Virus record (IMG/VR): IMGVR_UViG_3300028837_000165
Coordinates: 1-30,846 of that record
Direction: 5' to 3' (one strand)
From: a virus
Length of the DNA stretch: 30,846 bases
The translations under genes were made by a program, and so were the position numbers. Below are positions 1 through 30,846 of this stretch, in pieces (positions within the stretch are counted from its first letter, which is position 1; each line of letters opens with the position of its first letter). Below the pieces are notes generated by a model that saw only the letters and a program-made list of their open reading frames with translations, did not search any database and had not been told where the DNA came from.

Positions 1-2
1 CA

Positions 3-158
3 AACAAAAAAATACTTGTAGTCTACAGCTCCTATACTATTGGAGAATATATTAGAGGTACAGTTAAGAATAAAGGGTATGTGATTCCATTTATTAACTC
101 ACCTGCTATTAGTAACCTATTGAAGAACCATAACATACCAATGAAGGAGAACTTGTAA
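3..158 (+). CDS. C-terminal part of an unknown protein (5' end outside window)
   Basis: An open frame enters from the left edge and stops at the TAA that overlaps the next start codon (TAATG). The visible 51 residues include a beta-strand-like stretch (KKILVVYSS) and the segment GYVIPFINSPAISNLL. I do not recognise the family. The one-base overlap with the amidoligase gene suggests the same operon and translational coupling, so it may belong to the ligase cassette. The true start is not visible. Confidence 0.55.
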   Translation, partial: NKKILVVYSSYTIGEYIRGTVKNKGYVIPFINSPAISNLLKNHNIPMKENL

Positions 159-1168
159 TGTCCACTATAGCTAAATTCCATGGGAGTCCTCCTGGTGTTT
201 CATGGGAACAGCCAAAGGTATCACCATCATCTGTGGCTGCAATGAGTAACTTACACAACGAAGATACCTATGTTGGTGTTGAGATAGAGTTGGAAATGGT
301 TCCGCCCAGTCTGGGATCGGTGGTAGAAGCTAGCTCTTTGGGGAGTTTAGCAGAGTTAGTCAGCATGTATCCCACAGGCAGTAGTATGCCGATGGAGTTA
401 GCAGTATTCTTTAAACAATGGGATGTGGTACAGGATCATTCTCTTAGGGGAGATTCAGCAAAAGAATTCTTGTTTAAAGCACCATACAAAGGGGATGCGC
501 TGCGCTTAGCTCTGTATTCTGTTGGACATATCTTTGAATCAGCAGGAAAAACATCACTGTACAGTCCACGGTGTGGCACTCATGTCCATATAAATACAAT
601 GGATATGAATATAGAGGAGTACGCTATTCACCTGCTATTGTATCTGTTCATGGAACCAACTCTGCTAAGCTATTGTGGAGCTGATAGAAAGAATAGTATA
701 TACTGCGTTCCAGCTACAGGCTCTTCTGATATATTAGAAACAGTAGCTTCATTTTTTCATTGTGTGAATACTTGTGCATCTTTACCAGGGAGCGAGCAAT
801 CGCTAATGAATGGATACGAAACATTAATTAGTTCGTGGCCTAAGTATTGTGCTGTGAATATAGGTAAAGATAAGGGAGCACAGGGAACATTTGAATATCG
901 CTCACTCGAAACTACCACCAATACGGAAGCATTAATGGAATGGATAAACATCCTGTTAGATATTCGTAACTACGCTGCCGTACTACACATAGAAGGATTA
1001 TCTTTGGAACAAATAGCTGAATATATCATACAAAATCCAGAAGCAGCACTATGTAAGATAACATCTTTACTTGATTCTCATATCCATCAGCAGGATTTGG
1101 TAAAGGGGGCATCAGCAGTAGTTGGTGCTGTATACGGCAACAAGACAATCACTGCCTCACCTGTATAA
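158..1168 (+). CDS. Amidoligase (COOH-NH2 ligase, glutamine synthetase-like fold)
   Basis: 336 aa. Motifs seen fit the amidoligase family: GVEIELE at residues 40-46 (the metal/ATP-binding E-x-E), a D-x-S-L-R-G-D block near 93-99 followed by EFLF, CGTHVHIN at 139-146 (the family HVH signature), a K-Y-x-A-V-N strand at 229-234 and GTFEYRSLE at 243-251. Members of this family form amide or peptide bonds between a carboxylate and an amine using ATP. The start ATG has an AAGGAG ribosome site (144-149) and overlaps the upstream stop. It is followed by a glutamine amidotransferase and an ATP-grasp ligase, a grouping expected for a peptide or amide synthesis pathway. The substrate cannot be read from the sequence. 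The stop codon lies inside a 17-bp palindrome. Confidence 0.85.
   Translation: MSTIAKFHGSPPGVSWEQPKVSPSSVAAMSNLHNEDTYVGVEIELEMVPPSLGSVVEASSLGSLAELVSMYPTGSSMPMELAVFFKQWDVVQDHSLRGDSAKEFLFKAPYKGDALRLALYSVGHIFESAGKTSLYSPRCGTHVHINTMDMNIEEYAIHLLLYLFMEPTLLSYCGADRKNSIYCVPATGSSDILETVASFFHCVNTCASLPGSEQSLMNGYETLISSWPKYCAVNIGKDKGAQGTFEYRSLETTTNTEALMEWINILLDIRNYAAVLHIEGLSLEQIAEYIIQNPEAALCKITSLLDSHIHQQDLVKGASAVVGAVYGNKTITASPV
242..258. promoter_or_regulatory. 17-bp palindrome copy 1 (divergent, inside amidoligase gene)
   Basis: Matches the consensus TTGTGTAACTTACACAA at 15 of 17 positions. It lies within codons for the Met-Ser-Asn-Leu-His-Asn segment of the amidoligase, 84 nt into the gene. It is the least conserved of the five copies and may be chance, but the right half is perfect. 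Confidence 0.3.
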
Positions 1169-1177
1169 CTTACACAA
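1161..1177. promoter_or_regulatory. 17-bp palindrome copy 2, upstream of amidotransferase gene
   Basis: CTGTATAACTTACACAA, 15 of 17 to the consensus. It overlaps the amidoligase stop codon and ends directly at the AAAGGAG ribosome-binding site of the amidotransferase gene. Binding by a dimeric protein here could act as an operator; as RNA it would form a hairpin next to the ribosome site. Confidence 0.5.
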
Positions 1178-1188
1178 AGGAGACAACT

Positions 1189-2523
1189 ATGTGCGGAAAT
1201 GTAGCTTTAATATCTACGAATAAAACAACCACCGATTGGAAGAAACGAAGTGATTGGCTCAGGGCAGCTATTATAGCTGATACAATTAGGGGTGCTGATG
1301 GTACTGGTCTAGCATTCGTACCTTGGGATGATCTGGGGGCTCCTGATTACTTAAAGCAGGCAGTGCCTGGACCAACCTTCTTGGAGAATCGAAGGGTCGG
1401 TAGTATCTTAACAAATGTTGATAAGTATGCTGTATTAATGGGGCATAATCGTGCAGCTACTAAGGGTGGTGTGAGTACTAAATCATCCCATCCATTTGCC
1501 CATAAGCACATAACTCTGTGCCATAATGGGACGTTAACTGCTACGTCTGGACTTGATCTATCCTTTGATGTGGATAGTGAGGCTATCTGCCATGCTTTTG
1601 CGGAGAAAGGAGCAGGGGAAGTAATAGAAACTCTGAAAGGAGCCTACGCCTTACAGTGGTATGATGCTAAGGAAAAGACGTACAACATAGCACGCAATGA
1701 AGATCGTCCATTAGCTTTTGCCTTTACTCCTAAAGGTGAGTTTGCTTTTGTGGCTAGTGAGGCATGGATGATACGCGAGCTGACGTATAAGTATGATATT
1801 ACTTTATCTAAGGATGGGGTGTGGTCTCTTAACCCTGGACATATAATTACTTTTGCGGTGGATGATCCAAAGAAGAAGGATCTAAGTAAGTTTACATCCA
1901 AAGCATTTACACCATACGTTACTCCTACTTATACATCTTCATATGGAGGTGGAAGGAATAATGGAAATTTTACCAAGGCTACTGATTCATCTAATGGCTC
2001 AGTAGATCCGACTACTACTATCAACAAATTGTCCGCTAAGCGAAGGGAATTATATAGGAAGAAGCTAGATAAAATTGGGCTAGTTTTAGGGGAACTTATT
2101 GAAATAACTGATGTTTCATTCCATCCCTATAGTGGGCCACATACCCCCAAAATTGGGGAGTTTGGTAAGGTAGAAGGATTATACGAGCTTGAAAATAATA
2201 CTTACGTACAAACACTATGTTATAGTGTGCCCTATCGTGAGGAGTATTCAGATCTAAGTGCTGTATTTTATGGCACTGTTGTAGGAGCATCACAATCAGA
2301 CGGATCTGTGTATGTAACTGTTGAAGAACTGGAGCAGGACAGCGCTACATTTATGTACAAAGGGCCAAATGATTCTTGGGTAACTCTCCAAGAGTTAGAT
2401 AAGCTGTGTAAAGGGGGATGCTCAGCGTGTAAAGAGCCTATAGATGTGAGGGACAAGGGAGAATGGGTTGATTGGGTAGGTGAGTTGCCTGTGTGTACTA
2501 ACTGTTGGGGTGGAGGTTGTTAA
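1189..2523 (+). CDS. Class II glutamine amidotransferase (Ntn-hydrolase) with C-terminal Cys-rich tail
   Basis: 444 aa. It begins Met-Cys-Gly, with Cys2 as the catalytic N-terminal nucleophile after Met removal. Further GATase II signatures are DTIRGADGTG (31-40), MGHNRAATKGG (84-94), CHNGTL (111-116) and the D-S-E of 129-131. These enzymes release ammonia from glutamine for use by a partner. The C-terminal part (about 240-444) has no obvious synthase domain; it ends in a probable zinc ribbon, C411-x2-C414 and C436-x2-C439, then Trp-Gly-Gly-Gly-Cys. The ribosome site AAAGGAG sits 7 nt before the ATG. With amidoligase upstream and ATP-grasp 1 nt downstream, it probably supplies ammonia, or trims glutamine, in the cassette. 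An asparagine-synthetase-like enzyme is unlikely because no ATP-pyrophosphatase domain is seen. Confidence 0.88.
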   Translation: MCGNVALISTNKTTTDWKKRSDWLRAAIIADTIRGADGTGLAFVPWDDLGAPDYLKQAVPGPTFLENRRVGSILTNVDKYAVLMGHNRAATKGGVSTKSSHPFAHKHITLCHNGTLTATSGLDLSFDVDSEAICHAFAEKGAGEVIETLKGAYALQWYDAKEKTYNIARNEDRPLAFAFTPKGEFAFVASEAWMIRELTYKYDITLSKDGVWSLNPGHIITFAVDDPKKKDLSKFTSKAFTPYVTPTYTSSYGGGRNNGNFTKATDSSNGSVDPTTTINKLSAKRRELYRKKLDKIGLVLGELIEITDVSFHPYSGPHTPKIGEFGKVEGLYELENNTYVQTLCYSVPYREEYSDLSAVFYGTVVGASQSDGSVYVTVEELEQDSATFMYKGPNDSWVTLQELDKLCKGGCSACKEPIDVRDKGEWVDWVGELPVCTNCWGGGC

Positions 2524-2524
2524 G

Positions 2525-3439
2525 ATGAGTAATATTAGTAAATACGTATTATGTGTTGATAAGAAAAAGTCAGTTAACGCCAAAGCTCTAGCAGATAAAC
2601 TTGATGCACAGCTATTGGTTGCTGGTAGTTTTCCTAAGAAGAAAATCAAGGAACGACCGCTAATTATAAACTATGGAAGGACAGCAGTTCCGATATGGTA
2701 TGATTCCGTATTTGAGAAAGATGGGGTATTTATTAATAAACCATCAAAGGTGGATATTTGTGTGAACAAGGAAAAACTAGCTGATCCCCTTCTTGGTATG
2801 GGTATAGATGTAGTTAAGTATAGCACAGAAGTAACTCCTTGGAAGGAGCACATTCTGTCAAATAATGGAACCTTTATTGTTGCTCGTTCTACACTTACTG
2901 GCTTTGGTGGAAAGGGAATATCTATAATCAAAGACCAGCAGGAACTTCAGGAGTACAAAGGAAAAGAAGGATATTACTTTAGTTTGTATTATGAGAAGAC
3001 ACACGAATATAGAGTACACGTAGCGTTTGGTAAGGCTATCGGTATGGTACAGAAAAAGAGGATGGGTAAATCTAAGCTGCAAAAGAATGGTCTAGATAAA
3101 GCAGATCCTTATATTAGAAGCCATAGTAGAGGGTGGGTATTCGCCTATAACAATTTGTATGGTAATGCTCATGAAAGAACAACGATTAAAAATTTATGTA
3201 TTAAAGCAGTAGAGGCTGTGGGATTAGATTTTGGGGCAGTAGATGTAATGACAATTTTCGATGAGGATAAGGAGCTTCATTCTATTAAAATATGTGAGAT
3301 AAATACAGCACCTGGGCTGGACGCTACACCAACAATGGAGTCATACATAGAGGCTATAAATAGTTATACAGAAGATTTAGAAATCTTCTGGAAAAACAAA
3401 CTGTTTGATATTCCTGGCAGTGAATTACTTATAAACTAA
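2525..3439 (+). CDS. ATP-grasp ligase (carboxylate-amine ligase type)
   Basis: 304 aa from the ATG at 2525, which has a GGAGG site 9 nt upstream and follows the amidotransferase stop by one base; an in-frame GTG/TTG extension to 2480 is unlikely. ATP-grasp features: a glycine-rich loop TGFGGKGIS (125-133), EYRVHV (161-166), D240 in a beta strand, and CEINTAPGLD (257-266), where the E and N are typical magnesium ligands of RimK/D-Ala-D-Ala-ligase-like folds. The family activates a carboxylate as acyl phosphate and joins it to an amine or thiol. It is the third enzyme of the cassette. Whether it acts on a free amino acid, a peptide tag or a phage protein cannot be seen. Confidence 0.87.
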   Translation: MSNISKYVLCVDKKKSVNAKALADKLDAQLLVAGSFPKKKIKERPLIINYGRTAVPIWYDSVFEKDGVFINKPSKVDICVNKEKLADPLLGMGIDVVKYSTEVTPWKEHILSNNGTFIVARSTLTGFGGKGISIIKDQQELQEYKGKEGYYFSLYYEKTHEYRVHVAFGKAIGMVQKKRMGKSKLQKNGLDKADPYIRSHSRGWVFAYNNLYGNAHERTTIKNLCIKAVEAVGLDFGAVDVMTIFDEDKELHSIKICEINTAPGLDATPTMESYIEAINSYTEDLEIFWKNKLFDIPGSELLIN

Positions 3440-3456
3440 TTGTATAACTTACACAA
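3440..3456. promoter_or_regulatory. 17-bp palindrome copy 3, upstream of the 262-aa gene
   Basis: TTGTATAACTTACACAA, 16 of 17 to the consensus. It starts immediately after the ATP-grasp stop codon and ends next to the AAGGA ribosome site of the following gene, the same placement as copy 2. Confidence 0.55.
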
Positions 3457-3469
3457 CAAGGATACACAA

Positions 3470-4258
3470 ATGAATCAAATTAATTTTGTACCAGCACCTG
3501 CAAGTTCTTACTGTGAAGAAAGTCAATCGTTGCCGTTTCGTATGGCTATATGTGAACAGCCTGGGGGTAACGAGGCCATTGCCCTCCATGATTTCTTTAA
3601 ATGCAGGGACTTTGTAGCTGAGGCACTGTTCTCAGAACAGATTGACCGACCCCTTAGCATCTATAGCTGTGACTGGAAGGCCCATTATAAGAGTAAGCCT
3701 ATCCTTAATGGAGATTATCTATATGTTGCCGTTAAAGGAGGGGAGGATACTCTAGAGAAACAGATTGCATTGCTTCAGGATTTTGAAGAGCGTTGTGGGA
3801 TGGAGCGTACTGAACTCCTCAAGACAGATGATCCTGAGGTAATGGTACTGGAATCAGATATTGGGTGGAGAAAGAGTGTTACTATCCTTAATCTGTACAG
3901 CCTGATAATCAAGTCTCTAACGTTTGACACTGGCAAAGAAGTAGATAGCTTGGAGAATTTGATTCTTGCTATCGCCAATACAGATATTATTAAGTATGAG
4001 AGGGAGGCAGAGTACTGGCAACAGATCACCCAAACTGAAGGGGTTATGGGGATTTCCTTCTTGGTGAGTAATCGTGATTCGTTGTTTAATATTGACTGGA
4101 AAGAATATGTTAATACCAACACTTCTACTCTCCATCATGGTCATGGGCCAGTAGCATTCTTTACAGCAGTTAAATGGGTACGTGGTGGTGAGACTAACCC
4201 CTCATGTTGTGAGGTTATTAAGCCTAGTGTGTTGAAGTTCTGTGAAGGAGAGATTTGA
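3470..4258 (+). CDS. Unknown protein encoded with the ligase cassette
   Basis: 262 aa from the ATG at 3470 with AAGGAT about 8 nt upstream; an in-frame TTG at 3440 lies in the palindrome and is disfavoured. I do not recognise the family. Visible features are a mixed alpha/beta composition, an E-R-E-A-E-Y-W helix near 197-203, the histidine/glycine segment LHHGHGPVAFF near 222-232 and a Cys-Cys pair near the C-terminus. It shares its operon and palindrome arrangement with the three ligase-cassette enzymes, so it may be a substrate, regulator or accessory enzyme. Its stop overlaps the next start (TGATG). Confidence 0.75.
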   Translation: MNQINFVPAPASSYCEESQSLPFRMAICEQPGGNEAIALHDFFKCRDFVAEALFSEQIDRPLSIYSCDWKAHYKSKPILNGDYLYVAVKGGEDTLEKQIALLQDFEERCGMERTELLKTDDPEVMVLESDIGWRKSVTILNLYSLIIKSLTFDTGKEVDSLENLILAIANTDIIKYEREAEYWQQITQTEGVMGISFLVSNRDSLFNIDWKEYVNTNTSTLHHGHGPVAFFTAVKWVRGGETNPSCCEVIKPSVLKFCEGEI

Positions 4259-4443
4259 TGGATAAATCAACAGATTATGAAGACGGGTACAGGGATGGGT
4301 ACAACGTTGGGCACAAGGATGGTGTGGATGTAGGAAAGGGGCCAAAAGAAAGAACAGGGAGACTAGTCCATGATAGTGATGGAGCTGGTTACGAGGATTG
4401 GTTGTATAAGGATGTTGGTAAGCAATCCCCAACGAGTGACTAA
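4258..4443 (+). CDS. Small acidic protein with four-residue glycine periodicity
   Basis: 61 aa, start overlapping the upstream stop. Glycines occur at residues 10, 14, 18, 22 and 26, giving a repeated x-D-G-x pattern like the Gly-x3 repeats of Yae1/Lto1-type proteins. The rest is acidic and polar with no membrane segment. Small size, repetitive N-terminus and position directly after three ligation enzymes make it a candidate substrate or carrier, but that is inference only. Confidence 0.6.
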   Translation: MDKSTDYEDGYRDGYNVGHKDGVDVGKGPKERTGRLVHDSDGAGYEDWLYKDVGKQSPTSD

Positions 4444-4444
4444 C

Positions 4445-4651
4445 ATGAATTTAAGAATGTACTGCAAGCGCATGTGGATCAACCAACCATCCACACTACA
4501 ACCACTGCACAAACATCACGGTGAACAAGTACTGGCGCTGTTACCATCTACGATGCACAGCAATGCGGTGAGGGTGTACTTCACTAAAGGTACTATTATA
4601 TCAATGAATGTGCCCAGCAACTGCCTAAGTGCGGGCTGGAGAGTATTATGA
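4445..4651 (+). CDS. Small unknown phage protein
   Basis: 68 aa starting one base after the previous stop. It contains WINQPSTLQPLHKHHGEQVL (11-30) and a possible strand AVRVYFTKG. I have an impression of short phage proteins with a similar NQPSTLQP-H-GxxVLA layout, but cannot name a family. The ribosome site is weak, so translation may depend on coupling. Last gene before a non-coding gap. Confidence 0.55.
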   Translation: MNLRMYCKRMWINQPSTLQPLHKHHGEQVLALLPSTMHSNAVRVYFTKGTIISMNVPSNCLSAGWRVL

Positions 4652-4781
4652 AGACTAACCAAGGGAACTTTTAGCTATTCTTGGTGTCTAATAAATACTT
4701 TGTTGTTATGTATATGTAAGTTATTAATAATTAAAGTAATACGTTAAGTATATATTTTTTAATTGGGATCTATATCTTTAA
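4652..4781. other. AT-rich non-coding segment
   Basis: About 130 nt without a convincing gene and very AT-rich, with runs such as TTATTAATAATTAAAG (4721-4736) and TATATATTTTTTAATT (4749-4764). Loose -10-like hexamers are abundant, so a promoter cannot be pinned down. Position ahead of the primase and helicase genes makes a promoter region or replication origin plausible. Confidence 0.4.
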
Positions 4782-4799
4782 AGCCCCACGGATGGGGCT
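4782..4799 (+). terminator. GC-rich hairpin, possible terminator of the cassette operon
   Basis: Perfect 6-bp stem AGCCCC (4782-4787) and GGGGCT (4794-4799) around a 6-nt loop. The following bases (ACTATTCTC) are only weakly T-rich, so intrinsic termination is uncertain; it may instead be the first element of the hairpin cluster that follows. Confidence 0.4.
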
Positions 4800-4800
4800 A

Positions 4801-4879
4801 CTATTCTCAAACAATAACTATAATAATAAAGCACTTGAGAATAGCCTTGCTGCTAACTCTTAGCAATCATTAGCAAGGC
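4801..4879 (+). ncRNA. Tandem inverted repeats, candidate structured RNA or leader
   Basis: Two back-to-back inverted repeats follow the GC hairpin. CTATTCTCAA (4801-4810) pairs with TTGAGAATAG (4835-4844), 10 bp. GCCTTGCT (4844-4851) pairs with AGCAAGGC (4872-4879), 8 bp, and encloses a smaller hairpin TGCTAA/TTAGCA (4851-4856 and 4860-4865). Such dense perfect pairing in a non-coding gap is unlikely by chance. It does not fit a tRNA. It could be an RNA element or protein-binding DNA, for example an origin. Confidence 0.4.
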
Positions 4880-4886
4880 ATATTCA

Positions 4887-4903
4887 TTGTGTAACTTATA
4901 CAA
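4887..4903. promoter_or_regulatory. 17-bp palindrome copy 4, upstream of primase gene
   Basis: TTGTGTAACTTATACAA, 16 of 17 to the consensus. It ends 2 nt before the primase ATG, in place of a normal ribosome-binding site, so a bound protein or an RNA hairpin here could control primase expression directly. Confidence 0.55.
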
Positions 4904-4905
4904 CT

Positions 4906-5712
4906 ATGAAAACACATATAGAAAATACAATAAAAACAGATTGTTTATCATTGGCAGTGGATAAGTCCATGACCACCACCTGCCCCTTTTGTGATGGAGG
5001 TACTTCCCATGAAAAAAGCTTCAGCATCACCCGTGAGTGCCACGGTATCCTTTACCATTGTTTCCGTGCCACATGTCACGCAGCAGGATTTATTCCGGCT
5101 ATTGCTGGGACAGCCGTCGCTGCTAAGCGTGAACGACAACGCCATTTCACACGGCCATTAAGTGGCCTACCAATAGGCGTTAGGAGATTTCTATATGAAG
5201 AATATGAGCTGGGTAGACAGGATGTGGATATGGCTCGATGGAAATACGACTACACCCGTAACCGCCTCTACATGCCTATTATCACCGAACAAGGATGGGA
5301 CGCTGGAGCTGTATCGAAAGCACTGGATGGCAGTAAGCCGAAGTCCCTTACGTACTTCTGGTCCCCCCTCTACAGGCTCCATGTGGCCCCCTCCGAGGTG
5401 GACGCTGGACCCATAGTGGTTGTCGAGGATCAGATTAGCGCAGCTAAGGTGGCTCGTCAGGCCCGCTGTGTGGCCCTTCTAGGGACATCAATGAGTCCCG
5501 AGGTGGCACAGAGGCTGGCACTACTATCAACAAAAGTAATTGTCGCGCTAGATGCTGATACGTGGAACCATAGTAGATCAATAGGTTACAATATGAAACA
5601 GAAATATGGTCTTCTATTCGAGAACTTTTCTGTTGTACGGTTGTCCAATGATCCTAAAGCAATGACAGATAAAGAGATAAGAGAGGTGATATTAAGTGCT
5701 ATGCCTGAATAG
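4906..5712 (+). CDS. DNA primase (zinc-binding plus TOPRIM domains)
   Basis: 268 aa. N-terminal zinc-binding domain with C26-x2-C29 and C52/C57-H58, like the T7 gp4 and DnaG primase zinc ribbons. The TOPRIM core has VVVEDQISAAKVA (171-183; acidic E174) and VIVALDADTW (211-220; D216 and D218 as metal ligands). It lacks a helicase domain, which is encoded separately at 6212. It would synthesise RNA primers for the phage polymerase. No Shine-Dalgarno is visible; a palindrome ends just before the ATG. The end overlaps the next small gene by 17 nt. Confidence 0.88.
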   Translation: MKTHIENTIKTDCLSLAVDKSMTTTCPFCDGGTSHEKSFSITRECHGILYHCFRATCHAAGFIPAIAGTAVAAKRERQRHFTRPLSGLPIGVRRFLYEEYELGRQDVDMARWKYDYTRNRLYMPIITEQGWDAGAVSKALDGSKPKSLTYFWSPLYRLHVAPSEVDAGPIVVVEDQISAAKVARQARCVALLGTSMSPEVAQRLALLSTKVIVALDADTWNHSRSIGYNMKQKYGLLFENFSVVRLSNDPKAMTDKEIREVILSAMPE

Positions 5713-5857
5713 GTATGACTGCCCTGCTTGTAAGGATTGGTGGTATGACTGCAGTGAGGATATACACAATGAGGAATGCCCTACTTGTGGCAAAGAGATA
5801 GAACCATCCCATTCACAGAGTTTATCAGAGGAATCGCTAAATGTTGAAGAAAGTTAA
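5696..5857 (+). CDS. Small zinc-ribbon protein
   Basis: 53 aa from a GTG at 5696, supported by GAGAGG at 5680-5685. Two pairs of cysteines, C9-P-A-C12 and C28-P-T-C31-G, predict a zinc ribbon; the tail is serine/glutamate rich. It overlaps the primase end by 17 nt and the next gene by 17 nt, a layout typical of small coupled phage genes. Function unknown; it could bind nucleic acid or a replication protein. Confidence 0.6.
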   Translation: MLCLNRYDCPACKDWWYDCSEDIHNEECPTCGKEIEPSHSQSLSEESLNVEES

Positions 5858-5984
5858 AGAAGTTGCAGTTGTAGTATTTATTATTGTAGTACTGTCAGGT
5901 ATAACGTTGAAGGTTATGGCTGATTGCTCAGAACCAGTTGTTTATACGGAGTGTGGACCAGAAGATGACCTGACGGGGTGTTGA
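5841..5984 (+). CDS. Small membrane or exported peptide
   Basis: 47 aa. The lysine-bearing N-terminus is followed by a hydrophobic stretch (VAVVVFIIVVLSGITL, about residues 8-23), then VMADC and a short acidic, cysteine-containing tail (three Cys). This reads as a signal anchor or cleavable signal peptide with a small periplasmic tail. GAGGAA precedes the ATG. No family recognised. Confidence 0.55.
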   Translation: MLKKVKEVAVVVFIIVVLSGITLKVMADCSEPVVYTECGPEDDLTGC

Positions 5985-5985
5985 G

Positions 5986-6252
5986 ATGCAACGAGTAAAA
6001 GAAGAGCTACAAGACATAGCAAAAACCGTTGAAGAAACAGCTAATATCCATACCACATACGCTGGGCAGCAGGCTTTCAAGGAACTAGCTTCTCGTATCA
6101 GGGAGGCTGGTAGCCTAATTACTTATGGTGATAGGCGTGAGGATGCTATGAAGAATGCCCTAGAAGCCTATGAAGACTTCACTAACCTAGTAAACGAAGG
6201 AGTATTTATAAGTGGAAATGGAACGGAAAGTTCTGGGGGCAGCTCTAGCTGA
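5986..6252 (+). CDS. Unknown helical protein
   Basis: 88 aa, mostly predicted helix (VKEELQDIAKTVEETANIH at the N-terminus) with a Gly/Ser-rich C-terminal tail that overlaps the helicase gene by about 40 nt. The start follows the previous stop by one base, with GGGG upstream. Position just before the helicase suggests, without proof, a replication accessory role. Confidence 0.6.
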   Translation: MQRVKEELQDIAKTVEETANIHTTYAGQQAFKELASRIREAGSLITYGDRREDAMKNALEAYEDFTNLVNEGVFISGNGTESSGGSSS

Positions 6253-7399
6253 TAGAGGAGCCTACAACAAACTAACAACCTATGGCAGCGAGGGGGACTT
6301 ATCCGAGCAAGGCAAACTCATTTGGAATGAACTAGAACATTATTACATCATTGATCCTGATACGCATAGTGCAGATAAAACCATATTAATCAGTAGATTA
6401 TCTGAGAAATACCCTAAACACAAAGAACTATTCACCACAATAATTGAGGGGCTGGAGAAGGTCAGTGTTCCTAATATCCTAGAGGATGCTCTAGCTATGA
6501 AGGAATACAACGTAAAGGACAAGCTCTCAGCAGCATTTGCTAGTGGATCAACAGAGCAGATCGAGCAGTTACTGGAGCAATACAGGACTATTCGTAAGGC
6601 AGATGGAGAGCTCAACAATAAGGTAGAGGTCTATAACAACGTAGATATCGAAGACCTACTCAGAGTTACTGATTCTGCCAATAGAATCAAGCTATTACCT
6701 AAGAAACTGAATGAAGCCCTACGTGGTGGGGTGCTGCGTAAACACCACATAGTAATATTTGCACCAACAGAAATGGGTAAGTCCTTGTTAACCCTAAATA
6801 TGGTCCATGGATTTCTACGGCAGGACTTGAAGGTTGTATACTGTGGTAATGAAGATCCAGCAGAGGATATGCTCATACGATTAGCTGCCCGGGTGGGGGA
6901 TGTGAGTATCCACGATATGAATAAGTACCCAGAAAAGGTTAAGAACTTCCTCAAGAGCAGGAACTGGGATAACTTCTACTTCGTGGAGCTCGCACCAGGA
7001 ACCCCTCAAGAGATAGAGGCTTGTGTGGATGAGTATAAGCCTGACGTACTGATTGTAGATCAGATCAGGAATCTGGAAATGGGAGAGAAGAACTTTGTTC
7101 GTACTCTAGAAGCTGCAGCGCAATTCATGAGGCGTATGGGCAAGCAGTACAACATGGTAACTATCTCATTAACACAGGCAGCAGACTCTGCTACAGGTAA
7201 GAACTTCTTAGCTAGGGGAGATATAGACAACAGTAATGTGGGCATACCGGGCACGGCTGATCTAATGATTGGGCTAGGAGCCGATAATGACACAGAAGCT
7301 GCTGGTTTCAGATGGTTATCTCTAGTTAAGAACAAGGTAAGTGGTAACAAAGAGCCAATACAAGTCAAAGTAAACATACTAAGAACAAAGGTGGAGTAG
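6212..7399 (+). CDS. Replicative DNA helicase (DnaB-like, RecA fold)
   Basis: 395 aa. A helical N-terminal domain (1-130) precedes a RecA-type core: Walker A APTEMGKS (184-191), the catalytic-glutamate segment CGNEDP (211-216), Walker B DVLIVDQ (278-284), and ISLTQAAD (318-325) with the conserved Gln of SF4 helicases. It would unwind DNA 5'-3' as a hexamer and pair with the separate primase. The GTG at 6212 has AAGGAG at 6197-6202 with good spacing; the ATG at 6218 is an alternative start. The order primase-helicase-polymerase-exonuclease matches many podoviruses. Confidence 0.87.
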   Translation: MEMERKVLGAALADRGAYNKLTTYGSEGDLSEQGKLIWNELEHYYIIDPDTHSADKTILISRLSEKYPKHKELFTTIIEGLEKVSVPNILEDALAMKEYNVKDKLSAAFASGSTEQIEQLLEQYRTIRKADGELNNKVEVYNNVDIEDLLRVTDSANRIKLLPKKLNEALRGGVLRKHHIVIFAPTEMGKSLLTLNMVHGFLRQDLKVVYCGNEDPAEDMLIRLAARVGDVSIHDMNKYPEKVKNFLKSRNWDNFYFVELAPGTPQEIEACVDEYKPDVLIVDQIRNLEMGEKNFVRTLEAAAQFMRRMGKQYNMVTISLTQAADSATGKNFLARGDIDNSNVGIPGTADLMIGLGADNDTEAAGFRWLSLVKNKVSGNKEPIQVKVNILRTKVE

Positions 7400-7404
7400 G
7401 TATA

Positions 7405-7482
7405 ATGGCTATAGCAATGATAATTGGATTAGTTTATTTCGTATTTGACGACATACTATTTGGGGATGGGGACGATGGATAA
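7405..7482 (+). CDS. Tiny hydrophobic peptide
   Basis: 25 aa: a hydrophobic helix (MAIAMIIGLVYFVF) followed by an acidic tail. GGAG lies 8 nt before the ATG and it fills the gap between the helicase and the next gene, overlapping the latter by 8 nt. Too short to classify; it could be a small membrane protein or non-functional. Confidence 0.35.
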   Translation: MAIAMIIGLVYFVFDDILFGDGDDG

Positions 7483-7687
7483 TGTATTTTGTCAAGCAAG
7501 GGCAATAGATGAGATATTGCTAATAGTAGAAGAGGCCCTAGCTAGGGCAGGAGTACCTGACTCCCAACAAAAGGCAAAGCTACACAGAGACAATATTGAG
7601 GATGTATTTCATAGCTATAAAGATTACATAGATACTATCTATCGGGAGTGTTTTCCATATTGCGTCCGGGGGAGGTTGGAGGAATGA
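7475..7687 (+). CDS. Unknown small helical protein
   Basis: 70 aa from the ATG at 7475 (an in-frame ATG at 7466 is an alternative). Helical and charged, with EEALARAG and IEDVFHSYKDYIDTIYREC. It ends with a 4-nt overlap (ATGA) with the metallophosphoesterase gene. No recognised family. Confidence 0.6.
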   Translation: MDNVFCQARAIDEILLIVEEALARAGVPDSQQKAKLHRDNIEDVFHSYKDYIDTIYRECFPYCVRGRLEE

Positions 7688-8211
7688 GCGGTAATGTGTT
7701 CTTTATTGGGGATATGCACCTAGGGCATGAAGGGATCATAAAATTTGGGCAACGCCATTTTGATACTATAGAGGATCATGACGAAACTCTTATCCAGGCA
7801 TGGAATACTGTTGTTCGTAAAAAGGATGATTTGGTGTGGGTTCTAGGTGATGTTGCAATGAAGCCACAAGCCCTACAGCTCCTACACAAGGCTGCTGGTA
7901 GAAAGATACTAATCATGGGGAACCATGATACTATGGATACTAAGGTATATCTTAAGTACTTTGAGAGGGTTAAGGCTTTTGAAAAGAGGTACGGGTTTAT
8001 TATGACGCATATCCCAATCCATCCAAACGAGCTGGGGTATAGGGGGTGGAACTACAATGTTCATGGGCATATTCATCATAAGGAAAAGCAACCACCAGAG
8101 AGCAACTACATAAATGTTAATGTTGACTATGTTGGCTACTACCAGCCAACTCCACTAGAAACAATCAGGCAGGAGATCGCCCATCGTGAAATTGAAAGCC
8201 AAATCAGCTAG
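7684..8211 (+). CDS. Calcineurin-like metallophosphoesterase
   Basis: 175 aa from the ATG at 7684, with GGAGG just upstream and an ATGA overlap with the previous gene. All family metal-site motifs are present: GDMHLGH (D10, H12), GDV (D56), GNHD (79-82), H109 and HGHIH (127-131). These enzymes hydrolyse phosphomonoesters or phosphodiesters of nucleotides or nucleic acids with two metal ions. Length matches small YfcE/phage-type members with no extra domain. Substrate unknown; nucleotide or RNA processing, or countering a host signalling nucleotide, are possibilities. Confidence 0.85.
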   Translation: MSGNVFFIGDMHLGHEGIIKFGQRHFDTIEDHDETLIQAWNTVVRKKDDLVWVLGDVAMKPQALQLLHKAAGRKILIMGNHDTMDTKVYLKYFERVKAFEKRYGFIMTHIPIHPNELGYRGWNYNVHGHIHHKEKQPPESNYINVNVDYVGYYQPTPLETIRQEIAHREIESQIS

Positions 8212-8443
8212 GGGTAAACAGCTACTTAAGCAATGGGGGGCCGAGTGGGAGATTATTAGGAAAAGCCCTACTCAGTTCTCTGAGGGTATTTGGTGGTACA
8301 TTGCGCCTAGTAATAAGGCGCGTGGCGTAATTTCTTCCTCACCGGATGCTTGCAGATGGATGCACCCCTACGACGATAAGCATTTGGAGATAGATGATCC
8401 AGCTATGGATATACTAAAGAATCAACCAGGATTAGGCCGATGA
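8186..8443 (+). CDS. Unknown small protein
   Basis: 85 aa from a GTG with AGGAG at 8170-8174. It has a basic N-terminus (LKAKSARGKQLLKQWG) and an aromatic centre (EGIWWYIAP). It overlaps the phosphoesterase gene by 26 nt and the HNH gene by 4 nt. No family recognised. Confidence 0.6.
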   Translation: MKLKAKSARGKQLLKQWGAEWEIIRKSPTQFSEGIWWYIAPSNKARGVISSSPDACRWMHPYDDKHLEIDDPAMDILKNQPGLGR

Positions 8444-8925
8444 GTAAACCTTGTCTAGATCAACAGTACCTAAGAGATATATTACAGTATAATCCTTACA
8501 GTGGAGCTTTTTTCTGGAGAGCTACATCTAGACCTAAAGCTTCTCTAAATAAAGAAGCTGGATACGTACACAAAACACTTGGGTATAGAATTATAATGGT
8601 AGATGGTATCAATTATTATGCTCATAGATTGGCATACTTTTATGTAACTGGGAGGTGGCCTGAATTCATAGATCATATTAACAGAATACGGGATGATAAT
8701 AGGTGGGGCAATATTCGTGAATGTTCTAGGTATGAGAATCAAGCGAATATGTCTATGCATAAAGATAATAAATCAGGGTATATTGGAGTGTCATGGAATA
8801 AAAAAGAAAATAAGTGGGTCTCAAATATTTGTAGAAAAGGTTGTCGCAAAAGGCTGGGCTCTTTTAATACTAAAGAAGAAGCTATCGCAGCGCGAAAGGG
8901 AGCGGAAAGATGCCTACAAGAATGA
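8440..8925 (+). CDS. HNH homing endonuclease with AP2-like DNA-binding domain
   Basis: 161 aa. The HNH core is visible as AHRLAYFYVTGRWP (61-74), IDHINRIRDDNRWGNIRE (77-94) and RYENQANM; D78, H79 and the two Asn around 87-91 fit the HNH_3 pattern. A C-terminal NKSGYIGVSWNKKENKW segment and following strands (110-155) match AP2-like DNA-binding domains often fused to phage HNH enzymes. These are selfish site-specific nucleases. It is free-standing, overlapping the gene before by 4 nt and the gene after by 16 nt; I see no split host gene at this site. Confidence 0.85.
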   Translation: MSKPCLDQQYLRDILQYNPYSGAFFWRATSRPKASLNKEAGYVHKTLGYRIIMVDGINYYAHRLAYFYVTGRWPEFIDHINRIRDDNRWGNIRECSRYENQANMSMHKDNKSGYIGVSWNKKENKWVSNICRKGCRKRLGSFNTKEEAIAARKGAERCLQE

Positions 8926-9098
8926 AGTATTACTGGAAGAATAACAAAGGGAAAGTATGTTTTTCTTGGGGAATAGAACTAACAGAAGAAGAAAAGAATA
9001 AACTGGCTAAAACTAACAATAAACTACTTAAGGAGTATCGAATTGAGCGAGCCGTCGAAGAAGCATCACTCACTGAACAACCCAAAAAGGTATCCTGA
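8910..9098 (+). CDS. Unknown small charged protein
   Basis: 62 aa, ATG preceded by GGGAGCGG. Lysine/glutamate rich with a helical centre (TEEEKNKLAKTNNKLLKEY). Overlaps the HNH gene upstream and the next gene downstream. Function unknown. Confidence 0.55.
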   Translation: MPTRMKYYWKNNKGKVCFSWGIELTEEEKNKLAKTNNKLLKEYRIERAVEEASLTEQPKKVS

Positions 9099-9294
9099 TG
9101 AGGACTTTGAGAATTATAAAACACGCAGGGCCGCATGGAACAAGCTAGTTAAGCTCTATCTAAGGGGGCGTCCAGTATATTCCCATCCAATGCCGCAACA
9201 GGTTGAGCACGAGGGGAATAAAGTATGGATACAGCCACCACGAGTACCTTATGTAAAGGAGGGGAGTAATGAGCAGCCTGCGCAAACAGATTGA
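9043..9294 (+). CDS. Unknown small basic protein (TTG start)
   Basis: 83 aa. The start is decided by a perfect AAGGAG (9030-9035) 7 nt before TTG at 9043; no in-frame ATG occurs until residue 49. Contains YPDEDFENYKTRRAAWNK and LRGRPVYSHP. Overlaps its neighbours by 56 and 26 nt. No family assigned. Confidence 0.6.
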   Translation: MSEPSKKHHSLNNPKRYPDEDFENYKTRRAAWNKLVKLYLRGRPVYSHPMPQQVEHEGNKVWIQPPRVPYVKEGSNEQPAQTD

Positions 9295-9454
9295 TTTAGC
9301 AAAGAAGTCACTTAGAAAAATGAAAAAGACACATCCTGGTATGTTTCAGGAGTTTCTAGATATGATAGCCGCAGAAGAGAGGCTGGCCCAGGCAGAGGAA
9401 GCCTATAATAGAGCAAAGGTAGAATGGGATAACCTAGGAGAGGATAATGAGTAA
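9269..9454 (+). CDS. Small coiled-coil protein
   Basis: 61 aa, with GGAGGGGAG directly before the ATG. Almost entirely charged helix (EERLAQAEEAYNRAKVEW) with heptad-like spacing, suggesting a short coiled coil. Overlaps the next gene by 8 nt. Function unknown. Confidence 0.6.
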   Translation: MSSLRKQIDLAKKSLRKMKKTHPGMFQEFLDMIAAEERLAQAEEAYNRAKVEWDNLGEDNE

Positions 9455-9662
9455 ATGGTATAAGCCTAGGATGCACTTTAGGATGGTTGGAGAGCATATC
9501 CGGGATGCATGGACGGTGGAGTTCGATGCCAATGATGAAATTCCTATGGTTGCTGAGTTCCACTTTAACACAAGAAAAGATGCAGAAGATTTCTATGAAC
9601 TAAACCGAGAGGAAACATACTATGTCCCAGGAACTGATAATCCAGACTCTGAAGTACATTGA
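9447..9662 (+). CDS. Unknown small protein
   Basis: 71 aa with AGGAG before the ATG. The segment WTVEFDANDEIPMVAEFHF suggests two beta strands followed by a helix (TRKDAEDFYELNRE). No catalytic motif seen. Lies just ahead of the polymerase gene. Confidence 0.6.
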   Translation: MSKWYKPRMHFRMVGEHIRDAWTVEFDANDEIPMVAEFHFNTRKDAEDFYELNREETYYVPGTDNPDSEVH

Positions 9663-9768
9663 GAAGTTGAAATCATCACCACCAGTAATTAAAAGAGAGG
9701 AAGTAATATATGCACTTAGAAAAATACTTAAAGAAACTTCCTCCGTTCCTATCTACCCCGAATCCTGA
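9622..9768 (+). CDS. Possible small ORF bridging into the polymerase gene
   Basis: 48 codons from an ATG with GAGGA 9 nt upstream: a basic helical peptide (LIIQTLKYIEKLKSS, REEVIYALRKILKE). It fills the 47-nt gap before the polymerase but overlaps both neighbours (by 41 and 59 nt). Supported by ribosome site and composition only. Confidence 0.3.
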   Translation: MSQELIIQTLKYIEKLKSSPPVIKREEVIYALRKILKETSSVPIYPES

Positions 9769-11602
9769 GATATATTTAGGAGATAACTATGTTGTCCTGG
9801 ACTTGGAAACAACTAACATCAGTAAAGGAACGCCCGCTAACCCTGACAATTCGATTGTCCTCGCAGTCTGGAGTCTCGGAAGGGAGCATAACCGTTACGA
9901 AAGAGGGGGGGATAACTGTTATGTCAAATGGGGCGGCGAGTACGAGCTTTCAGAATTGGTTGATGCAATTGAGGAAGCAGATTTTATCGTCGCTCACAAT
10001 ACCAAGTTCGAGCTCGGATGGCTAAAGAGGTGTGGGCTAGATATAGATAACGTCCTCCCATTCTGTACACAGATAGGGGAGTACTGTATATCAGGGAACA
10101 GGAGCTGGACGCTATCCCTAGAAGCCTGCCTACAGCGTAGAGGGCTTGGTGGTAAAGAGACTGTTGTTAGTAAACTGATTAAGGCTGGGGTCTGTCCTTC
10201 TATTATTCCTATGGGGTGGTTGGAACGTTATTGTGTAACTGACACAATGAAGACTGAGAAGTTGTTCCTATCACAACGTAAATTGGCAAAGAAGAATGGG
10301 CTATTACCAGTTATGTTTACTCGCAACATCTTTACTTCCCCCCTTATAGGGATAGAGAGGAAGGGACTCCACTTAGATGATGAGAGAGTTGTAGCTGTCA
10401 ACAAGCACTACCGTAGTAGGCAACAGGAACTGCTGGTAGAGTTCGACCAGCTAACTGATGGGGCTAATGTGAAGTCCGGCCCTCAAATGAGGAAGGTGTT
10501 GTATGAAGACTTTAAATTTGAGCCGCCACAGGATTATAGAGGGGAAGTTATACGTACTCCCAAAGGAGAGTACAGTACCTCATCGAAGACAATGGCTAAG
10601 CTTAAAGCTACGACTAAACAGCAAAAAGATTTTGTGCGGATTAAAGGAGAACTTACCAAGCTAACAGATGCTATAACCAAAACGTTAGAGAAGGCTCTGC
10701 AGTGTGTAACTAACAGGCTTGACTCCCTTCTCTTTGTTCAGTTCAACCAGACGATAACGGACACCCATCGACTATCTTCTACAGGACTTGAATATAAAAT
10801 ACAAGGACAGAATATAGCCAGAGAGTTCAAACCGTTGTTTAGTCCTAGACATGAGGGTTGGTCCATTGGAGAAATCGACGAAGGTCAGCTTGAGTACAGA
10901 ATTGCTGTCCACCTTGGACGGGATGATACGGGCCTACACGACATTCTTGGAGGAGTTGACGCCCATGCATTCACGGCTTCAATCATATTCCAGAATGAAT
11001 GGAAGTCAGTTAAAGATGATCCTACATCACCAAAGCGAAAGAAAATACGAACGAACTCTAAAGAACATACTTTCAAGCCTCTGTACGGAGGACAGTCTGG
11101 TACTCCGCGAGAGCGAAAATACTATAAAGCTTTTAGAATTAAGCATAAGGGAATTACAGCGACTCAGGAGCGATGGAAAGCAGAGGTACTAAGAGGTGGG
11201 TATCTCAAAACTATTACCGGCCTCAGATTTTATTGGCCGGACACTCGTGTTACTCAGTCTGGGTATATTGTTAATTCTACTAGTATATGTAATTATCCTG
11301 TGCAGTCTTTTGCTACGGCTGATATAGTTCCGATAGCTGTAACGTATCAGTATCATCTAATGAAGATTGCACAGATGGAGAGTTTCCTAGTAAATACTGT
11401 CCACGATTCATCAATAGGGGAGGTACATCCAGAAGAGAGAGAACTTTTTGAAGAAATAGGTGTCTATTGTATGGTAGACAAAGCAACAGAATATTGTAAG
11501 CAGGTGTACAACGTAGAGTTGTATGTTCCATTGGAAGCAGAAGTAGAATTCAAATCCCATTGGAGCGATAGTGACGAATGGAGAGAGAAATATGACTGTT
11601 AA
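9710..11602 (+). CDS. Family A DNA polymerase with 3'-5' exonuclease domain
   Basis: 630 aa, uninterrupted. Exonuclease motifs: VVLDLETTN (D31, E33), AHNTKFELGWL (94-104) and YCVTDTMK (173-180, D177). Polymerase motif A is GEIDEGQLEYRIA (D390), motif B the R-K-K...HTFKPLYGGQSGT segment, and motif C VHDSS (D566), where Ser replaces the Glu common in Pol I. Length is near that of T7 gp5. It is the replicative polymerase, working with the primase, helicase, SSB-like protein and exonuclease of the same arm. ATG with GAGAGGAAG upstream. A palindrome copy lies inside the gene. Confidence 0.93.
   Translation: MHLEKYLKKLPPFLSTPNPEIYLGDNYVVLDLETTNISKGTPANPDNSIVLAVWSLGREHNRYERGGDNCYVKWGGEYELSELVDAIEEADFIVAHNTKFELGWLKRCGLDIDNVLPFCTQIGEYCISGNRSWTLSLEACLQRRGLGGKETVVSKLIKAGVCPSIIPMGWLERYCVTDTMKTEKLFLSQRKLAKKNGLLPVMFTRNIFTSPLIGIERKGLHLDDERVVAVNKHYRSRQQELLVEFDQLTDGANVKSGPQMRKVLYEDFKFEPPQDYRGEVIRTPKGEYSTSSKTMAKLKATTKQQKDFVRIKGELTKLTDAITKTLEKALQCVTNRLDSLLFVQFNQTITDTHRLSSTGLEYKIQGQNIAREFKPLFSPRHEGWSIGEIDEGQLEYRIAVHLGRDDTGLHDILGGVDAHAFTASIIFQNEWKSVKDDPTSPKRKKIRTNSKEHTFKPLYGGQSGTPRERKYYKAFRIKHKGITATQERWKAEVLRGGYLKTITGLRFYWPDTRVTQSGYIVNSTSICNYPVQSFATADIVPIAVTYQYHLMKIAQMESFLVNTVHDSSIGEVHPEERELFEEIGVYCMVDKATEYCKQVYNVELYVPLEAEVEFKSHWSDSDEWREKYDC
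10231..10247. promoter_or_regulatory. 17-bp palindrome copy 5, inside polymerase gene
   Basis: TTGTGTAACTGACACAA, 16 of 17 to the consensus. It encodes the Cys-Val-Thr-Asp-Thr part of the polymerase exonuclease III motif, so protein constraint could explain part of it. Confidence 0.35.
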
Positions 11603-12230
11603 GACAGGTGTAGTAGAATTCTTTAACCCTAACGGGAAGAAGACAGCACGAGGTGGTACACTATATTCCTTTAAGATGGATGATGAGCAATGGTATAGTT
11701 GTGGATTTGATAGTCCTCCAGAGACTATGGAAGCAGGAGATACAGTTAAGTTTGATTATGTAGCAAATGCAAAGGGCTACGAACAGGTAGACCTAGCTTC
11801 TCTTAAGATCAAGAAGAACAAATCAGCAACTAAAAAGAGTCCTGCAGCTAAGGCAGCAGGTGGTAAGGAAAACTATGATGCTAGGGCTAAGTATTGGGAA
11901 GATAAAGAGGGGAGGGATATTAATCTGCAACAGCGTATTGGTTATGCTGGTGCTCTTAATTCTGCCCTGTCTCTGTCTGGCAGTCTGTTGGCTGCTGGTG
12001 TATTTCCTGTATCTGCTGCTCTGCTAAAGAAGAAGGAGGGGTTGGATGCAACACAAGAAGTCATTTACAAACTGGCTGACGAGTTCTATGTGCGGATTAA
12101 TACTCGTCCTTTCGAGTTGGATGCAGATGGTGCGGGACTCACTGAAGAAGAAGTGAATGGTGCTTCCGAGCTGGAAGCTACTGAGAAAGAAGAAGAAGAA
12201 GAGAAAGATGACGAAGGATGGGATGACTAA
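11592..12230 (+). CDS. ssDNA-binding protein-like (OB-fold with acidic tail)
   Basis: 212 aa from the ATG at 11592, overlapping the polymerase stop, with GGAGAG upstream. The N-terminal part (about 1-75) reads as an OB-fold barrel (GVVEFFNPNGKK, LYSFKMDDEQWYSCGF, DTVKFDYV). A lysine/alanine linker follows, then a helical domain, and a strongly acidic tail ending E-E-E-E-E-K-D-D-E-G-W-D-D. An acidic tail with aromatic end is the hallmark of phage SSBs such as T7 gp2.5, used to contact polymerase and helicase. Sequence identity to gp2.5 is not evident, so the assignment rests on architecture and position next to the polymerase. Confidence 0.65.
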   Translation: MTVKTGVVEFFNPNGKKTARGGTLYSFKMDDEQWYSCGFDSPPETMEAGDTVKFDYVANAKGYEQVDLASLKIKKNKSATKKSPAAKAAGGKENYDARAKYWEDKEGRDINLQQRIGYAGALNSALSLSGSLLAAGVFPVSAALLKKKEGLDATQEVIYKLADEFYVRINTRPFELDADGAGLTEEEVNGASELEATEKEEEEEKDDEGWDD

Positions 12231-12231
12231 T

Positions 12232-12492
12232 ATGATTAAAGAAACAACTAACTATAAGTTGGTAACAGGTAAATCTACCCATCACTCAGATTCTCCAGAT
12301 CTACTGCTATATCAAGTAATTAACAAGGAGTATGGTGTTGTGGAGATGGAGACTTCTGTTCTTGCTCGGGCCTTCTCAGCCCTTGCAGGGCTGCAGGGGG
12401 AATTAGATAGTGCTATGAGTGTGTCTGAGCAACCAGATGAGGAAGCATATCTAGAAGCAACGGATAGTTCTCCACCTGACTTTTTGCAGTAA
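12232..12492 (+). CDS. Unknown small acidic protein
   Basis: 86 aa, ATG one base after the previous stop. Contains LLYQVINKEYGVVEMET and a helix AFSALAGLQGELDSAM; the tail is acidic. No strong ribosome site, so probably coupled to the upstream gene. Family unknown. Confidence 0.6.
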   Translation: MIKETTNYKLVTGKSTHHSDSPDLLLYQVINKEYGVVEMETSVLARAFSALAGLQGELDSAMSVSEQPDEEAYLEATDSSPPDFLQ

Positions 12493-12599
12493 TGGTTAAT
12501 CGCGAGTATTACTAAGGGAACAGCGGCACCAGGGATGGGCGGAGAGGGGCGAGGCCTACAGCCGTGCTGTGAACAGCCCCACCTTTTTAGGAGAAGTAT
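12493..12599 (+). promoter_or_regulatory. GC-rich hairpin leader before exonuclease gene
   Basis: A 107-nt gap much richer in G and C than its surroundings. GGGGC (12546-12550) can pair with GCCCC (12576-12580), enclosing ACAGC/GCTGT (12558-12562 and 12566-12570), and is followed by five T (12584-12588) and then the AGGAG ribosome site. It could be an intrinsic terminator/attenuator or a 5' leader structure of the exonuclease gene. Confidence 0.4.
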
Positions 12600-13520
12600 A
12601 TGAGTAACATAGTACAGATAGATGGTGACTACCTTCTCCATGCGTACGCTTTTGTAGCGCAGCATACTTGGTATACTGTCGTTGCTAACGAAACTAATAA
12701 GTTTATAGCGCGGTGTGAGAGCTGGGAAGAGGTTAAGAATAATGGGTACAACAAAGCTAACCAAGTTCACATAGATAAAGATGTTGAGATTAAAGATTTC
12801 TCTGTAGCAAGGAAAGCACTTGATGGTGTGATGGGGGCTATTCTCAAAGAATGTGGTACTGGTAGGTGCAATCTATTCTTAACAGGAGAAGGTAACTTCC
12901 GCGAGGAAGTGGGAACTATGAGGCCGTATAAGTGGAACCGCAAAGAAGAGATGTGTGGGATCTACGGGCGTCAATACAATCCAAAGCCTCACTACTATCA
13001 ACAATTAAAACGGTATATGATCGAGGAGTGGGAAGCTACTACAGTCCACGGGATGGAAGCAGATGATGTTATGGTTATATCCCATCTGGAAGACATTGAA
13101 CATTCTATCATTGCTACTGTGGATAAGGACTTGAAACAGGTACATGGTCGCCACTTCGATATTGGGGATAAGTGGAAAAAGTTTACGATAAGTAAGAAGG
13201 ATGCCAAGTTTTTCCTTTACACACAGATACTTACTGGAGATAGCGTGGATGGTATCCCAGGTATCTTTAGGGTTGGAGAGGGTACGGCAAATAAAATCCT
13301 GAAAGGTGCTACTTGTGAGAAGGAGCTATTCTACAGGTGTGCGGAGGAATGGATCAAGTATGCTAAGAAGCTGGGTGGTACTGAGGAAGATGGGAAAGAT
13401 ATGATGATGGAAACCATCAAGCTAGTGTACATGCTGCGGGATAAGGATATAGAAGCCGAGCACGAGCAGTGGGAACAGAAGATGAGGAAATACGAGAGGA
13501 CCAAGAGAAATGAAGTATAG
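12600..13520 (+). CDS. 5'-3' exonuclease (FEN / PolI exonuclease family)
   Basis: 306 aa, ATG with AGGAGA upstream. Acidic metal-binding motifs are IDGDYLL (7-13), MEADDVM (152-158), TVDKDLKQV (173-181) and LTGDSVDGIPGI (211-222), followed by the helix-hairpin-helix-type GEGTANKIL (226-234). This matches T7 gp6/T5 D15-like nucleases, which remove RNA primers and degrade host DNA for nucleotide recycling. It overlaps the next gene by 11 nt. Assigned to replication by position after the polymerase and SSB-like genes. Confidence 0.87.
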   Translation: MSNIVQIDGDYLLHAYAFVAQHTWYTVVANETNKFIARCESWEEVKNNGYNKANQVHIDKDVEIKDFSVARKALDGVMGAILKECGTGRCNLFLTGEGNFREEVGTMRPYKWNRKEEMCGIYGRQYNPKPHYYQQLKRYMIEEWEATTVHGMEADDVMVISHLEDIEHSIIATVDKDLKQVHGRHFDIGDKWKKFTISKKDAKFFLYTQILTGDSVDGIPGIFRVGEGTANKILKGATCEKELFYRCAEEWIKYAKKLGGTEEDGKDMMMETIKLVYMLRDKDIEAEHEQWEQKMRKYERTKRNEV

Positions 13521-13743
13521 AAAGATAAAAGTGAATAGGGCACAGTGTAAGAAGTGTGGGGATATTATAACCTCATACAACCGTCATGATTTCTGTTTCT
13601 GTCAGTGTAGGGCTATCGCTGTAGATGGTGGTAATGACTACCTACGTAGGATAGGGACCGAGGATGATATTGTAGAACTTAGTGAGTTTGAAGATGTAGA
13701 AGAGTATGGGGAGAATGACGATTGCCACACAAAAGAAAGCTAA
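13510..13743 (+). CDS. Small Cys-rich protein of a widespread phage family
   Basis: 77 aa. The pattern CKKCGDIITSYNRHDFCFC followed by AVDGGNDYLRR looks like the DUF7695-type phage proteins, with paired cysteines likely binding zinc and a conserved D-G-G-x-x-Y-x-R-R. Acidic C-terminal tail. Molecular function of that family is not known to me. Overlaps the exonuclease gene by 11 nt. Confidence 0.7.
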   Translation: MKYRKIKVNRAQCKKCGDIITSYNRHDFCFCQCRAIAVDGGNDYLRRIGTEDDIVELSEFEDVEEYGENDDCHTKES

Positions 13744-14029
13744 TAGTAAAACTACCAATCCCATTACCAACTTGGAATCGGCTCTTAGCGATGGGGCCTT
13801 GGCAGAGGAAGAAATTACGCCATTTGATACACCTGTTAGTATCCATATTCATTCCGTCAGGAAACGAGAAGTTGACAGCGACGGAGTATCGGCGAAGAGT
13901 GCAATTGACGGACTCGTGTATGCCGGATTACTACAAGATGATTCGCCCAAGTTCGTCAAAGAAGTATCATACAGCCAAGAGAAAGGTAGCGTCGAAGAAA
14001 CGTACCTGATTATAGAGGAAGTAGAATGA
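13706..14029 (+). CDS. RusA-like Holliday-junction resolvase (C-terminal catalytic region)
   Basis: 107 aa from 13706 (or 104 from ATG 13715). Residues 43-106 match the RusA core: strand PVSIHIHSV, then REVDSDGVSAK (D57, D59, K63), SAIDGLVYAGLLQDDS (D67, D76, D77) and a closing strand. Asp and Lys at these spacings are the RusA catalytic residues that cut four-way junctions. The usual RusA N-terminus (Leu-Pro-x-Pro-Pro-Ser-x-Asn) is absent in this frame; a similar segment (LPIPLPTWNR) occurs in the overlapping frame at 13722. Either the gene is expressed by a -1 frameshift, or the two frames encode separate proteins. The ATG at 13706 has only a weak ribosome site. ATGA overlap with the next gene. 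Confidence 0.65.
   Translation: MGRMTIATQKKANSKTTNPITNLESALSDGALAEEEITPFDTPVSIHIHSVRKREVDSDGVSAKSAIDGLVYAGLLQDDSPKFVKEVSYSQEKGSVEETYLIIEEVE
13722..14009 (+). CDS. Overlapping-frame protein, LPIPLPTWNR family
   Basis: 95 aa from TTG at 13722, which has GGGGAG (13708-13713) at ideal spacing, a better start signal than the RusA-like frame it overlaps for nearly its whole length. N-terminus KLPIPLPTWNRLLAMGPWQR resembles the N-terminal strand of RusA-type proteins; the C-terminus is basic (MIRPSSSKKYHTAKRK). I have an impression of phage proteins with both of these segments, supporting a real product rather than a shadow. Alternative: it provides the N-terminus of a frameshifted RusA, although no canonical slippery heptamer is visible. 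Confidence 0.5.
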   Translation: MPHKRKLIVKLPIPLPTWNRLLAMGPWQRKKLRHLIHLLVSIFIPSGNEKLTATEYRRRVQLTDSCMPDYYKMIRPSSSKKYHTAKRKVASKKRT

Positions 14030-14235
14030 ATCTTAAACACTTTCAGAAACAAGTAGCAGCCCTAACAGAAACAAATAGGGCAGAACATGTAGAAGGAGGG
14101 ATACCTAGGTATGAAGAAACCTTCAATAACTTAGGAGATATTCTTTTGTTTCTAACTAAGAGCGCTGAGAGTCTTGGTATGAATATGGAGGACATAGCAG
14201 AGACAGTCCTGATAAAGCTTAAAGGGGTGAAGTAG
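14026..14235 (+). CDS. Small MazG-like protein
   Basis: 69 aa with an ATGA overlap upstream. The segment ETFNNLGDILLFLTKSAE followed by LGMNMEDIAETVLIKLKG resembles the second half of MazG/dUTPase-superfamily pyrophosphohydrolases (E-x-x-x-L-G-D plus a following helix). It is shorter than typical MazG (about 100 aa) and has few of the metal-binding acids, so activity is uncertain. A role in nucleotide or alarmone hydrolysis is inference. Confidence 0.5.
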   Translation: MNLKHFQKQVAALTETNRAEHVEGGIPRYEETFNNLGDILLFLTKSAESLGMNMEDIAETVLIKLKGVK

Positions 14236-14471
14236 TGGATAATGAAGAGATACTCACAACCCGTGTTTGTTACCGTTGTGGTGCTGTTAATGGAGATTAT
14301 ACTTTTAACGACCTTTCTGCAATCCATCATTGCGGTGAGTGTGGTGAAGAGGGGGTTGTAACAGTACAACAGACTATGGATATTCTTAATCAATTGGTAC
14401 TTGATGGTACTATTGTGCTGGAAGAGATAAGTGAAATAGGATACGATATTTATGAAGATTCTTCATCTTGA
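14235..14471 (+). CDS. Small zinc-ribbon protein
   Basis: 78 aa from a GTG overlapping the previous TAG by one base, with AAGGGG upstream. CYRCG (12-16) and CGECG (33-37) form a likely zinc ribbon; the rest is acidic and helical. Overlaps the DEDD nuclease gene by 20 nt. Function unknown. Confidence 0.6.
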   Translation: MDNEEILTTRVCYRCGAVNGDYTFNDLSAIHHCGECGEEGVVTVQQTMDILNQLVLDGTIVLEEISEIGYDIYEDSSS

Positions 14472-15207
14472 TATAGAGACCAGCCCCAACACTGCTCACG
14501 TATGGGGGCTGTGGAACCAGAACGTTAGTATAGGCCAGTTGCGGGAGAGTAGCTACACCCTCTGCTGGGCTGCTAAATGGGACGGGGTTAAAGGGATTAT
14601 GTTTGACTCCCTGTACTATTCTTCTAACAAAAAAATGATGAAGGGACTCCATGCTCTGTTGGAAGAGGCTGATGTTGTAGTCCACTACAACGGTACTAAG
14701 TTTGATATACCAACAATCAACAAGGAGTTCTTACTGCTGGGGCTTGGCCCACCATCCCCCTACAAGCAGATAGATCTGCTGAGGACAGCAAGGAAGAAGT
14801 TTAAGTTTCCAAGTAACAAGCTGGACTACGTTGCCCAGGCCTTGGGGCTGGGAAAGAAGGTAACCCATGTGGGACATGAGCTATGGATCAAGTGTATGAA
14901 TAATGATCCTGCAGCATGGAAAATGATGGAGAAGTATAACAAAGGTGATGTAACTTTATTGGAGAAATTGTATGAGTGCCTTCTTCCCTGGATATCCAAT
15001 CATCCCAATTACGGTCTCTATTCTAGCCTTGATCGGCCTGTATGTACTAATTGCGGGTCACATAACCTCCACTCCAGAGGCTATAGTAGAACGAAGACTC
15101 AGATGTATCGCAGGTTCCGCTGTTCTAATTGTGGTACTTGGAGCCGTAGTAGGTTCACTGAAGTAGATCAAGAACTGAGGAACCGAATACTAGTACAGGA
15201 GGTCTAA
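14452..15207 (+). CDS. RNase H-fold (DEDD) 3'-5' exonuclease with C-terminal zinc ribbon
   Basis: 251 aa. DEDD-type motifs: HLDIETSP (D7, E9), VVHYNGTKFDIPTIN (76-90) and YNKGDVTLL (162-170, D166), the pattern of DnaQ/YprB-like ribonuclease-H-fold nucleases. After the nuclease domain come C198-x2-C201 and C224-x2-C227, a basic zinc ribbon that may bind nucleic acid. The phage polymerase already has its own proofreading domain, so this enzyme probably acts in DNA or RNA processing instead. It overlaps the small gene before it and is followed directly by the next gene. Confidence 0.75.
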   Translation: MKILHLDIETSPNTAHVWGLWNQNVSIGQLRESSYTLCWAAKWDGVKGIMFDSLYYSSNKKMMKGLHALLEEADVVVHYNGTKFDIPTINKEFLLLGLGPPSPYKQIDLLRTARKKFKFPSNKLDYVAQALGLGKKVTHVGHELWIKCMNNDPAAWKMMEKYNKGDVTLLEKLYECLLPWISNHPNYGLYSSLDRPVCTNCGSHNLHSRGYSRTKTQMYRRFRCSNCGTWSRSRFTEVDQELRNRILVQEV

Positions 15208-15402
15208 ATGCAACTGCATAACGTATATGGTTTCCCTAAATATAAGATGAGGAAGTTCCTAAATATTGTAGATAACTATTTTATAGTTAGGGAACAACAG
15301 GGGCCTATAGCGGCTAATGATTATATTGGGAGGTGTACTCCCAAACAACTTCGTAATCAAGTTGTACAGATGATAAACGCGAGGCTGAAAATACATGGAT
15401 GA
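15208..15402 (+). CDS. Unknown small basic protein
   Basis: 64 aa with a strong AGGAGG 6 nt before the ATG. Basic and helical (KYKMRKFLNIVDNYFIV, KQLRNQVVQMINARL). Overlaps the first nrdJ piece by 8 nt. No family recognised. Confidence 0.65.
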   Translation: MQLHNVYGFPKYKMRKFLNIVDNYFIVREQQGPIAANDYIGRCTPKQLRNQVVQMINARLKIHG

Positions 15403-15574
15403 CTATCAACGATACATCCACACATCTAGGTACGCTAGGTGGTTAGAGAAGGAGAAACGACGGGAGACTTGGGAAGAAACAGTAGATAGATATATTACTT
15501 TTTTTGCTCAGAGAATAGAAGACTCTGATATGAAAGACGAAGATAAAAAAGAACTACTGGAGATTCTTGGGTGA
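15395..15574 (+). CDS. nrdJ: Class II ribonucleotide reductase, N-terminal piece (NrdJ-a)
   Basis: 59 aa. SRYARWLEKEKRRETWEETV (11-30) is the N-terminal signature of adenosylcobalamin-dependent ribonucleoside triphosphate reductases. The frame stops at TGA (15572-15574) after residues ILG, exactly where an endonuclease gene starts (GTGA). The missing continuation resumes at 15939. NrdJ makes deoxyribonucleotides for phage replication. As a separate piece it could still assemble with the others, as reported for the split class I enzyme of Aeromonas phage Aeh1. Confidence 0.8.
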   Translation: MDDYQRYIHTSRYARWLEKEKRRETWEETVDRYITFFAQRIEDSDMKDEDKKELLEILG

Positions 15575-15942
15575 GGCCAAAAAAAGCATACATGGACCAA
15601 GTTAGCCATGCTAAGGAGCGTAAGATTCCTTGGTTAATGTCTTACGCAGATTGGCTAGAGTTGTGGTTATTATCAGGTAAATGGTTTTCCAGGGGCAAGT
15701 GTAAGGAACAATATCAAATGTGTAGGAAAGGAGATACAGGAGCCTACTCTACACGTAATTGTTTTATAGGAACAGTTGCTGAAAACCAAAAAGACAGACA
15801 CAAAATTTCTGATGCAGAGACAAAAAATATTATAGAGGAGTACAAGTATACTATGGTTCCACAATGGAAGTTAGGGCAGAAATATAGCCTTAGCCAAAGT
15901 GCTATATCTAGAATCGTGAATAAAAAAAGGAGGGGGGTGTGA
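15571..15942 (+). CDS. Homing-endonuclease-like gene inserted in nrdJ
   Basis: 123 aa from a GTG sharing bases with the NrdJ-a stop (GTGA), with GGAG upstream. Residues 17-72 (IPWLMSYADW...SGKW, RGK, YQMCRKGDTGAY, N-C-F-I-G-T) resemble a phage endonuclease family often labelled HNH. The C-terminus (ISDAETKNIIEEYK, then a turn, then LSQSAISRIVNKKR) is a recombinase-type helix-turn-helix. The gene occupies the whole of the insert, so there is no room for an intron. It ends by overlapping the GTG of the next nrdJ piece by 4 nt. It is a free-standing mobile element splitting nrdJ. Confidence 0.7.
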   Translation: MRPKKAYMDQVSHAKERKIPWLMSYADWLELWLLSGKWFSRGKCKEQYQMCRKGDTGAYSTRNCFIGTVAENQKDRHKISDAETKNIIEEYKYTMVPQWKLGQKYSLSQSAISRIVNKKRRGV

Positions 15943-16163
15943 AATCTATTAGACAGTCAATTTTAAACTTAGAAACTTGTCCCTCTATGAGATGTTTGAT
16001 GACAGCGGGGAAGGCACTTGAACGTGATAATGTTGCAGGATATAATTGTTCTTATAGGGCTGTGGATGATATTCGTGCTTTTGACGAGATTATGTATATC
16101 TTGCTCTGCGGTACTGGGGTTGGTTTTAGCATTGAGCGCCAGTATATTAATTCACTAGTCTAA
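15939..16163 (+). CDS. nrdJ: Class II ribonucleotide reductase, second piece (NrdJ-b)
   Basis: 74 aa from a GTG overlapping the endonuclease stop, with AAGGAGG upstream. It carries PSMRCLMTAGKALERDN, YNCSY (the active-site cysteine of class II/I reductases, part of the redox pair) and ILLCGTGVGFSIERQYIN, all highly conserved in NrdJ. The N-terminal residues (SIRQSILNLE) continue directly from NrdJ-a, so little or nothing was lost at the endonuclease insertion. It stops at TAA (16161-16163), right where homology resumes in another frame. Confidence 0.75.
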   Translation: MKSIRQSILNLETCPSMRCLMTAGKALERDNVAGYNCSYRAVDDIRAFDEIMYILLCGTGVGFSIERQYINSLV

Positions 16164-16329
16164 GATTCGACCCGCAGGAAGCAGGCTCAAGACTTTTGGA
16201 GGACGTGCTTCTGGCCCGGAACCACTCATCGAACTATTTGAATTTACCGTTAACATCTTTAAAGAAGCTAGCGGTAGGCAACTTAGGAGTTTAGAATGTC
16301 ATGATCTTGTTTGTAAAATTGCTGATATT

Positions 16330-17565
16330 GTGGTTGTTGGTGGGGTGCGGCGTAGTGCCCTTATTAGTCTTAGCAACCTTACTGATGAGCGGCTCCGATC
16401 CGCTAAATCTGGTGCTTGGTGGACTGATAACCCTCAACGTGCTTTGGCAAATAATAGCGTGTGCTATACTGAGTGCCCAGACATTGGAATTTTCTTAAAA
16501 GAATGGATAAGCTTATATGAGTCAAAGTCAGGAGAAAGGGGAATCTTCAATAGAGAAGCTTCTAGACGAGTTGCGGAGCGAAACGGACGTAGAGATCCAG
16601 ATCACGATTTTGGAACAAATCCTTGCTCAGAAATCATCCTTCGCTCAAAACAATTTTGTAACCTTACGGAAGTTGTCGTACGACCTGAAGATACCTTGGA
16701 TGGTCTTAAGGAAAAAGTTAGGCTTGCAACGATACTTGGAACTCTCCAATCTAGTCTTACGGGGTTTAGATATCTAAGTAGTAAATGGAAGAAGAATACT
16801 GAAGAGGAAGCCCTCCTTGGAGTATCCCTCACAGGGATAATGGATCACGAAGTATTAAGTGGGCAGGGATGTATGTTAGGAGAAGGTTGGAAAGGATTGC
16901 CTGAAATTTTAGAAGAACTAAAGGAGGTGGCAATTGAAACGAATAAAGAATGGGCTGAAAGGCTTGGTATCAATCCTTCAAGCGCTATTACTTGTGTTAA
17001 GCCTAGTGGTACTGTCAGTCAATTGGTTGATTCTTCAAGTGGCATCCATCCTAGGTATTCCAGAACATATATACGGACAGTACGTACAGATAAGAAGGAC
17101 CCTCTTTACGAGTTCTTAAAGGACTGTGGAGTACCAGTGGAGGATGCTATAGGGAAGGAAGGGAGTACTGCGATATTCTCATTCCCCGTGAAAGCTCCAG
17201 AAGGGAGTATCTTTAGGGATGGGATGGGGGCTATTGAACAACTGGAGCTATGGAAAATATATGCAACGTACTGGTGTGAGCATAAGCCTTCTATTACTGT
17301 GTACGTTAGGGAGCATGAATGGTTGGAGGTAGGTGCTTGGGTATACAGGAATTTTGATATCTGCTCTGGGATTAGTTTCCTTCCTCATACTGACCATATA
17401 TACAAGCAGGCTCCTTACCAGGAGATTACAGAAGAAGAGTATAATGAGTTAGTTAAGGATTTTCCAGAGATTATCTGGGAAGACTTTGATACGTATGAGT
17501 CAGAGGATAATACTACCTCAACTCAGGAGTTAGCGTGTACCGCAGGTGGGTGCGATATTATTTAA
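16330..17565 (+). CDS. nrdJ: Class II ribonucleotide reductase, C-terminal piece (NrdJ-c), possibly broken
   Basis: 411 aa from the first in-frame start (GTG 16330). NrdJ homology runs in this frame from 16159 (S-K-I-R-P-A-G-S, then FGGRASGPEPL), before any start codon. The catalytic loop GTNPCSEIILR (C99, E101) and QFCNLTEV (C110) are intact, as is the C-terminal C403-x4-C408 pair used for reduction. Compared with NrdJ proteins as I remember them, roughly 40-60 residues are absent between NrdJ-b and 16159, and the frame shifts by +1. No ribosome site precedes 16330. It may be a pseudogene, a tolerated piece, or an assembly error. Confidence 0.75.
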   Translation: MVVGGVRRSALISLSNLTDERLRSAKSGAWWTDNPQRALANNSVCYTECPDIGIFLKEWISLYESKSGERGIFNREASRRVAERNGRRDPDHDFGTNPCSEIILRSKQFCNLTEVVVRPEDTLDGLKEKVRLATILGTLQSSLTGFRYLSSKWKKNTEEEALLGVSLTGIMDHEVLSGQGCMLGEGWKGLPEILEELKEVAIETNKEWAERLGINPSSAITCVKPSGTVSQLVDSSSGIHPRYSRTYIRTVRTDKKDPLYEFLKDCGVPVEDAIGKEGSTAIFSFPVKAPEGSIFRDGMGAIEQLELWKIYATYWCEHKPSITVYVREHEWLEVGAWVYRNFDICSGISFLPHTDHIYKQAPYQEITEEEYNELVKDFPEIIWEDFDTYESEDNTTSTQELACTAGGCDII

Positions 17566-17794
17566 GTTTTGAGGTGGTTAGCTTAACCATCTTCTTTATA
17601 CAACCTCTAGGGTAGTGACAGGCATTGCCCTTTGGTTGTGTATCGGTAAGCACAATCCAATCATCATCCTCAAAATGAAGAAACCCCACTGACCAGAAAG
17701 GTGTGGGGTGTTCTTCGTTCTCGGACCATCCAGAGTACTCAGTTATATCTACCCACTGGATAGCAACTAAGTCTTTCATGTCCTTAGGCTTCAT
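17558..17794 (-). CDS. Unknown conserved-type phage protein
   Basis: 78 aa from the ATG at 17794, chosen because it overlaps the upstream stop as ATGA; an in-frame ATG at 17875 with AAGGAAGGA upstream gives 105 aa and is a real alternative. Contains IQWVDITEYSGW, PFWSVGFLHFEDDDWIVLTD and PRGCIKKMVKL, an arrangement I associate with small phage proteins of unknown role. It is the last gene of the leftward arm and its end overlaps the nrdJ end by 8 nt. Confidence 0.7.
   Translation of the reverse strand: MKPKDMKDLVAIQWVDITEYSGWSENEEHPTPFWSVGFLHFEDDDWIVLTDTQPKGNACHYPRGCIKKMVKLTTSKLK
17575..17589. terminator. Weak hairpin at the convergent junction
   Basis: TGGTTA (17575-17580) and TAACCA (17584-17589) form a 6-bp stem with a 3-nt loop, 10 nt past the nrdJ stop, followed on the plus strand by a T-rich stretch (TCTTCTTTAT). 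It might end rightward transcription, but the stem is AT-rich and lies in coding sequence of the minus-strand gene. Confidence 0.25.
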
Positions 17795-17997
17795 AGTAGT
17801 AGAAGAAGCGGGGAGACTAGGACAGCATAGGCAACTACATGCCCTACCCAATACCCTAAAGGTCTCTCCCTCCATGCCAGAAATCCTTCCTTGTTGTCGG
17901 TCCTATAAAACCATATCGGATAAGGTAACAGTTTCTTGAGAGGCTCTACGAATAGATTAATATACGGACCAAAGATTTTATGGAATAAGTTAAACAA
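17791..17997 (-). CDS. Unknown membrane-associated small protein
   Basis: 68 aa from a TTG, the only start in this frame after the upstream stop. Contains an amphipathic N-terminus (FGPYINLFVEPLKKLLPYP), the segment YRTDNKEGFLAWRERPLGYW and a hydrophobic C-terminus (VVAYAVLVSPLLLLL) that looks like a membrane segment. ATGA overlap with the next gene supports it; the ribosome site is weak. Located after the holin candidate, so a lysis role is possible. Confidence 0.55.
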   Translation of the reverse strand: MFNLFHKIFGPYINLFVEPLKKLLPYPIWFYRTDNKEGFLAWRERPLGYWVGHVVAYAVLVSPLLLLL

Positions 17998-18188
17998 AGC
18001 AACACCATACGTATTTAAAGATAACTACCTGTTGGATACCATCCAACATAAATATAAATGTATCTATAGGGCTAAGAGCAATCAATTGAAGATTATCAGT
18101 ACATATACTATAGGTAGTGGTGGTCATACGAAACAACTCCAATACCAGTATGTATCAGCGTATACAGTATACCATTGCCATCCACACA
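17998..18188. other. Non-coding gap with inverted repeats in the lysis region
   Basis: 191 nt without a convincing gene between the holin candidate and the next leftward gene. It holds an 8-bp perfect hairpin TGTTGGAT/ATCCAACA (18030-18037 and 18041-18048) and the 13-bp palindrome GTATACAGTATAC (18160-18172). Minus-strand ORFs of 21 and 45 codons exist here but have no supporting motif or ribosome site. Confidence 0.4.
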
Positions 18189-18593
18189 TTACCTTCTCCC
18201 ACCAAAATACAAACCCACTACAGCAGCGAGACTATGAGTGTCCATTGGAGTTATTGGGACTCCTCCTGCGACGTACCATGTTACCTTGTGAGAGGCGCCA
18301 AACAAGCCCCATAACAAGGATTGCTCCCCCGCTGTACCATAGTTCACTTCGAATCCCATCATCGCTGCAATTTTCGGGAGAACCATCACACTCAATACTA
18401 TGATTAGTGCCATTGCCCTCCTTGTCCACTGCACTGATTGAGGCAAGTCCTGTATTATTCTTTCCCTCGTATCCTTGTTTAGTGCTTCTACCAGACGTAA
18501 ATCCCTCTCCGCCCTTCTGTCTATCGCCTTTAAGAGTCCACCCAGAACCGCGCTCGATCCCATTGTCAGTACTTCTAATGGTATTATACTCAT
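18189..18593 (-). CDS. Candidate holin (GTA_holin_3TM-like membrane protein)
   Basis: 134 aa from the ATG at 18593 with GGGGGTGG upstream. It begins SIIPLEVLTMGSSAVLGGLL, has a charged helix (RRAERDLRLVEAL), then QWTRRAMALIIVLSVMVLP (membrane helix after W-T-R-R), a second hydrophobic segment (LLWGLFG...WYVAGGV) and ends ITPMDTHSLAAVVGLYFGG. This layout resembles three-TM phage and gene-transfer-agent holins, which permeabilise the inner membrane for lysis. Its 5' two-thirds overlap the lipoprotein gene in another frame. Confidence 0.6.
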   Translation of the reverse strand: MSIIPLEVLTMGSSAVLGGLLKAIDRRAERDLRLVEALNKDTRERIIQDLPQSVQWTRRAMALIIVLSVMVLPKIAAMMGFEVNYGTAGEQSLLWGLFGASHKVTWYVAGGVPITPMDTHSLAAVVGLYFGGRR

Positions 18594-18669
18594 GTCCACC
18601 CCCTAGGGAACACCCGTAGATGCTACCTAGAACTAAGATGCTTAATAAAAAGATCTTTAATTTCATCAT
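18232..18669 (-). CDS. Candidate u-spanin (lipobox plus C-terminal TM), overlaps holin gene
   Basis: 145 aa. The N-terminus is a lipoprotein signal (KLKIFLLSILVLGSIYG-C20; Tyr at -2 is unusual). A Gly/Ser/Asn-rich, hydrophilic middle follows, then a single hydrophobic helix YSGGAILVMGLVWRL (112-126) and a positively charged tail with four arginines, placing the C-terminus in the cytoplasm. This is the topology of unimolecular spanins such as T1 gp11 (131 aa), which join outer and inner membranes in the last step of lysis. About 120 codons are shared out of frame with the holin gene. No clear ribosome site; the start lies inside the preceding gene. If not a u-spanin, it may be a shorter lipoprotein. 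Confidence 0.5.
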   Translation of the reverse strand: MMKLKIFLLSILVLGSIYGCSLGGGHEYNTIRSTDNGIERGSGWTLKGDRQKGGEGFTSGRSTKQGYEGKNNTGLASISAVDKEGNGTNHSIECDGSPENCSDDGIRSELWYSGGAILVMGLVWRLSQGNMVRRRRSPNNSNGHS

Positions 18670-18802
18670 GATTGTCTACAATAAGCTGCCGTATTTCCTT
18701 ATGCTCTTGTGAATGTACGTCCTTGTATTCTTGTAGCTTTTGCACTGTTGCATACTTGCTATGGATGAGTTTCCATAGTATAGGAAATATAAATTTACTC
18801 AT
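18623..18802 (-). CDS. Small basic helical protein between internal virion and lysis genes
   Basis: 59 aa, ATG overlapping the stop of the 1409-aa gene (ATGA). N-terminus hydrophobic/amphipathic (KFIFPILWKLIH), then a charged helix (VQKLQEYKDVHSQEHKEIRQ) with histidines and a basic end. Overlaps the lipoprotein gene by 47 nt. The shape resembles small lysis-accessory or XhlA-like proteins, but that is a guess. Confidence 0.55.
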   Translation of the reverse strand: MSKFIFPILWKLIHSKYATVQKLQEYKDVHSQEHKEIRQLIVDNHDEIKDLFIKHLSSR

Positions 18803-21800
18803 TTGGCTAATTTTATACCCTCTATGATAGTTTGATCGTCATAGTAATCGCCATACTTGTGTCCGTTCTCTACCGCAATCATTCCTTTGATTAGCTTTAC
18901 CATTGTAGTTTCATCAGTTAAATCAATTACAGAATGGGGAGATATACCAGATAGCTTTGATACGGTATCAATATATGCTTTAGTATTATTCTCGTTAGCA
19001 GGTGCCCATGTACTTATAATACCAGTTAATGTATTAACTCCACGCTGCTTGTACTTCTTCATAATTTTAACAGCAGCACGTATACCTTGTTTGGGATCAA
19101 TAAACTGGGCGAATCTAGGATCTCCACTCTGATCTTTGGACAGTCCTTGCCAGTTAGCTCCTTGCTCTATATTAAGAGGATTGTTATTGGCAATACCCCT
19201 TGGAGCATCCCGTAGCCCTTTCCTAAGATCCTCAGGCATAGGAGCTGCATCCTGTAGCAGAGGTTGGCGCTTTGGAGAGGGCACATTAGTAGCTGCGTCA
19301 AGGATACCACTAGCTGTCTTAGCCATCCCACTGAAGACACCGCCACCACCTCCCCCGCTGGGGGCTATAACTGTTTCTTTGTTACCACCTCCACCATACG
19401 GACTAGTCGGCGCAGTTGTAGGTACACCAGCACTGCCCTGTGGAGCACCATAAGTTGGGAAGCCAGCTAAACTCTTAGCACCAGCAGCCAGAGATCCTTG
19501 GGCCATTCCCTGCTGTGCCCAGATAGGAGCAGCCTTGCTCAGAATATGAGTAAGGTTACTTTCTATTGGAGGAGAGTACTGACCTGGACCAGTTAGCCAT
19601 TTCTTACCAGTCATAACCTGCAGACCAGTACTAAGTAAAGTAGAAGTCTTATTAAGAGCTTCTTGCTCTGGCTTAGTCAGCCATTTGTAGGGTTCCATGA
19701 ACTGTTTGGATAATACCATACGAGTACCATCTCCAAACTCAATAGTAGATGGGTCTTGGTTCTCCCAGATGTTATGACCAGATAATTGATTATTAAGGAT
19801 GTTGCCCATAACCAGGAACATTAACATCCCACGTAATTGATAACTTTGATATAGTTTACGTTGCATACCACTCTTGTTAGCAAAAGCTTTATAGAATACT
19901 CGAACGTTGGCAGTCGTCCAGTCAGGAGCAAAGCCTACCATCTGCATACTAGCCCTACCAGACTTACTTACCAAATTGTATGCCAGTTGCCTGCCATATC
20001 TATTAGTCACATTCTCAGCTAAGCGCAGCCAGTTTAGCCCACCATAAGCATCATTAGTAAATTCAGCAGCTAATTTAGCTAACTGATCCTTACTAACTTT
20101 GCCAGCATAGCGTGAGGAAAGTTTCTGCATCTTATCCAGATAGGTAGAAATCTTAAACCCTGTATAGATACGATCCCACATCATACCATCAACCCACAAG
20201 TTGGATGCCTTAAGGGCGCCAACTGCTTTACCACCTACCGCGGTAGGCGCACCAAGTACAGGACCAAGGGCCTCAGTAGTAGTGTCTAGAACTCCACGAA
20301 TATCATCAAGTGATCCATAGAAAGTATCTGAACCAACATCATCTACAGTATTGAGGACTAATCCATTCTTTAATGCAACATCAATCTCATCTCCAAGCTC
20401 TCCTTTGCGTAAGGCTTCAAGATGAGGAGATTTACCTCTAAATGTATTGATTAAATTCTTTGTGGAATTTACTGGATGAGCTACTGCTTTCTCCAGCCCA
20501 CCAGCCATAAGGGCAGACTTCATAAGTGCCAGGGCGTGGAACGCAGACAGACTAACCGCCATCCTTTTCAGGAAGAAGTTAAGGGCCTGCACTCCCCTGA
20601 TGGGAGCAGAGAATTCAGCAACATTAAAAATACTCTTCACTGCTGGAGCTAGATCAGGATGCACAGCATGTCCAGCAAACCGAGGATGGTTTACCTGCCT
20701 GTATGTTTTAGGAGCATTCTCAACCCCCTTCACAACCAGGGGCTTGCCGGTAAGTGGATCTTTCATATATTTTAAAGAATGGAATAACTCAGTATTACGC
20801 TGGGCCTGATCTACAGACTTTTGATACACAGCTAGAATATCAGCTATATCTTTAGTGCGTGGCTGAAGCCCTGCTTCTTCACCAATAGCATACGTAGGAA
20901 TAACCCTTTTCTTTTCATGCATACTTTTGGTAGCCAGCCCGCGAGGTTGGTCCCCAAACATATCATCAATCAGTTCAGTAACACTCTTGGTAGGATGCTG
21001 CCACAGGTGGGCAACATAGTTCTCTAAGAGTTCTGATTCTTCGATCAATCCTTTCTTAACAATCTCTTTACCAATCTTGTCAAACTCTTCCCTGACGACC
21101 TTGGCAATTTCCTGCCCTTCAGGAGAAAGCTTGCTGATGTTCCCTGATTCTAGAGCAGTAGTTATTTCTTCTCGGAGGGCTTTGCCCCCGAATCTACCAC
21201 CACTAATATCATATAATGAATTCCTGAGATTGAGAATCCTACGCTCGCGCATAGCACCCTCCCCCTGCCATTTATTGTACAGCTTATCAAGACTTAGCTG
21301 CTTCTTAGGAGGAGAAGTTATGTGGTCGAGTACTTGGTTACGTCCTTTAAGCCACCCACGTAATACTCGTATGGCAAAGATACCACCCCCTGCAGCCAGA
21401 GCATAGCTTACCGCTGTTTCAAGATCATGCTCCTTAGAATAGCCAATAAGAGCGGCAGCTCCAGCAATACCAACAGTAGCTGCTAGACGAGGATCAACTT
21501 CCCCTTGCTGATCTTTGCGAGCTTTCTTTGCAGCAGGCGGAAGATCTTTAATATCCTTATCGAGCTTACGAGCTTGCGTTCCAAAGAAGGTTTTCATCTT
21601 CGGAGAATTCTCAGCCATCTCGTCAGCAAGTTCCTGTAAGGTTTTCATTTGCTTGCCGTCTACTTGAGCATCAATCATAGTTTTATGGAAATCTTCGTAT
21701 GCTTCGCGTAGTGTGGCGGGAGCCAACCTAGCTCCAGAACTTGATCTCCCCATAGGAGAATCAGCAAATTCAGCCATAGACATAATTGGCTCAGTTACAG

Positions 21801-23028
21801 CTCCCTTGTTCGGAGGGTAGGCTGCAGAAGTAAACATATCTCCAGCCACATCTCCAGTCTTAATACGAGGAGGTTCAGGTGGAACGTCAACAACAGAACG
21901 ATTTTCTACAAATGAAGCGGTGGGGTCTCTCCCAGCCATTTCTGCTTCAGCTTTTTTAGAAACCTTTTCCTGCATTATCTGTCGCTTAGTCTTAGGCCCA
22001 ACAAAGGGGCCTTCTGGCACTAGAGTTTTCTCCAGGTCGCCAGCTACCTTATTAAGCTCAGCAACTATAGGATATGGATCAAGATTATAATTCTCTACAA
22101 CTTTAGCAGTAGCTACTTGCATAGATACCTTATGCTTCTGGGAGTAGCGTATGATCTGGGCTTGAACATCCTCAGATATAATACCAGTCTTATTCTGTAC
22201 TAGATCACCAGCACCTTTTAAGGGGCGCAGGATAGCCTGTCCAGTGCCTAGGAGGAAACCAGCTCCGCCGCCAACCATAGCAGCATTCTTTACTTCTTGA
22301 GGATCTACAATTCCTTCTTGCTGTCGGGTGGTTAATGCAGCACCACCAGCAGCAATACCAGCACCAACTCCTACTTCGGCGGCAACACCGGCTGTCCTGG
22401 CCGCAGTCTTACCCGTAGAGACAGCAACCCTGGCTGCAGTAGCTGCATAAGCCATAGGAAGCATTAGATACTGGGGATTGGATATAATATACTTACCCAT
22501 CTCCAGAGCCATCTCAGAAGGATTCTCAGATATAGCATCAGAGATCACACGTAGATGCCCACCTTTGGATTCAATATAAGCTTCTGTTTGTTCTCTCTCA
22601 GCAGTAATATTTTCCAATACTTCTTTAGGCATAATACCAGTGCGCATATACGACATATGCTCGTAGGGAGTTATATTCACTCCCTCATCATACCAGCCCT
22701 TAAGACGATCTTTCCTAACAGGATCATTGATCTGTACTTCTTTGGTATACGGACCACCAGACTTCAGGATATTAATAGAAGTCTTCATAGCGTCAGAAAG
22801 AGTGGGAAGGATATCATTACGCTCAAAGAACCCTTTAGAGGTTTCTTGTGATACTCCCATTGCCTGTTGAAACAAAGAAGCAGCCTCACTCTGTGGCTGT
22901 GCAGGGGAGCCTGCTAACGCGGTTGAGGAGTCAAGCCCCATAGCTTGCAGCATACCACCTTCCCTAGGAGTATCAACTTCCTCAGAGTAATCAATTCCAA
23001 TATTATCAAGTAATAGTGAATTTGGCAT
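18799..23028 (-). CDS. Large internal virion protein with C-terminal muralytic-like domain
   Basis: 1409 aa, start overlapping the upstream stop (TAATG). N-terminal half: low-complexity start, Ala/Gly-rich hydrophobic segments (about 187-235 and 510-525), charged helical middle (580-800) and a further helical region. Residues 1277-1409 begin RGIANNNPLNIEQGANWQGL and contain FAQFIDPKQGIRAA and STWAPANENNTKAYI, matching lysozyme/transglycosylase-like domains of phage structural proteins that open peptidoglycan during DNA entry. Size and position fit a T7 gp16-like ejection protein or a large polyvalent protein. No separate endolysin is seen in the window, so this domain may be the only muralytic activity here. 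Confidence 0.72.
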   Translation of the reverse strand: MPNSLLLDNIGIDYSEEVDTPREGGMLQAMGLDSSTALAGSPAQPQSEAASLFQQAMGVSQETSKGFFERNDILPTLSDAMKTSINILKSGGPYTKEVQINDPVRKDRLKGWYDEGVNITPYEHMSYMRTGIMPKEVLENITAEREQTEAYIESKGGHLRVISDAISENPSEMALEMGKYIISNPQYLMLPMAYAATAARVAVSTGKTAARTAGVAAEVGVGAGIAAGGAALTTRQQEGIVDPQEVKNAAMVGGGAGFLLGTGQAILRPLKGAGDLVQNKTGIISEDVQAQIIRYSQKHKVSMQVATAKVVENYNLDPYPIVAELNKVAGDLEKTLVPEGPFVGPKTKRQIMQEKVSKKAEAEMAGRDPTASFVENRSVVDVPPEPPRIKTGDVAGDMFTSAAYPPNKGAVTEPIMSMAEFADSPMGRSSSGARLAPATLREAYEDFHKTMIDAQVDGKQMKTLQELADEMAENSPKMKTFFGTQARKLDKDIKDLPPAAKKARKDQQGEVDPRLAATVGIAGAAALIGYSKEHDLETAVSYALAAGGGIFAIRVLRGWLKGRNQVLDHITSPPKKQLSLDKLYNKWQGEGAMRERRILNLRNSLYDISGGRFGGKALREEITTALESGNISKLSPEGQEIAKVVREEFDKIGKEIVKKGLIEESELLENYVAHLWQHPTKSVTELIDDMFGDQPRGLATKSMHEKKRVIPTYAIGEEAGLQPRTKDIADILAVYQKSVDQAQRNTELFHSLKYMKDPLTGKPLVVKGVENAPKTYRQVNHPRFAGHAVHPDLAPAVKSIFNVAEFSAPIRGVQALNFFLKRMAVSLSAFHALALMKSALMAGGLEKAVAHPVNSTKNLINTFRGKSPHLEALRKGELGDEIDVALKNGLVLNTVDDVGSDTFYGSLDDIRGVLDTTTEALGPVLGAPTAVGGKAVGALKASNLWVDGMMWDRIYTGFKISTYLDKMQKLSSRYAGKVSKDQLAKLAAEFTNDAYGGLNWLRLAENVTNRYGRQLAYNLVSKSGRASMQMVGFAPDWTTANVRVFYKAFANKSGMQRKLYQSYQLRGMLMFLVMGNILNNQLSGHNIWENQDPSTIEFGDGTRMVLSKQFMEPYKWLTKPEQEALNKTSTLLSTGLQVMTGKKWLTGPGQYSPPIESNLTHILSKAAPIWAQQGMAQGSLAAGAKSLAGFPTYGAPQGSAGVPTTAPTSPYGGGGNKETVIAPSGGGGGGVFSGMAKTASGILDAATNVPSPKRQPLLQDAAPMPEDLRKGLRDAPRGIANNNPLNIEQGANWQGLSKDQSGDPRFAQFIDPKQGIRAAVKIMKKYKQRGVNTLTGIISTWAPANENNTKAYIDTVSKLSGISPHSVIDLTDETTMVKLIKGMIAVENGHKYGDYYDDQTIIEGIKLAK

Positions 23029-24143
23029 TAGTTAGCTAGCCCATGTTTAACAAAGAGATTCCATGTTTTAGTGGAAGTCTTTCCTTGATTCTTTAGTTTA
23101 TCGTTTAGTGCCATAGAGTATAGGACAGCAATTTGTCCTTCGGTTAACTTACCATTCTGCTGACGAGCCATATCCATCCAAGGGATGGGTACAAATACAT
23201 CTCGATCCATATCATCTAGACCGTCGCCCCAACCGGTGCGGGGCTTCTTGACCAAACGATGCTCACTAATAACCTTAGCAAACAACGTTGTGGGATCAAA
23301 TTGTTTCTGGGACTGGGCAGCAGTATCTATCTCTTTAGCATATGCTCTACGTACTTCATCATAGCTAGAATCTACAAGTAGATTACCTTTATTATCTTTA
23401 CTAATCTCAGGATAATATCTAGCAACTTCAGCATCAAAGTTCTTCTTAATCTTCTCAGCACGAGTTAACAGAGCATTAGCTGTAGCAGGCTTCAGTGGTC
23501 CACCAGCGGTAGTGAGATCAGTATCCTCAGCCGCCGCCTTAAGATCCCTAGCCCATACATCCATATCACCTGGATTAGCAACACCAGTAATACCATGAAC
23601 TTGTTTAAACTCAGCAAATCTAGCTTCCTTATCAACTTCAGGAGTAGCATACCATGCACGAGCAGCTTCAAGATCAGAAGTCTTGGCAGCTTTCCTCTCA
23701 TCTTCAGCAGCTTTTCTACCAAAGAAGTTACGCTGTTCCCATTCCCCTATAATCTTGTCCAGCTTACCAGCCTTATCAAAAGCAGTGTCATTACCTAGAG
23801 AATACAATTTATCCCTAGTAGTCCTAAGATCCTCAATCATCTGGGGATTCTCAGCTAACCTGTTCTTGATATTCTGTGCTGCTTGTACTGATTGCTCTGG
23901 CGTCCCTTGTCCAGGGGCACCTCCCCTTCCTTGAAAGGCAGAAGATACAGCTTTACCAACTTCTCTATTAGCTGCACTTGCAGATTGCAGTTGCTCTACC
24001 TGTAGTCTTTTTAATTCATTATTAACGCGGGCACCTGTCATAGCAATCTCATCTGACAAGTTTTCCCTACGAATTCTACGTAGTTCTTGCAGAGGAGAAG
24101 GAGTACTCGCCCGTGCCTTAATCATTGTTTGTAAATCTGCCAT
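23028..24143 (-). CDS. Probable internal virion / DNA ejection protein
   Basis: 371 aa, rich in charged helix: the N-terminus (QELRRIRRENLSDEIAM, NNELKRLQVEQLQSASAANR) is likely coiled coil. No catalytic motif or membrane segment. Sits between two other candidate ejection proteins and ends in a TAATG overlap with the large internal protein. Assignment is by position and composition. Confidence 0.55.
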   Translation of the reverse strand: MADLQTMIKARASTPSPLQELRRIRRENLSDEIAMTGARVNNELKRLQVEQLQSASAANREVGKAVSSAFQGRGGAPGQGTPEQSVQAAQNIKNRLAENPQMIEDLRTTRDKLYSLGNDTAFDKAGKLDKIIGEWEQRNFFGRKAAEDERKAAKTSDLEAARAWYATPEVDKEARFAEFKQVHGITGVANPGDMDVWARDLKAAAEDTDLTTAGGPLKPATANALLTRAEKIKKNFDAEVARYYPEISKDNKGNLLVDSSYDEVRRAYAKEIDTAAQSQKQFDPTTLFAKVISEHRLVKKPRTGWGDGLDDMDRDVFVPIPWMDMARQQNGKLTEGQIAVLYSMALNDKLKNQGKTSTKTWNLFVKHGLAN

Positions 24144-24152
24144 CAGTGTGTC

Positions 24153-25328
24153 CTATATAGCGTATTGTTGATCTTTGCTTATGTTTTCAGCCATTGCTTG
24201 GTTTAAGTAACCACTTAGAGAAGTTTTGTAGCGAGTTGCCATGAGGCTTGTATCTTCAGAATATTGAGAATGTTTAGAAAGAGCTCTCTCCATAGCTTCC
24301 TGCTCAAATGAACTAAACTCCCCATCTCGTATAGCTTGGCTAAGATTATAAGTTGTTTGAGTTTCTCCACCACCCCACTGATTGGGCTTTGAATCTCTTA
24401 TTATATAATCTCCTTCCTCAGCACCATAGGTAACTCCAACATCATTATTGTAAGAAACTCTAGATACTTGTCCACTCTTGCTAAATAAAGCTTTCATGGG
24501 AGCATAATTTGGATCACTTGAATAAGTCTCAGCATCATAACCACCTGCTAGACTAGTATTCCATTCATTAATCATTTCACCAAAACCAGTATCTATTTTA
24601 CGCTGATCGCTCATAGTAGCATTAATGGCTTCCAGCCGCTGTTTAGTGAACGTTTTAAGTAGATTATCATGTGTATAAGTATGGGAATTCTCAGTAACAC
24701 TATCGCTTATATATCCTTTAATTTCTCCAACCTCTTCCTTAGTCATAACACTAGCCATTGCCACATCCATTGGTATAAGAGCTTTAGCATACACATCTAA
24801 CATCTGGCTTCCTTGTTTGGTCATAGACAGGTCACGTGTACTACCTGCATTGAATCCAAAGTTACCAAAGGGTGTAGTTATGTACTTTCCTCCTTCAAAT
24901 CCTCCATCACCTGCGCGAGTAACGAAATCATAATCTGGCTTTGTGTCTAGCCCAAGAATCTTACCAACACTGATACCAACTATAGCTCCCATCATACCAC
25001 CAGCTATAGCACCAAAGGGGCCTGCTACTGCCATACCACCATAAGCCCCAATTTGGTATCCAAGATTTTCTTGTGCAGTATTTTGGAATGCTTTACCAAA
25101 GGTTTGGTTAATAGCAAACATAGCACCCATGTTCATGCCCATGTCTGTTACTGTGGTAAAGTCTCCACCCGCGGCATCCCAGAAAGCACCTCCATATTTC
25201 TCAGTGGCTTCGTATGCTTCAGCAACTTTTCCAGCTATTTCTGTTGGAGCTCCTTCAAACCCAAGCTTCTCAAGTGCTGCTTGAATTGTCTCAGCGTTAG
25301 CCGCGCCTGCTTCAATGACTCCCTCCAC
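24153..25328 (-). CDS. Probable DNA ejection protein with glycine-zipper segment
   Basis: 391 aa from a GTG (no in-frame ATG until residue 63; ribosome site GAAGG is close). Residues 94-126 form a hydrophobic glycine-rich stretch (GAYGGMAVAGPFGAIAGG, then MMGAIVGISVGKILG) like membrane-inserting glycine zippers. The rest is polar and helical. Begins 14 nt after the previous gene. Similar hydrophobic glycine segments occur in podovirus ejection proteins that form a trans-envelope channel. Confidence 0.55.
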   Translation of the reverse strand: MEGVIEAGAANAETIQAALEKLGFEGAPTEIAGKVAEAYEATEKYGGAFWDAAGGDFTTVTDMGMNMGAMFAINQTFGKAFQNTAQENLGYQIGAYGGMAVAGPFGAIAGGMMGAIVGISVGKILGLDTKPDYDFVTRAGDGGFEGGKYITTPFGNFGFNAGSTRDLSMTKQGSQMLDVYAKALIPMDVAMASVMTKEEVGEIKGYISDSVTENSHTYTHDNLLKTFTKQRLEAINATMSDQRKIDTGFGEMINEWNTSLAGGYDAETYSSDPNYAPMKALFSKSGQVSRVSYNNDVGVTYGAEEGDYIIRDSKPNQWGGGETQTTYNLSQAIRDGEFSSFEQEAMERALSKHSQYSEDTSLMATRYKTSLSGYLNQAMAENISKDQQYAI

Positions 25329-25342
25329 GCCTTCGGGGGAGC

Positions 25343-26233
25343 CTACAGAAAACCCAGATCACCAAAGAAGTCGTTTACCGTATAATCTGCTATCCCCTCA
25401 AAAGAAGGAAGCTCCCAAGTAGAAGGATCAAATACAGAAGTATTAGGATCTTTCATCCACTCAAAGAAGTCACCAACCTCATGAGCTCCGCTAGAGATTG
25501 CGTCAGGTATGTCGCTTAGTGACCAGTCTCCAATAATAGGAACACCTCCCCCGTCACCATCACCACCACCACCACCGCCTCCTACGGCTCCTTTAATAGT
25601 ATCGAAGATGCCTCCATCTCCGCCTCCGCCACCTCCTCCAGAAGGTTGCCCAGCAGCGTTGGGCTGTCTCATAGCTTCCATCATGCCGGTAATGCCGGAG
25701 ATTGTCTGCCCTCGATTAAGCATCTGTAGGGTTTCTCGATCAATAGCTGACTGTCCTATTTGCCCTTGCAATTCAGCAATAGTAGAAGATGCAGCAGCAC
25801 CAGCCTGCTGTCCTGGCCCTATAAGGGCTAGCCTACGATTAAGGGCTTGGTCGTAACTTTGGGAAGCTAGATCTCCCCCACGTTGCTGTAGGGTAGCTAG
25901 GGTAGCTCCAGACATAACTCCTTGTCCGCCAGCGGCAGCGCTGCGTTGAATTGCTTTGCTCTGTTCTTCCTGCTGAAATGCGTAGCCAGGATCTCTCCTA
26001 ATAGAAGAAGGATCTTGTAGAAGTTTCAAATAGTCCCCAGTGGCAGTTGCCCCTGCTTTCGCATAAGGATCTAGATATTCTTTTGTTGTGGCTATCCCTT
26101 GCTGGGCAGCTTGTTTAGCTTCCTTAGCTCCCTCTCTCGCGGTGTCCTGTGTCTTGAGGTAATCATATACCTCCAGTCCCCCAGAAACAACACCTGGACT
26201 AGTAAGATTCTTTAAAAAGTCTGTAACGGCCAT
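25343..26233 (-). CDS. DNA transfer protein (P22 gp7-like type)
   Basis: 296 aa, ATG overlapping the upstream stop (TAATG). The core IRRDPGYAFQQEEQSKAIQR (79-98), AAGGQGVMSGATLATLQQ and DLASQSYDQALNRRLALIG is the signature of podovirus DNA-transfer/injection proteins. Two glycine runs (around 198-206 and 217-231) make flexible linkers before a C-terminal acidic domain. It would be packaged in the head and ejected with the DNA. Confidence 0.7.
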   Translation of the reverse strand: MAVTDFLKNLTSPGVVSGGLEVYDYLKTQDTAREGAKEAKQAAQQGIATTKEYLDPYAKAGATATGDYLKLLQDPSSIRRDPGYAFQQEEQSKAIQRSAAAGGQGVMSGATLATLQQRGGDLASQSYDQALNRRLALIGPGQQAGAAASSTIAELQGQIGQSAIDRETLQMLNRGQTISGITGMMEAMRQPNAAGQPSGGGGGGGDGGIFDTIKGAVGGGGGGGDGDGGGVPIIGDWSLSDIPDAISSGAHEVGDFFEWMKDPNTSVFDPSTWELPSFEGIADYTVNDFFGDLGFL

Positions 26234-27081
26234 TATCTATTCCACCCATATCCAGTTACAAATAGCTGTAAAGTTTGTGAGCTTAGAGGAGCAGTTGATT
26301 GGTCTGTATACTGTAAATCAAATCTATTAGCCGAATCAACAGGTAATTTAATTCCACTTTGAGTAATATCTAACTGCAGTCCCGTGGGACCGGTAGCCCC
26401 CATAAAAAACCCAGCTATGGTATTATCTGCACCTACTGCCTGTGCTCCACCGGTTGCTCTTCCAAATATTTTAGTAGCGATACTAGCCGCTGCGGCAACA
26501 ACACTTAAGCTAATTCTAACTTCTACCCAATCTACCGATAGAGGTACACTATCGAGCCCAGTATAAATGTTAGTAGCAGAGCTACCAGTTGGCCCAACTG
26601 ACTCCCAAGTATCAGTCGTAATGGTTGCGGCTATGAGAAATGATGTGTCACTTATGTTTGGATTACCATTAGAATTAGATGTGAACACACCATTGGGCTT
26701 AGCGTAAGTCAGATAAGCATTAGTTGTGGGATCATAAACAATAGTAATACTAGCGTATTGTGGCAGATAAATATCATTAGCGCTGCCATCAATATTGGTA
26801 GCAGAAGTAATCCTTAGAGTTGAAGAGTTTATATTTACTATAGTTACTACGTACCCAACAATATCACCACCACCAGTTACATTGAGCAACGGCTCAAGCA
26901 CGCCTGCTGCTGTAAGAGTAGCTACTAGAGAGGCTCCATTAAATACAACAGTTTCTCGATTGTTGGTCTCATCAAGAGTTAAGTTAACTGCCGAGGTCCT
27001 AGCAGGAGCAGCAATCTGATTATCACCTTCCTGATAGGTCAGCTCAGCACTCTTAGTATTTCTGGTAATTATTTCAGTCAT
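26233..27081 (-). CDS. Beta-rich structural protein
   Basis: 282 aa from the ATG at 27081 (an in-frame start at 27108 would overlap the upstream gene). Rich in Thr/Ser/Asn/Val strands (SAVNLTLDETNNRETVVF, YLPQYASITIVYD, LQLFVTGYGW), as in tail or capsid accessory proteins. No domain recognised. Between structural genes and cotranscribed with them. Confidence 0.6.
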   Translation of the reverse strand: MTEIITRNTKSAELTYQEGDNQIAAPARTSAVNLTLDETNNRETVVFNGASLVATLTAAGVLEPLLNVTGGGDIVGYVVTIVNINSSTLRITSATNIDGSANDIYLPQYASITIVYDPTTNAYLTYAKPNGVFTSNSNGNPNISDTSFLIAATITTDTWESVGPTGSSATNIYTGLDSVPLSVDWVEVRISLSVVAAAASIATKIFGRATGGAQAVGADNTIAGFFMGATGPTGLQLDITQSGIKLPVDSANRFDLQYTDQSTAPLSSQTLQLFVTGYGWNR

Positions 27082-27082
27082 T

Positions 27083-27853
27083 TTAGTCGTCCACCAATAA
27101 AATTTCAAAGTCTATAGATACTGTGCTACCCCCAGCACCCGCCCCTACAGCAGTCACCCATATATCTGTTAATGGAGATAGGGCTAGCTCAGGAGAAATA
27201 GGAGTATAGGGTAGAAACCCAGTTGCACCATCGTAGTTTAATCTTAATCTTTTAGCTTGGTATCCTGCTGTAACATCGTTAAAGTTATCTCTAGTATATA
27301 CTTTAACCTCTGCATCATCCTTGTTGGCCCCTACAGATCCATGAAGAGATAACAAGTAACCAGTTTTGCCAGATGGTATAGTATACCCTGCATACTGACT
27401 TTGCCCCTCTCCCGCAGCAATCATTATATGGCTAGCAGCACCACCAGAATCTTCTACTACAATATCAGCAACGTTATTGCCCGTGTAAGTTCCACAGTCA
27501 CTAACCCAAGCTCGATGAACACGCCAAAAACTAGCAGTTGTAGCGGAAGAAGCAGAAGCTCCAGCAGTAGCGATTGTTTCGGTTACCTCATTAAGATTAG
27601 AATCAATCCCCTGAATAGTTATTTCCCTAGCGCCAGCACCAGCCGCTGTGTCAGCAACATCACCCCCGGCAGCTATCCTGAATGTAGTTGCAGATGTACG
27701 AAAAATAAACTGCCCACCTGAAATTTGTAGAACACCTTCCTCCGTACCAGAAGCAACAGCAGGATTGCGGCCAAATTTATGTACTAACGAATGGCCCTGA
27801 ATTTTTCCTTGCTGAACATCAATAAGCCAATTTCTTTGAAGATAATATGTCAT
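27083..27853 (-). CDS. Virion structural protein
   Basis: 256 aa from the ATG at 27853, which overlaps the previous stop (ATGA). Beta-rich: GVLQISGGQFIFRTSATTFRI, HIMIAAGEGQSQYAGYTIP, YLLSLHGSV, VKVYTRDN and a closing LTDIWVTAVGAGAGG...VSIDFEILLVDD. I associate this layout with a structural protein found in marine podoviruses, probably tail or head decoration. No enzymatic motif. Confidence 0.6.
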   Translation of the reverse strand: MTYYLQRNWLIDVQQGKIQGHSLVHKFGRNPAVASGTEEGVLQISGGQFIFRTSATTFRIAAGGDVADTAAGAGAREITIQGIDSNLNEVTETIATAGASASSATTASFWRVHRAWVSDCGTYTGNNVADIVVEDSGGAASHIMIAAGEGQSQYAGYTIPSGKTGYLLSLHGSVGANKDDAEVKVYTRDNFNDVTAGYQAKRLRLNYDGATGFLPYTPISPELALSPLTDIWVTAVGAGAGGSTVSIDFEILLVDD

Positions 27854-28269
27854 ATGATGAACCACCCATTAGCAGGAGCAACAAACATAATCGTAGCAGC
27901 ATCACCCTTAGCTAACACAAGACTAGTGGTTCGCTCTATTTCCTCAGAACCAAAAGGAAATACGTTAACAGAATTAGCCCCTGTTGCTGCTAAGTTTTTA
28001 ATCCTATACACTTTACCATCAACCCCAGGAGTTAAGTTAATATTTATATCAGCAGAGTCAGGTTGCGCAAAAATAAGAGTATCTTTAGCCTGCACATCAT
28101 AATCTGGTGAACCATCTGGGAGTAACACATAATTGAAGAAAGTACCAGAAGCACCAACGACAATATCTGTCAAACTCTGAAACCATTTAGCCCATACAAA
28201 GTCAACTAGATCCCCCTCTTGTAGGGGACGACGTGTGGGTGGTGGATCTAGCTTTATGTTAATAGGCAT
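27850..28269 (-). CDS. Small beta-rich virion protein
   Basis: 139 aa, start overlapping the gp10-like stop (TAATG). N-terminus PPTRRPLQEGDLVDFVWAKW and W-F-Q-S-L, then strand-rich C-terminal half (VYRIKNLAATGANSVNVFPFG, AATIMFVAPANGWFII). Likely a tail or fibre adaptor by position. Family unknown. Confidence 0.6.
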   Translation of the reverse strand: MPINIKLDPPPTRRPLQEGDLVDFVWAKWFQSLTDIVVGASGTFFNYVLLPDGSPDYDVQAKDTLIFAQPDSADININLTPGVDGKVYRIKNLAATGANSVNVFPFGSEEIERTTSLVLAKGDAATIMFVAPANGWFII

Positions 28270-30071
28270 TAATGAGATCCTACATCAACAACAAGTTCTA
28301 TACCTTCAATTCGTATCTGCTCATCACCTTGATAAGCTAGTTCCCAACTTCGTGATTTAAAACGACCTAGGGCAGTAAGCTTATTTTTGTTATCTGATAT
28401 ATCCAATACTCGTCCAGCGTTGAAGTCCCGCTCACTACCATCTGACCAGCGTACAGTCAGATCTTGGGCGTTAGAGGTAGTATCCCCTATGTACCTCATT
28501 TCAGAACAGAACTTCCAGTTTCTGGTATCTCCGTCCCAGCCATTAATCCTGATCTTCAGAGCAATAGGCTCTACAGTAGCTGCAGCACCAAGGTAGTATC
28601 CTGCTGAAACATATCCAGTAGTTATATACCTAGCTCCAGCTTCTCCGTCCTGTGGCACAAAGTTATCGAATAAGCTAATAATCTCTCCAGAGGATAAGAT
28701 CCCTTGACCTATACGAGAAGTATCAGTTACTGCCCAGGCAATTAACGGGAATTGATCTATAGTTGGATCACTGTGTATCCATCTAGTCCACGTTGATGTT
28801 AATGAATTATATACAATTGTTTGATCTGGTACTATAATCCCGCTGACTAAATGGTATGTGGTCAGCACATAATAGTTGACATTACCAGCACTTACACCAG
28901 AACCTGCTGTACCAAATCCACCACTTGCTCTGGAAGTAGTAACAAACGAAGTAATAGTTGTTGAAGATACTTTTGAAATAGAGAAGTTCTTTAATAAGTA
29001 CGCTGCCACTTCCCCATTGGTGTCAATACCAAGAAAGTAGATTTCATCCCCATTCCTCCATACAGAGCTAGGATCGGCGCAACCAATATTAAAGGAGATA
29101 TCATTACGGGCAGACAATGGACTTCCAACCTCGTTGCCTGCATCATAGAAGAATTCTATAGTCCTCTCCCCGAACACAACAATATGATCGTGGTGAATAT
29201 CTATATAATTCTTAGTATCTTCTTCTTTCTCCGCTGTGATAAAATTCAGACCATCTGACCAGTCCGTTCCATCATTCAACTCACTTCCCCAAATTTGCCC
29301 ATTGGTAGCCAACACATACATAGTCTTATCAAGAACTGCAACACCATGCGCCAGCGTTAGTCCATTATTGGGAGGGAATGCAGAGAACGTAATATCTGTA
29401 ATAGTTACAGTACCGGCAGCTATAGCAGTTTCAGTTGTTAGAGTGTCTTCTACAATAGTAATAGTTAAGGTAGTAGAAGAAGCAACAGTATAAGTTCCAT
29501 CATTCAGCCCAGAAGTAGTAGCAACAGTAATTCTATCTCCAGCCTGGAGGTTAGAGAAATCCTCTACGGCAGCAGATGCTATCGTAGACGGAGCAGTAAA
29601 AGAAATATCAGTACCGGACCATGGAGAGTCCGGATTAACTGCCATATCAAAGAAAGTAGTAGAAGCAGTAGAGGGCACATATTTGCCTTCGTTCCCCTGC
29701 GGATCTATTATAAACAACACACCATTTAGTTCAGCAAAATAAACTCGTTCTGACCCAGTGGTGAGAGCAGTGCCGTAGGTAACATCAGGGGTCAACTCTG
29801 AAGAATAGTCATTTAGATATACTTTAGTATCATTGACTATATACAGGGTTGAATCAGCAGCCCAGAAAAATACTCCACGTCCCATGGAATCAGGGGCTGC
29901 AGTTTGATTAAATGTTTCAAAGGAAGGACGCTGGGTTACGTAATACTTATTATTCGAGTACGGGAGGATAACTCCATTCTGAATGAAATCACTAGAAAGA
30001 GAAGTAATACCACCAGAAAACTGTAGTATGTTTTCAGAAGTTATAACAGGTAGACGAATAGGACTCCCCAT
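28269..30071 (-). CDS. P22 gp10-like tail hub / DNA stabilisation protein
   Basis: 600 aa, overlapping the gp4-like gene by one base. Repeated strand units typical of a beta-propeller: FFWAADSTLYIVND, VYFAELNGVLFIID, GVAVLDKTMYVLATNGQIWG, HHDHIVVFGERTIEFF, and a conserved end WTRWIHSDP, RSWELAYQG, IRIEGIELVVD. Longer than P22 gp10 (472 aa) because of an inserted Thr-rich domain around residues 165-230 (AGDRITVATTSGLNDGTYTV). The family closes the portal vertex after packaging and holds the tail fibres. Adjacent to the gp4-like gene as in P22. Confidence 0.7.
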   Translation of the reverse strand: MGSPIRLPVITSENILQFSGGITSLSSDFIQNGVILPYSNNKYYVTQRPSFETFNQTAAPDSMGRGVFFWAADSTLYIVNDTKVYLNDYSSELTPDVTYGTALTTGSERVYFAELNGVLFIIDPQGNEGKYVPSTASTTFFDMAVNPDSPWSGTDISFTAPSTIASAAVEDFSNLQAGDRITVATTSGLNDGTYTVASSTTLTITIVEDTLTTETAIAAGTVTITDITFSAFPPNNGLTLAHGVAVLDKTMYVLATNGQIWGSELNDGTDWSDGLNFITAEKEEDTKNYIDIHHDHIVVFGERTIEFFYDAGNEVGSPLSARNDISFNIGCADPSSVWRNGDEIYFLGIDTNGEVAAYLLKNFSISKVSSTTITSFVTTSRASGGFGTAGSGVSAGNVNYYVLTTYHLVSGIIVPDQTIVYNSLTSTWTRWIHSDPTIDQFPLIAWAVTDTSRIGQGILSSGEIISLFDNFVPQDGEAGARYITTGYVSAGYYLGAAATVEPIALKIRINGWDGDTRNWKFCSEMRYIGDTTSNAQDLTVRWSDGSERDFNAGRVLDISDNKNKLTALGRFKSRSWELAYQGDEQIRIEGIELVVDVGSH

Positions 30072-30775
30072 TACCTTTGTCCCTTATTTTGTGCTGGTTG
30101 AAAATATATAGATTCTTGTTCTGTATCAAATGCTAAAGCTAGACCAAGAGCATCCTTAGCCATATTCATTAACTCAACTCGCTTATCCCTAGGAACCCCA
30201 TATGCGTGCATACGCCTAGTAGCTAAGTTGTAGTTAACAGCTTCTAACCATTCTGCGGGAACATCTAAATTGTTTGTAGAAACCCCAACATCTTCTATCC
30301 TCTGTTGATAGGTAATATGCAAGTTATTCCCAGTAATATTAGCATCAGCAGTAGGCCAGATGTATAGCGTAGAAGCATCTCTACGCGGATCAAAATAATA
30401 CTGAGTTGGTAAACTATTCTGTTCATCTTTATCCGACAGTTCATTATACTCTTGCCTAGTAAGCGCGAACAAAGTAGTATCATTATTATCAGCATCCCTG
30501 TAAAACATATCTGTTATTTTTAATGCTTTGTTATCAGCAAACACATCATATGTTATCTGCGCCTGTACCAAAGTTACAGTTGTTTTTTCTATGGTCCACA
30601 ACTCAAGACCATGGTTGCTCCAAGCCTTGAGCATAGCTTCTAGCGTTGGTAAACAATCTGTTACCTGCGAAGCAGAAGCAGTTCCTCCTTCTTCAAGAAC
30701 ACCACAATGGCGTAAAGCTTCTGTGATGATTCCTTCAGCAGTTATATTATATACGTAAGTACCACTAGTAGCCAT
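30071..30775 (-). CDS. P22 gp4-like head-tail adaptor
   Basis: 234 aa, ATG preceded by AAGGA. N-terminal helices ITEALRHCGVLEEGGTASAS and CLPTLEAMLKAWSNHGLELW are characteristic of gp4-type portal-binding proteins; the centre has LTRQEYNELSDKDEQNSLPTQ and FDPRRDASTLYIWPTAD; the end has WLEAVNYNLATRRMHAYGVP. It would bind below the portal ring and accept the gp10-like hub encoded next. Some databases label this family tail tubular protein A. Confidence 0.75.
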   Translation of the reverse strand: MATSGTYVYNITAEGIITEALRHCGVLEEGGTASASQVTDCLPTLEAMLKAWSNHGLELWTIEKTTVTLVQAQITYDVFADNKALKITDMFYRDADNNDTTLFALTRQEYNELSDKDEQNSLPTQYYFDPRRDASTLYIWPTADANITGNNLHITYQQRIEDVGVSTNNLDVPAEWLEAVNYNLATRRMHAYGVPRDKRVELMNMAKDALGLALAFDTEQESIYFQPAQNKGQR

Positions 30776-30786
30776 TTTAAATTTCC

Positions 30787-30846
30787 TTAGAGAGCAAGAC
30801 CAGCATTATAATGGGCCTGCACATCAGCCAAAGACATAACACCTCT
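30787..30846 (-). CDS. C-terminal end of an upstream protein, LamG-like (partial)
   Basis: Only the last 19 residues are in the window: RGVMSLADVQAHYNAGLAL then stop. The S-x-x-D-V-x-x-H-Y-N-A-G pattern is a typical last helix of LamG/concanavalin-like domains, which bind glycans and are common on phage capsid or tail decoration proteins. The rest lies beyond the right edge. Confidence 0.5.
   Translation of the reverse strand, partial: RGVMSLADVQAHYNAGLAL

Follow-up and report, generated by a model that had tools for sequence, protein, structure and literature searches.

The window analysed here is the whole of IMG/VR record IMGVR_UViG_3300028837_000165, a stretch of 30,846 bases. Two nearly co-extensive reading frames occupy its forward strand at the positions given by an initial annotation of the DNA. 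Frame D runs from ATG 13706 to 14029 and encodes 107 aa; frame LPIP runs from TTG 13722 to 14009 and encodes 95 aa. The two overlap by 288 nt, with D in the -1 frame relative to LPIP. The features of the locus are the following.

13722 to 14009, plus strand: LPIP open reading frame (zero frame), which would be the N-terminal subunit if RusA is split here as proposed.
13706 to 14029, plus strand: D open reading frame (-1 frame), the RusA catalytic half.
13829 to 14026, plus strand: conserved catalytic core of D (TPVSIHIHSVRKREVDSDGVSAKSAIDGLVYAGLLQDDSPK...), with an AF2 model of pLDDT 92.3 and Foldseek matches to RusA.
13928 to 13931, plus strand: dual-coding hot spot, where the D codon TTA lies over the near-invariant LPIP Tyr codon TAC.
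13707 to 13713, plus strand: GGGGAG-type ribosome site of LPIP, 8 nt 5' of TTG 13722.
13814 to 13816, plus strand: ATT codon of frame D after a GAGAGGAAG-like purine run, a candidate internal start of D.

LPIP consists of a strand and loop, LPIPLPTWNRLLAM (LPIPLPTWNR), a helix, WQRKKLRHLIH, and a tail with a near-invariant Tyr, the residues MIRP and a K/R-rich end. The initial annotation credited this frame with the better ribosome site, 95 codons and a basic tail, and all three are present; in the relative L003 the ribosome site reads AAGGAG in place of GGGGAG. The first ~40 codons of D overlap the N-half of LPIP and are not RusA-like, and conservation starts near 13829. D carries the residues R-K-R-E-V-D-x-D-G-V-S-A-K...ID...DDS, so that the annotated catalytic frame does have the Asp/Lys pattern and, as was also claimed, has no RusA-like N-terminus in its own frame. 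Five relatives have an ATG where the window has the ATT of 13814 to 13816.

The setting is a phage replication block, with a 5'-3' exonuclease gene (12600-13520) and a small DUF7695 gene (13510-13743; Pfam match 2.6e-25) upstream, and an RNase-H-like exonuclease gene (14452-15207) downstream. From 13722 to 13743 no forward frame is closed, and each is plausibly coding: one holds the last codons of the DUF7695 gene, the others D and LPIP. Rfam detected no RNA family in the window.

We identified D by profile and structure comparison. It matched the RusA family PHROG_34 (8e-8 with the window D, 4e-13 with the family consensus) and aligned to a profile of single-chain phage RusAs with an hhalign probability of 99.1%. 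A Foldseek search with the D core model returned E. coli RusA chains as all of the top seven matches (TM up to 0.75, probability 1.00, best E 0.01). D16, K23, D27 and D38 (D-core numbering) are invariant in 48 loci and D18 is kept in at least 90%; we take these conserved residues to correspond to RusA D70/D72/K76/D91. Pfam gave no credible match for either D or LPIP, and the D profile matched none of the sequences of solved structures. By computation, then, D has the RusA fold and the RusA catalytic residues. As a single polypeptide it is not a RusA with an N-terminal strand and helix: both elements of the single-chain enzyme are missing from D, and the LPIP N-terminus lies in another frame or another gene. 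As a separate observation, PHROG_1532, an 80-aa phage family of unknown function, matches the family D core (13829-14026) with E ~2e-4, and may contain more RusA proteins made of the catalytic half only.

The initial annotation had proposed searching with the two translations separately and examining synonymous-site constraint across homologues. We scanned with LPIP, with LPIP in genomes, and with D alone; some queries were consensus or joined sequences and served only to find relatives. Each frame has homologues, and the same two-frame design is present at ~60 loci, which reduce to 49 non-redundant ones (<80% nucleotide identity, median pairwise identity 56%). The first scans, with either frame, found close contigs holding both frames. 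Among phages, tblastn with the LPIP query matched a single record, Caudoviricetes sp. vir555 (recorded host Methanomicrobiales), in which both frames are conserved, and the LPIP scan of genomes found one Kiritimatiellae contig. The scan with D alone, in which LPIP was not used, again found LPIP in the +1 frame at nearly every close D relative. A search of plasmids found no relatives.

The two-frame loci align almost gap-free. Counted from the Trp codon of PTWN, the LPIP stop lies 222-276 nt downstream in all non-redundant loci except L087 (360 nt), and the D stop 245-296 nt downstream. Every LPIP match among all loci has an adjoining D; the D matches that lack LPIP are single-chain RusAs, in which the +1 frame is mostly closed. 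Two adjacent frames that hold two halves of one enzyme are also what a sequencing or assembly indel in a single RusA gene would leave, and we considered this origin. We rejected it, giving it next to no credence: L002 and L003 are separately assembled, near-identical contigs with the same two frames, ~60 divergent loci keep both frames in the same relation, and no single-frame relative with an LPTWN N-terminus, the kind of homologue that the initial annotation named as refuting its reading, was found among phages, viral contigs and genomes.

We then asked how selection acts on the overlap. The D protein was held fixed while its synonymous codons were shuffled, and the LPIP frame was scored for stops (49 loci x 35 codons). 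None was observed, against 97.5 ± 8.2 expected from each record's own codon usage and 68.6 ± 7.0 when usage was pooled over this region. The control, the third frame, had 130 stops against 121 expected and hence no depletion. The shuffles take no account of codon-pair bias, and the loci are related by descent, but the normal third frame argues that neither explains the result. The LPIP tail also scores far above what it would as a shadow of D (column score 0.64, versus -0.31 ± 0.04 expected). Its strongest columns are the Tyr and then a [LYF] position, with Thr and Val further upstream. The Tyr is present in 48/49 loci, the exception, L106, appearing indel-shifted, and it forces the overlapping D codon to NTA: that codon is ATA, TTA, CTA or GTA in 48/49 loci, and TTA in the window.

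The reverse count, of D-frame stops within the LPIP N-half, gave 12 against 53.7 ± 6.4 (own usage) or 35.3 ± 4.9 (pooled usage); it is the softer of the two tests, since the third frame there is stop-enriched and the codon null fits less well. At ten loci D has a stop inside the LPIP N-half, upstream of the catalytic part, and the N-half of D is therefore dispensable. Across the overlap, purifying selection acts on both frames. Because LPIP stops are absent, the third frame is undepleted and the Tyr dictates the D codon, we conclude with near certainty that the locus is truly dual coding, with both frames under protein-level selection. Of the two schemes offered by the initial annotation, a -1 frameshift or dual coding, this bears out the one it favoured, to which we add that the products look like complementary RusA halves and not like RusA plus an unrelated protein.

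One alternative is that D is the sole gene and the open LPIP frame a by-product of its codon bias. The basic end of LPIP is indeed in large part what the end of D spells in the +1 frame (EETII becoming KKR-stop). The absence of stops and the residue conservation lie far outside the synonymous shuffles, though, and the contigs L100 and L102 hold an LPIP that overlaps nothing of D; on these grounds we rejected the alternative as extremely improbable.

These non-overlapping relatives are natural controls. In L100 and L102 an SSB-like gene is immediately followed by LPIP (LTIEIPVPLPSWNFLLSANHWKRKKVRDLMHK...MDYMATIRPSKRNKQKLKDARSAAKKKP); an HNH gene comes next, and then D with an ATG of its own. 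LPIP and D do not overlap there. In L108 the genes are near-tandem: LPIP ends (...EELAEYDKAIRPKAKKKATRKKS) before the catalytic part, and D has its own ATG and a different frame relative to LPIP. Both proteins thus occur, by computation, as separate genes in relatives, and D stands beside every LPIP found. The tail motif Y...IRP...K is kept in L100/L102 and in L108, whose tails score 18.3 and 11.1 bits against the tail profile (0/2000 shuffles as high). Since the tail is kept without overlap, it is a feature of the protein, and in these relatives D is a separate polypeptide. A tree of D (72 columns) nests L100 in the overlapping group (90/79), with L108 close to the base of that group; the tree is poorly resolved and gives no order for overlap first versus separate genes first.

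Two details of these contigs touch on the history of the overlap. At 3038-3175 of L108, the +1 frame within D scores 40 bits against the LPIP profile even though LPIP ends earlier, and may be left over from a time when the two genes overlapped. In L100, the HNH gene (2457-3005) lies exactly between the separated LPIP and D, which suggests a homing endonuclease insertion connected with the overlap being lost or absent.

The LPIP model (pLDDT 71) has helices at 12-17, 20-35 and 47-68, and a Foldseek search with it found no match. The LPIP head aligns in register, though weakly, with RusA residues 4-42 of one RusA set (hhalign P=0.02; 0.021), and a second, larger RusA set gave no hhalign match. 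When the L108 LPIP was joined to D, the pair was colinear with the RusA family PHROG_1682, residues 8-138 aligning to 29-142. We infer that LPIP is probably the RusA N-half from the order of the parts, their co-occurrence, a D that lacks an N-terminus, and this weak similarity. LPIP could instead be an independent protein (a regulator, an inhibitor or a DNA-binding cofactor) overprinted on a minimal, self-sufficient D-type RusA. The want of a convincing fold or family match for LPIP, and a basic tail that is in part a shadow cast by the acidic end of D, would fit such a protein. We think it unlikely, considering that D is without the N-terminal strand and helix of single-chain RusA, that LPIP always adjoins D and never accompanies a single-chain RusA, and that the L108 pair is colinear with a RusA family.

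How D is initiated varies among the loci, and no consistent start codon was found. The D N-half is open at 39 loci; 35/39 offer a D start codon further upstream, usually close to that of LPIP. At the ten loci where D contains stops, a start codon of this upstream kind is always missing (0/10), and 9/10 have one after the stop; at 7/10 this later start has a Shine-Dalgarno-like match (3.5 expected, P=0.02). In L031 and L052 the D stop is followed by AAA-ATG behind GGAG, and in L098 AGGAGGT lies six bases 5' of a TTG. In the window (ATG 13706/13715) and the near-identical L003, a good Shine-Dalgarno is absent at the D starts. L003 has lost the D ATG, and L050 has no ATG, GTG or TTG for D whatsoever.

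Under a programmed -1 frameshift, translation would begin in LPIP and the ribosome would shift into D at about codons 16-21, after the PTWN Trp, yielding a single-chain short RusA (~103 aa) besides LPIP. The better ribosome site on LPIP, the poor D start in the window and L003, and the RusA order of LPIP N-half followed by D core are all as this scheme would have it. The initial annotation saw no canonical slippery heptamer, and across the loci we find none enriched: X_XXY_YYZ in the zero frame occurs in 13/49 loci versus 11.5 expected, with no common position. The depletion of D stops counted above lies upstream of any common slip site, and a late slip needs none. L108 would require a shift in a different direction, the L100 genes are separate, and the constraint on the LPIP tail would be superfluous if ribosomes slipped. 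We therefore favour independent initiation of D over frameshifting, which has perhaps an outside chance of being the main route; a minority frameshift product may exist beside the separate proteins.

Our main reading, to which we assign a probability of roughly two in three, is that the locus encodes a split RusA-type junction endonuclease made of two polypeptides from overlapping genes. LPIP would be translated from its own start, TTG 13722, in the zero frame, and would supply RusA's N-terminal strand together with its first helix, as well as a basic, helical tail of DNA-binding-like character. D would be translated on its own, with a start a little 5' of LPIP in most relatives and inside LPIP in others, and would supply the strand-helix-strand-strand core with all catalytic Asp/Lys. 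The two would associate, with D presumably dimerising as in RusA, and the complex would cut branched DNA in replication or recombination; LPIP-D binding and the resolvase activity are predictions. We lean, a little less firmly, towards a broader picture: an enzyme whose two subunits are superimposed in two frames, each reading frame half RusA and half overprinted, persisting across diverse tailed viruses, with relatives in which the genes are separate. Carriers of the two frames include the Methanomicrobiales-associated archaeal virus record and the Kiritimatiellae bin.

D shares its core fold (TM 0.75) and the pattern D-x-D...K...D...D with E. coli RusA (PDB 1Q8R, 2H8C/2H8E) and phage PHROG_34/PHROG_1682. 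RusA is one chain of ~120 aa, whereas at this locus the proposed N-half and the catalytic half occupy two open reading frames, superimposed in different frames. Tailed phages have partner proteins in overlapping same-strand frames in lambda-type Rz/Rz1, two membrane proteins of which one gene is nested in the other. The present partners likewise overlap, but they are apparent parts of one enzyme and the overlap is almost complete. Programmed -1 frameshift genes, such as those of phage tail assembly chaperones and dnaX, express a zero-frame product and the -1 frame from the same DNA. They differ from this locus, which has no slippery site, is constrained in both frames across the overlap, and has its parts separate in relatives. 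Recoding has been reviewed (PMC5009743), as have overlapping viral genes (PMC8227390). In overprinted viral genes, as here, one stretch of DNA carries two constrained proteins. Overprinting is usually described as giving unrelated proteins; here the pair appears to be halves of one enzyme. In the open-access literature searched, no description of a two-frame RusA turned up.

DNA phages rarely show dual coding over a long same-strand stretch with strong evidence that selection acts on each protein. Building an enzyme from two frames that apparently specify complementary parts of a single nuclease would be highly unusual. The locus makes several ideas testable: one enzyme folded onto itself in a compact genome, two starts balancing the subunits, and the origin and dissolution of an overlap. 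Annotation of one frame only, as in vir555, where it is a 'hypothetical protein', conceals a resolvase in many viruses.

Elsewhere in the window, adjoining Amidoligase_2 and GATase_6 genes are followed by an open reading frame resembling an ATP-grasp enzyme, for which Pfam gave no match; together they form a possible phage peptide- or cell-wall-modifying cluster (158-3439). At 15571-17565, a small open reading frame resembling homing-endonuclease proteins precedes a ribonucleotide reductase frame (16330-17565) whose match covers just a portion of the barrel domain, with no N-terminal part seen; this is possibly an intron-split or truncated gene.
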